Assembly: GCF_001422985.1 (NCBI RefSeq)
Contig: NZ_LMNL01000012.1
Location: 127,096-191,095, forward strand
DNA: 64,000 nt
Source: Methylobacterium sp. Leaf117
GTDB taxonomy: Bacteria > Pseudomonadota > Alphaproteobacteria > Rhizobiales > Beijerinckiaceae
Direction: 5' to 3'
How positions within the stretch are numbered: the stretch's first letter is position 1; each line of letters starts with the position of its first letter. The translations under genes and the position numbers were made by a program. The notes beneath the pieces were generated by a model that was not told the DNA's origin, did no database searches, and worked only from the letters and a program-made list of their open reading frames with translations. Shown here piece by piece: positions 1 to 64,000 of the stretch.

Positions 1-314
1 AGCTTGGCGGCACGCCCGTGGCGCCGGTCGATCTCCATGAAGATCACCGATCCGATCGGGCGGGCGATGAAGGCCAGGGCGAACAGCGCGAAGGCGTAGA
101 GGGTGCCGGTCAGCGGGTCGGCGAAGGGGAAGAACACGCCGGGAAAGATCAGCACCGAGGCGATGCCGAAGACGAAGAAGTCGAAATACTCGGCGGCGCG
201 GCCGATCACGACTCCGATGGCGATTTCGCCCGGCGCGACCGTGTGGTCGCTGGAAGCCTCGTGGGCGTCGCGTTCCAGCGACGACGAGGACGGCACTGCG
301 TATTCTGCGCTCAT
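1..314 (-). CDS. MFS transporter, MHS family (N-terminal part, cut by window edge)
   Basis: Only the first 104 codons are present; the gene runs off the left edge. Reading the minus strand from the ATG at 314 gives a polar N-terminus of about 25 residues, then a first membrane segment with GRAAEYFDFFVFGIAS and a second with ARPIGSVIF. The E-[WY]-[FY]-D-F signature in helix 1 and the R-P-[IL]-G motif in helix 2 are typical of the metabolite:H+ symporter branch of the major facilitator superfamily, which imports organic acids or zwitterions with protons. The substrate cannot be deduced. A second transporter of this type lies at 17304-18662. The gene is divergent from cyoA. Confidence 0.8.
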   Translation of the reverse strand, partial: MSAEYAVPSSSSLERDAHEASSDHTVAPGEIAIGVVIGRAAEYFDFFVFGIASVLIFPGVFFPFADPLTGTLYAFALFALAFIARPIGSVIFMEIDRRHGRAAK

Positions 315-665
315 CGAGAGGACCGGGCTCGCTTCATGCGTTCGGGGCCGGATCGGGCGCCGGAAAGCGCGCGGGGGCCGAAGGGGTTTGGACTACGTTT
401 ACGCCGCGTGATTCGTCTGCGTCAAAGCACGGCGTGACGCGCTCCACCGGGAACGCCGCGACCAAAAGGCACGACTCGGTTTCCCACGGAAAAAATCCCT
501 TAGCACAGCTTAACTTACAACCGCCATGAGCGCAGCGCTGATCAGACGCGCCACGCGCGACTTGTCAGAGCCCTGTGTTGCGGCGCAGTGAGACGCAGCG
601 CTTCCGTCCTCCCGTCCCAGGGGGGAACGGGAAGGTGCTCCTCCGAGATCGCGCCAGACGAGTCC
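315..665. other. Intergenic region between divergent MFS transporter and cyo operon
   Basis: About 350 bases between the starts of the MFS gene (minus) and cyoA (plus). It must hold both promoters, but no convincing sigma-70 hexamer pair, known operator or terminator can be picked out by eye. An ATG at 525 and an upstream in-frame codon at 588 do not lead to conserved protein sequence. Confidence 0.4.
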
Positions 666-1913
666 ATGCCCGTCAAATCCATGCCCGTCAAAATCCTTCG
701 CACGCTCGTCCTCCTTCCGCTGTTCGGCCTGCTCTCCGGCTGCAACATGGTTCTGATGCAGCCGTCCGGTGACATCGCCGCGCGCCAGCGCGACCTGATC
801 CTGGCCTCCACCGGCCTGATGCTGCTGATCATCATTCCGGTGATCGCCTTCACGCTGCTGTTCGCTTGGCGCTACCGCATCTCGAACAAGGACGCCGAGT
901 ACGATCCCGACTGGCATCACTCGACCCAGCTCGAAGTGCTGATCTGGTCCGCCCCGCTGGTGATCGTGATCGCGCTCGGAGCGCTGACCTGGATCAGCAC
1001 CCACACCCTCGATCCCTACCGGCCCCTGAGCCGGCTCGACGCGGACCGCCCGCTGCCGGCGGGGGTCAAGCCGCTGACGGTCGAGGTCGTCGCACTCGAT
1101 TGGAAATGGCTGTTCTTCTACCCAGATCAGGGTATCGCCACCGTCAACGAACTGGCCGCACCGGTCGACGTGCCGATCTCCTTCAAGATCACCTCAGCCA
1201 CCGTGATGAATTCGTTCTTCGTTCCCGCTCTCGCCGGTCAGATCTACGCCATGGCCGGCATGGAGACCAAGTTGCACGCGGTGATCAACAAGGCCGGTGT
1301 GTATGAAGGTCTTTCGGCCAACTACAGCGGCTCGGGCTTCTCGCGGATGAACTTCAAGTTCCATGGCCTCGACCAGGCCGGGTTCGACGCCTGGGTCGCC
1401 AAGGTGAAGGCGGAGGGCCAATCGCTCACCCGCCAGTCCTACATTGAACTGGAGAAGCCGAGCGAGCGCGAGCCCGTCCGCTACTTCTCCTCTGTCGAGA
1501 ACGGCCTCTACAGCGCGGTGCTCAACATGTGTGCCATTCCCGGCAAGATGTGCATGAACGAGATGATGCACATCGACGCCATGGGCGGCGCCGGCAAGGA
1601 GAGCCACGCCAATCGCGAGCGGCTCGAATACGACAATCGCTACGCCGAGCAGGGCGTGGAGGCTCCCGCCGCCACCGTCGGCGGCTCGGGTCGTGAGTCG
1701 CACAGCCCGGAGCAGCCCGAAGGCATGAAGCCGAAGAGCATCGCGCCCGAGGTGAAGCCGGGTTCGGCACCGGAACATTCCGGACACGATCATTCTGGAC
1801 CTGACCACGGCGCTCACCAGGGCCAAGCCGGCCCAGCGGGCGACGGCAAGGATTCGAAGGGCTCGGATTCGAAGGGCTCGGACTCGATCGCGCCCGGCCA
1901 ACTGAATCGCTAA
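666..1913 (+). CDS. cyoA: Cytochrome bo-type ubiquinol oxidase subunit II
   Basis: Subunit II of a proton-pumping heme-copper quinol oxidase, which passes electrons from ubiquinol to oxygen at the inner membrane. The N-terminus is a lipoprotein signal ending in the lipobox LLSGC, followed by two membrane helices (about residues 35-60 and 90-115) and a periplasmic cupredoxin-like domain. The ATG at 666 is chosen because it gives a normal lipoprotein signal; ATG 681 is also possible. At about 415 residues it is roughly 100 longer than E. coli CyoA. The excess is a hydrophilic C-terminal tail rich in His, Gly, Asp and Ser (EHSGHDHSGPDH, repeats of DSKGS). It is first in an operon with cyoB, cyoC, cyoD and a SURF1 gene. 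Confidence 0.93.
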   Translation: MPVKSMPVKILRTLVLLPLFGLLSGCNMVLMQPSGDIAARQRDLILASTGLMLLIIIPVIAFTLLFAWRYRISNKDAEYDPDWHHSTQLEVLIWSAPLVIVIALGALTWISTHTLDPYRPLSRLDADRPLPAGVKPLTVEVVALDWKWLFFYPDQGIATVNELAAPVDVPISFKITSATVMNSFFVPALAGQIYAMAGMETKLHAVINKAGVYEGLSANYSGSGFSRMNFKFHGLDQAGFDAWVAKVKAEGQSLTRQSYIELEKPSEREPVRYFSSVENGLYSAVLNMCAIPGKMCMNEMMHIDAMGGAGKESHANRERLEYDNRYAEQGVEAPAATVGGSGRESHSPEQPEGMKPKSIAPEVKPGSAPEHSGHDHSGPDHGAHQGQAGPAGDGKDSKGSDSKGSDSIAPGQLNR

Positions 1914-1973
1914 TCGCGGACGCTTCTGTCGCCCGCCCCTCCATTCGGCACACTCCTCTGACGAGTAGGTCCC

Positions 1974-3977
1974 ATGTTCTCCAATCCGGATCTCCAGAAG
2001 CTCCTGTTCGGGCGCCTGACGCTCGATGCCGTGCCGCTTCATGAGCCGATCCTCCTGATCACCTTCGTGATGGTCGGCATCGGCGGCGTCGCCGTGCTCG
2101 GCGCCCTGACGTATTTCCGCCTCTGGGGTATCCTTTGGCGCGACTGGTTCACCTCCGTCGATCACAAGAAGATCGGCATCATGTACATCGTGCTGGCGCT
2201 GGTGATGCTCCTGCGTGGCTTTGCCGACGCGCTTATGATGCGCGCCCAGCAGGCGATGGCGTTCGGTCCGAACGAGGGCTACCTGCCGCCGCACCACTAC
2301 GATCAGATCTTCACCGCCCACGGCGTGATCATGATCTTCTTCGTGGCGATGCCGCTGGTGACGGGCCTGATGAACTTCGTAGTGCCGCTGCAGATCGGCG
2401 CCCGCGACGTGGCCTTTCCGTTCCTCAACAACTTCAGCTTCTGGATGACGGTGGCGGGCGCCGTGACGGTGATGGCCTCGCTGTTCGTCGGCGAGTTCGC
2501 CCGCACCGGCTGGCTGGCCTATCCGCCGCTCTCCGGCCCCGCCATGAGTCCGGGCGTCGGCGTCGACTATTACATCTGGGCGCTGCAGATCGCCGGCATC
2601 GGGACGTTGCTGTCCGGCATCAACCTGATCGCCACCATCGTGAAGATGCGGGCCCCCGGCATGACCATGATGAAGATGCCGGTCTTCACCTGGACCTCGC
2701 TCTGCACCAACATTCTCATCGTCGCCGCCTTCCCCATCCTGACGGCCGTTCTCGCGCTGCTGTCGCTTGATCGCTACGTCGGCACGCACTTCTTCTCGAA
2801 CGACCTCGGGGGCAACCCGATGATGTACGTGAACCTGGTGTGGATCTGGGGCCACCCGGAGGTGTACATCCTCATCCTGCCGGCCTTCGGCGTATTCTCG
2901 GAGATCGTCTCGACCTTCTCGAGCAAGCGCCTCTTCGGTTACGCCTCGATGGTCTACGCGACCGTCGTGATCACGATCCTGTCCTACCTCGTGTGGCTGC
3001 ACCACTTCTTCACGATGGGCTCGGGCGCCAGCGTGAACTCGTTCTTCGGCATCACCACGATGATCATCTCGATCCCCACGGGGGCGAAGATCTTCAACTG
3101 GCTGTTCACCATGTACAAGGGCCGCATCCGCTTCGAGGTGCCGATGCTCTGGACGATCGGCTTCATGGTGACCTTCGTCATCGGCGGCATGACCGGCGTG
3201 CTGCTCGCCGTGCCCCCGGCCGACTTCGTGCTGCACAACTCGCTGTTCCTGATCGCCCACTTCCACAACGTCATCATCGGCGGCGTGCTGTTCGGCATGC
3301 TGGCCGGCATCACCTACTGGTTCCCCAAGGCCTTCGGCTTCAAGCTCGATCCGTTCTGGGGGAAGATGTCGTTCTGGTTCTGGCTGACCGGCTTCTGGGT
3401 CGCCTTCATGCCGCTCTACGTGCTCGGCCTGATGGGCGTCACCCGTCGCGTCCAGCACTTCGACGATCCCTCGCTTCAGATCTGGTTCGTGATTGCAGCG
3501 TTTGGCGCCCTTCTGATCCTGTGCGGCATCGCCTCGTTCATCATCACCCTGGTGGTCAGCGTCATCCGGCGTGACCAGCTGCGGGATACGACCGGCGATC
3601 CGTGGGGCGGCCGGACCCTGGAATGGGCGACCTCGTCGCCGCCGCCGGACTACAACTTCGCCTTCACGCCGGTGATCCACGATCACGACGCGTGGTGGGA
3701 CATGAAGAAGCGCGGCTATGCGCGTCCGCTCCAGGGCTTCAAGCCGATCCACATGCCCAAGAACACCGCGGCTGGCCTGATCCTCGGCGTGCTGAGCATC
3801 ATCTTCGCCTTCGCGATGATCTGGTACATCTGGTGGCTCGCCGCCTTCAGCTTCGCGGCGATCGCGGTGGTCGCGATCGGCCACACCTTCAACTACAACC
3901 GCGACTTCTATATCCCGGCCGACGAGGTCGTCCGGACCGAAGCCCAGCGGACAGCCCTGTTGGCGGAGCACGTCTGA
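1974..3977 (+). CDS. cyoB: Cytochrome bo-type ubiquinol oxidase subunit I
   Basis: Catalytic heme-copper subunit (667 residues, normal for CyoB) carrying the low-spin heme and the binuclear heme-CuB site where oxygen is reduced. The metal ligands are visible: the low-spin heme His in FTAHGVIM, the cross-linked CuB His/Tyr in WGHPEVYIL, the two CuB histidines in LHHFFTMG, and the heme ligands in [11 protein letters not shown]. About 15 membrane segments are apparent. It starts 60 bases after cyoA and is followed after 4 bases by cyoC. The CyoA partner lacks a CuA site, consistent with a quinol rather than cytochrome c oxidase. Confidence 0.97.
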
Positions 3978-3981
3978 GACC

Positions 3982-4650
3982 ATGGCAACCCAAGCTTCCG
4001 CTGCCATGAACTTCGAGTCGGGACGAAGCCCGTCGGTCGCGATCAAGGCGGTCGACCCGACGGACTTCTACGACGCCAAGGGCGAGCATCACCCGGAAGG
4101 GAGCACGATGCTCGGCTTCTGGCTCTACCTGATGAGCGACTGCCTCATCTTCGCGGCCCTGTTCGCCACCTACGCGGTGGTGGGGCGCAACTACGCGGCC
4201 GGCCCGTCGCCGAAGGATCTGTTCGACCTGCCGCTGGTGGCGCTGAACACGTCGATGCTGCTGTTCTCGTCCATCACCTACGGCTTCGCCATGCTGGAGA
4301 TGGAGAAGGGCGACCTCAGCCGGGTGCAGATCTGGCTGGCCGTCACCGGCCTGTTCGGCCTCGCCTTCGTGGGCCTCGAACTCTACGAGTTCCACCACCT
4401 GATCCACGAGGGCGCCACGCCCCAGCGCAGCGCCTTCCTGTCGGCCTTCTTCACCCTGGTCGGCACCCACGGCCTGCACGTCAGCCTCGGTATCGTCTGG
4501 CTGGTGACGCTGATGGCGCAGGTCCACAAGCGCGGGCTGGTACCCGAGAACAAGCGTCGGCTGCTCTGCCTCAGCATGTTCTGGCACTTCCTCGACGTGA
4601 TCTGGATCGGCGTGTTCACCTTCGTGTACCTGATGGGAGTCCTGCAATGA
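3982..4650 (+). CDS. cyoC: Cytochrome bo-type ubiquinol oxidase subunit III
   Basis: Five-helix subunit III of the quinol oxidase (222 residues). It has the family features TMLGFWLYLMSDCLIFAALFATY in the first helix region, the FVGLELYEFHHL segment, and GTHGLHVSLGIVW. It does not carry redox centres; in this family it stabilises the complex and proton pumping. The start at 3982 is 4 bases after the cyoB stop, and its stop overlaps the cyoD start by 4 bases (ATGA), so translation is probably coupled. Confidence 0.95.
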   Translation: MATQASAAMNFESGRSPSVAIKAVDPTDFYDAKGEHHPEGSTMLGFWLYLMSDCLIFAALFATYAVVGRNYAAGPSPKDLFDLPLVALNTSMLLFSSITYGFAMLEMEKGDLSRVQIWLAVTGLFGLAFVGLELYEFHHLIHEGATPQRSAFLSAFFTLVGTHGLHVSLGIVWLVTLMAQVHKRGLVPENKRRLLCLSMFWHFLDVIWIGVFTFVYLMGVLQ

Positions 4651-5030
4651 GCGCCGCGACGAAGGCAGGACACGACGACCACGGGCATGCACATGGCCAT
4701 GCCGATGCCGGCAGCCACGGTTCGTTCAAGGATTACATGACCGGCTTCGTGCTGTCGGTCATCCTGACGGCAATCCCGTTCATCCTCGTGATGAGCAACG
4801 TGATCGGCAACAACCAGATCACCGGCATCGTCATCATGGGCTTCGCGGTGGCGCAGATCGTGGTCCACATGATCTACTTCCTCCACATGAACACGAAGTC
4901 CGAAGGCGGCTGGACCATCCTGGCGCTGATCTTCACCCTGACGCTGGTGATCATCACCCTCGCGGGCTCCCTGTGGGTCATGTACCACCTCAACACCAAC
5001 ATGATGCCGATGCACATGCACACGCGCTGA
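4647..5030 (+). CDS. cyoD: Cytochrome bo-type ubiquinol oxidase subunit IV
   Basis: Small subunit IV (127 residues) with a His/Asp/Gly-rich cytoplasmic N-terminus (HDDHGHAHGHADAGSH) and three membrane helices, including the conserved VHMIYFLHMN segment between helices 2 and 3. In E. coli the homologue assists assembly of the CuB site. It overlaps cyoC by 4 bases, and its TGA overlaps the ATG of the SURF1 gene by one base. No cyoE (heme O synthase) follows, so heme O must be made from a gene elsewhere. Confidence 0.93.
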   Translation: MSAATKAGHDDHGHAHGHADAGSHGSFKDYMTGFVLSVILTAIPFILVMSNVIGNNQITGIVIMGFAVAQIVVHMIYFLHMNTKSEGGWTILALIFTLTLVIITLAGSLWVMYHLNTNMMPMHMHTR

Positions 5031-5785
5031 TGCGCGTCGGCAAACCGGCGACGCGGCGCTCCGGCGTCGCGCTCGCCACCCTCTGCGTCGTCGGACTGGT
5101 CTTGATCGGCCTCCTGGCGGCGCTCGGGACCTGGCAGATTCAGCGTCGCGCCTGGAAGCACGCGCTGATCGCCCGGGTCGAAGCCCGGGTGCACGCAGAG
5201 CCCGTCGCGGCGCCGGGTCCGGCGATCTGGAACAGTCTGACGTCCGAGACGGACGCGTACCGGCGGGTTCAGGCCACGGGACGGTTTCAGAACGACCGGG
5301 AAACCCTGGTTCAGGCCGTGACCGAACTCGGTGGCGGCTTCTGGGTGATGACGCCTCTGCTGCGCCCGGACGGCACGACGCTTCTGATCAATCGCGGCTT
5401 CATCCCGCCGGACAAGCGCGATCCGGCCACGCGGGCCGAGGGGCAGACCGATGCGCCGGTCTCGGTCATCGGTCTCCTGCGCTTCAGCGAACCCGGAGGG
5501 GGCTTCCTCCGCAGCAATGATGCCGGCGCCGGGCGCTGGTATTCGCGCGATGTCGCGGCGATCGCGCGGGCGCGGGGCCTCAATGAGGCGGCCCCCTATT
5601 TCGTCGATGCCGATGCGACGCCGAACCCAGGTGGTTGGCCTGTCGGCGGGCTGACCATCGTGGCCTTCCCGGACAATCACCTCGTCTACGCGCTGACGTG
5701 GTACGTTCTTGCTCTGATGGTCGCGGGCGCGCTCGCCTACACGCTGGTCGATGCCCGCCGCTCGGCGCGGCGGAGATCGACCTGA
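5030..5785 (+). CDS. SURF1 family oxidase assembly protein
   Basis: A 251-residue SURF1/Shy1 family protein. It has one membrane helix near the N-terminus (LATLCVVGLVLIGLLAALGTWQ), an extracytoplasmic domain with the conserved NRGFIPPDKR stretch, and a second helix near the C-terminus (ALTWYVLALMVAGALAY). SURF1 proteins deliver or stabilise heme during assembly of heme-copper oxidases. The start at 5030 overlaps the cyoD stop (TGATG), so the pair is translationally coupled and this SURF1 probably serves the bo-type enzyme. Longer upstream readings would overlap cyoD in another frame and are unlikely. Confidence 0.9.
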   Translation: MRVGKPATRRSGVALATLCVVGLVLIGLLAALGTWQIQRRAWKHALIARVEARVHAEPVAAPGPAIWNSLTSETDAYRRVQATGRFQNDRETLVQAVTELGGGFWVMTPLLRPDGTTLLINRGFIPPDKRDPATRAEGQTDAPVSVIGLLRFSEPGGGFLRSNDAGAGRWYSRDVAAIARARGLNEAAPYFVDADATPNPGGWPVGGLTIVAFPDNHLVYALTWYVLALMVAGALAYTLVDARRSARRRST

Positions 5786-5834
5786 ACCGCGGCCCTCCAT
5801 CCGATTCTTGCCGGTGGGCGGCCGCTCGGATGGC

Positions 5835-6473
5835 TCAGGCGCCGAGCCCCGCGATCCAGGCCCCCGCGCGCTCCACGTCCGCCTGGGTCAGGCCATGCCC
5901 GCTCGGCAGGATCTCGTGCGTGACCGCGGCTCGGCCGGCGCGAAGCCGCTCGGCGAGCGCGCCGGCATTGGCCGCCGGAACGATCGGGTCGGCGGCTCCG
6001 GAGAGCAGGAGCACCGGTTTGCCCGCGAGATCGACTGGATCGGTCCGGGTCAGCGGCACCATCGGGCGCAGCAGGACGGCTCCCGCCAGCACGTCGGGAT
6101 ACAACAGCAGTAGGGCGGCGGCGATGTTGGCGCCGTTCGAGAAACCGACCGCCACCGGGGCGGCGAGCCCGTAGGCCGCGCGCGCCGCCGCGATGAACGC
6201 AGCGAGATCCGCCGCCCGATGCCGGAGATCGGCTTCGTCGAACACGCCCTCCGCCAAGCGCCGGAAGAAGCGCGGCATGCCGTTCTCCAGGACGGCGCCG
6301 CGCGGGGAGAGCAGGGCGGCTCCGGGCGCCAGCGTCCGGCCAAGGGGTAGGAGGTCGTTCTCGTCGCCACCCGTCCCGTGGAGCAGGAGCAGGGGCGGTG
6401 CGTCGGCAACGGTCGCTGGCGCGAAGCGATGGACGAGGCCGAGGGCGGGCTGCGTGAGGGATGGGTTGGTCAT
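5835..6473 (-). CDS. Alpha/beta hydrolase, carboxylesterase/phospholipase family (YpfH-like)
   Basis: A 212-residue cytoplasmic alpha/beta hydrolase of the small carboxylesterase family. The oxyanion-hole segment LLLHGTGGDENDLLPLG, the nucleophile elbow GFSNGAN (Ser), the acid in SGAADPIVP (Asp) and the base in PSGHGLT (His) make a complete catalytic triad in the right order and spacing. The substrate is unknown. It is downstream of the VOC dioxygenase on the same strand but separated by about 100 bases and a strong hairpin, so it is likely transcribed separately. Confidence 0.85.
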   Translation of the reverse strand: MTNPSLTQPALGLVHRFAPATVADAPPLLLLHGTGGDENDLLPLGRTLAPGAALLSPRGAVLENGMPRFFRRLAEGVFDEADLRHRAADLAAFIAAARAAYGLAAPVAVGFSNGANIAAALLLLYPDVLAGAVLLRPMVPLTRTDPVDLAGKPVLLLSGAADPIVPAANAGALAERLRAGRAAVTHEILPSGHGLTQADVERAGAWIAGLGA

Positions 6474-6500
6474 GACAACCTCGCTGAAGCGATTGAGAAT

Positions 6501-6533
6501 CGGCGCCCGCCCCGACTCTGGGAGCGGGCGCCG
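6501..6533. terminator. Strong inverted repeat, probable terminator
   Basis: A perfect 10-bp stem (6501-6510 with 6524-6533) and a 13-base loop. It lies just downstream of the minus-strand dioxygenase gene and upstream of the minus-strand hydrolase gene. A T-run follows on the plus strand (GGGTTTTC); on the minus strand the trailing sequence is only moderately T-rich, so the direction is uncertain. Confidence 0.5.
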
Positions 6534-6574
6534 GGTTTTCGTCGCCCGGTGACGGAACCGGCGGGTGGATAGAA

Positions 6575-7504
6575 TCAGGCCCTCTCGGCCAAGCGGCCCT
6601 CGATCTGCGCCCGGTGCGGCTCAAGGAAACGCGGGAGCATGAGGGCTTGGCCCAGCGACGCCACCGGCTCGTCGATGGCAAAGCCGGGACCATCGGTGGC
6701 GATTTCGAACAGCACTCCGCCCGGCTCGCGGAAGTAGACCGAGCGGAAATACTGACGGTCCTTCTGCTCGGTGACGCCGAGACCGTACGAGCGGGTCAGC
6801 GTCTCCACCATCCGTGCCTGCTCCGCGTCATCCGCGGCCCGGAAAGCGATGTGGTGGACCGAGCCGGCGCCCTGGCGACCGCGCAGGAATTCGCCCACCA
6901 CCCGCAGGGTGACGAAGCCGCCGTTCTCGGCTTCGGTGCCATAGCGGATCGACAGACCGTCGCGGCCGGCTTCGCGGAAACCGAGCACGCCGGTCAGGAT
7001 CGCCGCCGTCGCCTCGGCCTCCCGGAGCAGAAGCGTGACCCCGTGGAAGCCCCGGATGGCGTGCTCGGCCGGAACCTCGCCGCCGGTCCAGACCCCGCCG
7101 GCCTCCTGGGCGTCGGTTCCCACCAGGGCCAGGATCATGCCGTCCGGGTCGCGAAAGCGCAGAATCGGATCGCCGAAGGCCTGTGCCACGGTGTCGTGCG
7201 TGACGCCCTTCTCGATGAAGCGATGGGCCCACCAGCCGATGGCGGCGCGCGGGACTCGGAACGCGGTCTCCTGCGTCTCGCCGACGCCGACCCGCCCGGG
7301 TGCCGCGTGGGCGATGGGGAAGAAGGTCAGGATGGTGCCCGGGCGGCCGGTCTCGTCGCCGTAATAGAGATGGTAGGTGCCCGGATCGTCGAAGTTGACG
7401 GTCTTCTTCACCAGGCGAAGGCCGAGCACGCGGGTGTAGAAGTCGACGTTGCGATCGGGGGCGCCAGAGAACGCGGTGACATGATGGATGCCGGTGTGGG
7501 ACAT
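6575..7504 (-). CDS. VOC-family ring-cleaving dioxygenase (MhqO-like)
   Basis: A 309-residue protein made of two vicinal-oxygen-chelate domains (about residues 1-140 and 150-290). Candidate metal ligands are the His in GIHHVTAFSG, the His in VHHIAFR and the Glu in VLFEIATDGPGF, the pattern of extradiol-type dioxygenases such as MhqO, which cleave hydroquinone-like substrates. The ATG at 7504 is chosen because the family begins with this MSHTGIHHVT-like sequence; longer readings enter the intergenic operator. It is divergent from a LysR regulator at 7632, which probably controls it in response to an electrophile or aromatic compound. Confidence 0.85.
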   Translation of the reverse strand: MSHTGIHHVTAFSGAPDRNVDFYTRVLGLRLVKKTVNFDDPGTYHLYYGDETGRPGTILTFFPIAHAAPGRVGVGETQETAFRVPRAAIGWWAHRFIEKGVTHDTVAQAFGDPILRFRDPDGMILALVGTDAQEAGGVWTGGEVPAEHAIRGFHGVTLLLREAEATAAILTGVLGFREAGRDGLSIRYGTEAENGGFVTLRVVGEFLRGRQGAGSVHHIAFRAADDAEQARMVETLTRSYGLGVTEQKDRQYFRSVYFREPGGVLFEIATDGPGFAIDEPVASLGQALMLPRFLEPHRAQIEGRLAERA

Positions 7505-7594
7505 GGGACGAACTCCTCGCGGGCAGCGCCGCACCGGAAGCCCGGCCGTGCTGCGATGACCGGAAGATGCGCCTTGCCCTTCGGTTCGGAAATG

Positions 7595-7618
7595 GAAACG
7601 ATGGAAACGCATCGTTTC
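7595..7618. promoter_or_regulatory. Palindromic operator candidate between dioxygenase and LysR gene
   Basis: A perfect 8-bp inverted repeat (GAAACGAT at 7595-7602, ATCGTTTC at 7611-7618) with an 8-base spacer that repeats part of the arm (GGAAACGC). It sits 14 bases before the LysR ATG in the 127-base divergent intergenic region, the usual place for a LysR binding site controlling both genes. Confidence 0.6.
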
Positions 7619-7631
7619 GGAATACACCGCC

Positions 7632-8744
7632 ATGAAGCTTCCTGACTTCGAAGGCTGGGCCGTCTTCGCCAAAGTGGTGGAGACCGGATCGTTCGGGCGC
7701 GCCGCCGCGGATCTCGGGATCGCCAAAGGCACGGTTTCGAAGGCCGTCACCCGCCTGGAAGCCCGGATCGGGGCACGCCTGTTTCATCGCACCTCGCGCA
7801 AGCTCGCCCTGACGGAGGCCGGGGCCTCGGCGCGGGATGCGGCGGCCCGCATCCTGGCGGAGGGCGAGGCGGCCGAAGCGCTGGCGCAGGACGCCGCCGC
7901 GCAGATGCGCGGCCGGGTGCGCCTCGCCGCGCCGATGTCGTTTGGCGTGCTCCACGTGGCTCCGCGCCTGCCGGACTTCCTGAGTCGCTACCCCGGCCTC
8001 AGCATCGATCTGCACTTGAGCGATGACATCGTCGACCTCGTCGGCGGCGGCTTCGATCTCGGCCTGCGCATCGCGGCCCTGACCGATTCGTCGCTGCGGG
8101 CGCGGCGCCTATGCACCGTCCACCGCTCGCTGGTGGCAACCCCCGCCTATCTCGCGCGCTCCGGGCGGCCGGCGCATCCGCACGACCTGTCGGATCATGC
8201 GTGCCTGGGCTACGCCTACCTGCCGACGCCGGATCGCTGGCGCTTCGTCGCTTCGGACGGTCGGGAGGCGGCGGTGGTGCCGAACGGTCCCTTGCGGGCC
8301 AACAACGCCGATGCCCTGGCGCCCGCCCTTCGGGCCGGGCTCGGCCTCGCGGTCCAGCCGGATTTCATGATCTGGGAGGACCTGCGCGACGGTCGCCTGG
8401 AGCGGGTCCTGCCCGACTGGTCGCCGCCGCGGATCGATCTGCACCTCGTGACTCCGCCGGGCGATCCGCGCCCTGCGCGGGTGACCGCGCTGATCGGCTT
8501 TCTGGCCAAGGCACTGTCGAACGCCCCCTGGTCGGACCCCGGCGGCTACGCACGCGGCGCTGCCGCGCCTCCGGCCTCCGGCCTCCGCGGTGTGATCCGC
8601 TCGGGTCAGGTCTCGGTAATCTCCAGGATCAGTCCGCGCCCGCGCAGGACCTTGTCGATGCGCTGGTGCATGTCCGGACACGGACGGGTCACCCGAAGAT
8701 GCACCGTGTCGCCCTTCGGCGTGCCCGTGACCCAGAGCCGGTAG
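7632..8744 (+). CDS. LysR family transcriptional regulator with extended C-terminus
   Basis: An N-terminal winged helix-turn-helix (about residues 5-65, with GSFGRAAADLGIAKGTVSKAV and LEARIGARLFHRTSRKLALTEAG) is followed by the LysR substrate-binding domain (about 90-295). The family normally ends near residue 300, after the segment ALIGFLAKALS. Here the frame stays open to residue 370, and the extra 70 residues are low-similarity and Arg/Pro/Ser-rich. The last 139 bases overlap the convergent small gene at 8606-8833. Either the true stop was lost by mutation or the tail is real. It probably regulates the divergent dioxygenase. Confidence 0.88.
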   Translation: MKLPDFEGWAVFAKVVETGSFGRAAADLGIAKGTVSKAVTRLEARIGARLFHRTSRKLALTEAGASARDAAARILAEGEAAEALAQDAAAQMRGRVRLAAPMSFGVLHVAPRLPDFLSRYPGLSIDLHLSDDIVDLVGGGFDLGLRIAALTDSSLRARRLCTVHRSLVATPAYLARSGRPAHPHDLSDHACLGYAYLPTPDRWRFVASDGREAAVVPNGPLRANNADALAPALRAGLGLAVQPDFMIWEDLRDGRLERVLPDWSPPRIDLHLVTPPGDPRPARVTALIGFLAKALSNAPWSDPGGYARGAAAPPASGLRGVIRSGQVSVISRISPRPRRTLSMRWCMSGHGRVTRRCTVSPFGVPVTQSR

Positions 8745-8833
8745 CGCAATCCCTCGTCCCGAAGCTGCTCCAGCAGCCGCTCGGAGGCGATCCGGTTGGC
8801 CTCGTTGTTCATCGCGATGAGGCGTGCATCCAT
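8606..8833 (-). CDS. Small hypothetical protein, 75 residues
   Basis: No family is recognised. The product begins MDARLIAMNNEANRIASERL, is mostly charged, and has a probable helix followed by beta-prone segments (LRYRLWVTGTPKGDTVHLRV). The start is set by an AGGAGAGA ribosome-binding site a few bases upstream of the ATG at 8833; a longer in-frame reading lacks one. It has no signal peptide or membrane segment and is presumably cytoplasmic. Its 3' half overlaps the end of the convergent LysR gene. Confidence 0.6.
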   Translation of the reverse strand: MDARLIAMNNEANRIASERLLEQLRDEGLRYRLWVTGTPKGDTVHLRVTRPCPDMHQRIDKVLRGRGLILEITET

Positions 8834-8948
8834 CTCGGTCTCTCCTGCTTGCCTGAGTGCAACGCGCGGCGACACGCTTTTCGTCCCGACAACCTGCATT
8901 CGTGGTGAAGTCGAAGCCGTCGGCCATCGACACCTGCCCCGACCCTTC

Positions 8949-8973
8949 GGAACAGGGCCGCAGCGCCGCGGTT
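8949..8973 (+). promoter_or_regulatory. Candidate EcfG-type (general stress) promoter before DUF4142 gene
   Basis: GGAAC at 8949-8953, 18 bases, then TT at 8972-8973 (GGTT in place of the preferred CGTT). This agrees with the alphaproteobacterial EcfG/RpoE2 pattern GGAAC-N18/19-TT. The -10 lies about 76 bases before the DUF4142 start. Confidence 0.4.
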
Positions 8974-9048
8974 CACGCGGAGAGGATGCGTTTTCTCGGA
9001 TTCGTGACGGCGGGAACGCGTCAGATCCAGCATCGGAAGGAGATCGTG

Positions 9049-9579
9049 ATGAAACAGATCGTCGGCGCCGCCGCCGTGGCTGTGCTCCTGGCCGGACCGG
9101 CCCTGGCCCAATCGGTGGGCGAGAAGACGGGCATCAACGCGCTGATCGGCGTGAGCCCTTCCACGGCGGATTTCGTGACCCAGGCCGGGATCAGCGATCT
9201 GTTCGAGATCGAGAGCAGCCGGCTGGCCGCCGAGCGCAGCGATGAGCCGACCAAAGCCTATGCCCGTCAGATGATCACCGACCACGAGAAGACGACATCC
9301 GAGATGAAGGCGATGATCCAGGGGGGCAAGGTCCAGGCGACGGCACCGACCGCCCTGGACAGCACCCATCAGGCCCGGCTCGACAGCCTCAAGGCGCTTC
9401 AGGGCGACGCCTTCACCAAGCAGTACCACGCCGATCAGGTGACGGCGCACAAGAACGCCGTCGACCTGTTCCAGCGTTACGCCCAAGGGGGCGACAACGC
9501 CGAATTGAAGGCCTGGGCGAGCAAGACCCAGCCCGCGCTCGAGCACCACCTGAAGATGGCGCAGGATCTCGACAAGTAG
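9049..9579 (+). CDS. Secreted DUF4142 protein
   Basis: A 176-residue protein with a cleavable signal peptide (MKQIVGAAAVAVLLAGPALA, cut before Q), then the ferritin-like, all-helical DUF4142 region with the typical FVTQAGISDLFEIESSRLAAERS and YARQMITDHEKTTSEM segments and conserved His residues. Proteins of this family are found in the periplasm or outer envelope of soil and plant-associated bacteria and are often stress-induced; the biochemical role is unknown. The ATG at 9049 is preceded by AAGGAGA. An EcfG-like promoter candidate lies upstream. Confidence 0.88.
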   Translation: MKQIVGAAAVAVLLAGPALAQSVGEKTGINALIGVSPSTADFVTQAGISDLFEIESSRLAAERSDEPTKAYARQMITDHEKTTSEMKAMIQGGKVQATAPTALDSTHQARLDSLKALQGDAFTKQYHADQVTAHKNAVDLFQRYAQGGDNAELKAWASKTQPALEHHLKMAQDLDK

Positions 9580-9589
9580 CGGACGGCTC

Positions 9590-9613
9590 GCCGCGCCGGT
9601 CAACCGGCGCGGC
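9590..9613. terminator. Hairpin between convergent DUF4142 and transglutaminase genes
   Basis: A perfect 10-bp GC stem (9590-9599 with 9604-9613) closed by a TCAA loop, in the 41-base gap between two convergent genes. It has no long T-run on either side, so a bidirectional terminator is likely but not proven. Confidence 0.55.
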
Positions 9614-9620
9614 CGAACGC

Positions 9621-10427
9621 TCAGAACACCTCGTCGGTGTGAACGTCGAAGCGGGCGAGGTGCGCGTAGCCGAAGTTGGTGGTGATCGCCACGTCGGTGG
9701 CATCGCGGCCGCGCGCCATCACGATCCGGCCGATGCGCGGCGTGTTGTGGCGGGCGTCAAAGGTATACCAATTGCCGTCGAGATAAGCCTCGAACCAGGC
9801 CGAGAAATCCATCGGATCGGGCACGGGCGGAATGCCGATGTCGCCGAGATAGCCGGTGCAGTAGCGCGCCGGGATGTTCATGCACCGGCAGAACGCGACG
9901 GCCAGATGCGCAAAATCGCGGCAGACGCCCTGGCGTTGCATGAAACCGTCCCAGGCGGTTCGGGTGGCGTCGGCGCACATGTAGTCGAATCGGATGCGGT
10001 CATGGACGTAATCGCAGATCGCCTGGACGCGACCCCAGCCCATGGGCGTTCCGCCGAACAGCGACCACGCGGTTTCGGACAGCTTGTCGGTGTCGCAGTA
10101 GCGGCTCCCCAGGAGGTAGACGAGCACCTCGTGGGGGAGATTCTGGACCTCGATCTGCTGCGCATGCGGGGCGTAGACGTCGGGCAGGCCGGAATCCTGG
10201 ACCACGAAATCGGCCGAGATCGTGAGGCGTCCGGGGGGCGTGACGATGCGGGTGCAGATATTGTCGAAGTCGTCTCGGTATTCCTGCCAGGGGATCGGAG
10301 GATCGAAGTTGATCACATGCGGGGTGAGCACATCCGGCATCCGTGAGGGATGCACGCTCAACGCGAGGATCATGGGCGTCGGCTGAACCGATTCGAAGGC
10401 AATGTCGAACCCAGTCCTGATCTTCAT
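9621..10427 (-). CDS. Transglutaminase-like cysteine protease family protein
   Basis: About 268 residues. The C-terminal half is a transglutaminase-like (papain-fold) domain with the catalytic Cys in RQGVCRDFAHLA, the His in WYTFDARHN, and a following Asp-rich strand. The N-terminal half is the beta domain common to bacterial members. There is no signal peptide, so it is probably cytoplasmic. Members may act as peptidases or amidases; no substrate is known. The ATG at 10427 is preferred over a GTG nine bases upstream. A second, longer relative lies just upstream on the same strand. Confidence 0.87.
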   Translation of the reverse strand: MKIRTGFDIAFESVQPTPMILALSVHPSRMPDVLTPHVINFDPPIPWQEYRDDFDNICTRIVTPPGRLTISADFVVQDSGLPDVYAPHAQQIEVQNLPHEVLVYLLGSRYCDTDKLSETAWSLFGGTPMGWGRVQAICDYVHDRIRFDYMCADATRTAWDGFMQRQGVCRDFAHLAVAFCRCMNIPARYCTGYLGDIGIPPVPDPMDFSAWFEAYLDGNWYTFDARHNTPRIGRIVMARGRDATDVAITTNFGYAHLARFDVHTDEVF

Positions 10428-10502
10428 GACAACCACCCGATCCTGTCGTGAACTATACGCTCTATGGTTCCAAACCGGGCAGCCTGGGGCGCACCCGGTC
10501 CT

Positions 10503-11441
10503 TCAACGCGCCACCTGCGGATCGGTCGCCCAAGGCTCCACGGCACTCGGCACGACTTCATCGACGTGGACGCTCACCGTCATGCCCAGATCATCCGCCG
10601 GAAACCCGAAGAACGACCCGTGCAGCGGCACGGCCTGACGCGGATCGCGTGCGACGGCGACGCGGATCAGGTCGCGATTTCCGACGATGCCGTTCGTCGG
10701 ATCGAACTCGATCCACCCCGCACCAGGCAGGTAGACCTGCACCCAAGCATGAGTCGAGCCACCACCCACATGCCGGTCGCGATCCCCGCGTGGGTTGTAG
10801 AGGTAGCCCGAGACGAAGCGGGCCGCCATGCCGAGGGCGCGCACGGCCTCGATCATCAACACCGCGAAATCGCGGCAGCTGCCGCGCTTGAGCCGCAGGG
10901 TGGTGACCGGGTCCTGCACGCCCTTCTCGGAGCGCGCCAGATACGCGAAGTTGCGTCGGACGCTGCGCGTCATCTCGGCTAGGAGGTCCTGGGTTCCGAT
11001 CCGTCCCGCCGGGGGGACGAAGCTGCGCGCCCAGCTATCGACCTCGTTGCGCGGGTCCGCGTATTGCCGCTCCATCGAGCGGCTGAGATCGGGGATGTCG
11101 TCGGCGCCGTAGCCGAACGGATAGAACGCCGCGTGCGGCGCGATCGGGAAGATCGGAGTCAGCTCGGGCGTGTGATCGAGGGTGATGGTGCACTCGAAGG
11201 TGAGCTGCGCCGCCCGCCCGGTGAACGACGCGACGGCCACGCAATTCCCGAAGACGTCATGGAGCCAGCGCAGCCCGCTCGGTTCCGGCGTGATCTTCAG
11301 GTTCGCCGAGATCAGGCGCTGATCGTAACTGTCGCGCGGCCGGAACAGGATGCGATGCTCACCGAAGGCCACCGGCTGTCGATAGCGATAGATGGTCAGG
11401 TGGCGGACGGACAGGATCGGCAAGGCGAGGGGCTCCACCAC
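10503..11441 (-). CDS. Transglutaminase family protein with N-terminal bacterial transglutaminase-like domain
   Basis: About 312 residues starting at GTG. The N-terminal 100 residues match the bacterial transglutaminase-like N-terminal region (SVRHLTIYRYRQPVAFGEHR); the C-terminal part carries the catalytic Cys in KRGSCRDFAVLMIEA, the His in GGSTHAWVQVYLPG and the Asp in WIEFDPTNG. It is not secreted. Such genes often occur in pairs, as here with 9621-10427, which starts 75 bases downstream. It lies 70 bases after the NepR-receiver gene on the same strand, so co-transcription is possible. The exact GTG used is uncertain because two adjacent GTG codons are present. Confidence 0.87.
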   Translation of the reverse strand: MVEPLALPILSVRHLTIYRYRQPVAFGEHRILFRPRDSYDQRLISANLKITPEPSGLRWLHDVFGNCVAVASFTGRAAQLTFECTITLDHTPELTPIFPIAPHAAFYPFGYGADDIPDLSRSMERQYADPRNEVDSWARSFVPPAGRIGTQDLLAEMTRSVRRNFAYLARSEKGVQDPVTTLRLKRGSCRDFAVLMIEAVRALGMAARFVSGYLYNPRGDRDRHVGGGSTHAWVQVYLPGAGWIEFDPTNGIVGNRDLIRVAVARDPRQAVPLHGSFFGFPADDLGMTVSVHVDEVVPSAVEPWATDPQVAR

Positions 11442-11511
11442 GCCGCGCGGCGTGGTCTGGTCGGCACGGACGCTGCGGGAAGCAATGCAAATCGTGCGCC
11501 GGGGAGCCTTA

Positions 11512-12123
11512 TCAGGAAATGATGGGTTGCGGGGTGCTGGTCGCGAGATCGGCCTCGGTCAGCAGATCGAAGGGCCGCCACGGCTTCGGAATGAAGACCG
11601 CCTGGTCCGGCAGGCTGCTCGGACGCTCGGCCTTTCCGCCCGACGTCACCACCACACGGGCGGACGGCCACAGCAGCGCGATGGCGGAGGCCAGTTGCAC
11701 CCCATCCATCGCCCCGGCAAGGCTGACATCGGCGAAGACCAGGGCGACATCGCCGCCGCGCTCGCGCATGACGTTGAGGGCGGCCTCGGCGCTATCGCAC
11801 CCGAGCACGCCGAGTTCGGTATCGCTCAGGAGGGCCTCGGCCAGCGCGCGCGTGGCGGCATCGTCCTCGACCACCAGGGCGAGCTTGAGCGGCTGCGGCT
11901 TGGCCCGGGGCGCCGCTTCGGAGGCGGCCGCAGGTTCGGACTGAACCTGGCGAATCAGTGAGGCGAGGTGGTCGGGAATGCCCTCGGCGATCAGGTCGTC
12001 GTAGAACGAGGCCAGAGCCTGACCGATCCGGTCGAGGGACAGGCTCGGCGTCAGCGTGTCGCCGAGAGGAATCCGGCTCACGGACGACGAGCGATCCGCG
12101 TTGGTGCCTTTCGGGTCCGACAA
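11512..12123 (-). CDS. NepR-like anti-sigma domain fused to a response-regulator receiver
   Basis: A 203-residue protein. Residues about 29-62 (DRIGQALASFYDDLIAEGIP then DHLASLIRQV) fit the NepR anti-sigma signature IGxxLxxxYDDxxxExIPDxxxxLIxQ. After an Ala/Pro linker, residues about 78-195 form a receiver domain: acidic pair in VVEDDAATR, phosphoacceptor Asp in FADVSLAG, Thr in VVVTSGG and Lys in FIPKPW. In the alphaproteobacterial general stress response, NepR sequesters the sigma factor EcfG and is displaced by phosphorylated PhyR. Fusing NepR to a receiver could let phosphorylation act directly on the anti-sigma domain. The start is TTG at 12123, supported by GGAGG seven bases upstream. 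Domain calls are from motifs; the regulatory role is inferred. Confidence 0.85.
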   Translation of the reverse strand: MSDPKGTNADRSSSVSRIPLGDTLTPSLSLDRIGQALASFYDDLIAEGIPDHLASLIRQVQSEPAAASEAAPRAKPQPLKLALVVEDDAATRALAEALLSDTELGVLGCDSAEAALNVMRERGGDVALVFADVSLAGAMDGVQLASAIALLWPSARVVVTSGGKAERPSSLPDQAVFIPKPWRPFDLLTEADLATSTPQPIIS

Positions 12124-12247
12124 GCAGGGCCTCCGCCGTTGGTGTCTCGGTGCGCCGCCACGAGCGGAGGCGCCGACATTAAAGCCCGGAGGTGACAGTC
12201 AGTTGCCGGAAATCATCCCTGGCCTGCGTTTGAGCCGGTACGGTGCC

Positions 12248-13447
12248 TCAATCCACCGCCGCATCGGCATAGGCCAGCACGCCGGCCATGGAGCGGACGT
12301 CGCGATAGCGGGCGCCGCGGGTGCTCATCATGGTCTCGAACTTCTCGTGCACCTGGGCCACCGACAGGCTCGCCGCCTTGCGACGCCCGCGCTGGGCGGC
12401 GAAGAAGATTGTCTTGTTGGCGCGCGCCGGGCCCGGCAGCATCTGGGCGGCCGCCGCCTTCGGCTTGTCGACCACCGTGGCAAGGAAGTCCTCGGCATCG
12501 TCCGGCCCGAGGAAGTGGGCGAGGTAGACCTCGCCGAGGGTGAGTTCGCGGCCGATCCGCAGGGCGATGCGGGCGGCGTCGCGCTTCAGCATCTCGCCGG
12601 CGAGCAGGGCGGACAGGTAGGGGTCGCGCCGCATCTCGAGGATGCGCGTGCGCTCGGCCGGGTCCGACACGGTGGGCCGGCCGTTGTCGCCGGTGACCAC
12701 GAGGGCCGCATCGGTGGCGAGACCGTATTTCGGTCCGAAGTCGCGCACCACGCCCAACCAGGTCCGCTCGATGAACTGGAACAGGCCGGTGGCCGAGGAG
12801 GTCTGTGCCTGCACTTCGGTCTTGAAGCTGGATTCCTTGTCGGCCACCGCCATCAGCAGCACCGGATCGGTCTGCACCGCCTGCGCCGCCCGGACGATCT
12901 TCTGCACGAGGTGTCGCCGGATCTTCATCGGGCCGAACTCGATGACCTCGTTCGGGTCGCCGATCGAACTCTCGGTGAGGAGGTAGTCATAGGACACCCG
13001 GTCGACCGCGTTGGAGCCGAGTTCGGTGTCGAGGTCGTGGACCGGCGCGAAGGCCGAGGACGCGGTGATCGCCGCCGGGGTGGGCGACACGGAGGCGGGC
13101 AGGGTGGCCGAGGCGGAGGCCTGAAAGATGACCGGCATCGGCTGGACGCGGGGGCGCGGCATCGCGATCTCGGTCATGGCCTGGGCCGACTGGACGACAC
13201 CGGCCTCCGGACCGACGCCGTAGGACAGGACCGCGCCGAGGCCGCCGGCCAGGAGCAGCATCGAGAGCACCGAGCGGGTCAGGGCCGGGCGGCTGCCGTG
13301 ATCGTGGCCGACGCGTCCCGACAGGGTCAGCGCTTCGGAGCCGTCCGGCGCTGCGACGGAGCCGAAGCGCGGTGCGAGCGATCCTTTATGAGCCTGCGAG
13401 TTCTTGGCGAAGACGGTCCGCGACGATCCGACGTTTCGACCCTGCAT
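12248..13447 (-). CDS. Lytic transglycosylase domain protein, membrane-anchored
   Basis: About 399 residues. A basic cytoplasmic N-terminus (about 55 residues) leads to one membrane helix (SVLSMLLLAGGLGAVLSYGVG), an Ala/Pro/Ser linker, and a C-terminal SLT-type domain with the catalytic Glu in VADKESSFKTEV and the ATGLFQFIERTWL motif. Such enzymes cleave the MurNAc-GlcNAc bond in peptidoglycan with formation of an anhydro sugar. The ATG at 13447 (MQGRNVGS) is preferred over more distant in-frame starts that run toward tRNA-His. It is upstream of the NepR-receiver gene on the same strand, separated by about 124 bases. Confidence 0.83.
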   Translation of the reverse strand: MQGRNVGSSRTVFAKNSQAHKGSLAPRFGSVAAPDGSEALTLSGRVGHDHGSRPALTRSVLSMLLLAGGLGAVLSYGVGPEAGVVQSAQAMTEIAMPRPRVQPMPVIFQASASATLPASVSPTPAAITASSAFAPVHDLDTELGSNAVDRVSYDYLLTESSIGDPNEVIEFGPMKIRRHLVQKIVRAAQAVQTDPVLLMAVADKESSFKTEVQAQTSSATGLFQFIERTWLGVVRDFGPKYGLATDAALVVTGDNGRPTVSDPAERTRILEMRRDPYLSALLAGEMLKRDAARIALRIGRELTLGEVYLAHFLGPDDAEDFLATVVDKPKAAAAQMLPGPARANKTIFFAAQRGRRKAASLSVAQVHEKFETMMSTRGARYRDVRSMAGVLAYADAAVD

Positions 13448-13668
13448 CTGCTCGACCCAACCTCGTTCCCTGACCTGGATTGAGATTAGCTTGCGAGATG
13501 TGGCGACAACACGGCCCAGTTTGGGGCAATCCCGTGGCAAGTTTGTCTCAGTGTCGAGAGCGCTGGCGCACACCCCGGCACGTTTCGGGCGCGCCGCGCA
13601 AAAGTGGGACTTAAACGCGAAAAGCGGCCCTGCTCACGCACGACCGCCCGACACTTCGATTCACAGAA

Positions 13669-13745
13669 TGGTACCACTGCCCCGGCTCGAACGGGGGACC
13701 TCTTGATCCACAATCAAGCGCTCTAACCAACTGAGCTACAGCGGC
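13669..13745 (-). tRNA. tRNA-His (anticodon GTG)
   Basis: The minus strand folds as a complete 77-nt cloverleaf: acceptor arms GCCGCTG and CAGTGGT, D-arm GCTCAGTTGGTTAGAGC, anticodon stem-loop CTTGATTGTGGATCAAG with anticodon GTG, T-arm with GTTCGAGCC, discriminator A and an encoded CCA. The base before the acceptor stem is T, not G. The usual bacterial G-1:C73 pair is therefore absent and replaced by A73, the variant typical of Rhizobiales/Rhodobacterales/Caulobacterales. Confidence 0.97.
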
Positions 13746-13898
13746 ACTGCGGGCGATCTATCCCGAGCCGCGCCGCATTTCAAGCCGCCTTCGGCCGATC
13801 GTCGGCAAAAGTGTGGATCTGTCCCGGCCTGTCAGGGCCATGCGTGCCCGGTTCAGCCATCGACGCCTCTATCAGCCGCAGGGTAAGGGGAGGCCTCG

Positions 13899-15785
13899 AT
13901 GCCTCTCCGTCGCCGTCCGCGACCGCTTCCAGCCCGGCCCATGCCCCTGCGCAACCGCTCTTCCTCTTCGCCGGCTGCCCGACAGGTGCTCGTGCAGGCG
14001 CCGGGGCGACTGCGCGCCCTCGTGCGCGGCAGCGAAATCGGCCTTATCGTCCTGGCCGGCCTGATCGGATGCGCCTCCGGCCTGTCGGTGGCGGCGATGA
14101 ACCGGGCGACGCAGGCGATGCGCGAGGTGCTGTACGGCCTGCCGCCGGGCATGCGCCTCAGCGCCGCTACGGATCTCTCGCCCCTGGCGATCCTGCTGGC
14201 GCCCGCCTTCGGCGGCGTCCTGCTCGCGCTGTTCACCCTCGCGCTGCGCTGGCGCCGGCGCCCCCGGCGCGCGCCGGTCGACCCCATCGAGGCCAACGCC
14301 CTGCACGGCGGGCGCATGTCGCTTAGTGATTCCACCGTGGTGGTGATCCAGAACACGATCTCCAACGGCAGCGGCGTCTCGGTGGGCATGGAGGCGGCCT
14401 ACACGCAGTTCTGTGCCGGCGTCGCCTCCCGCCTCGGCCTGTCCTTCGAATTGCGGCGCGCCGACCAGCGCACCCTGGTGGGCTGCGGGGCGGCCGCCGC
14501 CATCGCGGCAGCCTTCGGCGCCCCCCTGACCGGCGCGTTCTATGCCTTCGAACTCATCATCGGGACCTATTCCATCGCCACCTTGACGCCCGTCGTGGTG
14601 GCCGCCCTGTGCGGCAGCGTCGTCGCCCGGGCGCTGGTGGCGCAAACCTCCCTCGTCACGGTCGACCGGGCCGACGCGATCACCACCACGGTGCTGACGA
14701 CCCTCGACACGGTGCCGAGCCTCACCCTCGGGCTGCTCTGCGCCGGGCTCGGCATCCTGATCATGCGCGGCGTCACCCTGGTCGAGGCCGGCTTCCGCAT
14801 CACCCGTCTGCCCGCGCTCTGCGCCCCGGTGGTGGGAGGCCTCTGCGTCGGCGGATTGGCGCTCCTGGCCTCGCCCCAGGTCCTGTCCGGCGGGCACGGG
14901 GCGCTGCACCTGCACCTGGAGGCGCATGGCAACGCCCTCGGCCTCTCCGCCCTCATCGTGCTGTTCGTCGCCAAGGCGATCGCCTCGGCGATCTCCATCG
15001 GCTCCGGCTTCCGCGGCGGCCTGTTCTTCGCCTCGCTCTTCCTCGGCGCCGTGGCGGGCGAGATCTTCGCGGTCGGGATGCCGCTGATCCTGCCCGGAAT
15101 GGTGAATTTCGGCCTGACCCCGCTCGCCTACGCGGTGATCGGCATGAGCTCCCTGTCGGTGGCGGTGATCGGCGGGCCGCTGACCATGACGTTCCTCGCC
15201 CTCGAACTCACCGGCAGCTTCCCGATCACCGGCCTGGTGCTGGTGGCGGTGATCGCCTCCTCCCTGACCGTGCGCAAGACCTTCGGCTACTCCTTCGCGA
15301 CCTGGCGCTTCCATCTCCGGGGCGAGAGCATCCGCAGCGCGCATGACGTCGGCTGGATCCGGACGCTGACGGTGGGCCGGCTGATGCGCCGCGAGGTCTC
15401 GACGGCCTCCATCGACCAGAGCCTCGCCAGCTTCCTGCGCAAGCACCCGCTCGGATCGCCCTCACGGGTGGTGATGGTGGACGGGGACGGCCGCTACGCC
15501 GGGATCGTGCTCGTGCCCGAAGCCCATGCGGCCCTCTTGGAGACGGAGGGGGCTTCGCCCGATCTCGCCAGCCTCCTGCGCCATCGCGACGATGTTCTGA
15601 CCGCCGAGATGAATGCCAAGGCGGCGACGGCGGCGTTCGACAGGACCGAGAGCGAAGCTCTGGCGGTGGTGGAGGACCTGAAGACCCGCAAAGTCATCGG
15701 CCTGCTGACCGAGAGCCACACGCTGAAGCGCTACAGCGAGGAACTGGACCGCCAGCGCCGGGCGGTGCTGGGCGAGGCGACCTGA
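13899..15785 (+). CDS. ClC-family chloride channel/antiporter with C-terminal CBS-like region
   Basis: 628 residues. After a basic N-terminus, about 10-12 hydrophobic segments form the ClC core (residues about 45-460), followed by a soluble region with CBS-like sequence (about 470-615; VGRLMRREVSTASIDQSLASF). Anion-site motifs are recognisable: SNGSGVSVGMEAAYTQ, which keeps the gating Glu, and GSGFRGGLFFASLFLG. The segment aligned with the internal proton Glu of E. coli ClC-ec1 reads YAFELIIG, so one of the two Glu is Leu; whether this is a channel or an exchanger is open. The ATG at 13899 follows a strong AGGGGAGG ribosome site. Confidence 0.9.
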   Translation: MPLRRRPRPLPARPMPLRNRSSSSPAARQVLVQAPGRLRALVRGSEIGLIVLAGLIGCASGLSVAAMNRATQAMREVLYGLPPGMRLSAATDLSPLAILLAPAFGGVLLALFTLALRWRRRPRRAPVDPIEANALHGGRMSLSDSTVVVIQNTISNGSGVSVGMEAAYTQFCAGVASRLGLSFELRRADQRTLVGCGAAAAIAAAFGAPLTGAFYAFELIIGTYSIATLTPVVVAALCGSVVARALVAQTSLVTVDRADAITTTVLTTLDTVPSLTLGLLCAGLGILIMRGVTLVEAGFRITRLPALCAPVVGGLCVGGLALLASPQVLSGGHGALHLHLEAHGNALGLSALIVLFVAKAIASAISIGSGFRGGLFFASLFLGAVAGEIFAVGMPLILPGMVNFGLTPLAYAVIGMSSLSVAVIGGPLTMTFLALELTGSFPITGLVLVAVIASSLTVRKTFGYSFATWRFHLRGESIRSAHDVGWIRTLTVGRLMRREVSTASIDQSLASFLRKHPLGSPSRVVMVDGDGRYAGIVLVPEAHAALLETEGASPDLASLLRHRDDVLTAEMNAKAATAAFDRTESEALAVVEDLKTRKVIGLLTESHTLKRYSEELDRQRRAVLGEAT

Positions 15786-15834
15786 CGCGTAGGCCGGGCG
15801 CGGAATAGGCAGGACCAGAACATGTCGGCGGGTG

Positions 15835-15865
15835 GCGGGCCGGATCGCCTAACGTGCCGGCCCGC
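15835..15865. terminator. Hairpin between convergent ClC and small membrane gene
   Basis: A perfect 9-bp GC-rich stem (15835-15843 with 15857-15865) around a 13-base loop, in the 98-base gap between convergent genes. No T-run; a bidirectional terminator is a reasonable reading. Confidence 0.45.
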
Positions 15866-15883
15866 GCGACAGGCCGGGTGTGG

Positions 15884-16102
15884 TCACGAATCGGGATGAT
15901 TGCGGCGCCATCCGAAGATTCCGAAGGCGAGCAGGCTCGCCGATCCCATCATGACGAGGCTCCAGCCCCAGTCGCTCGGCAATTGGCCGTCGACGGGGTG
16001 GCCGAACAGGCCGGAGGCCAGGACGAGGCCGAACCCCGTGACGGCGGCCGAGCACAGAAGGCCGAGGCTGATCCCGATACTGATCACGGTGGGTACCTTC
16101 AT
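15884..16102 (-). CDS. Small membrane protein, 72 residues, unknown function
   Basis: The product starts MKVPTVISIGISLGLLCSAA and has two hydrophobic segments (about residues 5-30 and 48-66) separated by a short polar loop with HPVDGQLPSDWGW, ending in basic RRNHPDS. Two-helix inner-membrane topology is likely. No family is recognised. The ATG at 16102 is chosen because longer readings run through the large hairpin downstream of yfdX. It could be read through from yfdX, which lies upstream on the same strand. Confidence 0.6.
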   Translation of the reverse strand: MKVPTVISIGISLGLLCSAAVTGFGLVLASGLFGHPVDGQLPSDWGWSLVMMGSASLLAFGIFGWRRNHPDS

Positions 16103-16188
16103 CGACGGATCTCGGACGAACCGGGCCGGAAGCAGGGCGCGAGACGCCGAACGGGAAGATCCGCCCGGCGCAGGGGCCACCTCCGGCA

Positions 16189-16234
16189 CGGATGCGAGCC
16201 GCACCCCCTCGTGAGGGGAAGCGGCTCGCATCCG
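16189..16234 (-). terminator. Long inverted repeat downstream of yfdX
   Basis: A perfect 14-bp stem (16189-16202 with 16221-16234) with a second short C/G hairpin inside the loop, starting 16 bases after the yfdX stop. The stem is very stable but lacks a T-run, so it may act as a terminator or an mRNA 3'-end stabiliser. Confidence 0.6.
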
Positions 16235-16249
16235 TCCGGGATCGGACCC

Positions 16250-17038
16250 TTACTTCTTGACCGTCGTGCCGGTGGCGGCGGGAGCCGTCGCGGCGGCGGC
16301 GGCCGGAGCCGGCGCAGCGGCAGCCGCGCCCTTCTGTGGCATGCTCACCATATCGACGATGTCGAAGCGCAGCCCGTCCTCCGCCTTCTTCAGGACGGCG
16401 TTGGCTTCATAGTACTTGCCCTGGTTTATCAGGGTCGCCGCCTGGTCGACATCGGTGGTGGTCTGATCGAGCGGCACCACCGCCAGGACGAAGTTCACAT
16501 CGACGCCCGCGAGCTTGAGCTGGTCGATGGCGGCCTTGCGATCACCCTTCTCCAGGCTCTTGTTGGCGGTCGCCACCGCGGCGGCCTTGGCCGGCGACGC
16601 GACGAAGTCCTCGCCCAGGGTCAGCTGCCCGTCGACCGGAACCCAAGCGGTTTGCTTGGTCGATGGCTTGGCAGCATCGGAAGATTTGCTCGCCTCGGTG
16701 GCGGGTGCGGACTTCTTGGGCGTCGCGTGCAGATCGGTTTCCGCCTTCGTGAAGACCGACTCGTCCGTCTTCACCTTGGTGAGCGCCGCCTGAGCCTTGC
16801 CGATCAGGTCCTTGGCCTGGGTCGGATCGGCGTTGAAGATGGCGATCCGGGCGAGGTGCAGGTCGCGGAAGGCCTGCGCGCCGTCCTTGGACAGCTTTCC
16901 GACGTCGCGATCCGCCGCCTGCTGGGCCGCCGAGATCGGGGGAGCGGCCTGCGCGGCCGGCTTGTCGTTGGCGAAAGCCACGCCGCCGAGGAGCGATGTC
17001 GCAACAAGTGCGGCGGCAACGGTTCTGATGCGTTTCAT
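16250..17038 (-). CDS. YfdX family protein, secreted
   Basis: 262 residues with a signal peptide (MKRIRTVAAALVATSLLGG then VAFA, cleaved before NDKP). The YfdX domain has the characteristic DRDVGKLSKDGAQAFRDLHLARIAIF near the start and VPVDGQLTLGEDF and INQGKYYEANAVLKKAEDGLRFD later. It ends in an Ala/Pro-rich tail. E. coli YfdX is induced through the EvgA acid/drug-response regulator; its molecular role is unsettled. The insert around residues 105-130 (KKSAPATEASKSSDAAKPS) is low-complexity. A GGAGG-like site precedes the ATG at 17038. Confidence 0.88.
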   Translation of the reverse strand: MKRIRTVAAALVATSLLGGVAFANDKPAAQAAPPISAAQQAADRDVGKLSKDGAQAFRDLHLARIAIFNADPTQAKDLIGKAQAALTKVKTDESVFTKAETDLHATPKKSAPATEASKSSDAAKPSTKQTAWVPVDGQLTLGEDFVASPAKAAAVATANKSLEKGDRKAAIDQLKLAGVDVNFVLAVVPLDQTTTDVDQAATLINQGKYYEANAVLKKAEDGLRFDIVDMVSMPQKGAAAAAPAPAAAAATAPAATGTTVKK

Positions 17039-17243
17039 GACAATACCTCCAGAAGGGAGCGGCGACCGAGTGTGTGTTGGAGGAATAGGGTCGCGCCAAA
17101 CCTCTCTTTTGTCGTGATATTGATTTTGCCCTCGCCCCGTGTCACGTTAATTAATCGTCAGCATTCCGTCATCAAATCACCGTTGACAAACATGCTGATA
17201 AAGGAGCCGATCAAAACCAGTTTGATCTGAAACCCGCAGGCAT

Positions 17244-17276
17244 AAAAAAAGCACGCGGTGCAGGAGCACCGCGTGC
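17244..17276 (-). terminator. Rho-independent terminator of the MHS transporter
   Basis: An 11-bp perfect stem (17251-17261 with 17266-17276) and a 4-base loop. On the minus strand it is followed by seven T residues (A-run at 17244-17250 on the plus strand). It lies 28 bases past the stop of the minus-strand transporter. Confidence 0.9.
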
Positions 17277-17303
17277 GATTTCGATTGCAGGGCCGTGGCG
17301 CCG

Positions 17304-18662
17304 TCAGGCGGCCGAGAGCCGGGTCTTGCGCGTCAGCGCCTCCTCGACCGTCCCGTCGCCGTCGAGATATCCGTGGCGCTTCGGGTTCGGCATGATCAGC
17401 GAGGCGATGAAGGCGATGCCGAGCATCACGGTCACGTACCAGAAGAAGCTGCTCTCGGAGCCGATCTGCTTCAGGTACAGGGCTACCGCCTCCGCGGTCC
17501 CGCCGAACAGCGAGTTGGCGATGGCGTAGGACAGGCCGACGCCCAGCGCCCGCACCTGGGTGGGGAACAGCTCGGCTTTCACGATGCCGCTGATGCCCGT
17601 GTAGAAGCTGATCACAATCAGGCCGACCATGATCAGCGCGAACGACAGCACCGCGTTCTGCGTCGAACCGATGGCGGTCATCAGCGGCACCACCATCAGG
17701 GTGCCGAGGCCGCTATAGAGCAGCATGTTGGCCTTGCGGCCGATCCGGTCCGAGAGCCAGCCGAAGAAGGGCTGGATGATCATGTAGACGAACAGGGCTG
17801 CGGTGGAGATCTGCGAAGCGGTGACCTTGTCGATATGGGCGGTGTTGAAGAGATACTTCGGCATGTAGGTGGTGAACGTGTAGAAGCTCAGCGAGCCGCC
17901 GGCCGTATAGGCCAGCACCACGCAGAAGGCGCGCCAGTGCTTGAACAGGGCGGCGAAGGTGCCGGAATCCTTCTTGGCCATGTCCTCCTTGGTGGCGGTC
18001 TCCTGCAGCGACGAACGCAGGTAGAGAGCGACCACGGCCGCGACGGCACCGATGACGAACGGGATGCGCCAGCCCCAGGCGGTGAGTTCCTGCGCGGTGA
18101 GGAAGCTCTGGAGGATGATCAGCACCAGCGAGGCCAGCAGCTGGCCGCCGATCAGGGTGACGTACTGGAACGAGGCGAAGAATCCGCGCCGGCCCTTCAC
18201 GGCGATTTCGCTCATGTAAGTGGCGCTGGTGCCGTACTCGCCGCCCACCGACAGGCCCTGGATCATCCGCGCGAGCAGCAGCAGTGCGGGGGCGAGATGG
18301 CCGGCCGTCGCGTAGGTCGGCAGGACTGCGATCATCAGCGAGCCGGCGCACATCATCAGCACCGAGATCAGCATCGATTTCTTGCGGCCGAGGCGATCGG
18401 CGATGCGGCCGAAGAGCCAGCCGCCGATTGGCCGCATGAAGAAGCCGACGGCGAAGACGGCGGCCGATTTCAGAAGCTGGCTGGTGTCATCCCCCTCGGG
18501 GAAGAAGACGGGCGCGAAGTAGAGGGCGAAGAAGGCGTAACAATAGAAATCGAACCACTCGACGAGGTTGCCCGACGAGGAGGCGACGATCGCCTTGATT
18601 CTGCGGCGGCTATCCGCCGCTTCGTCCGCCCTGTGCGTGAGTGTCCCCGGCCCACCTGTCAT
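17304..18662 (-). CDS. MHS-family MFS transporter (alpha-ketoglutarate permease-like)
   Basis: 452 residues, twelve predicted membrane helices. MHS signatures are present: [21 protein letters not shown] in helix 1, [23 protein letters not shown] with the MFS loop 2-3 motif, and [21 protein letters not shown] in helix 4. The closest known functional types are KgtP (2-oxoglutarate:H+ symport) and related organic acid importers; substrate unproven. It is a single-gene unit, closed by its own terminator, and divergent from the DUF1236 gene. Confidence 0.9.
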
Positions 18663-18876
18663 CCGTCTCGTCCCTGTGCTCTCGGCGTCGCCGGTCGGCG
18701 GCGTCTTTGGCGCGGACGTTACTCTGTGAGGCTGGTTTCACAAGCCCGCTCAGCGGGTTGGCGTACACCGACAAGATCAACGGCAAACTTGGCTGTGGAA
18801 GACCGATCGCTAAGCTTACGCAGCCCGTACAAAATGCCCGCGCGGCAAACGTCGTAAGATCAGACCAAGAAAAGAC

Positions 18877-18902
18877 GGAACGGTCTTTCGTAGAACTTCG
18901 TT
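18877..18902 (+). promoter_or_regulatory. EcfG-type general-stress promoter of the DUF1236 gene
   Basis: GGAAC at 18877-18881 and CGTT at 18899-18902 separated by 17 bases, the canonical pattern for the alphaproteobacterial general-stress sigma factor EcfG (GGAAC-N16/17-CGTT). The predicted transcript would carry a leader of about 45-50 bases before the ATG at 18958. Confidence 0.7.
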
Positions 18903-18957
18903 GCGGAGGGCGACGGCACGGGACGGTGCTTCCCACAACGAGACTGGAAACGACCCC

Positions 18958-19800
18958 ATGAGCAAGCTCTTCCGGAGCACGGTAGCGGCAACGGCCCTTC
19001 TTCTCGGCGCAACGACGGCGTTCGCGCAGGCCGGCCCGGGTGGTGGCGCGGGCGGTGGTGCCGCCGGCGGTGCAGGTGGTGGCGCCGGTATGGGCGCGGG
19101 TGGTGGTGCCGGAGGCGCGGGCATGGGAGCCGGCGGCGCGGGCGGCGGCGGGATGCGCGGCGGGACCGGTGGCGCTGAAACCGGGGCTGGCGCCGGATCG
19201 CGCGGCGAGGCCGGTGGAGCCGGCGCGCGCGGGGCCGAAGGCGGTGCGGGTCCGCGCGGCGGTGAGCGCCCGGGACAGGCAACCGGCGAACGGGGCGGTC
19301 GCGAGACCGGTGGCGCTGCAACGCGGGACGGCGCGGCCGACCGAGACGGCCGGGCAGACCGGGACGTGAAGGGTGATCGCGACGGCAAGGCGGATCGTGA
19401 CGGCAAGGCGGATCGTGACGGTAAGGCCACCCGCGATGGAAAAGCCGATCGTGATGGCCGGGCCGACCGGGACGACCGCGGCGGACGGGACGGTCGGTCG
19501 GATCGCGATAGCAGAGGTGATCGGGGAGCCGTGCGCGGAGCCTATGGCCGTCTCGCGGCCCCGCAGCGCACGGAGTTCCGTCAGAGCGTGATCCGCCGTG
19601 GAGTTCCGCGTCTGGCCGCCGGCGTGTTCGCTCTCAGCGTCGGCACGGCCATCGCCCGCAGCTACACCCTCTACGACCTGCCGCCGGACATCGTCCGGAT
19701 CGCGCCCGAATACGAGGATTACCGCTACGTGCTGGTCGGCGACGACATCGTCATCGTCGATCCCGACACCTACGAGATCGTCGACGTGATCCGCGGCTGA
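18958..19800 (+). CDS. Secreted Gly-rich, DRDGKA-repeat protein with DUF1236 C-terminus
   Basis: 280 residues in three parts. The signal peptide is residues 1-23 (LLLGATTAFAQA). A central low-complexity region has first a Gly/Ala-rich stretch, then about a dozen D-R-D-G-[KR]-A type hexad repeats. The C-terminal part (about 195-280) ends with the DUF1236 signature LYDLPPDIVRIAPEYEDYRY. DUF1236 proteins are small secreted alphaproteobacterial proteins of unknown role. The repeats are hydrophilic with alternating charge, as in intrinsically disordered desiccation-type proteins. The EcfG-type promoter upstream suggests stress induction. The repeats are recent at the DNA level (near-identical units around 19378-19450). 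Confidence 0.85.
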   Translation: MSKLFRSTVAATALLLGATTAFAQAGPGGGAGGGAAGGAGGGAGMGAGGGAGGAGMGAGGAGGGGMRGGTGGAETGAGAGSRGEAGGAGARGAEGGAGPRGGERPGQATGERGGRETGGAATRDGAADRDGRADRDVKGDRDGKADRDGKADRDGKATRDGKADRDGRADRDDRGGRDGRSDRDSRGDRGAVRGAYGRLAAPQRTEFRQSVIRRGVPRLAAGVFALSVGTAIARSYTLYDLPPDIVRIAPEYEDYRYVLVGDDIVIVDPDTYEIVDVIRG

Positions 19801-19820
19801 TCGTCGGTCGCACGCAATGC

Positions 19821-19846
19821 GGAGGCGGAGCTTCGGCTCCGCCTCC
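19821..19846. terminator. Bidirectional hairpin between DUF1236 gene and hrcA
   Basis: A perfect 11-bp stem (19821-19831 with 19836-19846) closed by a TTCG tetraloop in the 58-base gap between convergent genes. A TTCG-capped GC stem recurs in front of rph in this window, so it seems to be a preferred 3'-end structure here. Confidence 0.65.
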
Positions 19847-19858
19847 CACGGGTGTCGC

Positions 19859-20953
19859 TCAGCGCTTGCGATCCAGCAGCCCGGAGACCACCCGGGCGGT
19901 GTAATCGACCATCGGCACGATGCGGGCGTAGTTCAGCCGCGTCGGACCGATGACCCCGACGACGCCGACGATCTTCTGCGAGCCGTCGCGGAACGGCGCC
20001 GCGATCATCGACGATCCGGACAGGGAGAACAGCTTGTTCTCCGAGCCGATGAAGATGCGCACGCCCTCGCCGCCCTCGGCGCGCGACAGCAGTTCGATCA
20101 CATCCTTCTGGGTCTCGAGGTCGTCGAAAAGCAGGCGGATGCGCTCAAGATCCTCTGCGGCGCGCAGGTCGTCGAGGAGGTTCGACTGTCCGCGCACGAT
20201 CAGCTGGCGCGCATCCGAAGGGCCGACGCTGACGGCGAGACCGGCATCGACCAGCCGCTCGGTGATGGCGTCGAGTTCCCGCTTCATCACCTGGCGGCCG
20301 GATTCGATCTCGGCCCGCAACGACCCGAGCGTCCGTCCCTGCAGGCGGGCGTTCAGGTAATTCGAGGCCTCCTGCAGGGCGCTGGCGGGCAGGCCGGGCG
20401 GCAGGTCGAGCAGGCGGTTCTCCACCGAGCCGTCGTCGGAGACCAGGACCACGAGGGCACGGGTCGGGTCGAGACGCACGAATTCGATGTGCTTCAGATG
20501 CACGTTGGTCTTGGTGGTCAGCACCACTCCGGCCCCGCGGGAGACGCCGGAGAGCAGCATCGAGGCTTCGGCCAGCGCCGAATCGAAGGTGTGGCCGGAC
20601 GCGGCCGCGCGCATCTGGGTCTCGATCCGCTCCTGTTCCTCGCGCCCGACATCGCCGACCTCCAGCATGGCGTCGACGAAGAAGCGCAGGCCCTGCTCGG
20701 TCGGCAGCCGCCCGGCCGAAGCGTGGGGCGCGAAGATCAGGCCGGAATGCTCGAGATCCGCCATGACGTTGCGGATCGAGGCGGGCGAGAGGGACATCGG
20801 CAGGATGCGCGCGAGGTTGCGCGAGCCGACGGGTTCACCGGTGGTGAGATAACTTTCGACGATCTGACGGAAGATCTCGCGCGAGCGCTCGTTCAGCGCG
20901 CTGAGAACCTGCATCTGCTGCACGGTCGAAAAGGGGCGGGCGGGCTCGGTCAC
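19859..20953 (-). CDS. hrcA: Heat-inducible transcription repressor HrcA
   Basis: 364 residues from GTG 20953. The N-terminal winged helix ([20 protein letters not shown] and [19 protein letters not shown]) is followed by the HrcA core with the [16 protein letters not shown] motif and a GAF-like sensor domain. HrcA represses chaperonin genes by binding CIRCE elements and is kept active by GroEL. The GTG is chosen because AGGA lies eight bases upstream and the sequence after it is conserved ([16 protein letters not shown]). Its usual neighbour grpE is not downstream here. No CIRCE element is seen in its own upstream region. Confidence 0.93.
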
Positions 20954-21349
20954 GATCCATTCCTGAGACGGGGAGTGTGACGTCCTCCACGGGTTAATAC
21001 AATCCACCGTGCCGTCGCCAGGCCGGACTCGGGCCGGAAAGGCGGCGCCGCGCCTTCACGAACGCGCGGCGCTGACAACGCACCGCTTCCAAACGCACCG
21101 CGGCACCGAAACGATACGCCCGGCCTTTCCCACGCCGTTTGCCTCATGAGAAGCAAGACCGCGCCGCTGCCCAAAGAAACAGCTTGGCCATTTGCGACGA
21201 TCCGGCCGGGTCGTGCGTTCCCGTATCCCGCGATTTGCCGGGCCTATCGTTCTCCGGCTCGCTCGCCCATCGCGATCTGCATGGGTGCGTCGTCGGTGAA
21301 CACCCGCCGGCGAATCGCTCAAGCCGAAGCCACCAGGAGGCAGAGACCC
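20954..21349. other. Intergenic region between hrcA and the His-rich peptide gene
   Basis: About 396 bases between divergent genes. No conserved coding sequence, RNA gene, CIRCE repeat or clear promoter hexamers can be recognised; only the AGGAGG ribosome site at its right end, before 21350, is evident. Confidence 0.4.
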
Positions 21350-21658
21350 ATGAGACACTCAGCTCGATCCGGCCTGATCAAGTCGTTCGCCATCGTTCTC
21401 GCGATGGTCGGCGCCATGCTGTTCGGCGCACCCCAGGGTGCCCAGGCCGCCCCCGCCATGGTGTCCACCGAAGTCGCCGCTCCGGCCGTCGGCCTCACCC
21501 AGGTGCAGTATGGCGGCCATTGGCGTCATCATCGCCGCGGCTTCCGGCACCACCACCATCGCGGCCGCCACTTCGGCCATCACCATCGCCGCCATTTCGG
21601 CCATCATTACGGTCACCGCCGCGGCCATCACTTCGGTCACCGCCGCTACCGCTACTGA
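21350..21658 (+). CDS. Small secreted His/Arg/Gly-rich protein
   Basis: 102 residues. A signal peptide (about residues 1-35, ending MLFGAPQGAQA) is followed by a short linker and a C-terminal half dominated by His, Arg, Gly and Phe in repeats of the form HHHRGRHFGH. About a third of the mature residues are His. The composition suggests metal binding or interaction with anionic polymers in the periplasm, but there is no recognised family. The ATG at 21350 has an AGGAGG site eight bases upstream, which rules out the longer upstream reading. Confidence 0.7.
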   Translation: MRHSARSGLIKSFAIVLAMVGAMLFGAPQGAQAAPAMVSTEVAAPAVGLTQVQYGGHWRHHRRGFRHHHHRGRHFGHHHRRHFGHHYGHRRGHHFGHRRYRY

Positions 21659-21673
21659 GCGCATTCGTGCCAC

Positions 21674-21728
21674 GGGCCGCCCTTCGGGGTGGCCCTCTTC
21701 GGCCACGGGCCGCCCTTCGGGGCGGCCC
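21674..21728 (+). terminator. Two tandem TTCG-capped hairpins upstream of rph
   Basis: Two copies of a 9-bp GC stem with TTCG loop (21674-21695, one G-T pair; 21707-21728, perfect) in a 33-base direct repeat. They lie 15 and 48 bases after the stop of the His-rich peptide gene and probably end its transcript. The second copy could be a duplication of the first. Confidence 0.65.
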
Positions 21729-21844
21729 TCCTCGTATAGGCCATCCCCCGTCCGCCGGCAGGCCTCGCGTGACAGCCTCGCTTGCAGGCCCGGACCCGGA
21801 CCCGTAAAGCCCGCTCCCAACCCTGATTCTGGAAGGAGAGCGGC

Positions 21845-22561
21845 ATGCGCCCCTCGAAGCGCGCGACCGACGAAATGCGCACGGTGACCCTGGAGCGTGC
21901 CGTCTCCCGCCATGCCGAGGGCTCCTGCCTCGTCAGCTTCGGCGACACCAAGGTCCTGTGCACGGCCTCGCTCGAAGAGCGTGGCCCGGGCTGGCTGCGC
22001 GGCTCCGGCAAGGGCTGGGTGACGGCCGAATATTCGATGCTGCCGCGCGCCACCCACGAGCGGACCCGGCGCGAGGTGAATTCCGGCAAGCCCTCGGGCC
22101 GCACCCAGGAGATCCAGCGTCTGATCGGCCGCTCGCTGCGCGCCGTCACCAACCTGCCGGCGATGGGCGAACGCCAGATCACGGTCGATTGCGACGTGAT
22201 CCAGGCCGATGGCGGCACCCGCACCGCTGCGATCACCGGCGCCTGGGTCGCCCTGCACGAGTGCTTCACCTGGATGCGCAGCCGCTCGATCATCTCGGTC
22301 GACCCCCTCCGCGACCACGTGGCGGCGATTTCCTGCGGCATCTACAAGGGCAAGCCGGTGCTCGACCTCGACTACGACGAGGATTCCGCGGCCGAGACCG
22401 ACGCCAACTTCGTCATCACGGGCACCGGCGGCCTCGTGGAGGTGCAGGGCACCGCCGAGGGCAAGCCGTTCTCGGAAGACGAGCTGCTCGAATTGCTGCG
22501 CCTCGCCAAGGGTGGGGTCCAGTCCCTCGTCGTCCTCCAGAAGCAGGCTATTGGCGTATGA
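21845..22561 (+). CDS. rph: Ribonuclease PH
   Basis: 238 residues, the full length of this phosphorolytic 3'-5' exoribonuclease that trims tRNA precursors. Family landmarks: [18 protein letters not shown] at the start, [20 protein letters not shown], the [16 protein letters not shown] phosphate-binding motif, and the catalytic-site stretch [17 protein letters not shown]. An AAGGAGAG site precedes the ATG. Its stop overlaps the rdgB start (ATGA), forming an rph-rdgB-hemW unit common in alphaproteobacteria. Confidence 0.97.
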
Positions 22562-23190
22562 GCGACCCTCGCATCCTCACGGGCCGCGTCGTCATCGCGA
22601 CCCACAATGCCGGCAAGCTCGTCGAGATGCGCGAGTTGCTGGCACCCTTCGGCGTCGATGCGGTCTCGGCCGGCGAACTCGGCCTGCCCGAGCCGGACGA
22701 GACCGGAACGATGTTTGCCGAGAACGCCGCCCTCAAGGCGCTCGCCGCCGCGACGGCCTCGAATCTGCCGGCCTTTGCCGATGATTCCGGTCTGTGCGTG
22801 AACGCGCTGGACGGGGCGCCCGGGCTGTTCTCGGCCCGCTGGGCCGGGCCGTCGAAGGATTTCGCGGGCGCCATGGCGCGCATCGCCGCGGAACTCGACA
22901 AGCGCGGCGCTACCACCCGGCGGGCGCATTTCGTCTCCGCCCTGGTGATCGCCTGGCCGGACGGCCACACCGAGACCTTCGAGGGACGGGTCTTCGGTGA
23001 ACTCGTGGCTCCTCGGGGCGCGAGCGGCTTCGGCTACGATCCGATGTTCCTGCCCGACGGTTACGACCGCACCTTCGGTGAGATCTCTTCGGAGGAAAAG
23101 CACGGCGTCGACTGGCAGACCGGCAACGCCCTGTCGCACCGCGCCCGCGCCTTCGTGCTCCTGGCGCAGAGCTGCCTGCGGCGTCCCTGA
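22558..23190 (+). CDS. rdgB: dITP/XTP pyrophosphatase (Ham1/RdgB)
   Basis: 210 residues; hydrolyses non-canonical purine NTPs (ITP, dITP, XTP) to monophosphates, keeping them out of nucleic acids. Motifs in order: [13 protein letters not shown] (the T-[HG]-N-x-x-K signature), [40 protein letters not shown] and ALSHRARA. Overlaps rph by 4 bases. The long upstream in-frame extension overlaps rph and is not coding in this frame. Confidence 0.96.
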
Positions 23191-23198
23191 AACCGGCG

Positions 23199-23224
23199 GC
23201 GGGATTGCCAAACCGCAATCCCGC
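23199..23224 (+). terminator. Hairpin between rdgB and hemW
   Basis: A perfect 10-bp stem (23199-23208 with 23215-23224) and a six-base loop, nine bases past the rdgB stop and before hemW. It lacks a T-run; it may attenuate rather than fully stop transcription into hemW. Confidence 0.45.
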
Positions 23225-23253
23225 GCGCACATCCGCCCCATGACGTGCGCCCC

Positions 23254-24432
23254 ATGACCAAACCGACAGGCCCGGACCATCCGACCCGCGATGCCGGGTT
23301 CGGGGTCTATGTCCACTGGCCCTTCTGCGCCTCGAAGTGCCCCTATTGCGACTTCAACAGCCATGTGCGCCATGCGCCGGTGGACGAGGTCCGCTTCCTC
23401 AAGGCCTTCAGGGCCGAGATCGCCCATGTGGCGGCGCGCACGCCCGGGCGCACCGTGTCGAGCGTCTTCCTCGGCGGCGGCACGCCCTCCCTGATGCAGC
23501 CCGCCACCGTGGCGGGGCTCCTCGACGCCATCGGCGGGGCCTGGACCGTGGCACCCGAGGTCGAGATCACCCTGGAGGCCAATCCCACCAGCGTCGAGGC
23601 GGAGCGCTTTCGCGGCTACCGCGCCGCCGGGGTCAACCGCGTTTCCCTCGGCGTCCAGGCCATGGACGACGTCTCCCTGAAGCAGCTCGGACGCCTGCAC
23701 AGCGCCGCGGAAGCCATGGCGGCGGTCCGGGTCGCCGCCGCCCATTTCGAGCGCTACTCCTTCGACCTCATCTATGCGCGCCCGGATCAGAGCCCGGCCG
23801 CTTGGCGGGCCGAACTGGAGGGCGCCATCGCGCGGGCGGCCGAACACCTGTCGCTCTATCAGCTCACCATCGAGCCCGGCACGCCGTTCTACGGTCTCGC
23901 CGCCGCCGGCAAGCTGGTGCCGCCGGACGACGATTCCGCCCGCCTCCTCTACGACGTGACCCAGGAGGTCTGCGACCGCGCCGGGCTCTCCGCCTACGAG
24001 ATCTCGAACCACGCCCGTCCGGGCGCGGAATCACGCCACAACCTGCTGTACTGGCGCTACGGCGAATATGCGGGTATCGGCCCCGGCGCCCACGGTCGCC
24101 TCGTCGGGGCGGAGGGCCGGATCGGCACCGTCACCGAGCGGGCGCCGGAAGCCTGGCTCGCCCGCGTCGAGCGCGACGGTCACGGCATCGTCGAGACCGA
24201 GACCCTGGCGGCCTCCGACCAGGGCGACGAATTCCTGATGATGGGCCTGCGCCTGCGCGAGGGTATCGACCCGCGCCGCTACGCGCTCCTGAAAGGCAGA
24301 GTCCTCGACCCGGCGCGGATCGACGGCCTCGTCGCCGACGGGCTGATCGCCCGACATGCGGGCGGCCGCATCGCCGCGACCCCGGCCGGGGCGCCGGTGC
24401 TCAACGCCGTGGTGGCCGCGCTCGCCGCCTGA
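23254..24432 (+). CDS. hemW: Radical SAM heme chaperone HemW
   Basis: About 392 residues. The N-terminal radical SAM domain has the 4Fe-4S site CASKCPYCDF preceded by GVYVHWPF, the GGGTPSL SAM-binding motif and VNRVSLGVQAMDD; a C-terminal HemW domain follows. The family was once annotated as oxygen-independent coproporphyrinogen oxidase; HemW lacks that activity and acts in heme transfer to respiratory proteins. ATG 23254 is used; a GTG nine bases upstream is the alternative. It follows rph-rdgB, and its stop abuts the stop of the convergent lipoprotein gene. Confidence 0.93.
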   Translation: MTKPTGPDHPTRDAGFGVYVHWPFCASKCPYCDFNSHVRHAPVDEVRFLKAFRAEIAHVAARTPGRTVSSVFLGGGTPSLMQPATVAGLLDAIGGAWTVAPEVEITLEANPTSVEAERFRGYRAAGVNRVSLGVQAMDDVSLKQLGRLHSAAEAMAAVRVAAAHFERYSFDLIYARPDQSPAAWRAELEGAIARAAEHLSLYQLTIEPGTPFYGLAAAGKLVPPDDDSARLLYDVTQEVCDRAGLSAYEISNHARPGAESRHNLLYWRYGEYAGIGPGAHGRLVGAEGRIGTVTERAPEAWLARVERDGHGIVETETLAASDQGDEFLMMGLRLREGIDPRRYALLKGRVLDPARIDGLVADGLIARHAGGRIAATPAGAPVLNAVVAALAA

Positions 24433-25650
24433 TCAGGTGCCCGAGGGCGTGAGGGTGCGCGGGGCGGGACTGACGACGACCGGAGCGCCGGAGCGGATCT
24501 CGTAGACCGCCAGCGCCCGGTCGCTCGGGCCGTCCGGCCGGAACCGGAACGTCCCGTCGATCCCGGAGAAGCCCGACGGATTGGTGAGGGTGGTGTCGGC
24601 GAAGCGCTGCGAGCCGAACTGGCGCGACAGGGCCGCCATCAGCGAAACGGCGTCGTACGCGAGGGTGGCGACGCGCGGCGGCACCGATCCGAACCGGGCC
24701 TGATAGCGCTGCGAGAAGCCGTTGAAACCGGCCGCGTCCGGTGCCGCGAACCAGCCGCCCTGGAGCGCCGGCAGGGCGAACACCCGGGGATCGTTCCAGA
24801 CGGCGGTGCCGATCGGCCGGACCCGCGTGGGTGAGAAGTTCGCCTTGGTGAGGGCGGCCGCCACGGCCCCGAGACCGTCCGGGGTATCGGGCAGGAACAA
24901 CGCGTCGGCCTGCGCCGCCGGGCCGGTGATGAGGCCGGACAGGCGGCCGATGGCCGGGCCGGGATTGCCCGCGGGATAGCGCTCGATGGCGACCAGCCGG
25001 GCGCCCTTGCGCGCCACCGCCTCTCGGAACTGCGCCTCGACCGCCTGGCCGTAGCTCGTTTCCGGGATCACCGCCGCGAAGGATTTCCGACCCGCCGCCA
25101 CCGATTCGTCGACCACCCGGTCCACCTCGGCCTGGGGCAGGAAGCTCAGCAGATAGGTGCCGCGCGCGGCGACGCCGGAATCGGTCGAGAAGGCGATCAG
25201 CGGTTTGCCGGCCGGCCGGATCACGCCGGCCGCCGCCTGGACATTGGCGGCAAACAGCGGGCCGAGGACGAGTTCGGCCCCGTCCGCCAAGGCCGCCTGG
25301 GCCGCCTCGCGCGCGCCGTCCGGCGAGCCGCGATCGTCCTTCACCAGGATCTGCAGGTCGGGCTTCTGGAAATCCTCGATCGCGAGTTCGGCCGCGTTGC
25401 GCATCGCGGTGCCCACGGCGGAGCCCGGTCCGGAGAGCGGCACCACCAGCGCCACCTTGACGGTTCCGGTGCCGATCCGGCCCGCTGCCACGGCGCCGGG
25501 CACATCGGGGGCAACCACCTCGACCGGCGTGGTCGCCGGAGCCCGCCGGCTCACGCGCGCGCCGCCATCCGGCCCTCCGACGCAGGCCGAGAGCCCCAGA
25601 AGGGTCACGAGGCCCACCAGTCCGGATTGCAGCCTGTTCCCGCGCCCCAT
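24433..25650 (-). CDS. Penicillin-binding protein activator, LpoA/LppC-like lipoprotein
   Basis: 405 residues with a lipoprotein signal ending in the lipobox LGLSAC, then a type I periplasmic-binding fold (residues about 60-395; VALVVPLSGPGSAVGTAMRN, DDRGSPDGAREAAQ, VLGPLFAANVQAAAG). It corresponds to the C-terminal domain of LpoA, which activates penicillin-binding proteins in enterobacteria; activity in alphaproteobacteria is inferred. The genomic setting supports the call: E. coli lpoA is likewise next to rsmI and yraN. The start at 25650 has AGGAGG upstream. It is divergent from rsmI. Confidence 0.85.
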   Translation of the reverse strand: MGRGNRLQSGLVGLVTLLGLSACVGGPDGGARVSRRAPATTPVEVVAPDVPGAVAAGRIGTGTVKVALVVPLSGPGSAVGTAMRNAAELAIEDFQKPDLQILVKDDRGSPDGAREAAQAALADGAELVLGPLFAANVQAAAGVIRPAGKPLIAFSTDSGVAARGTYLLSFLPQAEVDRVVDESVAAGRKSFAAVIPETSYGQAVEAQFREAVARKGARLVAIERYPAGNPGPAIGRLSGLITGPAAQADALFLPDTPDGLGAVAAALTKANFSPTRVRPIGTAVWNDPRVFALPALQGGWFAAPDAAGFNGFSQRYQARFGSVPPRVATLAYDAVSLMAALSRQFGSQRFADTTLTNPSGFSGIDGTFRFRPDGPSDRALAVYEIRSGAPVVVSPAPRTLTPSGT

Positions 25651-25769
25651 CGGAGGACCTCCTGTCGCCAGCCGACGCCCCACGCATAAAGTCTGAGGAT
25701 CAAAAGTAAATGTGAGCCCCCCGTCACAGCGCATTCCGCTTGTGGGTCCGATCGTGGCAAGGTCGGTTC

Positions 25770-26723
25770 ATGACGCAGAAGATCGACACCCGTACCCGTC
25801 GGCGCCGGGACGCGGCGGATGGCAAGCCGCCCGCCACCTTCACGGCCTTCGGCCTCGCGGCGGAGGCGGAATCCATCGAGCCGGGCCTGCACGTGGTGGC
25901 GACGCCGATCGGCAACCTCAAGGACGTCTCGTTCCGGGCGCTGGCGACGCTGGCCGCCGCCGATGCGGTGCTGGCCGAGGACACCCGCGTCACCCGCACG
26001 CTGCTGATGCATTACGGGATCACCACGCCCCTCGTGGCCTATCACGAGCACTCGAACGCGGCGGTGCGCGAGCGGATGGTCGCCCGGATGCAGGCCGGCG
26101 AAGCCCTGGCGCTCGTCTCGGACGCGGGCACCCCGCTGGTTTCCGACCCGGGCTTCAAGCTGGTGCAGGCCGCGATCGAGGCCGGCCTCAGCGTCACCCC
26201 CATTCCCGGCCCCTCGGCGGTGATGACCGCCATCGTGGCCGCCGGCCTGCCGACCGACCGGTTCTTCTTCGAAGGCTTCCTGCCGGCGAAATCCGGCGCG
26301 CGCTGCAACCGTCTCGAAGCCCTCGGGCAGATCCACGGCACCCTCGTGCTGTTCGAATCCCCGCATCGGTTGCCCGAGATGCTGGTCGATGCCGTGGCGG
26401 TACTCGGCGCGAGCCGCCCGGCGGCGGTCGCCCGCGAATTGACCAAGCTCTACGAGACGATCCGGCGCGGCAGCCTCGGCGACCTCGCCGCGCTCTACGC
26501 GGAGGAGGGGGCACCGAAGGGCGAGGTGGTGGTGATCATCGGCACGCAGGCCGAGGTGCCCGACGCGGCCGCAACCGACGCCGGCATCGACGCGGCCCTG
26601 ACGGCCGCCCTGGCGCGTCACTCGATCAAGGACGCCGCCACCCTGGTGGCGGAGGAGACCGGTCAGCCGCGCCGCGTCGTCTATGCCCGCGCCCTGGCGC
26701 TGGCCCGTCGCGACGATGCCTGA
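25770..26723 (+). CDS. rsmI: 16S rRNA (cytidine1402-2'-O)-methyltransferase
   Basis: 317 residues of the tetrapyrrole-methylase fold. Diagnostic stretches are [47 protein letters not shown] and the SAM-site [11 protein letters not shown]. The enzyme 2'-O-methylates C1402 of 16S rRNA at the decoding centre. The N-terminus is about 40 residues longer than in E. coli and polar. ATG 25770 is preferred to an upstream in-frame codon. The stop overlaps the yraN start by 8 bases. Confidence 0.95.
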
Positions 26724-27093
26724 CGGGCGATCCGAAGCGCATCGACGCGCCACCGAACGGCGCGGACGCATCGCCGAGACTCTGGCGCTGCTCGCCTTGA
26801 TGCTGAAGGGCTATCGCCCCCTCGGTTCGCGCTTCCGCGCCGCCGGAGGCGAGATCGACCTGATCGTCCGGCGCGGCGACACCATCGCGTTCGTCGAGGT
26901 CAAGGCGCGGGGGACGCTGGATGAGGCGCGGGCCGCCATCGACGCCCGCAAGGTCGCGCGCTTCTCACGGGCCGCACGGGCCTGGATCAGCCGGCATCCG
27001 GCCGCCGGGGGCGCCACGTTCCGGGCCGATGCGATGTTCGTCGCGCCGGGTCGCTGGCCCCGTCACGTGACGGATGCCTTCCCGATCACGTAA
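26716..27093 (+). CDS. YraN family (UPF0102) putative endonuclease-like protein
   Basis: 125 residues. The restriction-endonuclease-like core is clear: [25 protein letters not shown] supplies the E-x-D and E-x-K metal-binding residues of the PD-(D/E)XK fold. Family function is unresolved, though a link to DNA processing is assumed from the fold. It overlaps rsmI by 8 bases, the conserved rsmI-yraN arrangement. Confidence 0.9.
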
Positions 27094-27114
27094 GGTCAGG
27101 CCGATCGCGTGAGG

Positions 27115-27504
27115 TCAGGCGCGGGCGGCGGCGACGGCGGCGATCAGCGTCCGCTTGAGATCGGCCTGGCTGAAGGGCTTCTGCACCACCGGATGATCCC
27201 GGAACGGCTCGCGGATGCCGGCCCCGCCATAGCCGGTGGAGAACACGATGGGGAGGTTGCGCCCCACGATCGCCTCGGCCACCGGATAGATCGGCTCACC
27301 CGCGACGTTGACGTCGAGAATGGCGACCTCGAAACTCTCGTTCTGCGCCATTTCCAGGGCTGTCGACAGGCGCGCGGCCGGTCCGACGACGGTGCAGCCG
27401 AAATCCAGCAGCATGTCTTCGAGAAGCATCGATATCGCCGCTTCGTCCTCGACGACAAGCACGCGAGCCCCGTTGAGAAGGTCTTCGTCCACTTGAGCAC
27501 TCAC
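27115..27504 (-). CDS. Single-domain response regulator, FATGUY-like
   Basis: 129 residues, only a receiver domain: acidic pair in VLVVEDEAAIS, phosphoacceptor Asp in VAILDVNVAG, the Thr region IVFSTGYGGAG and Lys in VVQKPFSQADL. The F-[AS]-T-G-Y pattern around the conserved Thr resembles the FATGUY group of alphaproteobacterial single-domain regulators (such as SdrG of Sphingomonas), which feed phosphate into the general stress response. No kinase gene is adjacent, so its partner is encoded elsewhere. It is convergent with yraN. Confidence 0.88.
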   Translation of the reverse strand: MSAQVDEDLLNGARVLVVEDEAAISMLLEDMLLDFGCTVVGPAARLSTALEMAQNESFEVAILDVNVAGEPIYPVAEAIVGRNLPIVFSTGYGGAGIREPFRDHPVVQKPFSQADLKRTLIAAVAAARA

Positions 27505-27790
27505 GCCGGGGCTTCTTCCCTTCGATTCGTTCGAAATTCCAGAACACCTTCAGGAAGGATGTTCAGGTCCTCGCTCCCACCGTGTGCCATTGCCGCCGAG
27601 CATCCCGAAGGATGAACGAACCCGAGAGACTGCGAGGCGCATGTTACGCCCCGGCACAGAGCGAGCCGTCGCCCGTTCCGCGAAGCGTGTCAAGCGTCCC
27701 GGGACGGCCGGATGCCCTCAACACGGCAGCAATGTTACGCTGTGATACATTTCGGACTCGCGTCGAACGCTCCCTAGGCAGGACACCCGC

Positions 27791-28747
27791 TTGTACCAAC
27801 AACATAAGTTAAGTGGATCATCCTTCGTCCGGAAGCTGACGCGACGCACCGTCATGACCGGCCTCGCCGCCTCGGGCTTGCTGGCGAGCGACGCGGGCCT
27901 GGGTCTCACCCCCTTGGTGGTCGCTTCGAAAAGCGACACCGAAGGGGCCCTGACAGGCGCGATGATCGCGCTGGTGCTCGAACGGCTCGGGCTTCCGGTG
28001 CAGCGCAGGCTCGGCCTCGGACCGACCTTGATCGTCCGGGCGAGCCTGCTGGCGGGGGACATCACGATTTACCCCGAATATACCGGGAACGGCGCCTTCT
28101 TCACCGGGACGGAGAGCGATCCGGCATGGAAATCGGCTGAGAGCGCCTACGACACCATCCGCCGGAGCGATGCGGAGCGGGGATTGGTCTGGCTCACGCG
28201 CGCCCCGGCCAACAACACCTGGCTGATCGCGGTCAACGGCGCTCTTGCGCGGCGTGAGCGCCTCGCCACCATGGTGGATTTCGCGCGCGCCGTCCGGGGC
28301 GGTCTCATCCGCCTCGCAGCCTCCACCGAGTTCGTCGAGAGCCCCGCAGCCTTGCCGGCCTTCGAAGCGGCCTACGGCTTCTCCCTGCCGCTCGACCGCA
28401 TCGTCAGCCTGCCGGGCGGCGATACGTCGGTGACCGCCCGCGCCGCCGCGCAAGGCATCTCCGGCGTGAATGCCGGCATGGTCTATGGCACCGATGGCGC
28501 CCTCTCGGCCCTCGATCTGACCGTGATGAGCGATCCCCAGGGCGCCCAGATCGTCTACGAGGTGGCGCCGGTGATCCGGCAGGCCGACCTGGCGCGCCAT
28601 CCCGGGATCGCACCCGCCCTCGCGCGGGTCTTTCAAAGCCTCGACGCCGCCACGCTGCGGCGCCTTAACGCCCGTATCACGGTCGACGGGGAGGTCGCCG
28701 AGGCCGTGGCGGCCCGCTACCTGTCCGAGACCGGATTGCTGCCGTGA
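27791..28747 (+). CDS. ABC transporter substrate-binding protein, OpuC/YehZ (osmoprotectant) type
   Basis: 318 residues if TTG 27791 is the start; ATG 27854 is the alternative. The N-terminus has a twin-arginine-like TRRTVMTGLAASG signal, then the OpuAC-type fold with VASKSDTEGALTGAMIALVL, ITIYPEYTGNGAFF and VKxDG-less ligand regions typical of quaternary-amine binders. It probably captures glycine betaine, choline or a related compound in the periplasm. It is followed directly by two permease genes, but no ATPase gene is present in the cluster. Confidence 0.83.
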   Translation: MYQQHKLSGSSFVRKLTRRTVMTGLAASGLLASDAGLGLTPLVVASKSDTEGALTGAMIALVLERLGLPVQRRLGLGPTLIVRASLLAGDITIYPEYTGNGAFFTGTESDPAWKSAESAYDTIRRSDAERGLVWLTRAPANNTWLIAVNGALARRERLATMVDFARAVRGGLIRLAASTEFVESPAALPAFEAAYGFSLPLDRIVSLPGGDTSVTARAAAQGISGVNAGMVYGTDGALSALDLTVMSDPQGAQIVYEVAPVIRQADLARHPGIAPALARVFQSLDAATLRRLNARITVDGEVAEAVAARYLSETGLLP

Positions 28748-29931
28748 TGCCGGCCCGCTCGGCGACACCCCCCAGCATCGGTTTCCGCTTGCTGCTGCCG
28801 ATCCTCGCGACCGCCTTGGGTTTCGGCGCCCTCGTCCTGGCACTGACGGAGATGCCCCTCCTGAACCTCGCCGGGAATCGCTTGGCGCAGGGTCGGCCGC
28901 TCTTCGCCGGTCTCGTTCTCGGAGGGCTGCTCCCCGTGATCCTGGCCCTGAGTGGCCTCGCCCTCGGGCTCCTGATGGGGTCGAGGCGACGCGCTTCGGC
29001 CGGAGCCGCGATCGTGCTTCTCGCTGGCGCCGTTTTGGCCCTGGCCTACGGGCTCGGCGACGGCGCAGCCCGGAGCCTCGGGGGCCTCCCCCCGGCAGCG
29101 CGCGCCAGCCTTGGCCCGGGAAGCTGGTTCGCCGCCGCGCTGCTGATGACGGGCGTCGGCCTCGCGGTTCGGCGCGCCGACCGTCCGGGTCTCGGCTGGC
29201 TGATCACCCTCGGGGGCATCCTCGGCTTCGGTCTGCTGGCGAACAGCGGCGCCGTCGGCGCCCTGTCGCTCGCCGTCGAGTATGCGGCCCGTCGGGAGGC
29301 GGTGAATGCGGCGATCGGCGAACACCTCATCCTGTCCGGCGCAGCGCTCGGCCTCGCTGGAATCGGGGCCGTCCTGCTCTCGTTGCCGCGCCGGGGGCAG
29401 GGCGTCGTCGCGATGGTGCTCACCGGCGTGCAGGTGATACCCGCCGTCGCCCTGCTGGGCGCCCTGGTCGCTGTCACGGCCGGACTCCTGCGCGCGCTTC
29501 CGATCCTGCGCGATCTCGGCCTCTCGGCGCTCGGGCCGGCGCCGGCGATCGTCGCCATCGCGGCCTACCTGGCCCTGCCGCTCTGGCGCGGCCTCGCCCT
29601 GGCGCTGCGCTCCCCCGACCACGCGAGCCTGGAGGCCGCCGAGGCCATGGGACTCAGCCCCGGGCAGATCCTGATCCGCCTGCGCCTTCAACTCGGCGCG
29701 CCGATCCTGGTGGGCGCCCTGCGGGTCGCCGCCGTGCAGAGCCTCGGCCTCGCCACCCTCGGCGCATTGGTGGGAGCCGGGGGCCTCGGACGGATCGTCT
29801 TCGACGGGATGGCCCAGTTCGCGCCCGACCTGATCCTTCTCGGCGCCATTCCGGTGGTGGCCCTCTCGCTCGGGACCGAGCGCGGCCTCAGCGCCGTCGA
29901 AGCGGCAGCGCGCCGGCGGTGGCACGCGTGA
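28747..29931 (+). CDS. ABC transporter permease, OpuC/YehY type
   Basis: 394 residues. A hydrophobic N-terminal half with several helices is followed by the binding-protein-dependent permease domain (about residues 200-390). It contains the EAAxxxG-like coupling loop LEAAEAMGLSPGQILIRLRL, where an ATPase would dock. The ATG at 28747 overlaps the stop of the substrate-binding protein gene. Length and layout match YehY-type permeases with an extra N-terminal membrane region. Confidence 0.85.
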   Translation: MPARSATPPSIGFRLLLPILATALGFGALVLALTEMPLLNLAGNRLAQGRPLFAGLVLGGLLPVILALSGLALGLLMGSRRRASAGAAIVLLAGAVLALAYGLGDGAARSLGGLPPAARASLGPGSWFAAALLMTGVGLAVRRADRPGLGWLITLGGILGFGLLANSGAVGALSLAVEYAARREAVNAAIGEHLILSGAALGLAGIGAVLLSLPRRGQGVVAMVLTGVQVIPAVALLGALVAVTAGLLRALPILRDLGLSALGPAPAIVAIAAYLALPLWRGLALALRSPDHASLEAAEAMGLSPGQILIRLRLQLGAPILVGALRVAAVQSLGLATLGALVGAGGLGRIVFDGMAQFAPDLILLGAIPVVALSLGTERGLSAVEAAARRRWHA

Positions 29932-30662
29932 GGATCAGCCTGCATCCCGCCCTCGGATTCAGCCTCTCGGGCCTCATCCTGGCCATCGCCAGCCACCCGG
30001 CCGTGGCGAGCCGCGTCGCCGACGCGCTCGGCGAGCCCGCCCGTCGGCCGCTGGAGACCGTGCGCCTCCTCGATCTGGCGGGTCGGCACCTCATCCTCGC
30101 CGGAACCGGCCTGGCGCTGGTGGCGCTCCTCGGCATCGGCCTCGGCCTCCTGGTCACCCGCCGCTTCGCAGCTCCATGGCGTCCGGCCGTCGATGGCCTC
30201 GCCGCGGCGGCCCAGGCCGTGCCGCCGGTCGTGGTGGTGGCTCTCGCCCTGCCAATCCTCGGCTTCGGCGGGCCGCCGACGCTGCTGGCCCTCGTGGCCT
30301 ACGGCATCATGCCGGTGCTGCGCGGCACGGTGGGTGCCATCGAGGGGGTGGCCCCGGAGGTTCGCGAAGCCGGCCGGGCGATCGGCCTGAACCGGTGGCA
30401 GGTCCTGCTGCGCATCGAACTGCCCCTGGCCGCGCCCGACCTCGTCGAGACCCTGCGCACCGCACTGGTGCTTGCCATCGCCACGGCCGCGGTCGGCGCC
30501 CTCGCGGGTGCCGCGACCCTCGGCACGCCCATCGTGGCCGGCCTTCAGAACCAGAACACCGTGGCGATGCTTCAGGGCACCGCCGCGACGGCAGCCCTGG
30601 CCTTCCTGGCGGATGCCGCGCTCCTGACGGCGGTCGCCCTGTGGCGCGCTACTCGTCCTTGA
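29928..30662 (+). CDS. ABC transporter permease, OpuC/YehW type
   Basis: About 244 residues, six membrane segments, with the permease coupling loop VREAGRAIGLNRWQVLLRIELPLA intact. The GTG at 29928 overlaps the preceding TGA (GTGA); GTG 29919 is also possible. Together with 28747-29931 it would form a heteromeric permease pair. The 3' end overlaps the convergent L,D-transpeptidase gene by 14 bases, so no ATPase gene can follow in this operon. Confidence 0.85.
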   Translation: MRISLHPALGFSLSGLILAIASHPAVASRVADALGEPARRPLETVRLLDLAGRHLILAGTGLALVALLGIGLGLLVTRRFAAPWRPAVDGLAAAAQAVPPVVVVALALPILGFGGPPTLLALVAYGIMPVLRGTVGAIEGVAPEVREAGRAIGLNRWQVLLRIELPLAAPDLVETLRTALVLAIATAAVGALAGAATLGTPIVAGLQNQNTVAMLQGTAATAALAFLADAALLTAVALWRATRP

Positions 30663-31995
30663 AGACCACTTCGGCGCCGCGCGTGACCCGGGTGGCGAGA
30701 TCGCGGGCGTCCCAGTTGGTCAGGCGAATACAGCCGTGCGATTCGGTCTTGCCGACCTTCTCGGGCTCCGGCGTGCCGTGGATGCCGTAGGACGGGATCG
30801 ACAGGTCGATCCAGACCACGCCGACAGGGTTGTTGGGGCCGGGCGGGATCGTAAACTTGGTCTTCGCCTTCACGCCGGCGAATTGGTATTTCGGGTCGTA
30901 GGTGTAGGTCGGCGCGTAGGCGACGCCCTCGACCTTGGCCGTGCCGGATGGCGCGGGCTTCTCCTCGCTGCCGATCGAGGCGGGATAGAAGGCCACGAGC
31001 TTGCCCTCCTTGTCGAAGGCCCGCACGGATCGGCTTTCCTTGTCCACCTCGATGCGCGTCACGTCCTTGGGATCGCGCGCCTTCGCGTCGTCCGGGTTCG
31101 ACGGATCGGTTTTGCTCTGGTCGGACTTGGTTTGCCGGGCCTTGGTCTCGTCGGACTTGGCTTGGTCGGACTTGGCTTGGTCGGACTTGGCCTGGTCGAC
31201 CTTGTCTTGCCCGGCCTTGGCCTCCTTGCCCTTGCTCCCGGAATCCTTCGCGTCGTCCTCCTTGGCCGGGCGCTTCGATCCTATCTCCTCGCGTTTCCGC
31301 TTCTCTTCGGGCTTCGGCTTGCCGGTCTCCAGCGCGGGCACCGCCGCCACCACGATGACGGTCCCGGCCTTGTCGAAGGCGACGTCGGGATTGAGGGCGG
31401 CGAGCAGGTCGGGCGACATGTGGAAGCGCTCGGCCAGCATCTCGCGCGGGCTGGTGTAGCCGAGCGCATCGAGATCGGCCTGGGCCTCCATCTTCGGCGG
31501 AATGGACTCGACATAGGGACCGGCCGCGTCGGCGTCGCTGATGGTGTATTCGGTCAGCACCGGATCGGGGCTGGTCGCCTGCAGCTTCTCGGCAAGCTCG
31601 GGCTTCACCCCGTTGCCGGGCTTCGACTCCTTGGCAGCCTTGAGGCCGTTGGCACTGGCGAAGGCGGCGAGCGCACCGCGCAGGTTGTCGCCATCGCGGC
31701 CATCGATCGCTCCGGGCGAGAAATGCGCCCGGTCCAGCAGGATCTGAGCCTTGATCAGGGCCGGCTCCGGCCGCTTCGTTCCGCTCCGCTTCGCTTTGTC
31801 GGTCTCGGCGGACCCATCGCCCCGGACCAGGGTCGCGGATTCCACCGCCTCGCGCGTCAGGCTGGGCGCTTCGCCCGTCTTCCTGTCGTCATCCTTCGGC
31901 GCGGCCGAAGCCGTGCTTCCCAGCAGAAGCAGAGTGAGAACGGCGAAGCCGCCACCGATCGATCGTCCGCCCTGAATCACCCGAAACTCCTGCAC
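30649..31995 (-). CDS. L,D-transpeptidase (YkuD domain) with charged repeat linker
   Basis: 448 residues. Signal peptide (FAVLTLLLLGSTASA), N-terminal peptidoglycan-binding-like region (about 90-230), a highly charged linker of Lys/Ser/Asp/Gln repeats (about 235-310), and a C-terminal YkuD domain with HxxxxxxxxxxxxSHGCIRLTN (catalytic Cys in SHGCIR). The enzyme forms 3-3 peptidoglycan cross-links or attaches proteins to the wall. In the linker, five near-copies of DQAKS occur in tandem. It is upstream on the same strand from nothing in its operon; extensin-like gene 32050-33030 lies before it, also minus, 54 bases away. Confidence 0.9.
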   Translation of the reverse strand: MQEFRVIQGGRSIGGGFAVLTLLLLGSTASAAPKDDDRKTGEAPSLTREAVESATLVRGDGSAETDKAKRSGTKRPEPALIKAQILLDRAHFSPGAIDGRDGDNLRGALAAFASANGLKAAKESKPGNGVKPELAEKLQATSPDPVLTEYTISDADAAGPYVESIPPKMEAQADLDALGYTSPREMLAERFHMSPDLLAALNPDVAFDKAGTVIVVAAVPALETGKPKPEEKRKREEIGSKRPAKEDDAKDSGSKGKEAKAGQDKVDQAKSDQAKSDQAKSDETKARQTKSDQSKTDPSNPDDAKARDPKDVTRIEVDKESRSVRAFDKEGKLVAFYPASIGSEEKPAPSGTAKVEGVAYAPTYTYDPKYQFAGVKAKTKFTIPPGPNNPVGVVWIDLSIPSYGIHGTPEPEKVGKTESHGCIRLTNWDARDLATRVTRGAEVVFKDE

Positions 31996-32049
31996 CGTCT
32001 TATGATTTGCGCAGGAGTAAGAGCGCTCGCCCCTTCGGCGTTCCGTCCG

Positions 32050-33030
32050 TCACTGACAGAGCCGATGGCCGGCGTTGCGCTGGCGCTCGTCGAGGTGGAG
32101 ATGGTTGGCATGGGCCGCGTCCGAGCCGGGGCCGAGTACGGTGCGGAAGAAGTCGCAGGCGCGCCCACGCACCGCGGTCAGGAAGGTCGCCTCCGGCGTT
32201 CCCTCCGTCGCCGGCATCACCGAGATCGTGGCACGCCCGGCAAACCCGAATGCCATCACGTCGACGCCGTTAGCGAAGCTGTGCTCGCTCAGCTTGGCAT
32301 CGGGGTCGTGGTTCTGGCCCCGGCACTCGTAGGAGGTGCCGATCGACAGGCTTTTGAGGGGCTGGCCGAGGTCGCGCGTGGCGGCGACCTGAGCCTCCGT
32401 CGTCCAGCGAGCAAGAGCTTCGGCCGTCTCGCAGACCAGCGTCGCCGGGGGTGTCAGGGCGATCTCGTCGGCCAGGGCGGTCAGCTTCAGGGGCCGCGCC
32501 GCGCCGCATTGGCCGTTGGAGATGGCCGGCAACGCCTCGAAACGAGCTCCGAGGCGCTCCAGTCGGGCCCGGCAGGCGCTGTCGTCGAGGGGCGCCACCG
32601 TGACGGCGAGCGGCGACCCTGAAAGGTCGGCCGGACGCGGCGGCGGTACCGGGATCTCGCCGCTCTCCGTCGGCTTCACGGTCTCACCGGCTTTGGCGGC
32701 TTCGTCGGATGGACCGGCCTTGCCATCCTCCTTGACCGTTTGGGCCGGTCGGGCCGCGTCCGGTCCCGCCGGAGCGCTGCGCGAGAGTTCGGCCGGACGC
32801 TCGGGCGGACGCGGCGTCTCGCCCGTCGAAGCCGCAGGAGCCACGCCCGGAAGATCGACGGGCCGCGGAGGCGGGGCCGGCGGCGGCATCGGAATCGCGG
32901 TCGCGTCCGAGGGCACGCCCTTTTCGAATGCCAGTGAAGGATGGAGCATCAGGACAAGGAGGGCCGGGCTGACCCGGAGGCCCTTCCAGAAGGCCGCCCT
33001 CGGGGAGCCGGTTCGGCAGCGCAGGCGCAT
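32050..33030 (-). CDS. Extensin-like family protein
   Basis: 326 residues. A hydrophobic segment near the start (SPALLVLMLHPSLAFEKG) is a likely signal peptide, followed by a Pro/Ala-rich spacer with repeated PPPRP-DL blocks. The C-terminal extensin-like domain (about 185-326) has four Cys and the motifs SYECRGQNHDPDAKLSEHSF and GVDVMAF, ending HLHLDERQRNAGHRLC. This domain resembles D,D-carboxypeptidase/VanY-like metal folds with its His/Asp pattern. ATG 33030 is preferred because the longer reading has no conserved sequence. It may be co-transcribed with the L,D-transpeptidase, giving a cell-wall pair. Confidence 0.85.
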   Translation of the reverse strand: MRLRCRTGSPRAAFWKGLRVSPALLVLMLHPSLAFEKGVPSDATAIPMPPPAPPPRPVDLPGVAPAASTGETPRPPERPAELSRSAPAGPDAARPAQTVKEDGKAGPSDEAAKAGETVKPTESGEIPVPPPRPADLSGSPLAVTVAPLDDSACRARLERLGARFEALPAISNGQCGAARPLKLTALADEIALTPPATLVCETAEALARWTTEAQVAATRDLGQPLKSLSIGTSYECRGQNHDPDAKLSEHSFANGVDVMAFGFAGRATISVMPATEGTPEATFLTAVRGRACDFFRTVLGPGSDAAHANHLHLDERQRNAGHRLCQ

Positions 33031-33259
33031 CGCGTTTCCATCCTGGTCCGGCCGCTCCTTGATCGGAGCGATCCATCGGGCCGGCACGATCGTGGGCTTC
33101 AGGCCCTTCGACAAGCGCACAAAACCCACGCTTCGTCGCAAACGTCACCGAGCGGCGCCTTTGCGCCCGGCGCCCGCGTGCTTACCTTGCGTCGCGCGGC
33201 GCGACGCACTCCAGGCGACGCACCGTGCGCAACGCCGCGCGACGCACGAAGGAACGCGA

Positions 33260-35350
33260 ATGACCTCTGGCACGCCCGACGCCACCCTCGACATCGCCGG
33301 CACCCCGGCGTCGATCGGGCCCTTCGCGGATCGGACCTGGGCCACGCCCCACGGCCTTCCGCCCTTCGAGCACATCGAGCCCGCCCATTACCTGCCGGCC
33401 TTCGAAACGGCCCTCGCCAGCCACGCGGCCGAGATCGTGGCGATCGCGGGCGAGACCGGCCCGGCCACCTTCGACAACACCGTCGGCGCCCTGGAGCGGG
33501 CCGGGCACGACCTCGACCGCGTCGCTTCGGTGTTCTTCAACCTCAGCGGCAGCCACACCAACCCGGACCTTCAGGCCGTCGAGCGCGCCATCACCCCGCG
33601 CCTGGCCCGCCACGGCAGTGCGATCTACCTCAACGCCGCCCTGTGGGCCCGCATCTCGGCGGTGGATGCCGAGGCCGAGCAGCTCGGTCCCGAGGAACGC
33701 CGCGTGCTCGATCGCTACCGGACCCGGTTCCGGCGCTCGGGCGCGGATCTCGCCCCCGACGCCAAGACCCGCATGGCCGAGATCGCCGGGCGCATGGCGG
33801 AACTCGGCACCACCTTCAGCCAGAACCTTCTCGCCGACGAGAGCGCCTTCGCGCTGCCGCTCGAGACCGAAGACGACCTGGCCGGACTTCCCCCCTTCCT
33901 GCGCTCGGCCGCCGCGTCCGCCGCGCGGGAGCGCAACAGTCCGCACGAGCATGTCATCACCTTATCGCGGTCGCTGATCGAGCCGTTCCTGGTGTTCTCG
34001 ACCCGGCGCGACCTGCGCGAGAAGGCCTACGAGGCTTGGACCCGGCGCGGCGAGAACGGCGGGGCCACCGACAACCGCAGCCTCATCGCCGAGATCGTGG
34101 CCTTGCGGGCCGAGCGGGCCCGCCTCCTCGGCCACGACAGCTTCGCCCATTTCAAGCTCGCGGACACGATGGCGGGCTCGCCGGACCGCGCCATGGACCT
34201 CCTGCGCAACGTCTGGACGCCGGCCCACCATCGCGCGGCCGCCGAGCGCAACCGACTCCAGGCCCTGGTCCAGGCCGAGGGCCACAACTTCAACCTCGCC
34301 AAGCACGATTGGCGGCACTACGCCGAGAAGCTGCGGCGGGCCGAGCACGACCTCGATGAAAGCGAGATCAAGGCCTACCTGCCCCTCGACGGGGTGATCG
34401 CGGCGTCCTTCGATACGGCCGAGCGGCTGTTCGGCCTGCGCTTCGAGGAACTGCCGGACGTGCCGCGCTATCACCCGGACGTGCGGGCCTGGGCCGTGCG
34501 CAATGCGGACGGCTCGGAAGTGGGCCTGTTCCTGGGCGATTATTTCGCCCGCGCCACGAAGCGCAGCGGCGCCTGGATGAGCGCCTTCCGCTCGCAGGAG
34601 CGATTCAACGGCGACATCAAGCCGATCATCGTCAATGTGATGAACTTCGCCAAGGCGCCGGAAGGCGAGGCGACGCTGCTGTCCTTCGACGATGCCCGCA
34701 CGCTGTTCCACGAATTCGGCCACGCCCTGCACGGCCTCCTGTCCGACGTGACCTATCCGCTGTTGTCCGGCACCGCGGTGGCGGGCGATTTCGTCGAGCT
34801 GCCGTCCCAACTCTACGAACATTGGCTGGAGCAGCCGGAGGTCCTGCGCCGGCACGCCCGCCACCACCGCACCGGCGAGCCGATGCCCGAGGACCTGCTG
34901 AAGCGCCTGCTCGCCGCCCGCACCTTCAACCAGGGCTTTGCCACCGTCGAGTACACCGCATCGGCTATCGTGGACATGACCCTGCACCTGTCGAGCGCCG
35001 GCGAGGACGGCCTCGACGTGGCGGCGTTCGAGGCCGATGCCCTCAAGCGCATCGCCATGCCGGCCGAGATCGCGATGCGGCACCGGACACCGCATTTCGC
35101 GCATATCTTCTCGGGGGACGGCTACGCGGCCGGCTATTACAGCTACATCTGGTCGGAGGTGCTCGACGCCGACGCCTTCGATGCCTTCCGCGAAGCCGGG
35201 GACATCTTCCATCCGGAGACGGCGGCGCGCCTGCGCAAGTATGTTTACGGCGCGGGCAACCTGCGCGATCCAGGGGAGGCCTACACCGCCTTCCGGGGGC
35301 GGTTGCCGAGCATCGAACCGCTGCTGCGCCAGCGTGGCTTGGCCGCCTGA
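33260..35350 (+). CDS. M3 family oligopeptidase (OpdA/Dcp-like)
   Basis: 696 residues, the usual length for M3A oligopeptidases. The zinc-binding HEFGHALHG motif is near residue 484, the third ligand Glu follows in FVELPSQLYEHW, and GDGYAAGYYSYIWSEVLDADAF near the C-terminus is family-typical. These cytoplasmic enzymes degrade short peptides including cleaved signal peptides. ATG 33260 follows GAAGGAA and begins the conserved sequence; the long upstream open frame overlaps the extensin-like gene. Confidence 0.94.
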   Translation: MTSGTPDATLDIAGTPASIGPFADRTWATPHGLPPFEHIEPAHYLPAFETALASHAAEIVAIAGETGPATFDNTVGALERAGHDLDRVASVFFNLSGSHTNPDLQAVERAITPRLARHGSAIYLNAALWARISAVDAEAEQLGPEERRVLDRYRTRFRRSGADLAPDAKTRMAEIAGRMAELGTTFSQNLLADESAFALPLETEDDLAGLPPFLRSAAASAARERNSPHEHVITLSRSLIEPFLVFSTRRDLREKAYEAWTRRGENGGATDNRSLIAEIVALRAERARLLGHDSFAHFKLADTMAGSPDRAMDLLRNVWTPAHHRAAAERNRLQALVQAEGHNFNLAKHDWRHYAEKLRRAEHDLDESEIKAYLPLDGVIAASFDTAERLFGLRFEELPDVPRYHPDVRAWAVRNADGSEVGLFLGDYFARATKRSGAWMSAFRSQERFNGDIKPIIVNVMNFAKAPEGEATLLSFDDARTLFHEFGHALHGLLSDVTYPLLSGTAVAGDFVELPSQLYEHWLEQPEVLRRHARHHRTGEPMPEDLLKRLLAARTFNQGFATVEYTASAIVDMTLHLSSAGEDGLDVAAFEADALKRIAMPAEIAMRHRTPHFAHIFSGDGYAAGYYSYIWSEVLDADAFDAFREAGDIFHPETAARLRKYVYGAGNLRDPGEAYTAFRGRLPSIEPLLRQRGLAA

Positions 35351-35420
35351 AAACAAGGTAACGGTTTCGTAAAGAAACAGCCTTAACCAATGCTTCCTGC
35401 CCCATCAGGAAGCTTTGGTC

Positions 35421-36245
35421 ATGACGGATAAGGTCCTCGCGGCGTCGGCGGAACCCTCGCCCGACACCCTCCTCAAGCAGGCGATCCTCGGCGCCCGCGC
35501 CACGGCCGAGCGCGCCGCCCGGCCCGTGGATACGGCGCCCGCGGTCGCGGCCCGTCCGGCCTTCCGGTTCGAACCGCGCCTCGCCGTCCTGGCCGCCGTC
35601 GCCCTCGGTGCCGGGTCTCTCCTGGGCGCCGGTGCAATGAGCCTGACCGCCCCGCGCGGCAGCGATGGCGCCGAGGTCCTCGTCCAGATCCGCCATCAGA
35701 TGGACGCCGCTCGGACCGAATCGGACCGGCAGATCGAACGGCTGTCAAAAAGCCTGGCTCAGCTTCAGGAGGGCGCCGAGGCGGCGCGCTCGGAGGCGAA
35801 GACCCGGCACGCCAACCTCGCGGAGCGGCTCGGCCGCGCCGAGCAGAACATCACCGGGAAACTCGCCGCCACCGGTGATCGTCTCGAGCAGGCCGAGAAG
35901 GATCAGAGCGCCCGCCTCGCCGCCCTGACGATCCAGATCGAGAAACGCGCGGCGATGCCGATTCCGGGTCCGGCCCCCGCACCCCAGGCCGCCAAGGCCG
36001 CCGCAGCGGAGCCGACCGAGACCGGCACGATTCCGGACAAGCCGAAGCCGTCACCGACCGAGAACTGGGCCGTGCGCGAAGTCTATGACGGGGTGGCCGT
36101 GCTGGAAGACCGTAAGCGCCGTCTGGTCGAGGTCGGACCGGGCGACACCGTGCCGGGTGTCGGCCGGATCGAGGCCATCGAACGGCGCGGCAAGACCTGG
36201 GTGGTGGTGACGAAGCAAGGCACCATCACGCCTCAGACGTGGTGA
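35421..36245 (+). CDS. Membrane-anchored coiled-coil protein, unknown function
   Basis: 274 residues. Order: cytoplasmic N-terminus of about 50 residues, one membrane helix (LAVLAAVALGAGSLLGAGAMS), a long coiled coil (about 80-175, heptads of Ala/Leu with Glu/Arg/Gln), a Pro/Ala linker and a small C-terminal domain (about 215-274; WAVREVYDGVAVLEDRKRRL and VVTKQGTITPQ). The last part resembles SH3-like or pilus-assembly PilP-type beta domains, but no family is assigned. AGGA lies ten bases before ATG 35421. It is probably expressed separately from the M3 peptidase. Confidence 0.75.
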   Translation: MTDKVLAASAEPSPDTLLKQAILGARATAERAARPVDTAPAVAARPAFRFEPRLAVLAAVALGAGSLLGAGAMSLTAPRGSDGAEVLVQIRHQMDAARTESDRQIERLSKSLAQLQEGAEAARSEAKTRHANLAERLGRAEQNITGKLAATGDRLEQAEKDQSARLAALTIQIEKRAAMPIPGPAPAPQAAKAAAAEPTETGTIPDKPKPSPTENWAVREVYDGVAVLEDRKRRLVEVGPGDTVPGVGRIEAIERRGKTWVVVTKQGTITPQTW

Positions 36246-36291
36246 GGCCCGATCGGCATCCTGTCCGTCGGCACCAATGACGGACCCGCGC

Positions 36292-36507
36292 TCAGGACGC
36301 GTGGGTCTCGATCTCGGCTTCGGCGCTGCGCACCGGGAATCGCGGCTCGACGGTGAGCGGATCGGCGATCATCGAACCGCGCGCGGCGCGATTGCGGCCA
36401 TGCGTCAGGGCTCGGGTCTGGGCCTCGGCAGAGGGATGCAGAATGGCCGAGAGGAAGGCGAAGCCTTCGAAATCGGAGTCGAGATTCTTGGCTTCGAACA
36501 CTGGCAT
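36292..36507 (-). CDS. Small hypothetical protein, 71 residues
   Basis: The product begins MPVFEAKNLDSDFEGFAFLS; it is polar, with no membrane segment or known family. Support is modest: it is an open frame with a plausible start and an EcfG-like promoter candidate 69 bases upstream, and neighbouring sequence has no competing gene. Confidence 0.45.
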   Translation of the reverse strand: MPVFEAKNLDSDFEGFAFLSAILHPSAEAQTRALTHGRNRAARGSMIADPLTVEPRFPVRSAEAEIETHAS

Positions 36508-36575
36508 GGCGGTCACCGGACCTAAGGCCCTGCATGGCTCCCGAAAGGAAGCTGCAGACCCCGTCATTGGCAGAT

Positions 36576-36600
36576 AATGGGGACATCGGCAATAAGTTCC
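36576..36600 (-). promoter_or_regulatory. Candidate EcfG-type promoter before the small gene at 36292-36507
   Basis: On the minus strand GGAAC occupies 36600-36596, followed by 18 bases and TT at 36577-36576 (CATT instead of CGTT). This fits GGAAC-N18/19-TT, one mismatch from the preferred -10 element. Confidence 0.35.
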
Positions 36601-36687
36601 GAAACCCATCGATTATTTACCGTTAATTCACCTCTGCACCTTGCCGAAGATGAAGGCGGTGCGGCAGCGCACCCATTACAGTGTTCG

Positions 36688-37564
36688 CTAGTTTTCGAAG
36701 ATTTCGCCCGGACGACCGGCCACGTCGGTTTCGACGGCGAAGAGATGCCCCGCCATCGGGTCGATCGTGGCGTCGCGCCCACGCAGAGCGGTGGTGATGA
36801 ACAGCGTCGTCAGGTCGGACCCGCCGAACGCGCATTTGGTCACGAGGGCGGTGGGAACCGGCAGGACTCGCTCGATGCGGCCATTGGGATCGTACCGGGT
36901 GATGCGCGATCCGCCGTAATGGCAGACCCAGAGATGGCCGGATGCGTCCACGGTCAATCCGTCAGGCTTGCCCCATCCCGATTCGAACGCCGCGAACGGG
37001 CGGGGCGGGCCGATCCGGCCCTCGTCCCAGGTGTGGACACGGATCAGCCCTCCCGCGGTATCGGCCGTGTAGATGCGCGCGCCGTCCGGCGTCACCACCG
37101 GCCCGTTCGACACCGTCACGGAACCCCCGAAGGCTTCGAGCCGGCCCGCATGCCATCGGTGAAACGTGCCGGTCGGCTTCTCCTCCGTCGTCCATGGTGC
37201 TGAAGTAGAGGGCACCGTCGGGACCGACATGGCCGCTGTTGAGGCGATTGCCCGCGTGATGGTCGTCGGGGCGCACCAGCACCTCGCGCCGGCCGCTTTC
37301 CAGGTGAAGCCGCGCCACACCGGACTTGAAGCCCGCGAGCAACGTATCGGGATCCGCCGTGAGCAGGGCGAAACCGAGTTTCTCCGGCTGCGGATGATGG
37401 TGCGTCGCGCCGGTCTCGGGATGGTAGCGCCAGATCGCGGGGTCCTCGACATCGACCCAGATCAGCATGCCGGACCGGGCATCCCAGGTCGCTTCCTCGC
37501 CAAGTTCACAGCGGCAGGCCACCGCCACACCGGGAGTGTGCGGGTGGAGGCGGGGTGTCGTCAT
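36688..37564 (-). pseudogene. SMP-30/gluconolaconase-family protein, broken by a one-base frameshift
   Basis: Two adjacent minus-strand reading frames together give one SMP-30/gluconolactonase/LRE protein of about 291 residues. The N-terminal part (from ATG 37564; CELGEEATWDARSGMLIWVD, HHAGNRLNSGHVGPDGALYF) is in one frame up to STMDD. The C-terminal part (EEKPTGTFHRW, VSNGPVVTPDGARIYTADT, WGKPDGLTVDASGHLWVC) is in the next. Removing one G of the GG pair at 37185-37186 restores STMDDEEKPTG, the family consensus. The gene is otherwise intact, so either a recent inactivating insertion or a sequencing error is likely. Intact relatives hydrolyse sugar lactones with a divalent metal. Confidence 0.85.
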
Positions 37565-37639
37565 CGTGTCGGGCTCCAGGCAGGGCGGGCGGTGTGTCGG
37601 GCGGTATGAGGCGGTGACGGGATCATCGCCGGAAGACGG

Positions 37640-38539
37640 TCAGGCCGTATCCTCCCGCAGCAGCTCCGTATTGACCGCGAAGGCCGCCATGGCACCCTCG
37701 GCGGCGGCGACCACGGCAAACTGCACCCGCCGGGAGGCATCGCCGGCCACGAACAGGCCGGGCACGTTGGTGGTCTCGTACTCGCCCGTGGGAACGACGC
37801 CCTTATGCGTCAGGTCGCACCCGAGCTGCGTGATCAGGTCGGAGGGTTCGCACGGCATCGGCATCAGGAAAACCGCGTGGCAGGGCAGGGTCGCACCGTC
37901 CGCGAAGACGAGGCGTTGCGGCTGCCGGCCGTCCCCGTCCAGGCGCCGGATCGCAGTCTCGACGATGCGAATATCATGCCGCCCCAGGCGCTCACGGTCC
38001 GGGTCCGAGAGAGGCGTCGCGTGGGCATCGGTGCAGAGGGTCACGTCCCGGCTCCACGCGGTGAGTTCCAGCGCCATGCCCCTGGCGGCCTCACCGTGGG
38101 CGTAGGCCGCGAGGGGGCGATCGCGGTTCTCATATCCATCGCAATAGGGGCAGGAATGGACGCCGTGACCCCAATAGGTGTCGAAGCCCTCGACGGAGGG
38201 CAGGGCCTGGTGCAGGCCCGTGGCGAGGATCAGCTTGCGCGTCGTCTCCCGGCGTCCGTCGGCGAGTTCGACCGAAAAACCCTCGTCCCCACGGCGTGCC
38301 CCGGTGACGGCGACCGCACGGTGCTCGACATTCGGATACCGGGCGAGGTCTTCCCGTGCCTGCGCCCGCAGATCCAGGGGCGGCGTTCCATCCCGGGTGA
38401 ACACGCCCCAGGTGCGGGGCGAGACCGCGTTGCGGGGCTCACCGGCGTCGCAGAGCAGCACATCGCGGCGGCAGCGGCCGAGGATGAGGGCTGCATTCAG
38501 CCCGGCAGGGCCGCCGCCGACGATGATGACGTCGTGCAT
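37640..38539 (-). CDS. NAD(P)/FAD-dependent oxidoreductase, thioredoxin-reductase-like
   Basis: 299 residues. FAD-binding DVIIVGGGPAGLNAALILGR at the start, the ATGLHQALP segment, a CPYCDG redox-active disulfide in the position of thioredoxin reductase, and the second FAD motif GLFVAGDASR near the C-terminus. The internal NAD(P)-binding motif is degenerate (AAYAHGEAARGMALEL instead of GxGxxA/G), so pyridine nucleotide use is uncertain. Members of this subgroup may reduce thioredoxin-like or bacillithiol-like partners. It is a single gene, minus strand, 76 bases before the broken SMP-30 gene. Confidence 0.87.
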   Translation of the reverse strand: MHDVIIVGGGPAGLNAALILGRCRRDVLLCDAGEPRNAVSPRTWGVFTRDGTPPLDLRAQAREDLARYPNVEHRAVAVTGARRGDEGFSVELADGRRETTRKLILATGLHQALPSVEGFDTYWGHGVHSCPYCDGYENRDRPLAAYAHGEAARGMALELTAWSRDVTLCTDAHATPLSDPDRERLGRHDIRIVETAIRRLDGDGRQPQRLVFADGATLPCHAVFLMPMPCEPSDLITQLGCDLTHKGVVPTGEYETTNVPGLFVAGDASRRVQFAVVAAAEGAMAAFAVNTELLREDTA

Positions 38540-38653
38540 GTGGTGTCGCTCCCCGATGTGAACTCACATCCGGTCAACGATTTGTGCTGCATCCCTGTTC
38601 GTTCGGCGGCCGCAAGTGCCGGGAAACCGTTCCGCGCCACCGACGCCGGATAG

Positions 38654-38675
38654 AAAAAAGGGCGCTCGCGCGCCC
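38654..38675 (-). terminator. Rho-independent terminator of grxD
   Basis: A 6-bp GC stem (38660-38665 with 38670-38675), a TCGC loop, and six T residues on the minus strand after the hairpin (A-run at 38654-38659). It lies 33 bases past the grxD stop and probably closes the purL-bolA-DUF29-grxD unit. Confidence 0.85.
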
Positions 38676-38708
38676 TCGTTCCGGTCGGTCAACCGAGAGG
38701 AGTCCGGC

Positions 38709-39050
38709 TCAGGCGGCCGTCGGGGCCTTCACGGGAATGCCCTTCTCGGCCAGGAACTGCTGCAGCTCGCCCGACTGGAACATCTCGCGGGTGATATCGC
38801 AGCCGCCGACGAACTCGCCCTTCACGTAGATCTGCGGAATGGTCGGCCAGTTCGAGAAGGCCTTGATGCCATCGCGGACCGCCATGTCGTCGAGGACGTT
38901 CACGCCCTTGAACGGCACTTCCAGGTAATTAAGGATCTGCACGACCTGGCCGGAGAAGCCGCACATCGGAAACTGGGGGGTGCCCTTCATGAACACGACC
39001 ACGTCCTGGGACTTGATCTCGTTCTCGATCGTGGTGTTCGCGTCGCTCAT
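38709..39050 (-). CDS. grxD: Monothiol glutaredoxin, Grx4/GrxD family
   Basis: 113 residues. The CGFS active site ([14 protein letters not shown]) and [26 protein letters not shown] segments identify the monothiol CGFS glutaredoxins. They bind a [2Fe-2S] cluster as a glutathione-ligated dimer and pair with BolA proteins in iron-sulfur trafficking. bolA lies 590 bases upstream in the same orientation, with a DUF29 gene between them. Confidence 0.96.
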
Positions 39051-39093
39051 GGGAAACCTCGTTGTCTTGGATTGCGTGTCGTATCGGCTGAGT

Positions 39094-39603
39094 TCAGGAT
39101 TTTGAGGCGGATTTCAAGATCGTCGACTCCGCGATTGTGCGCAAAGCGGCATCCACATCGAACGGCGTGACGAGGAGTTCATCCGGCCCCAGCGGATATC
39201 GGGGCGGCAGATGGGGGAGAAGACTGTCGCCGTAGGTCGTCAGTCCGAGTCTCGCCTGCGCCTGAGCCAGGGTCCAGATCTTGTCCCAGTCCAGGCGCTG
39301 GCGCATCGACCGCTCGTAGCGGGTGGTCGCGGCGATCTGAAACGTCCCAGCCTCGTTGCGCCAATGCTCGACCACGAGGGTATCGGGGGCGGACAGGCGC
39401 TTGAGCAGATGCCCGAGTGTCTGGGCAAGCAGGCTTTCCACGGCCTGGATCTGAGACCGCCCCACGCTCTCGATCTCCGCGGCGACGTTCTCCCAATCCA
39501 GGATGTTCGACAGGTCCGGCCGGCGCGCGAGTTCACGCAGGGTCGAGGCCTGCAGCTCGGCCCAGGTCACGATGTCGTCGTCGTAGAGGCTCGGCTGGTC
39601 CAT
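39094..39603 (-). CDS. DUF29 family protein
   Basis: 169 residues, cytoplasmic, mostly helical. The DUF29 pattern is visible: [43 protein letters not shown], and later helical segments. DUF29 proteins have no known activity and are common in cyanobacteria and alphaproteobacteria, often in several copies and in mobile positions. Its place between bolA and grxD interrupts an otherwise conserved pair. The product begins MDQPSLYDD at 39603. Confidence 0.85.
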
Positions 39604-39639
39604 TCGGCTGGTCCATGCAGTCCGCCGCCGGCGGAGACC

Positions 39640-39876
39640 TCAATCCTGCGGGACGCCGGTGGTCAGCGCAAGGGCGTGAAGCACGCCGCCCATGCGCCCC
39701 TGGAGCGCGCCGTAGACCATCTGGTGCTGGACGACGCGGGTCTTCCCCTTGAAGGCCGCGGACAGGACCGTGGCGGCATAGTGGTCGCCGTCCCCGGCCA
39801 GATCCTTGATCTCGATCCGGGCGTCGGGCAGCGCCTCGCGGATCATCGCCTCGATCTCGCGCGCATCCATCGGCAT
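39640..39876 (-). CDS. bolA: BolA family protein
   Basis: 78 residues, the size of the short IbaG/Fra2-type BolA proteins. The conserved stretch GDGDHYAATVLSAAFKGKTRVVQHQMVYGAL includes the cluster-ligand His region and the class-II KH-like fold. Works with monothiol glutaredoxin as a [2Fe-2S] heterodimer. It follows purL by 33 bases, as in many alphaproteobacteria. Confidence 0.93.
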   Translation of the reverse strand: MPMDAREIEAMIREALPDARIEIKDLAGDGDHYAATVLSAAFKGKTRVVQHQMVYGALQGRMGGVLHALALTTGVPQD

Positions 39877-39909
39877 CGGGTTGGCTCCTGACGATCGGAA
39901 TAAGGGGCT

Positions 39910-42135
39910 TCAGGCGGGAACGCCGGCCGGCTGGCTCGCCATATAGGCCGGCAGCCAGCCCTCGTGGGTTTCCCGAAGGTCGGCCACCGATATGGTCTCG
40001 CCGTGCGGCAGGGTCAAATGGTCGGTCCCGGTGACGCCGACGACGGCGGCGGGAACGCCTTGCGCCGAGGCGCTGTAGAGAAGGTCCGGGGCGGTCTCGG
40101 GATCGACCGCCAGGAGATAGCGGGCCTGATCCTCGCCGAAGAGGTAGGCGTGGGACGGCATGCCCGGCGGGACCTGAGGCAGAGCAGCGCCGATGCCGCC
40201 GGCCATCGCCATCTCGGCCAGCGCCACGGCGAGGCCGCCATCGGAGAGATCGTGGACGGTGTCGACCAGACCTGCGGTGATCAGTCCGCGCACGAAGTCG
40301 CCATTGCGGCGCTCGACCGCGAGATCGACGGGCGGCGGAGCCCCTTCCTCGCGGCCGGCGATGACCGAGAGATAGACCGACTGACCGAGCCAGCCGGCGG
40401 TCTCGCCGATCAGCACCAGGACGTCGCCGGCGCGCTTGAGGTCGATCGTAGCGTGGCGGGTCACGTCGTCCAGCACACCGACGCCGCCGATGGTGGGGGT
40501 GGGCAGGATGCCGACGCCGTTGGTCTCGTTGTAGAGCGAGACGTTGCCCGAGACGACGGGGAAGTCGAGCGCCTTGCAGGCCTCGCCGATGCCCTTGAGA
40601 CAACCGACGAGTTGGCCCATCACCTCGGGCTTCTCCGGGTTGCCGAAGTTCAGGTTGTCGGTGATGGCGAGCGGGCGTCCGCCGACCGCCGTGATATTGC
40701 GCCACGCTTCCGCCACGGCCTGCTTGCCGCCCTCGACCGGATCGGCCTCGCAATAGCGCGGGGTCACGTCGGCGGTCATGGCGAGCCCGCGCGGGCCGTC
40801 CTCGACCCGCACGATGGCGGCATCGCCGCCCGGCTTCTGCACCGTGTTGCCGCCGATGAAATGGTCGTACTGCTCGTAGACCCAGCGCTTAGAGGACAGG
40901 TCGGGCGAGCCGACGAGGCGCTTCAGGGCCTCGGCGCTGCCAACCGTCTCGGGCACGTCGGCGGCGGCGATCACCGGCTGGTGCGTGTTGGCGATGTGCG
41001 GCCGGTCGTAGAGCGGCGCCTCGTCGCCGAGTTCCTTGATCGGCAGGTCAGCCATCACGACGCCGTCATGCTTGACGACGAAGCGGAGCGTATCGGTGGT
41101 GTGGCCGATGATCGCGAAATCGAGGCCCCACTTCACGAAGATCGCTTCGGCCTCCGCTTCCATACCGGGCTTCAGAACCATGAGCATGCGCTCCTGGCTC
41201 TCGGACAGCATCATCTCGTAGGCGCTCATTCCGGTCTCGCGAGCCGGCACCTTCTCGATGTGGAGTTCGACGCCGAGATCGCCCTTGGCGCCCATCTCGA
41301 CGGCCGAGCAGGTCAGGCCGGCCGCGCCCATGTCCTGGATCGCGATGACGGCGCCCGAGGCCATCAGCTCGAGGCAGGCTTCCAGCAGCAACTTCTCGGC
41401 GAAGGGGTCGCCGACCTGCACGGTCGGGCGCTTCGCCTCGGAGGCGTCGTCGAATTCGGCGGACGCCATGGTGGCGCCGTGGATGCCGTCGCGACCGGTC
41501 TTCGAGCCGAGATAGACGATCGGATTCCCGACGCCGGTGGCGGCCGCGTAGAAGATCGCATCGGTGCGGGCGAGGCCCACCGCCATGGCGTTGACGAGGA
41601 TGTTGCCGTCGTAGCGCGGATGGAAGCCCATGGCGCCGCCGACCGTGGGCACGCCGAAGGAATTGCCGTAGCCGCCGATGCCCGCGACCACCCCTGAGAC
41701 GAGGTGGCGGGTGCGCGGATGGTCGGGCGAGCCGAAGCGCAGGGCGTTGAGGGCCGCGATCGGGCGCGCGCCCATGGTGAACACGTCGCGAAGAATGCCG
41801 CCGACGCCGGTCGTCGCGCCCTGGTAGGGCTCGATGAAGCTCGGGTGGTTGTGGCTCTCCATCTTGAAGACGCAGGCGAGGCCGTCGCCGATATCGATGA
41901 CGCCGGCATTCTCGCCGGGCCCCTGGATCACCCAGGGGGCCGAGGTCGGCAGGCCGCGCAGATGCTTGCGGGAGGATTTGTAGGAGCAGTGCTCGTTCCA
42001 CATGGCCGAGACGATGCCGAGCTCGGTCAGGGTCGGGTCGCGCCCGATCAGGCCGCGGAAACGCGCGTACTCGTCCGGCGTCAGGCCGTGCTGGCGGACC
42101 AGTTCGGGGGTGATCGGAACATCGTTGCGGAACAT
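39910..42135 (-). CDS. purL: Phosphoribosylformylglycinamidine synthase subunit PurL
   Basis: 741 residues, full length for the small-type PurL that works with separate PurQ and PurS. It makes FGAM from FGAR, ATP and ammonia in purine synthesis. Landmarks: [75 protein letters not shown] and [15 protein letters not shown]. It is the first gene of a unit that continues with bolA. The start is ATG 42135. Confidence 0.97.
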
Positions 42136-42244
42136 GCGACCCTCTCGGCACGGCCCCCGTCCGGGTCCGGCCGTGCGTCACGGCTCTAAAGCGGAACGCC
42201 GCGCCCTGGCAACATGTGATCGCGGATCGAGCCGGTCCGAACCC

Positions 42245-43492
42245 CTAATCGGGGTCGGTTTCAGGGACCGCGCACCCCTTGGGTTGCTCCGTCACGTTGC
42301 GCCAGCGCCGGATCAGGCCGTGGACCGGCTCTGGCCCGGCCACGAAGACGATGTAGTCGAACGCCTCCGGGTCGCGGCTCGACATCAGCAGCTGGAAGTG
42401 CATGCGGAACAGGTTCCACTTGCGCCGCGCGATGATGCGCGGCTCGATCAGGTCCTCGATGCGGACATGGATCTCGACCGGGCGATGGGCAAGGGGCGCC
42501 GGCAGCTTCGAGGCGCTGAGAGGATTGCGCTTGTGCACCGAGAGCCAGTCCCACTTCGCCCGCACGTCGAGCCAGACGATGGCCTCCGAAGCCGCCACGC
42601 GGGCGAGGGCGGCACGGGTCTCGATGGCGCGCGGATCGAGGGTGATCCACGGGATGACGCTGCCGATGCTCACGAACGACACCGGTGTCCCGCGCCGGCC
42701 GAACTCCGGATCCCGGGTCAGGACCCGGTCCAGGGCTTCGAGACCGAGGAAGCTGGAGGAGGAATGGCCGATCACCACGATCTCGGAGGCGCGGCCCTCG
42801 GCCCCCCGGATGATGTCGGCGAAGGCGTCCAAGCGGTGTCGCATCCGGGTGTCGGCGCCGCTGGCATGGTCGTGCGTGAAGGCGGTGTCGTCGACGAGAT
42901 GGGCCACGTAGAACGGCTTGCCGCGCGTCACCCGCATCAGCACGGCCAGAATGCCGTAGGCCAGGGGGGGCACGGCCAGGAGGACCCAAGGCCGGGCATC
43001 GACCGGTGCCAGCGCCGCCAGTCCGGCCGCCACCGCGAGGCTGAGGACGACGAGGAAGAGATAGATGAAGTGGACGCCGATGATCACGCGGGCGAAGCGC
43101 CGGGCTTCGCGCCGGAACGGCCGCAGGTAGCCGACCCGCAGCAGGCGGAGCCACAGCGCCGGGACCTCCCAGAGCCGCCGCCCGTTCGACCGGGGAAAGC
43201 GGGCGCGCACGATGTCGTCCCAGCGCAGCAGGGTGTATTGGGTCGGTGCGCCGTCGAGGGTCACGGTCCAGTCCAGGGCGAGGCCGTCCGACGTGCGCTC
43301 GGGGTCGCTCACCGTGATCGCCATGCTGCGGCGGACGGCGGCCAGCCGGCTTTCCCGCCGGAAGAGGCCCCAATAGGTCTCGGGCTCACGCGGGTCGAAG
43401 CCCGGCATGTAGAAGACCTGACGGGGTTGCGTCGCGGTCGGCTCGGACGGCTGGACGATGAGAGATCCCTCTGTCGGTTGATCCGGACGCAT
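42245..43492 (-). CDS. Membrane protein with alpha/beta-hydrolase-like motif, unknown function
   Basis: 415 residues. The N-terminal region (VFYMPGFDPREPETYWGLFRRE) recalls the entrance to an alpha/beta-hydrolase domain. Two adjacent membrane helices lie at about residues 138-185 (VIIGVHFIYLFLVVLSLAVA, VLLAVPPLAYGILAVLM). The C-terminal cytoplasmic part has a nucleophile-elbow-like VVIGHSSSSFLGLEAL, suggesting a serine hydrolase, but the other triad residues are not obvious. No named family is recognised. It is a single gene upstream of purL's start, minus strand. Confidence 0.7.
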   Translation of the reverse strand: MRPDQPTEGSLIVQPSEPTATQPRQVFYMPGFDPREPETYWGLFRRESRLAAVRRSMAITVSDPERTSDGLALDWTVTLDGAPTQYTLLRWDDIVRARFPRSNGRRLWEVPALWLRLLRVGYLRPFRREARRFARVIIGVHFIYLFLVVLSLAVAAGLAALAPVDARPWVLLAVPPLAYGILAVLMRVTRGKPFYVAHLVDDTAFTHDHASGADTRMRHRLDAFADIIRGAEGRASEIVVIGHSSSSFLGLEALDRVLTRDPEFGRRGTPVSFVSIGSVIPWITLDPRAIETRAALARVAASEAIVWLDVRAKWDWLSVHKRNPLSASKLPAPLAHRPVEIHVRIEDLIEPRIIARRKWNLFRMHFQLLMSSRDPEAFDYIVFVAGPEPVHGLIRRWRNVTEQPKGCAVPETDPD

Positions 43493-43616
43493 CAGGCCGT
43501 CGCACCCGGCATGTCGCCGCGGCTGGCTCCGGGATCGGTGCGATTCGCCGATCTCGGCCTCGGACCACCCCAGTCCCTACACGAGTCGCGACGAAACCAA
43601 CGAGTCCGAAAGCGCA

Positions 43617-45470
43617 TCAGGCGCCCGTTGCCGGCGCGTGCGCGAGAAATTCCGCGATGGCGCCGACGAAGCGTTCGCCATAAGCCTCGCGCTTGCGCTC
43701 GCCGACGCCGTGGACGGTGCGCAGCGCGTAGAGATCGACAGGCTTGGTGCGCGCCATCTCGATCAGCGTCCGGTCCGGGAAGACCATGAAGGCGGCGATG
43801 CCCTCGGCCCGGGCGATGGTGGCGCGCAGGCCGCGCAGGTGCTGGAACAGGGCCTCGGTGGCCGGATCGAGATCCAGGCTCGCATCGTCGCGGGTCGCCC
43901 CGCGCTTGCGGTCGCGCGGTTCGGCCACCTTCGGCTCGGGATCGGGGCGCATCTGGATCGGTTCTCGGCCGAACAGGATCGCCTCGCCCTTGTCGGTGAG
44001 GCAGAGCCCGCCGAAACCGTCGCCGTTCTCGGTCACGGCGCCGGCCGCGAAGAGCTGGCGCAGCATCGCGCGCCAGGCGGCGATGGGCTTGTCGGCGCCG
44101 ACCCCGAAGGTCTTGAGCGCCACGTGGCCGTTGCGCCGGATCGTGTCAGATTCCTTGCCATGGACCACGTCGCAGACATAGGCGGCGCCGAAGCGCTGGC
44201 CGGTGCGCACGATGGCCGAGAGCAGCTTCTGAGCCGGCACCGTGGCGTCGATGAGCGAAACGCCGCTGCGGCACAGGTCGCAGCGGCCGCAGGGCTCGCT
44301 CGCCTCGCCGAAATAGCCGAGGAGCGACTGGCGCCGGCAGGTGGCGCCCTCGCATAGCGCGATCATTGCCTCGAGCTTGCGCCGCTCGACCCGGCGGCGC
44401 TCGTCCGGCACCTCCTTCTCGTCGATCTGGCGCCGGCGCAGGGCCATGTCGTCGAGGCCGTAGATGGTCAGGGTGTCGGCCGGCAGACCATCGCGGCCGG
44501 CGCGACCGATCTCCTGGTAATAGCCCTCGACGTTGGAGGGCATGTCGGCATGGCAGACGAAGCGCACGTCGGGCTTGTTGATGCCCATGCCGAAGGCGAC
44601 GGTGGCGGTCATCACGACTCCGTCCTCCTGCAGGAAGGTGTCCTGGTTCTTCATGCGCGTGCCCTGGTCGAGGCCGGCATGGTAGGGCAGGGCGTTGAAG
44701 CCGTCCTTGGCCAGGGTCTCGGCCAGCTGCTCGGTACGCTTGCGCGACGAGCAGTAGATGATCCCGCTCTCGGCGCGCCGGTGGCGCAGGAAGCGCTCGA
44801 TCTGCCGTGTCGGATTGTCCTTCGGCGCGAAGGTCAGGCGGATGTTCGGCCGGTCGAAGGAGTGGACGAAGGCCTTCAGCTCGCGCCCGGCAGGGAACAG
44901 CCGCTCGGTGATGTCGGCCCGCGTCGCCTTGTCGGCGGTGGCGGTGAGCGCCACGGTCTGGACGTTGCCGAGGGCTTCGCGCGCCCGGGCGAGGTCCCGG
45001 TACTCGGGCCGGAAATCGTGGCCCCATTGCGAGACACAGTGGGCCTCGTCGACGGCGAGCCGCCGCACGCCGGCGCCCTTCAGGGCGTCCATCAGCCCTT
45101 CCATCATCAGCCGCTCGGGCGAGACGAAGAGCAGGCGCAGGTCGCCACTGCGGATCTTGCGCCAGGTCTCGCGCGACGTCGCCTCGGCGACCGAGGAGTT
45201 CAGGGTCGCGGCCGCAACGCCGAATCCCAGCATCTGCTGCACCTGATCGTGCATCAGGGCGATCAGCGGCGAGACCACGACGGTCAGGGACGATTCGACC
45301 AGGGCCGGCAACTGATAGGTCATCGACTTGCCGGAGCCCGTGGGCATCACGGCGAACACGTCGGTCCCGTCGAGGACGGCTCCGATCACCTCGTCCTGGC
45401 CGGGCCGGAAATCATCATAGCCGAAGGTGGTCTTCAACGCGGCGCGGGCCTCGTCGAGGCGACTGGTCAT
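43617..45470 (-). CDS. recQ: ATP-dependent DNA helicase RecQ
   Basis: 617 residues. Motif I MPTGSGKSMTYQLPAL, motif II VDEAHCVSQWGHDFRPEY, motif VI QEIGRAGRDG, a zinc-binding region with Cys in EGATCRRQ...CGRCDLC, then winged helix and a C-terminal HRDC domain (about 535-610, LRATIARAEGIAAFMVFPDRTL). It unwinds DNA 3'-5' in recombination and fork repair. ATG 45470 (MTSRLDEARAAL) follows AGGA; the longer open frame upstream lacks similarity. Confidence 0.96.
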   Translation of the reverse strand: MTSRLDEARAALKTTFGYDDFRPGQDEVIGAVLDGTDVFAVMPTGSGKSMTYQLPALVESSLTVVVSPLIALMHDQVQQMLGFGVAAATLNSSVAEATSRETWRKIRSGDLRLLFVSPERLMMEGLMDALKGAGVRRLAVDEAHCVSQWGHDFRPEYRDLARAREALGNVQTVALTATADKATRADITERLFPAGRELKAFVHSFDRPNIRLTFAPKDNPTRQIERFLRHRRAESGIIYCSSRKRTEQLAETLAKDGFNALPYHAGLDQGTRMKNQDTFLQEDGVVMTATVAFGMGINKPDVRFVCHADMPSNVEGYYQEIGRAGRDGLPADTLTIYGLDDMALRRRQIDEKEVPDERRRVERRKLEAMIALCEGATCRRQSLLGYFGEASEPCGRCDLCRSGVSLIDATVPAQKLLSAIVRTGQRFGAAYVCDVVHGKESDTIRRNGHVALKTFGVGADKPIAAWRAMLRQLFAAGAVTENGDGFGGLCLTDKGEAILFGREPIQMRPDPEPKVAEPRDRKRGATRDDASLDLDPATEALFQHLRGLRATIARAEGIAAFMVFPDRTLIEMARTKPVDLYALRTVHGVGERKREAYGERFVGAIAEFLAHAPATGA

Positions 45471-45807
45471 CGGAATCCTGATCGTCTGTCGGAGTGAGAC
45501 ACGGCGGAGGCGGCCGCCGAAACGGCAAGGGCGGCAATCGCGGCAATCGCGCCGACCGGAGCCTTCCATGCCTCTGAACCATCCGGAGCGCCGAGGTCAA
45601 TCACCGCGCGGGGGACTGGTCCGCGCAGGGCTCCAGGTGCGGATTTTCGCCGGGCCGGGTGGGGCATGCATGGCCCACCCCGCACCGGGCGGCACGGCGC
45701 GACCCGGGGCCTTTAAGCGGACCGAAAGATCCCTCCTCCATCCTGGCGGATGCGTTCGCCACCGGCGCGCGCATGTCCGGCATCCCCGTCGCGAGCCTCG
45801 TCGAGCC
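45471..45807. other. Intergenic region between recQ and DUF5993 gene
   Basis: About 337 bases between divergent genes. Open frames cross it but carry no conserved sequence. Nothing further (operator, hairpin or RNA) is recognised; both promoters must lie here. Confidence 0.35.
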
Positions 45808-45963
45808 ATGATGGTCATCCCGTTTCTCGGCGTGTTGGGCGCTCTCGCGGCCGCCCTGGCGGGTCGGCGCTCCCTCGCGCTCGGCCTCTGGGGCGTCTCG
45901 CTCGTCGCGCTCCTCCTGCTGTTTCGCCAACACGCCTCCGACGCGCTGAACCTGACCTTCTGA
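45808..45963 (+). CDS. DUF5993 family small membrane protein
   Basis: 51 residues with two hydrophobic segments separated by a basic turn (GVLGALAAALAGRRSLALGLWGVS, then LLLLFRQHASDALNLTF). The RRSLALGLW and FRQHASDALNL features match the DUF5993 pattern known from small proteins next to dsbB. It starts 13 bases before dsbB, so it is probably co-expressed and may associate with the DsbB-like protein in the inner membrane. ATG 45811 is an equally possible start. Confidence 0.8.
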   Translation: MMVIPFLGVLGALAAALAGRRSLALGLWGVSLVALLLLFRQHASDALNLTF

Positions 45964-45975
45964 AAGGCGGATCCC

Positions 45976-46557
45976 GTGACAGACGCCCTTCTCACGCCGG
46001 TCGGGGCACGCGCCCCGAACGCCCTTGGGCTTGGCGGTTGCAGCGCCATCCTCCTTGTCGCCTTCGGCTATCAGGTGGTCGACGGCGAGTTGCCCTGTCC
46101 GCTCTGCATCCTCCAGCGCGCCGCCTTCGCGGCCGCCGGAATGGGCTTTGCCCTGAACGTCTGCCTCGGCGCACGCCCCGGGCACTACGCGATCGTCGTC
46201 CTGGGCTCCGTCGCCGGCTTCGGCATCGCCGCCCGGCAGACCCTGCTGCACATCGTGCCCGGCACGGGGGTCTACGGTTCGGCCCTGTTCGGGCTGCACT
46301 TCTACGTCTGGTCACTGATCGCCTTCGCGGGCCTGATCGTGGCCGCCGCGATCCTGTGCCTCTTCGAAGGTCAGTTCGCAGCGCGCGATCGACCGTCGAG
46401 CCGAGCCCGGATCGGGGGCTTCGGCCTCGCCAGCGTGCTCCTGTTCCTCGCGATCACCCTGGCCAATGCGGGCTCGACCCTGGCGGAATGCGGCGGCGGC
46501 CTCTGCCCCGACAATCCCACCCGCTATGAGTTCTGGGATTCGCTGCTCGGCCGCTAG
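45976..46557 (+). CDS. dsbB: Disulfide bond formation protein B (DsbB family)
   Basis: 193 residues, GTG start with AAAGGCGG upstream. Four membrane helices and the two redox-active Cys pairs needed to pass electrons from periplasmic DsbA to quinone are visible: ELPCPLCILQR in the first periplasmic loop and LAECGGGLCPDNP in the second. The second pair lies near the C-terminus rather than between helices 3 and 4 as in E. coli, the arrangement of a DsbB subgroup. No dsbA gene is adjacent. Confidence 0.9.
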   Translation: MTDALLTPVGARAPNALGLGGCSAILLVAFGYQVVDGELPCPLCILQRAAFAAAGMGFALNVCLGARPGHYAIVVLGSVAGFGIAARQTLLHIVPGTGVYGSALFGLHFYVWSLIAFAGLIVAAAILCLFEGQFAARDRPSSRARIGGFGLASVLLFLAITLANAGSTLAECGGGLCPDNPTRYEFWDSLLGR

Positions 46558-46608
46558 GGAGGCGTCGGGGCTGCCCGAACCCGCTGGCGGTGTGAACCGC
46601 GCCTCCAC

Positions 46609-47220
46609 TCAGCGCAGGGCGATGGCGGCCGCGGCCCCCGCCATGACGATCGCCGAGCCCTGGTTGATCCGGCGGCGGGCGCGACGGGCGGTGAAGATGC
46701 GTCGCGCTCGCACCGCCGCGAGGACGTAGAGGCCGAGCACGGTGCTCAGCACCATCACCAGGGTCACCGCCATCATCAGCAGGCCGCGCGCCGACAGATG
46801 GGACAGATCGACGACGCTCGGGAGCAGGGCCAGGAAGAACAGGATCACCTTCGGGTTGCCGAGGGTCATGGCGAGGCCGCCCAGGAACGCCCGGATGGTG
46901 TCCTGGCGCGAGGTCGTGGCGATCGCGGGGGCATCCACCGGGGCGGTCCAGGTCTTCCAGGCGAGATAAACGAGATAGAGGATGCCGCCGACCTTCAGGG
47001 CCAGGAAGATCGGGGCCGCGGCCTGCGCCAGGAGGGCGAAGCCGCCGGCCGCGATGGCGAACCAGGTCAGATCCCCCAGGATCATGCCGAGGACGAAGCC
47101 GGCGATGCCGCGGGACCCGCTGGTGATAACCCGCGCCACCAGGGCGGCGATGCCCGGGCCGGGGGAGGCTACGACCCCGGCATAGATCATCGCGAATAGG
47201 GCAAGGCTGGAAATCGGCAT
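46609..47220 (-). CDS. LysE family amino-acid exporter
   Basis: 203 residues with about six hydrophobic helices. LysE/RhtB landmarks: the N-terminal VASPGPGIAALVARVITSG (pore region PGP motif), GFVLGMILGDLTW and the mid-protein LGGLAMTLGNPKVILFFLALLP. It exports amino acids or related metabolites; substrate unknown. ATG 47220 is used; an upstream TTG would overlap the recF stop. It sits directly downstream of recF on the same strand, but the functional link is probably only by read-through. Confidence 0.9.
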   Translation of the reverse strand: MPISSLALFAMIYAGVVASPGPGIAALVARVITSGSRGIAGFVLGMILGDLTWFAIAAGGFALLAQAAAPIFLALKVGGILYLVYLAWKTWTAPVDAPAIATTSRQDTIRAFLGGLAMTLGNPKVILFFLALLPSVVDLSHLSARGLLMMAVTLVMVLSTVLGLYVLAAVRARRIFTARRARRRINQGSAIVMAGAAAAIALR

Positions 47221-47234
47221 GGTCGCGAAGCGCG

Positions 47235-48377
47235 TCAATCGCGGGCGATTCGCCCGTCCAGCACCCTTACCATGTCGGCCCGCCCTTCAAGCTCCCCGAA
47301 CAGCGCCGGGTCGGCCCCCGTCATCCAGACCTGGCCGTGCAGGGCCTCCAGCGCATCGAACAGGCCGGCCCGCCGGCGGGGATCGAGATGCGCCGCGACC
47401 TCGTCGAGGAGGATCACCGGCGCGAGCCCGCTCATCGCCTGAACGAGCCGGGCATGGGCCAGCACGAGCCCGATCAGCAGCGCCTTCTGCTCGCCGGTCG
47501 AGGCGGTGGCGGCCGGTACGTCCTTCGGGCCATGGCGGACCACGAGGTCGCTGGTCTGCGGCCCGCTCAGCGTTCGGCCCGCCGCCCGATCGCGGGCGCG
47601 GCCCTGGCGCAGGGCCGAGCGGAAGCGGTCCTCGGCCTCGATCGCCGGCCACACCGCCACGAGGTCGTCGAGGTCGCCCTCCAGGCGCAGGCCGGCCCAG
47701 GGGAAGGGCTGGGCGTCGTCACGGCTCTCGGCGATGAGCCGGTCGAGGCGCTCGGCGGTCTCGCGCCGGGCCAGCGCGACCGCGACGCCGAGTTCCGCGA
47801 CCTCGCGCTCGACCGCATCGAGCCATTGGCCATCCGTCGGTCGCTCATCCAGCAGGCGGTTGCGCGAGCGCAACGCCCGCTCGAGCGCGTTGACGCGGGC
47901 GCCGTGGGTGGCGTCGACCGCCAGCACCAGCCGATCGAGGAAGCGGCGGCGATCGCCCGCCGGCCCTCGGAACAGGCCGTCGAGGTCGGGGGTCAGCCAG
48001 ACCACCCGGAGGAATTCGGAGAAGGCGACCGGGGAGGGGGCGGTGGCCCCGTCGATCCGGCACAGGCGCGCGGCCCGGCCGTCGAAGCCGGGCGGTTCGT
48101 AGCCCGTCCCGATCCGGTGTTCGGTCTCGTCGCCCGCCTGTGTCGCCCCAGCCAGCGACATGGACACGGCGAACCCGCCCGGTCCGCCGGTCCGCGGCAT
48201 CGCCGACAGGTCGGCGCGGCGCAGGCCGCGTCCCGGCGAGAACAGCGAGATGGCTTCGAGGAGGTTGGTCTTGCCGGCACCGTTCTCGCCCACCAGGGCG
48301 ACGAAGCGACGGTCGACCGCAAGGTCGAGGTCGGCGTGGTTCCGGAAGTCGCGGCAGATCAGACGGGTGAGACGCAC
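47235..48377 (-). CDS. recF: DNA replication and repair protein RecF
   Basis: 380 residues from GTG 48377. Walker A GENGAGKTNLLEAI near residue 33, the Rad50/SMC-like signature region GPQTSDLVVR, and Walker B with VILLDEVAAHLDP. RecF loads RecA at gaps with RecOR. It is the third member of the conserved dnaA-dnaN-recF order. The product starts MRLTRLICRDFRNHADLDL, the standard RecF N-terminus. Confidence 0.95.
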   Translation of the reverse strand: MRLTRLICRDFRNHADLDLAVDRRFVALVGENGAGKTNLLEAISLFSPGRGLRRADLSAMPRTGGPGGFAVSMSLAGATQAGDETEHRIGTGYEPPGFDGRAARLCRIDGATAPSPVAFSEFLRVVWLTPDLDGLFRGPAGDRRRFLDRLVLAVDATHGARVNALERALRSRNRLLDERPTDGQWLDAVEREVAELGVAVALARRETAERLDRLIAESRDDAQPFPWAGLRLEGDLDDLVAVWPAIEAEDRFRSALRQGRARDRAAGRTLSGPQTSDLVVRHGPKDVPAATASTGEQKALLIGLVLAHARLVQAMSGLAPVILLDEVAAHLDPRRRAGLFDALEALHGQVWMTGADPALFGELEGRADMVRVLDGRIARD

Positions 48378-48437
48378 CCGCCAGCCCTTAGCCGATCACC
48401 CGCATCCTGTCTCGCGCCGCGACGCAGGACGCGCCGA

Positions 48438-49559
48438 TCACACCCGCATCGGCATCAGGACGTAGAGGGCGGCCGCGCCCTCGCGATCCTGGATCAGGGT
48501 CGGGGAACCCGGATCGGCCAGCTTGAACAGGGCGGTGTCACCCTCGAGCTGGCTCGTGATGTCGAGGAGGTAGCGGGCGTTGAAGCCGATATCGAGGGCG
48601 GGGGCGTCGTAGTCGACGTCGAGTTCCTCGGTGGCGCTGCCGGAATCCGGGTTGTTCACCGAGAGGGCCAGGCGGCCCTCTTGAACGGCCAGCTTCACTG
48701 CGCGGCCGCGCTCGGACGAAATCGTCGAGACACGGTCGACGGCCTTGGCGAAGACGTCGCGCTCGACCGTCAGGAACTTGTCGTTGCCCGAGGGAATCAC
48801 GCGCTGGTAGTCCGGGAAGGTGCCGTCGATCAGCTTCGAGATCAGAACCACGCCGCTGGCGAACTTGAAGCGGATCTTGGCCGGCGACAGGTCGATCTCG
48901 ACGCTTTCGCCGCCATCCTCCACGAGCTTGATGATCTCCGCCACCGCCTTGCGGGGCACGATGATGCCCGGCATGTCGCGGCTGCCCTCGGGCGCCTCGA
49001 TCTCCACGCGGGCGAGGCGGTGCCCGTCGGTGGCGACGCCGCGCATGCGCAGCGTCCCGTCGACCTCGATGGTGTGGAGATAGATGCCGTTGAGGTAGTA
49101 GCGCGTCTCCTCGGTCGAGATCGCGAACTGCGTCTTCTCGATCAGGCGCTTCAGGTCGGACGCCGCGATCACGAAGCGGGTCGGCAGCTCACCGGCCGCC
49201 AGATCGGGAAAATCCCCCTCCGGGAGGGCGCCGAGCGAGAAGCGCGAGCGTCCCGACCGGATGGTCATCTGGCCGGTCTCGCCGCTGGTCTCGAGGGAGA
49301 CCTGGGCGCCGTCCGGCAGCTTGCGAACGATGTCGTAGATGACGTGGGCGGGCACCGTGGTGGCACCGGCATCGACCACGTCGGCCGGAATGGTTTCCGT
49401 CACCTCGATGTCGAGGTCGGTCGCCCGCAGCTCCAGGCCGCCGGCGTCGCAGCGGAGCAGGACGTTGGACAGGATCGGAATGGTATTCCGGCGCTCCACC
49501 ACGCGGTGCACGTGGCCGAGCGACCGAAGGAGGGCCGCACGCTCGACAGTGACTCTCAT
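48438..49559 (-). CDS. dnaN: DNA polymerase III beta subunit (sliding clamp)
   Basis: 373 residues, standard clamp length with three repeated beta-clamp domains. Recognised by MRVTVERAALLRSLGHVHRVVERR at the start, NTIPILSNVLL, ATDGHRLARV and the terminal LYVLMPMRV that forms the last strand of the clamp. It tethers DNA polymerase III and repair enzymes to DNA. ATG 49559 gives the conserved N-terminus. It is 188 bases downstream of dnaA. Confidence 0.97.
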   Translation of the reverse strand: MRVTVERAALLRSLGHVHRVVERRNTIPILSNVLLRCDAGGLELRATDLDIEVTETIPADVVDAGATTVPAHVIYDIVRKLPDGAQVSLETSGETGQMTIRSGRSRFSLGALPEGDFPDLAAGELPTRFVIAASDLKRLIEKTQFAISTEETRYYLNGIYLHTIEVDGTLRMRGVATDGHRLARVEIEAPEGSRDMPGIIVPRKAVAEIIKLVEDGGESVEIDLSPAKIRFKFASGVVLISKLIDGTFPDYQRVIPSGNDKFLTVERDVFAKAVDRVSTISSERGRAVKLAVQEGRLALSVNNPDSGSATEELDVDYDAPALDIGFNARYLLDITSQLEGDTALFKLADPGSPTLIQDREGAAALYVLMPMRV

Positions 49560-49747
49560 GGTCTGAACTCGTGGTCTCTCGTCGGACGTCGCCAGAACGG
49601 GCGCGATCGACGCGCTCCGGTTCCACGTGCGTCCTGGCACCGTGGCCGCTGAACTTGGCGAAGCCTCCCGGCGAACGCAAGTGCGAGAGGCCGGCTATCC
49701 CGCGGCGGATTCGGGGCGTCGCATAACGGCGCGACACCCCGGCACGC

Positions 49748-51262
49748 TCAATCCTGCAGCATGCGCTTCAGGAGCTCGACCTCGTCGTTCAGGACGTTGT
49801 CCTCGCCGATCAGCTTGTCGATCTTGCGCACGGCGTGCAGCACGGTGGTGTGATCGCGACCGCCAAAGCGGCGGCCGATCTCCGGCAGCGAGCGCAGGGT
49901 GAGCACCTTCGACAGGTACATCGCGATCTGGCGCGGCTTGACCACGGCGGCGGTGCGCCGTTCGGACAGGATGTCGGAGCGCGAGACGTTGTAGCGCGAG
50001 GCCACCAGCTTCTGGATGTCCTCGATCTTGATGCGCTTGGGCTCGCGGTTCTTCACGAGGTCGCGAATCGCCGCCTCGGCGGTCTCCATCGTCACGGCCG
50101 CGCCCGTCAGGGTGGCGTGCGCCAGCAGCCGGTTCACGGCGCCCTCGAGGTCCCGGCCATTGGCGGTGATCGCCCGGGCGACGTAAGTCGCCACGGTGGG
50201 CGAGACTTCGAAGCTCGGATGCGAGACCTGCACGGCGGCGAGTCGCGCCGAGAGGATCGAGGTGCGCAGCTGCTCGTCGAGGGTGCCGATCTCGACCACG
50301 AGGCCGCCGGCGAGGCGCGAGCGGACCCGCTCCTCCAGGGCCTCCAACTCGGTTGGCGGACGATCGGAGGCCACCACGACCTGGCGCCCGGCATCGATCA
50401 GCGCGTTGATGGTGTGACCGAACTCCGCCTGGATCGACTTACCCTGGATGAACTGGACGTCGTCGAGGATGAGGAGGTCGATGGCCCGCAGACGCTCCTT
50501 GAAGGCCAGGGCATTCTGGGTCTTCAGGGCGTTGACGAAGCCGTACATGAAGCGGTCGGCGGTGAGATAGATCACCCGGCGGCCGGATTCGCGGGCGGCA
50601 TGGCCAATACCGTGCAGCAGGTGGGTTTTGCCCAGGCCGACACCGGCATGGAAGTAGAGCGGGTTGTAGAGCGCCCCCTGTCCGTCGTGCCGGGCGACGC
50701 GCTCGGCGGCGGCGTGCGCCAGGGCGTTCGAGCGGCCGACGACGAAGCTCGCGAAGGTCAACCGGTTGTCGAGGGGAGCGCCGTTGAGATCGCCGCCCGC
50801 GTCGCCGCGGGGCGCCGGATGGGTTTCACTGTCGGAGCCGACGCTCGATTCGCCGTGCGACGGCATCGTGTTGCCGGCGGCTTGCAGGCGGGCCAGCGGG
50901 CTCGCGGCGCTGCTGGTCTTCGGCGTGCTGGTGGCGGGACGCACGGCGGCGGAGGGGCCGCGCACCGACACGTCCAGGCGCGAGACCGATTCGACTTCGC
51001 TGCGGAAGGTGTTCAGCACCCGGTCGAGATAATGGGATTCGATCCAGCTCTTGAGGAATCGCGTCGGGACCGTGAGCCGGGCCGTGCCGTCGACGACCTC
51101 CACGAGTTCGAGCCGGGCGAACCAGCTGGCGAAGACATCTTCGCCGAGTTCGGCCCGCAGGCGCCGCTTCACCCGAGCCCAGGCGGCCACCGTATCGGGT
51201 CCGCTCACGCCGCTCATGCCCATCTCGGCATTGCCGGATACGCTACCGTCGACATGCATCAT
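49748..51262 (-). CDS. dnaA: Chromosomal replication initiator protein DnaA
   Basis: 504 residues. Domain I (about 20-100), a variable Ser/Thr/Ala/Gly linker (about 105-170), the AAA+ domain III with Walker [13 protein letters not shown], Walker [14 protein letters not shown] and sensor 2, and the DNA-binding domain IV with the signature [17 protein letters not shown]. It binds DnaA boxes to open the origin. Two successive ATG codons at 51262 and 51259 follow a GAGGAG site; either may be used. Nine GANTC sites lie upstream. Confidence 0.97.
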
Positions 51263-51365
51263 CGCTCTCCTCGTGCCGAGGACGGAGGGCCGCCACCGGT
51301 ACGTACGCACACTTGACTGAAGTCGCGTCCCGCGAGGCATTCGCGAGACCCAGATCGCCACCCAA

Positions 51366-51671
51366 GAGTCAATCGACTCCGGGAGGCCTTTTGTCGATGA
51401 AGCAAGCCTATCAACAATAAGCTACGGTTCTCCTAACAGCGGGACTAACGGGGATAGCAAAAATTGCGGCAATTCCGACGCGGGTTACGTCCCCTGAGTC
51501 CAGTCGCGAATCCCACCTTGTGGATGATTCGATCTCGACTCGATAGTGCTGAGAATTTGTTGGTTCATCATGACACATCGTTAAGCTACACTCGCGGGAC
51601 AGGCGTCGCAACAGAACAGATTCAAATGAGGGTTAACGCCTTCTTTCAGAGATTGTCCTGATTCGGGAGTC
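51366..51671. promoter_or_regulatory. dnaA upstream region with clustered GANTC sites and a DnaA-box-like element
   Basis: This AT-richer stretch between dnaA and rpsT (51263-51850 has no gene) holds nine GANTC sites: 51366, 51375, 51496, 51508, 51526, 51537, 51619, 51660 and 51667. GAGTC and GACTC at 51366 and 51375 form a small palindrome. A DnaA-box-like TGTGGATGA (one mismatch) overlaps one site at 51519-51527. GANTC is the target of the cell-cycle methylase CcrM in alphaproteobacteria. The region is likely a methylation-sensitive dnaA promoter and might contain the origin. Confidence 0.5.
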
Positions 51672-51797
51672 GCCGGCCGAGCATTCGTGACGAATTCAAT
51701 CCAAGCGCCGCCGATGCGCGCAGCAGTGAAGCGCGACTGCTGCCAAGAGGCTCCGATCAACGCCGAACGCGCTTCCGGTTGACCGACGCCGAAAACG

Positions 51798-51828
51798 AAA
51801 AAAGCCCGGCATCGCTGCCGGGCTTTTT
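51798..51828 (-). terminator. Rho-independent terminator of rpsT
   Basis: An 8-bp GC-rich stem (51804-51811 with 51816-51823), a TCGC loop, flanked by A6 and T5 runs so that it works on both strands. It lies 23 bases past the rpsT stop. Confidence 0.92.
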
Positions 51829-51850
51829 CAGTCGCGTCTGGAAGAAAGGT

Positions 51851-52117
51851 TTAGGCGGCGAGCGCCTTCACCCGCGCGGCGAGGCGCGAGACCTTCCGAG
51901 AGGCGTTGTTCTTGTGCACGATGCCGTGCTGAGCAGCCCGCATGATCTCGGGCTCGGCGGCGCGGAGGGCGGTCAGCGCATTCGACTGATCACCGGTGGC
52001 GATGGCCTCCTCGACCTTGCGGACGAAGGTGCGCATGCGGCTGCGACGCGAGCGGTTGACCGCGGTGCGCTTCGCAATCTTGCGGGTCATTTTCTTGGCC
52101 GACACGGTGTTGGCCAT
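51851..52117 (-). CDS. rpsT: 30S ribosomal protein S20
   Basis: 88 residues, very basic and helical, matching S20 throughout ([58 protein letters not shown]). It binds 16S rRNA early in 30S assembly. It is monocistronic, with a strong terminator, and lies upstream of dnaA on the same strand, a placement seen in related alphaproteobacteria. Confidence 0.98.
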
Positions 52118-52351
52118 GGGGCATCCTCGTCACGTTTGAGGCGATCGCGACGAGCCCTCGGGCTGTGATGTCGGTGGATCGCGTGCAGGTTGTTCGGGCA
52201 ATGGCGAAGCCGACGATCGCGGTAAGCGCGCCCGTCGGCGATGTGGGCTCTATAGACATGCGTTGCCGATCCGTCAACGGAACGTCATCGTGGCGTCGTC
52301 AGGCTTCCGGCCGCCGAGGCCTGCCGAACCTGTCAAACAGCGGGGCGACGG

Positions 52352-53341
52352 ATGGCGAACGAGGCGGACCAGGCAAGGATCGACCAGTATCGGCCTCTCT
52401 CGGGCATGGCGACGCCGCGCTTCGTCGGGCTCGCCAGCTTCATGCGCCTCCCGATTCTCGCACCGGCCCAGGCTCCGGGCCGAATCGATATCGGTCTCGT
52501 CGGCATTCCGTTCGACGGCGCCACCACCAACCGGCCGGGCGCACGCCTGGGTCCGCGCGGCGTGCGCGAAGCCTCCACCGGCACCCGCGCCCGCAATGCC
52601 GCCACGGGCATCGCGCCCTACGACCTTGCGGCCTGCGCCGATCTCGGCGACGTGCCCGTCAATCCCATCGACGTCGGCGCGACCGCGCGCGCCATCGAGG
52701 CGTTCTACCGGCCTCTGGCGGAAGCCGGCATCGTGCCGCTCTCGGTCGGCGGCGACCACTTCGTCACCTATCCGGTGCTGCGCGCGCTCGGTCGCACCCG
52801 CCCGGTCGGGCTCATCCATATCGATGCCCACAGCGATACCGACGACGCACAATATGACGGAACCCGCCTGACGCACGGCACGCCGTTCCGCCGCGCCATC
52901 GAGGACGGCGTCCTCGACCCGAGACGGATGGTGCAGATCGGGCTGCGCGGCAGCATCGATTCGGTGGACGAGCTCGACTGGGCCCGGGACCAGGGCGTCC
53001 GTATCGTACCCATGGAAGCGGTGATCGCCCGCGGGCTGCCGGAGGTGCTGGCGGAGGCTCGCAGCGTCGTCGGGACGGCGCCGGCCTATCTGAGCTTCGA
53101 CATCGACGCCCTCGACCCCGCCTATGCGCCCGGTACCGGCACGCCGGAGATGGGAGGCTTCACCGCCCGGGAAGCCCTGCAGATCGTGCGGGCTCTGCGC
53201 GGGCTCGATCTCATCGGCGCCGACGTGGTCGAGGTCGCGCCACCTCTCGACCCGTCGGGGATAACGGCACTGGCCGGAGCGACCCTCACCTTCGAGATCC
53301 TGTGCCTCCTGGCCGAGGCCGTCGCGGCGCGGCGCGATTGA
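52352..53341 (+). CDS. Agmatinase/ureohydrolase family protein
   Basis: 329 residues of the arginase/agmatinase (ureohydrolase) family. The binuclear manganese ligands are complete: GGDHF, HIDAHSDT and SFDIDALDPAYAPGTGTPE. Agmatinase makes putrescine and urea from agmatine; related guanidinobutyrases and guanidinopropionases share the motifs, so the exact substrate is unproven. ATG 52352 is the start of conserved sequence. A GST-like gene follows 49 bases downstream. Confidence 0.88.
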   Translation: MANEADQARIDQYRPLSGMATPRFVGLASFMRLPILAPAQAPGRIDIGLVGIPFDGATTNRPGARLGPRGVREASTGTRARNAATGIAPYDLAACADLGDVPVNPIDVGATARAIEAFYRPLAEAGIVPLSVGGDHFVTYPVLRALGRTRPVGLIHIDAHSDTDDAQYDGTRLTHGTPFRRAIEDGVLDPRRMVQIGLRGSIDSVDELDWARDQGVRIVPMEAVIARGLPEVLAEARSVVGTAPAYLSFDIDALDPAYAPGTGTPEMGGFTAREALQIVRALRGLDLIGADVVEVAPPLDPSGITALAGATLTFEILCLLAEAVAARRD

Positions 53342-53390
53342 CCTCGTGCGATTGACGCGGCGCGTCCCGTCCGGGAAGGCTGCGCCGGCG

Positions 53391-54044
53391 ATGATGCAGG
53401 AGACACGCTTGAGCGACGCCATCACCCTCTACCACGCGCCGCAGACGCGCTCGTCCGGCGTGCGTATCCTCCTGGAGGAACTCGGGGCCCCGCATCGTCT
53501 CGAGGTCATCGACCTGCGATCGGGGCAGGGACGGGATGCCGCCTACCTCCGGATCAATCCCCTCGGGAAAGTCCCGGCTTTGCGCCACGGCGAGGCGCTG
53601 ATTACCGAGCAGGCGGCGATCTACCTCTACCTCGCCGACCTGTTTCCGGAGCGCGGCTTGGCTCCCCCGATCGGCGACCCGCTGCGCGGGCCGTACCTGC
53701 GCTGGATGGTGTTTCACGGATCGAGCTTTGAGCCGGCGGTGGTCGACCGGGCGCTCCAGCGTGAGGCCGGCCCCCGGGCGATGTCGCCCTACGGGGATTT
53801 CGATGCCGTCCTGAAGTCGGTTGTGGACGCCCTGTCGTCGGGACCGTGGCTTCTCGGCGAGCGGCACTCGGCGGCCGACGTTCTCTGGGGAGCCACCCTG
53901 GGATGGACGACGCGCTTCAAGCTCGTACCGGAGGAGCCCGCGATCATGGCCTACCTCGCCCGTGTCGCAGCCCGTCCGGCCGTTCTCAAGATGATGGCGG
54001 AGGACGCCGCTCTCTCGGCGAAGATGGAGGCGGCGCGGGCCTGA
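53391..54044 (+). CDS. Glutathione S-transferase family protein
   Basis: About 217 residues. The N-terminal thioredoxin-like domain has ITLYHAPQTRSSGVRILLEELGAPH, NPLGKVPALRHGEALITEQAAIYLYLADLFP (with the glutathione-binding Glu-Gln/Ser-type motif), and a C-terminal helical domain with LLGERHSAADVLWGATL. Substrate unknown; many alphaproteobacterial members handle electrophiles or act as peroxidases. Two successive ATG codons at 53391 and 53394 and a downstream TTG are possible starts. It may be transcribed with the agmatinase gene. Confidence 0.88.
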   Translation: MMQETRLSDAITLYHAPQTRSSGVRILLEELGAPHRLEVIDLRSGQGRDAAYLRINPLGKVPALRHGEALITEQAAIYLYLADLFPERGLAPPIGDPLRGPYLRWMVFHGSSFEPAVVDRALQREAGPRAMSPYGDFDAVLKSVVDALSSGPWLLGERHSAADVLWGATLGWTTRFKLVPEEPAIMAYLARVAARPAVLKMMAEDAALSAKMEAARA

Positions 54045-54086
54045 CCGCGCGACCGACCGCAGAGGAACAACCGATCAGCGGAACGC

Positions 54087-54374
54087 TCAGCCGCGCGGCA
54101 GGGGCGTTCCGGTGCTGGTGATCGCCAGGTCGGACGCCGGTGCGGCGTGGCCGAAGGCGGCGATGAGGTGGACCCCGATCACCGGGCCGAACACCAAGGT
54201 CATCATCACGGCCATGATCAGCGCGACATTGGCATCGCCCGGCGCGGCGCGCCGTGGCTTGGAACGGCGCGCCTTGACGCGCACCAGTTTCGATCCGTCG
54301 ATGCGGCGGAAGCTCAGGGTTCGCACCGGGGCGACGGCACCACGCAGACGCGGAAGGGCATTCGAGAAGGTCAT
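54087..54374 (-). CDS. Small basic protein with one membrane helix, unknown
   Basis: 95 residues. The N-terminal 45 residues are strongly basic (LVRVKARRSKPRRAAP), followed by one hydrophobic segment (NVALIMAVMMTLVFGPVIGV) and a short polar tail, the topology of a single-pass inner-membrane protein with a cytoplasmic basic head. No family is recognised. GAGGTGA precedes the ATG. Confidence 0.62.
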   Translation of the reverse strand: MTFSNALPRLRGAVAPVRTLSFRRIDGSKLVRVKARRSKPRRAAPGDANVALIMAVMMTLVFGPVIGVHLIAAFGHAAPASDLAITSTGTPLPRG

Positions 54375-54646
54375 CGGCTCACCTCATTCGACCGGGCCAT
54401 CGCAGGCCGGTCGCGGGCGAGCCCGATCAAGCGATCAGGCGCGGGTCACGCGGAGGGCCGTCGGCAGCGCGGTCCATCGACTACTGTCGCTGGGCATTAG
54501 GGTCGGGAGTTCCTGTGGAGCCGCATGGGCGAGCGGGATGTGCTGCACGTGCGAACGACGCCGAAATGATGCGGCGGGAGGCGTTAGTCAAGGCTTAACG
54601 CGCCGGCGCGCGATCGGCTCCGCAGGCTTTTGCGGGTCGCCGGAGC
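54375..54646. other. Intergenic region after coaBC
   Basis: About 272 bases between the start of the 54087-54374 gene and the coaBC stop. A short interrupted palindrome (GCGTTAGTC...GGCTTAACGC) at about 54580-54603 may mark the coaBC transcript end. Nothing else is recognised. Confidence 0.3.
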
Positions 54647-55948
54647 TCAGGCGTCGAGCAGGCCGGCGAAGTGCCGGATCAGGCGCCGGCCGACCTCGTC
54701 CTTGTCGAGGGTCGGCCAGGTTTCGACCGTGCCGTCGCGTCCGACGAGATGCACGGTGTTGGCGGTGCCACCCATGACCCCACCGGCCGGCGAGACGTCG
54801 TTGGCGACGATGAGATCGCAGCCCTTGCGGGCGATCTTGGCGCGGGCGTTGTCGAGGACCGTGTCGGTCTCGGCCGCGAAGCCGACCACGAGGCGCGGGC
54901 GCCCGGCCGTCCGCCCGGCGATGGTGGCGAGGATGTCCGGGTTCTCCACCAGGGCGAGGGGAGCCGGCGCGGTCCCGTCCTTCTTGATCTTCGACGCGCG
55001 GGTCTCGGCCGGGCGCCAGTCGCCGACGGCAGCGGCGAAGATGGCGAGATCGGCCGGCAGGGCGGCCTCGACCGCCGCCAGCATCTCGCGCGCGGTCTCG
55101 ACCGGGACCACCCGTACACCGGCCGGGGCCGGGATCAGAACCGGCCCGGAGACCAGGGTCACGTCGGCCCCGGCGGCGGCGGCGGCGGCCGCGATGGCGT
55201 GGCCCTGCCGTCCGGAGGATCGATTGGCGAGATAGCGCACCGGGTCGATCGGCTCATGGGTCGGCCCGGAGGTTACGAGAACGCGCTTTCCGGCGAGCGG
55301 TCCGGCGGGTGGTGCGCCCGGCGCGGATCGTCCGGCGAGGAAGCCGAAGCCTGCGGATGGCCGGGTCTCGGACGGCTGCGTTTCCGCCTGGGAGCCATCG
55401 GCCAGGAGCGCTTCCACCGCGTCGGCGATTTCGGACGGTTCGGCGAGGCGCCCCGGGCCGAACTCCGCCTCCGCCATGGCGCCGTCGTTGGGGCCGATGA
55501 CGCGGACGCCGTCGCCCTTGAGGGTCGCGAGGTTTCGCCGGGTCGCGGGGTGCTGCCACATCCGCACGTTCATGGCCGGTGCGATCAGGATCGGCAGCGT
55601 GGTGGCGAGAAGCACGGTGGCGGCCAGATCCGAAGATTCGCCGGTGGCCATCCGGGCCATCAGGCTGGCGGTGGCGGGCGCCACCACGATGGCGTCCGCA
55701 TCCCGCGCCAGCTTGATATGGCCGATATCCGCTTCCTCGGCCCGGTCGAACAGATCGGTATGGGCACGCTCGCCGGCCAGGGCCGCCGCCGCCAGGGGCG
55801 TCACGAATTCCTGTGCCCCCTTGGTCAGCAGGGGTCGGACCTGCGCTCCGCGCTCACGCAGGCGCCGGATCAGGTCCAGCGCCTTGTAGGCGGCGATGCC
55901 GCCCCCGATCACGAGGAGGATGCGGCGGTTCTGGAGCGGGCGGGTCAT
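54647..55948 (-). CDS. coaBC: Bifunctional phosphopantothenoylcysteine decarboxylase / phosphopantothenate-cysteine ligase
   Basis: 433 residues (Dfp). The N-terminal CoaC flavoprotein domain (1-190) has VIGGGIAAYKALDLIRRL, VVAPATASLMARMA and PAMNVRMWQHPATRRN; the C-terminal CoaB domain (about 225-433) has VLVTSGPTHEPIDPVRYLANRSSGRQGHA and KKDG. It makes 4'-phosphopantetheine for coenzyme A. A Pro/Ala-rich linker of about 35 residues separates the domains. The start ATG 55948 lies 44 bases after the ubiB stop, so it is probably in one unit with ubiB and ubiE. Confidence 0.95.
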   Translation of the reverse strand: MTRPLQNRRILLVIGGGIAAYKALDLIRRLRERGAQVRPLLTKGAQEFVTPLAAAALAGERAHTDLFDRAEEADIGHIKLARDADAIVVAPATASLMARMATGESSDLAATVLLATTLPILIAPAMNVRMWQHPATRRNLATLKGDGVRVIGPNDGAMAEAEFGPGRLAEPSEIADAVEALLADGSQAETQPSETRPSAGFGFLAGRSAPGAPPAGPLAGKRVLVTSGPTHEPIDPVRYLANRSSGRQGHAIAAAAAAAGADVTLVSGPVLIPAPAGVRVVPVETAREMLAAVEAALPADLAIFAAAVGDWRPAETRASKIKKDGTAPAPLALVENPDILATIAGRTAGRPRLVVGFAAETDTVLDNARAKIARKGCDLIVANDVSPAGGVMGGTANTVHLVGRDGTVETWPTLDKDEVGRRLIRHFAGLLDA

Positions 55949-55992
55949 GATCCGGAACCCCTTAAGGCAAAGCAATCAGGCCGGCGCAAAAG

Positions 55993-57549
55993 CTACCGGA
56001 AGGCCATCACCAGCGCACCGATGGCGATGCCCCAGAGGGCCAGTGTCGACCAGATCGTGCGCCGGCGCTCGGCCCGCGCGAAGGCGTCGAGGCTTTTGCC
56101 GTCGCCCGAACCGGCCTCGTCGAGGCGCACCAGGATGCGGCGCAGGCGCTGGGCGAGGTCGGGGAGGTCCGAGACCACGTCGGTGATGGTGAGGGCGGCG
56201 CGGCCCAGACTCTCGACCCGTCCCACCGGCCCGAGGTTGCGGGCGATCCAGGAGCGCACCACCGGCTCGGCGCCGGTCCACATGTCAAGTTGCGGATCGA
56301 GGGAGCGGGCGACGCCCTCGACCACCACCATGGTCTTCTGCAGCATCACCAGCTCGGTGCGGGTGCTCATGTCGAACAGGGCGGTGATGTCGAACAGCAG
56401 GGTCAGCACCTTGGCCATCGAGATCTCGTCGGCCTTGCGCTGGTGGATCGGCTCGCCGATCGCCCGGATGGCCTGGGCGAAATCCTCCACCGAGTGGTGC
56501 GCCGGCACGTAGCCGGCCTCGAAATGCACCTGGGCCACGCGCTTGTAGTCGCGCAGGATGAAGCCGAGCAAGATCTCGGCCAGGAACCGGCGCTCCATGT
56601 GCCCGAGGCGGCCCATGATGCCGAAATCCACCGCCACCAGGGTACCGGTCGGATCGACGAACAGGTTCCCGGGATGCATGTCGGCGTGGAAGAAGCCGTC
56701 CCGGATGGCATGGCGCAGGAACGACTGGATCACCGCCCGGCCGAGGGCCTTCGGATCATGTCCGGCGGCCACGATGGCGGCGCGATCATTGAGGCGGATC
56801 CCCTCGATCCACTCGCTCGCCAGGACGTCGCGGCCGGTCAGCTCCCAGTCGGGTTTGGGCACGCGGAAATCGGCATCGTCGCGGGTGTTCTGCGCGAGTT
56901 CGGACATCGCGGCCGCTTCGAGCCGGAAATCCATCTCCATCATCACGGAGCGCGCCAGGATCTCGACCACCTCGCGCGGTCGCAGGCGCTCGGCCTTGGG
57001 CGACAGCACGTGCACCACGCGTGCCATGAAGCGCATGACCTGGAGGTCGCGCTGGAAGCGCTCGCGCACGCCGGGGCGCATGATCTTGATCGCCAGGACG
57101 CGCACGGCCCCCTCGTCGTCGAGGATATGGGCCTTGTGGACCTGGGCGATCGAGGCCGCCGCGATGGGCGGGCTGAACGAGACGAAGAGCTGTCCCACCG
57201 GCCGCCCGAGGGTGGCCTCGACCACCCGGATGGCGACGTCCTGCGGGAAGGGCGGAACCCGGTCCTGAAGCGTTTCCAGGTCGCGCGCCGCCTCCATGCC
57301 GACGATGTCGGGGCGGGTGGCGAGGAACTGGCCGAACTTGACGTAGCTCGGACCCAGGCGGGTCAGGGCGCGCTGCAGGGGGCCGGCGCCGCTTCCGAGG
57401 CCCGGACGCTCCAACATCCGCCCGAGGCGCAGAGCGAAGCGGAGATGCGGCGGCAGCTCGGCGGAATCGACCAGCGCCAGGGCGCCCTCGCGGGCGAGCA
57501 CGAAGCCGACCTGCGCGCCCCGGGCCAGATGAACGACGGCGCCGAGCAT
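55993..57549 (-). CDS. ubiB: Ubiquinone biosynthesis protein UbiB (ABC1/ADCK kinase-like)
   Basis: 518 residues. The atypical kinase features are complete: SYVKFGQFLATRPDIV (KxGQ), the Ala-rich nucleotide loop AAASIAQVHKA, HADMHPGNLFVDPTG and VAVDFGIMG. Two membrane helices at the C-terminus (ALWGIAIGALVMAF) anchor it at the membrane where ubiquinone is made. It supports extraction of quinone precursors by ATP hydrolysis. Starts 31 bases after ubiE on the same strand. Confidence 0.95.
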   Translation of the reverse strand: MLGAVVHLARGAQVGFVLAREGALALVDSAELPPHLRFALRLGRMLERPGLGSGAGPLQRALTRLGPSYVKFGQFLATRPDIVGMEAARDLETLQDRVPPFPQDVAIRVVEATLGRPVGQLFVSFSPPIAAASIAQVHKAHILDDEGAVRVLAIKIMRPGVRERFQRDLQVMRFMARVVHVLSPKAERLRPREVVEILARSVMMEMDFRLEAAAMSELAQNTRDDADFRVPKPDWELTGRDVLASEWIEGIRLNDRAAIVAAGHDPKALGRAVIQSFLRHAIRDGFFHADMHPGNLFVDPTGTLVAVDFGIMGRLGHMERRFLAEILLGFILRDYKRVAQVHFEAGYVPAHHSVEDFAQAIRAIGEPIHQRKADEISMAKVLTLLFDITALFDMSTRTELVMLQKTMVVVEGVARSLDPQLDMWTGAEPVVRSWIARNLGPVGRVESLGRAALTITDVVSDLPDLAQRLRRILVRLDEAGSGDGKSLDAFARAERRRTIWSTLALWGIAIGALVMAFR

Positions 57550-57580
57550 CAGGACGCCCGGCCCGTCGTGAGAGCGACCC

Positions 57581-58366
57581 TCACGAGACCTTCCAGCCCG
57601 AATGGATCGCCACGATGCCGCCGGTCAGCGGCCGGTGGCTGACATGGCGGAAACCCGCCGCCTCGATCATCCCGGCGAAGCGGCCGGGGGAGGGGAACTT
57701 GCGGATCGATTCCACGAGGTAGCGGTAGGAATCGGCGTCCCCCGCCACCTGCGCCCCGAGGCGCGGAATCACGTGGAACGAGTAGGCGTCGTAGATCCGA
57801 TCGAGCACCGGCAGGTCGACCTTGGAAAATTCCAGGCAGAGGAAACGGCCGCCCGGCTTCAGAACCCGGTGCGCCTCCGCCAGGGCCTTGTCGATGCGCG
57901 GCACGTTCCGGATGCCGAACGCGATGGTGTAGGCGTCGAACTGCTCGGGCGGCAGCGGCAGCGCCTCGGCATTGGCGGTCACGAAATCGATCCGCCCCGT
58001 GAAGCGGTCGCCCGCCCGCTCGGCGCCGACCCGAAGCATCGCCTCGTTGATGTCGAGGACGGTGGTGTGGGTGGCGGGACCACCCGCCTCCAGGGCCCGG
58101 AACGCGATATCGGCGGTACCGCCGGCGACATCGAGGTGGCGGAAGGGCCGGTTGCGCGGGGGCCGCAGCATCGAGATCAGGTGCGACTTCCAGGCGCGGT
58201 GGAGTCCGCCCGACATCAGGTCGTTCATGAGGTCGTAGCGCTTGGCGACCGAGCGGAACACGTCGTCGACGCGCCCCTGCTTCTCGTCGAGCGCCACGTT
58301 CTCGAAGCCGAAATGCGTGCTCGCCGCCTCTTCGGACTGCGCGACCGACCGTTTGACCGAACTCAT
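57581..58366 (-). CDS. ubiE: Ubiquinone/menaquinone biosynthesis C-methyltransferase UbiE
   Basis: 261 residues. SAM-binding motif I in [22 protein letters not shown] near residue 55, and the UbiE motif [20 protein letters not shown]. It methylates the benzoquinol ring in ubiquinone synthesis. It is the first gene of the ubiE-ubiB-coaBC unit and is divergent from mutM. The N-terminal 20 residues are polar and could be trimmed to a later start, but the ATG at 58366 is reasonable. Confidence 0.95.
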
Positions 58367-58450
58367 GGACCACCCTCTCGCGGACGCTCATAGCGAAACG
58401 TGGCCGAAATCGCCATCTGCCTTGCGGACGGTTTCACCAACGGCGAAGCC

Positions 58451-58530
58451 GCACAGGACCCGGCGGTCCCGCCGCATATGACCCGGCGGTCCCGCCGCAT
58501 ATGACCCGGTGGTCCCGCCGCACCTGACCC
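58451..58530. repeat. 23-bp tandem repeat between ubiE and mutM
   Basis: Three full copies and one partial copy of a 23-base unit (58451-58473, 58474-58496, 58497-58519, partial 58520-58530). The second and third differ by one base; the first and last diverge at the ATATG part. It fills much of the 198-base divergent gap between ubiE and mutM. Each unit contains a CGGCGGTC...GCCGC imperfect palindrome. Confidence 0.85.
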
Positions 58531-58564
58531 ACGCCAACGCCGCACCGAGATCCCGATCCCGCCC

Positions 58565-59464
58565 ATGCCCGAACTTCCGGAAGTCGAAACCGTCCGCCTC
58601 GGCCTCGCGCCGGCCCTGGTGGGGACCCGCTTCGCCCGGGTGGTCCTGCGGCGGCCGAATCTGCGCTTCCCGTTCCCCGCGCGCTTCGCGGAGCGCCTGG
58701 AGGGGCACAGGGTCACGGATCTGGCGCGACGGGCGAAGTACCTGGTGGCCACCCTCGATTCCGGCGAATCGCTCATCATGCACCTGGGCATGACCGGCCG
58801 CTTCGACGTGGCGTTACCCGACGGGCGCAACCTGTCGCCGGGGGACTTCTACCTCGAGGGCGCGCAGGGCAACGCCAAGCACGACCACGTGGTGATGGCG
58901 ATGTCGAACGGCGCGACCGTGACCTATAACGACGCCCGGCGCTTCGGCTTCATGGACCTCGTCCCGACCGAGACGCTTTCGGCCAGCCGTCACTTCGCCG
59001 GGATGGGCCTCGAGCCCCTCAGTGCGGCGCTGACGCCGGAAGCCGTGGCGCGCCTGTTCCGAGGCAAGATCACGCCGCTGAAGGCCGCACTCCTCGACCA
59101 GCGCCTGATCGCGGGCCTGGGCAACATCTATGTCTGCGAGGCTTTGCATCGGGCGGGACTCCATCCCGAGACGCGGGCAGGAGCCCTGGCCAAACCGGAT
59201 GGCACGCCCACGCCGAAGGCGCGCCGGCTCGCCCGGGTGATCGGCGAGGTGCTGACGGAGGCGGTGGCGGCCGGCGGCTCGACCTTGCGGGACTACGCCC
59301 ATCCCGATGGCGGCAGCGGCGCTTTCCAGCATGCTTTCCGCGTCTACGATCGTGTCGGCCATTCTTGTAGCGGCAAAGGCTGTACTGGTACGATCGAGAG
59401 GATCATTCAATCCGGACGGTCGACATTCTTCTGCGCGAGCTGTCAGCCCCGATCCGCGAAATAA
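58565..59464 (+). CDS. mutM: Formamidopyrimidine-DNA glycosylase
   Basis: 299 residues. N-terminal catalytic [14 protein letters not shown] (Pro2 is the nucleophile, Glu3 the acid), the helix-two-turn-helix lysine in [19 protein letters not shown], and the C-terminal zinc finger [10 protein letters not shown]...CASCQ. It removes 8-oxoguanine and formamidopyrimidines. It has an insertion of about 25 residues relative to the E. coli enzyme, within the N-terminal domain. It is divergent from ubiE. Confidence 0.96.
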
Positions 59465-59706
59465 CAGCGCAGGATTCCGCCGCTTCTCGTCGCTGATGAC
59501 AACGAGGGATGTCGGACGTTAAACCTCATTTGATATTTCGCTGCGACCATCATCTCCGGCGAACGGAATTCCGGTTCTTCGGAAGACTGGGTGCCCAACC
59601 ATAAGCTTACAGGTTTTGGCCCCATACAATCAGGTTGGGAACAGCGCGGGGAGGGCGCTGTGTCTGCCTGATCCGTGTCGCCGACCCCTCGGAATCCAGG
59701 GCGCGC

Positions 59707-61152
59707 ATGTACCCCATCGCCAGCAACGAAGCGGACCGCCTGAAGGCGCTGCGGGACCTCGAGATCCTGGATGCCGAAGCGGAACCGCATTTCGACGCCA
59801 TCTGTCGCACGGCGACGGCCCTGTTCGGCATGCCGATCTCCTACGTCTCGCTGATCGCGGAGGATCGTCAGCACTTCATGGCCCGGTGCGGTCTCGACCT
59901 CGACGGCACGGCCCGCGAGGGAGCATTCTGCAACTACGCCATCCTGTCCGATGCGGTGTTCGTGGTCGAGGACGCCGAGGAGGATTCCCGCTTCTCCCGC
60001 AGTCCCCTGGTCGTCGGGCCACCCCATGTCCGCTTCTATGCCGGCGCTCCGCTAATTGCATCGGCGGGGCACCGGGTCGGCATCCTCTGCGTCCTCGATA
60101 CCAAACCGCGCCGGTTTTCCGCCGACGATCGCGCCCGGTTGCAGGATCTCGCCTCGGTGGTCAGCGCTCAGTTGAGCCTGCATCGGGCGAAGGCCAAGCT
60201 GCGCGAGCGCGAGGCGCATTACCGGCTGCTGGCCGAGAACAGCTCCGACATGGTGATCTGGGCGACCCTCGACACCGTTCGCCGCTACGTGTCGCCGGCG
60301 TCCCGAACCCTGCTGGGCTACGAGGCCGACGACCTCATCGGCACCCGTCCGATGGATCATGTCCATCCCGCCGATGCCGAAGCCTATGGCCGGCTTCTGA
60401 ACGACCTCTGCGAGGCCCGCGTGACGCAGGCGGTCTCGACCCAGCGCTACCGACGCAAGGATGGCAGCTGGATCTGGGTCGAGGTGAATTTCAACGTCAC
60501 CTACGAGGCGGACGGTGAACGCCCCAGCGGCTACGTGGCAGCGGCACGAGACATCACGGCCCGCAAGGAAGCGGAGTTCCAGATCGCTCATATGGCGCGC
60601 CACGACGCACTCACCGACCTCGCCAACCGGACGCTGTTCCGCGAACGGCTGGTCCAGGAGCTGAGCATGAGCCAGCGCCGCTCCGCCAGCTTCGCCGTGC
60701 TATGCCTCGATCTCGATCGCTTCAAGTCGGTGAACGACACCCTCGGGCACCAGGCGGGCGACGCTCTCCTGCGCGCGGTCGCGACCCGGTTGCGCGGCCT
60801 CGTGCGGGCCGAGGACACCGTCGCCCGGATCGGCGGCGACGAGTTCATGATCATCCAGACCGGCCCCGTGGTCGGCAGCAGCATCCGCAATCTGGCCCAG
60901 CGCCTGATCGAGGTCGTCGCCCAGCCGATCGATCTCGACGGGACCCGCGTATCGGTCGGCGTCAGTGTCGGCGTCGCCATGGCGCCTCAGGACGGCGCCG
61001 ACCCCGACGTGCTGTGCCGCCATGCGGATATCGCGCTGTTCCGCGCCAAGGATGCGGGGCGTAACACCTTCCGGCTCTACGAAGCCGGAATGGATTTCGG
61101 GTCCGGATCGGCCACCGACTTCCGCCGGGTCGGTGACGTCCCAGCGGCGTGA
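59707..61152 (+). CDS. Diguanylate cyclase with GAF and PAS sensor domains
   Basis: 481 residues: GAF domain (about 15-155), PAS domain with a PAC segment (about 170-290; AENSSDMVIWATLDTVRRYV), and a C-terminal GGDEF domain (about 300-470) with intact RIGGDEFMII active site and an RxxD inhibitory site (RAED) five residues upstream. It should make cyclic di-GMP from GTP in response to signals sensed by GAF/PAS. No EAL domain. It is cytoplasmic. ATG 59707 is the start of conserved GAF sequence; an upstream reading of 24 residues is possible. Confidence 0.93.
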   Translation: MYPIASNEADRLKALRDLEILDAEAEPHFDAICRTATALFGMPISYVSLIAEDRQHFMARCGLDLDGTAREGAFCNYAILSDAVFVVEDAEEDSRFSRSPLVVGPPHVRFYAGAPLIASAGHRVGILCVLDTKPRRFSADDRARLQDLASVVSAQLSLHRAKAKLREREAHYRLLAENSSDMVIWATLDTVRRYVSPASRTLLGYEADDLIGTRPMDHVHPADAEAYGRLLNDLCEARVTQAVSTQRYRRKDGSWIWVEVNFNVTYEADGERPSGYVAAARDITARKEAEFQIAHMARHDALTDLANRTLFRERLVQELSMSQRRSASFAVLCLDLDRFKSVNDTLGHQAGDALLRAVATRLRGLVRAEDTVARIGGDEFMIIQTGPVVGSSIRNLAQRLIEVVAQPIDLDGTRVSVGVSVGVAMAPQDGADPDVLCRHADIALFRAKDAGRNTFRLYEAGMDFGSGSATDFRRVGDVPAA

Positions 61153-61168
61153 GCCGACCCGAGCGGCG

Positions 61169-61945
61169 TCACCAGCCCCGGACGTCCTCGCCGGTCGGGC
61201 GCCGGCCCTGGGGTGTCAGGCCGTTGATCACCTGCGGCAGAACCTGGGAAAGTTGCGACAGCAGATCGTCGCGGTTGAGACCGGTTCGCTGCTGAAGGGT
61301 ATCCACGGTGTCCGGACCGAGCGCGTCCGCGAGCCGGTTGGGCTCGACCGGGCGGTTGCTGCCATGCCCGATCCACGACTCCATGACGTCGCCGAGGCCG
61401 CCGCGCTGGAAGCGATCGATCAGACCGTCGAGGCCCGACTGGCCGTCCTGTGGCTCGTGGTCCAGGCGGGCGTAGGGGCCTGCACCGGCGCTGCGATCAC
61501 CCAATCCGACGCCACGGTCTCCGGGGCCATCCAGCATCCCGGACAGATCGCTGAAATCGCCCCCGCGGCTCGGCGGCTGCGCATCCTCATACCCGCCACG
61601 CCCGTATCCCGCGCCGCGTCCGCGATCCTGCCCTCCATCCTGGCCGCTATCCTGGCCGAACCCACCGATATCACCCTCGTCGTGGCCACGGGGATCACGC
61701 GCCTCGCCGCGCTGGCCGCCGCCGAGCAGATCGCCGAGGCCACCGGCCCCCTTCGACATCAGGAGCATCAGCAGCGCCTGCACGATCGGCGACATGGCGC
61801 CGCCCAGCATTCCTCCGGACGCACCACCGGATGGGCCACCGCCGAAGCCGCCACCGTGTCCGCCACCGCGCTCCGGCTCACGTCCCTGACCACCGCCGAG
61901 CACTTGGCCGAGTACACCACCGATGACTTGATCGAGCAGGCCCAT
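61169..61945 (-). CDS. YidB-like (DUF937) protein with Gly-rich centre
   Basis: 258 residues. The N-terminus (MGLLDQVIGGVLGQVLG) and the C-terminal helical part (LDGLIDRFQRGGLGDVMESW and LSQLSQVLPQVINGLTPQGR) match the YidB/DUF937 family, whose members are often stress-related and of unknown function. The middle 120 residues are Gly/Asp/Arg-rich and look disordered. It ends 16 bases after the diguanylate cyclase stop and is convergent with it. Confidence 0.82.
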   Translation of the reverse strand: MGLLDQVIGGVLGQVLGGGQGREPERGGGHGGGFGGGPSGGASGGMLGGAMSPIVQALLMLLMSKGAGGLGDLLGGGQRGEARDPRGHDEGDIGGFGQDSGQDGGQDRGRGAGYGRGGYEDAQPPSRGGDFSDLSGMLDGPGDRGVGLGDRSAGAGPYARLDHEPQDGQSGLDGLIDRFQRGGLGDVMESWIGHGSNRPVEPNRLADALGPDTVDTLQQRTGLNRDDLLSQLSQVLPQVINGLTPQGRRPTGEDVRGW

Positions 61946-62011
61946 GAGCGTTCTCCCCTATCCCGTGAATTGTGATCCGGGTCGCGCCCCCGGAAGCGGC
62001 CGCTGGTTCGC

Positions 62012-62377
62012 CTAGTCGCGTCGGCTGCCGCCGGTGCCGGCGCGATCCTTGGCGGGCAGATGATCAAGAGGATTGGTCCGTGCGCCCGGTTTGGCGCCAG
62101 CCGCGGTGATCACCGTGCCGGAGGAAATCGCGCTCGGCGGCGCGACCTGCCCGGTCGGCCGCGTGGCCGGAGCGGTTCCGTCGTTCGACGGCACGGTGGC
62201 GGGTGTCGGCTGGTCGTTGGGATTGGCCACCGTCTGGGCCGCCGCGGGCCGCAGGCTGGCCGGGGTGATGAGCATCCCGACGGCACCCGACACAGCCAGA
62301 CCGGCCAGGAACAGCGAGGTCACACCGGAACCGGCGCGGGGCCGAAAGGGCGGACGTGGGCACTTGATCGTCGTCAC
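62012..62377 (-). CDS. Small Pro/Ala/Thr-rich exported protein, unknown
   Basis: 121 residues from GTG 62377. A basic start, one hydrophobic segment (GVTSLFLAGLAVSGAVGML) and an Ala-rich cleavage region (RPAAAQTVA) suggest a signal or anchor. The rest is Pro/Thr/Ala-rich and probably disordered. No family is recognised. GGAG lies nine bases before the GTG. It is downstream of the uvrB stop on the same strand; the 5' end could be longer. Confidence 0.55.
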   Translation of the reverse strand: MTTIKCPRPPFRPRAGSGVTSLFLAGLAVSGAVGMLITPASLRPAAAQTVANPNDQPTPATVPSNDGTAPATRPTGQVAPPSAISSGTVITAAGAKPGARTNPLDHLPAKDRAGTGGSRRD

Positions 62378-62489
62378 GGGCGGTCTCCGGGGCGATGGTC
62401 TGAAGGTCTCAAACCAAGCCCCGGCGTCCCGAAGGGTTCCGGCCCCAGGGGCCACCATCGGCCAAGTCGACCGACAATCGCTCCGACGT

Positions 62490-64000
62490 TCAGCCGCGCT
62501 TGCGCCCGCCGCCGCCCTTGTATTTGGGCTTCTGTCCGCCGAGTCCCTGCGTCGACCGTGCCTTCGGACGCTCCTGCCATTGCGGCGGCGCCGATCCGAC
62601 CGGTAGTTCGCGGTCGGTGCCCGGCCCCATATTGTCGAGCGTCGGCTTCGCGATCCGGCTCTGCTTGGCCCCGAAGCGCCCGGCCTCGCGCTCCACGTCG
62701 CCCTGTCGCGCCATGGGATCGTCCGAGACCAGGAGTTCCGTGGCCTGGAGGCGCTTGAGTTCGTCGCGCAGGCGTGCGGCCTCCTCGAAGTCGAGGTCGG
62801 CGGCCGCGGTCCGCATCCGTTTCTCGAGGTCGGCCATGACCGCCTTGAGGTTGTGACCGATGGTGACGGCGTTCTTGGCGAGCCCCGTATCCACCTGGAC
62901 ATGGTCGCGCTCGTAGACGCTGTCGAGAATGTCGGCGATTCCGCGCTTCACGCTCTGCGGCGTGATGCCGTGCTCCTCGTTGTAGGCGAGTTGCTTGGTG
63001 CGGCGGCGCTCGGTCTCGGCCATCGCCCGCTCCATCGAGCCGGTGATGTTGTCCGCATAGAGGATGCAGCGTGCATCGGCGTTGCGGGCGGCGCGCCCGA
63101 TGGTCTGCACCAGCGAGGTCTCCGAGCGCAGGAAGCCCTCCTTGTCGGCATCCAGGATGGCCACCAGGGCGCATTCCGGGATGTCCAGGCCTTCTCGAAG
63201 GAGGTTGATGCCGATGAGGACGTCGAACGCCCCCAGCCGCAGGTCGCGGATGATCTCGATGCGCTCCAGGGTGTCGATGTCCGAGTGCATGTAGCGGACG
63301 CGCACGCTGTTCTCGTGCAGGTACTCGGTCAGATCCTCGGCCATGCGCTTGGTCAGCGTCGTCACCAGCGTGCGGTAGCCGGCCTGCGCCACCTCGCGCA
63401 CCTCGCCGAGCAGGTCGTCGACCTGGGAGCGGGCGGGGCGGATTTCGATCACCGGGTCGACGAGGCCGGTCGGGCGGATGACCTGCTCGGCGAAGACGCC
63501 GCCGGTCTGCTCCATCTCCCACTTGGCGGGCGTGGCCGAGACGTGGATCGATTGCGGCCGCATCGCGTCCCATTCCTCGAACCGCAGCGGGCGGTTGTCG
63601 AGGCAGGAGGGCAGGCGGAAGCCGTACTCGGCCAAGGTCGCCTTGCGGCGGAAGTCGCCCTTGTACATGCCGCCGATCTGCGGAACCGTCACGTGGCTCT
63701 CGTCGGTGAAGACCAGGGCGTTGTCGGGCAGGTATTCGAACAGAGTCGGCGGCGGCTCGCCGGGCTTTCGTCCGGTCAGGTAGCGCGAATAGTTCTCGAT
63801 GCCGTTGCAGGCCCCGGTGGCCTCGATCATCTCGATGTCGAAGGTGCAGCGCTGCTCGATGCGCTGGGCCTCGATCAGGCGGCCCATCTTGGTCAGTTCG
63901 TCGACGCGCAGCTTGAGTTCGGTCTTGATGCCCTTGATCGCCTGCTGAAGGGTCGGGCGCGGCGTGACGTAGTGCGAATTGGCGTAGACCTTCACGAACT
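62490..64000 (-). CDS. uvrB: Excinuclease ABC subunit B (3' part, 5' end beyond window)
   Basis: The visible part covers about 500 codons from the middle to the C-terminus. It has [17 protein letters not shown], the helicase motif V/VI region [13 protein letters not shown] and [19 protein letters not shown], and the C-terminal UVR domain ([20 protein letters not shown]) that contacts UvrC. A basic tail of about 80 residues (ending GGGGRKRG) follows, longer than in E. coli. UvrB verifies lesions in nucleotide excision repair. The N-terminus with Walker A lies outside the window. Confidence 0.95.

Follow-up and report, generated by a model that had tools for sequence, protein, structure and literature searches.

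Within the window analyzed here (the whole 64,000-nucleotide stretch of DNA from Methylobacterium sp. Leaf117), we find a gene that joins a segment resembling the anti-sigma factor NepR to a receiver domain, and this NepR–receiver fusion, NepR-REC, is real, genus-wide, and under selection. Full-length matches, and thus further proteins of the NepR-plus-receiver kind that a first-pass annotation of this DNA had proposed listing, occur in 90 of 111 Methylobacterium genomes (E ≤ 6.7e-75), with E86, D87, D132, T160, and K180 all present in 90/90 orthologues, the window gene included. That annotation knew of no described example of such a protein, and we likewise found no description of a NepR–receiver fusion in the full text of open-licence papers. 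The gene, its parts, and its surroundings are located in Table 1.

Table 1. Positions in the window of the NepR-REC gene, its parts, and neighboring features.
Feature	Position	Strand	Basis or remark
NepR-REC gene	11512..12123	minus	203 aa, TTG start; homologues start at same place
NepR-like segment, residues 27–61	11941..12045	minus	PF18557, profile–profile comparison, conservation, dN/dS, AlphaFold pLDDT 53–61
Variable linker, residues 62–79	11887..11940	minus	dN/dS 0.21–0.97; AlphaFold pLDDT <50 at residues 61–72
Receiver domain, residues 80–196 (E86/D87, D132, T160, K180)	11536..11886	minus	PF00072, alignment, fold
Asp132 codon, predicted phosphoacceptor	11728..11730	minus	sequence and alignment
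GGAGG ribosome-binding site, 6 nt 5' of TTG	12130..12134	minus	sequence
Promoter-like element GCAAC-N17-CTTT, GCAACTGACTGTCACCTCCGGGCTTT	12181..12206	minus	sole window match, 0.12 expected
SLT lytic transglycosylase-like gene, upstream neighbor	12248..13573	minus	PF01464; synteny
Bacterial transglutaminase-like gene TG1, downstream neighbor	10503..11441	minus	PF08379, PF01841
Second downstream transglutaminase-like gene TG2	9621..10436	minus	PF01841; synteny

The open reading frame, its TTG start, and the preceding GGAGG are as the first-pass annotation had placed them, and its reading of a NepR-like motif joined to a full receiver holds as well: PF18557 matches at residues 31–59 and PF00072 (Response_reg) at residues 83–167 (38.7 bits, Pfam cut-off 30.2), with the Asp, Thr, and Lys of the receiver in place. 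Its further suggestion that the TTG start points to controlled low expression is unsupported, because homologues also start with Met (the start residue varies among M, L, or V, as the sources give them). In the AlphaFold model of the window protein, most of the receiver has pLDDT >90 and the NtrX receiver is matched with a TM-score of 0.84 by target length, while the NepR-like segment forms two predicted helices (residues 31–46 and 52–58) at low confidence (pLDDT 53–61); judging from the model, such low-confidence helices are what a segment that folds on its partner would be expected to show. We note that in strain AMS5 (P0141, L204) the listed protein is 173 aa long, its start being assigned to an internal Met immediately ahead of the IG motif, and that the receiver is the sole domain in the precomputed Pfam list of P0141, which together may explain how the NepR part has escaped notice.

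With E ≤ 0.001 as the threshold, 259 homologous proteins were found. Among the 120 of them that are listed, all that carry an organism name are from Methylobacterium; the prevailing annotations are "response regulator", "CheY-like chemotaxis protein", and hypothetical protein, and one UniRef entry is named "NepR family anti-sigma factor". When 37 of the 120 listed homologues (of 259 found) are aligned, the NepR segment is nearly constant and the N-terminus and linker are variable, and the codon comparison agrees, with the NepR segment giving the lowest dN/dS of the four parts of the gene in 3/3 groups. The values, which are sums over non-independent pairs, are 0.11 for the NepR segment, 0.15 for the receiver, 0.48 for the linker, and 0.46 for the N-terminus in the window gene and its seven nearest relatives; 0.04, 0.08, 0.21, and 0.24, respectively, in eight members of an AMS5-like group; and 0.20, 0.32, 0.97, and 0.45 in 13 orthologues with a decayed receiver (pseudo-receiver orthologues, see below). 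Searches of the family (199 genomes, 43 genera, E ≤ 1e-50) and of the order (297 genomes, 122 genera, E ≤ 1e-38) gave matches in Methylobacterium alone, at thresholds that fusions of independent origin would escape. A search with the region alone gave 20 proteins of 196–220 residues, from Methylobacterium wherever named, and no receiver appears in the precomputed Pfam lists of these 20. Methylobacterium also contains a second family (type 2), in which the NepR-like N-terminus preceding the receiver is more degenerate (profile probability 93%; 15.7 bits against Pfam in the one member scanned). This family is represented by 13 rows (L082–L089, L092–L094, L035, and L036, with L035 and L086, whose contigs are equally long, probably one locus), in 3 of which D87 is replaced by Ala.

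Twenty-one genomes lack a full-length match, and 14 of these have an orthologue in which the NepR segment is retained and the phosphoacceptor is gone. All but one of these 14 genes were located through the adjoining transglutaminase-like gene, the last (in G002) through a profile search; the alignment, profile–profile comparison, dN/dS, position counts, and tree cover the 13 genomes other than G002, whose gene resembles the rest by eye except that T160 is replaced by Val. Across the 13, D132 is replaced by Gly and T160 by Ala in every case, K180 is absent from every one, and the acidic pair has become G-(D/E). In three pseudo-receiver orthologues scanned against Pfam, no receiver was found and PF18557 scored 28.9, 25.7, and 18.8 bits (cut-off 25.7). 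In the AlphaFold model of one pseudo-receiver orthologue, which is of moderate confidence (mean pLDDT 67.6), the fold is still receiver-like, with the NtrX receiver as the best match (E 1.5e-4), and the NepR part is a single long helix (residues 21–62) rather than two. The 13 form one clade with support of 1.0, their closest neighbor being a member whose receiver is intact (support 0.73), in a tree whose root fell within the type-2 rows and not within the main or pseudo-receiver rows, and which is used for the pseudo-receiver group only. Several of these proteins, in M. aquaticum, M. tarhaniae, and M. nonmethylotrophicum, bear the NCBI name "NepR family anti-sigma factor". That the receiver chemistry has been lost and the NepR segment nevertheless retained indicates that the NepR segment is what selection keeps. 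In the remaining genomes (G030, G032, G036, G050, G051, and the fragmented G073 and G078) we found no orthologue, only other receivers, and the first five of these seven carry type-2 paralogues. In G032, a 116-aa frame (L166:4347-4697) lies between the transglycosylase and transglutaminase-like genes and has no match to the family model.

How closely the N-terminal segment resembles NepR depends on the model that is used. The first-pass annotation had proposed a check against the NepR family profile, and the outcome is divided: PF18557 matches the whole protein at residues 31–59 with 23.9 bits (E 3.3e-5) and so falls short of the curated cut-off, 25.7, which is passed when the N-terminal 76 residues are scanned alone (26.1 bits) and in a six-frame search of the host genome (26.7 bits). 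The NCBIfam NepR equivalog NF051865 is not reached, at 12.1 bits for the N-terminus versus a cut-off of 100. In profile–profile comparison with 28 standalone NepR segments from 12 genomes, the main family (81 unique segments after removal of duplicates from 90, as also for the position counts) gives a probability of 95.8% and the pseudo-receiver segments (13 used) one of 96.6%, and the score is reached by 0/200 column shuffles in either case; the segments for this comparison and for the position counts were excised by a motif pattern, which biases them toward the motif, and the Pfam results are independent of that pattern. The slight shortfall of the whole-protein Pfam score is what could still speak for a chance similarity or a plain linker. 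We regard this as very improbable and reject it, because the segment is kept across the genus, has a dN/dS of 0.04–0.20, and outscores the column shuffles; a plain linker in particular is excluded because no part of the gene is better conserved and because the segment persists in the genomes with a decayed receiver, and PF18557 reaches or passes its cut-off in two of the three pseudo-receiver orthologues scanned. The alternative that the first-pass annotation had raised, a degenerate docking helix, may still hold as regards the partner. As judged from these sequence comparisons, the N-terminal resemblance to NepR is not due to chance.

The loss of Arg38, the shortfall against NF051865, and the lack of a sigma-EcfG promoter (see below) all speak against a simple copy of NepR. 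The two-helix motif of NepR (PF18557) is recognizable and its hydrophobic helix positions 33, 37, 41, 53, 56, and 60 are retained in NepR-REC, but the near-invariant Arg38 of NepR and its Pro48 are absent. Position 38 is Arg in 27/28 standalone NepR segments and Ala in 81/81 unique NepR-REC segments as well as in 13/13 pseudo-receiver segments; Pro48 is replaced by Gly in the main family and mostly by Ala in the pseudo-receiver segments; and position 58 has become Arg in 78/81 and 13/13 of the two sets, respectively. Position 52 of the pseudo-receiver segments is Arg, as in 23/28 standalone NepRs. The changes at positions 38, 48, and 58 indicate that the binding surface differs from that of NepR.

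In the described pathway, kinase input reaches sigma-EcfG via PhyR, and Methylobacterium carries unusually many sigma-EcfG copies. NepR itself is a short separate protein encoded beside phyR, with a strict sigma-EcfG promoter at the best NepR of each genome checked (12/12), whereas NepR-REC is a 203-aa fusion behind a different promoter-like element. PhyR likewise has a receiver joined to a component of this partner switch, but it carries the sigma-like domain where NepR-REC carries the NepR-like side, and the PhyR model NF006623 gives NepR-REC 14.4 bits versus a cut-off of 240, mainly through the receiver (residues 69–184, profile positions 127–241 of 258), compared with 364 bits for the true PhyR of the host genome. 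A NepR-like segment is also found in fused form, in the same genus, in Methylobacteriaceae sigma-EcfG proteins with a NepR-like N-terminal extension, described in M. extorquens in the available text of PMC4814048. There the fusion is to the sigma factor, however, and in 20 such frames, assigned to that kind by length, position 38 is Arg (18) or Gln (2), where NepR-REC has Ala. Two further response regulators, Pseudomonas aeruginosa HsbR and Shewanella CrsR, likewise carry an anti-sigma module and work in a partner switch, as far as PMC6482189 describes them in the part available, but they combine a receiver with a PP2C phosphatase and a GHKL kinase/anti-sigma domain and act on RpoS, thus using another module and another sigma factor. 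CstR of M. extorquens was considered as a possible identity for NepR-REC and rejected, as it is a single-domain receiver encoded by 381 nt in the accessible part of PMC13344952 and thus too short.

M. extorquens AM1 also provides experimental data on diverged NepR-like proteins that stand beside the canonical one, namely, META1p1275, META1p2700, and META2p0735, for which a receiver is absent from the main text of PMC4814048 (0 occurrences of "receiver" or "fused"). According to the available text of that paper, META1p1275 and META2p0735 co-precipitate PhyR and META1p2700 does not; a two-hybrid assay with six sigma-EcfG proteins shows no contact for any of the three; and the authors suggest that such homologues are anti-anti-anti-sigma factors. 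We consider the odds about even that META1p2700 is the M. extorquens orthologue of NepR-REC. NepR-REC lies at 2.65 Mb in the AMS5 chromosome, and in 5/5 related genomes searched, the NepR-like loci comprise NepR-REC, a canonical NepR, a single short and diverged paralogue, and longer frames; position and gene count together suggest META1p2700, given that AM1 gene labels presumably run at about one per kilobase. A putative sigma-EcfG promoter is reported for META1p2700 in the text of PMC4814048, whereas we did not find the strict sigma-EcfG consensus upstream of NepR-REC in AM1 relatives. A locus-tag search of the literature found META tags in PMC4814048 only. Should META1p2700 be the orthologue, then its similarity to NepR had been noticed as early as 2016, and initial tests, in which META1p2700 showed neither PhyR co-immunoprecipitation nor an overexpression phenotype, gave negative results, with phosphorylation state not set in the experiments as described in the available text (PMC4814048).

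The genomic surroundings of NepR-REC are conserved. All 89 main-family loci other than the window itself have the transglycosylase-like gene upstream in the same orientation, and 70 of the 89 have a transglutaminase-like gene downstream; the other 19 show none within the stretch covered. The pseudo-receiver genes likewise adjoin these transglutaminase-like genes. Among their loci, the transglycosylase gene is seen in 9/14; in most of the rest the sequence ends too early to show it, and at L157 there are 2.7 kb of upstream sequence with no transglycosylase match. No phyR, nepR, or sigma-EcfG gene adjoins NepR-REC. The comparison with the canonical nepR–phyR locus that the first-pass annotation had called for places that pair approximately 54 kb away on the same contig (85 kb, versus 139 kb for NepR-REC), and the host genome further contains two diverged short NepR-like frames besides the canonical nepR. 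Its sigma-EcfG-like genes whose N-terminus resembles NepR number at least five. This genome also encodes a single-domain receiver akin to that of NepR-REC (L080:6040-6480), some 2.6 kb away from its canonical nepR–phyR pair. Diverged short NepR-like genes occur elsewhere in the genus as well (L002, L008, L101, L102, L104–L106, L116, L118, L124, L237–L239, L245, and L247), and a strict sigma-EcfG promoter is found at 1/15 of them, the other 14 being without one.

Upstream of the gene, GCAAC is found 95–235 nt before the IG codons in 87/90 main-family loci, and in 86 of those 87 exactly 17 nt separate it from a following C[ATG]T[TC] (counts at the remaining spacer lengths between 10 and 25 are 0–9), where the C[ATG]T[TC] box was defined after inspecting the sequences and the orthologues share ancestry; shuffling gives an expectation of 0.3/90 for the narrower C[TG]T[TC], as a rough control only. 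The GCAAC-N17-C[ATG]T[TC] element looks like the promoter of an extracytoplasmic-function sigma factor, and GCAAC differs by one base from the sigma-EcfG −35 box GGAAC. A canonical sigma-EcfG promoter can be rejected: among 115 upstream regions, taken from 89 rows of the main family, 13 of the pseudo-receiver group, and 13 of type 2, the strict consensus occurs in a single one versus 1.3 expected, and GGAAC-N16,17-CGTT in 0/90 main-family loci. Genome-wide, exact matches to GCAAC-N17-CTTT number 15, versus 28 for the reversed control, which gives no sign of a large regulon; this test is narrow, given that orthologues differ in the second base of their −10-like box. The GCAAC form is found upstream of 0/13 pseudo-receiver genes, 10/13 of which have GAAAC-N17-[CT]T[TA][AT] upstream (a count without a chance control).

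Taking these observations together, we tentatively propose, at rather less than even probability, that NepR-REC is a phosphorylation-gated NepR decoy that acts on the PhyR/sigma-EcfG switch. Phosphorylation of Asp132 by a kinase would expose or hide the NepR-like segment; once freed, the segment would occupy the sigma-like domain of PhyR; and with PhyR so occupied, the true NepR would be free to hold sigma-EcfG, such that the stress response would be damped, with the partner, the direction of the switch, and the damping all being inferred. In the 14 pseudo-receiver genomes, the protein would be constitutive or controlled only via its expression. We prefer PhyR over a sigma-EcfG as the putative partner by analogy, because two of the three diverged M. 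extorquens NepR homologues co-precipitated PhyR and none made contact with a sigma-EcfG. Arguing against a PhyR decoy are the loss of Arg38, the full-length Pfam score below cut-off, the failure of NF051865, the 0/90 count for the sigma-EcfG consensus promoter, and the AlphaFold model of a pseudo-receiver orthologue with one long helix instead of two; if META1p2700 is the orthologue, its negative results would add to these.

The same loss of Arg38 weighs on the possibility that NepR-REC is a true anti-sigma factor, binding a sigma-EcfG paralogue directly, with receiver phosphorylation releasing or strengthening its grip without PhyR, which was the main idea of the first-pass annotation. We consider this unlikely: the retained hydrophobic helix positions and the presence of at least five sigma-EcfG-like genes in the host genome would fit it, but the three diverged M. 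extorquens homologues made 0 contacts with six sigma-EcfG proteins in the two-hybrid data of PMC4814048, as far as its available text goes. The NepR helices may instead now serve a new partner that has no part in the general stress response, such as the neighboring cell-wall functions or an unrelated sigma factor, in which case the resemblance would reflect ancestry and not function. The family-wide changes at positions 38, 48, and 58, the absence of an adjoining phyR, nepR, or sigma-EcfG gene next to a lytic transglycosylase gene that is upstream in every locus counted, and the promoter-like element unlike the canonical stress promoter all point in this direction, and yet it is doubtful, given that gene neighbors need not share function and that the pseudo-receiver orthologues are nearer to standalone NepR in both profile probability and Arg52.

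Finally, the protein could serve mainly as a phosphate sink, or as a response regulator of single-domain type, with the NepR segment merely tethering it to PhyR and its kinases. Single-domain receivers do act in the alphaproteobacterial stress response, as described in the available parts of PMC5964349 and PMC13344952, and the receiver is intact in 90/90 orthologues; however, the phosphoacceptor is gone in 14 genomes, and in the 13 tested the gene is still under purifying selection (dN/dS 0.32 for the receiver and 0.20 for the NepR segment), which makes such a role improbable.

In terms of its sequence, NepR-REC would add to a known kind of regulator, the partner-switch regulators, with its mechanism put forward as a proposal. 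A conserved NepR–receiver fusion would give a second, PhyR-independent entry point into the general stress response, or a brake on PhyR that is set by phosphorylation, and a sensor kinase would likely tune the general stress response through NepR-REC. The broader picture, which we hold to be somewhat short of an even chance, is that the anti-sigma side of the alphaproteobacterial stress switch has been turned into a response regulator, the mirror image of PhyR, through which a second kinase input would set the stress threshold, and that one clade has cut the phosphorylation wire and kept the NepR output. The pseudo-receiver lineage thus offers a ready comparison between switchable and unswitchable forms of the protein.
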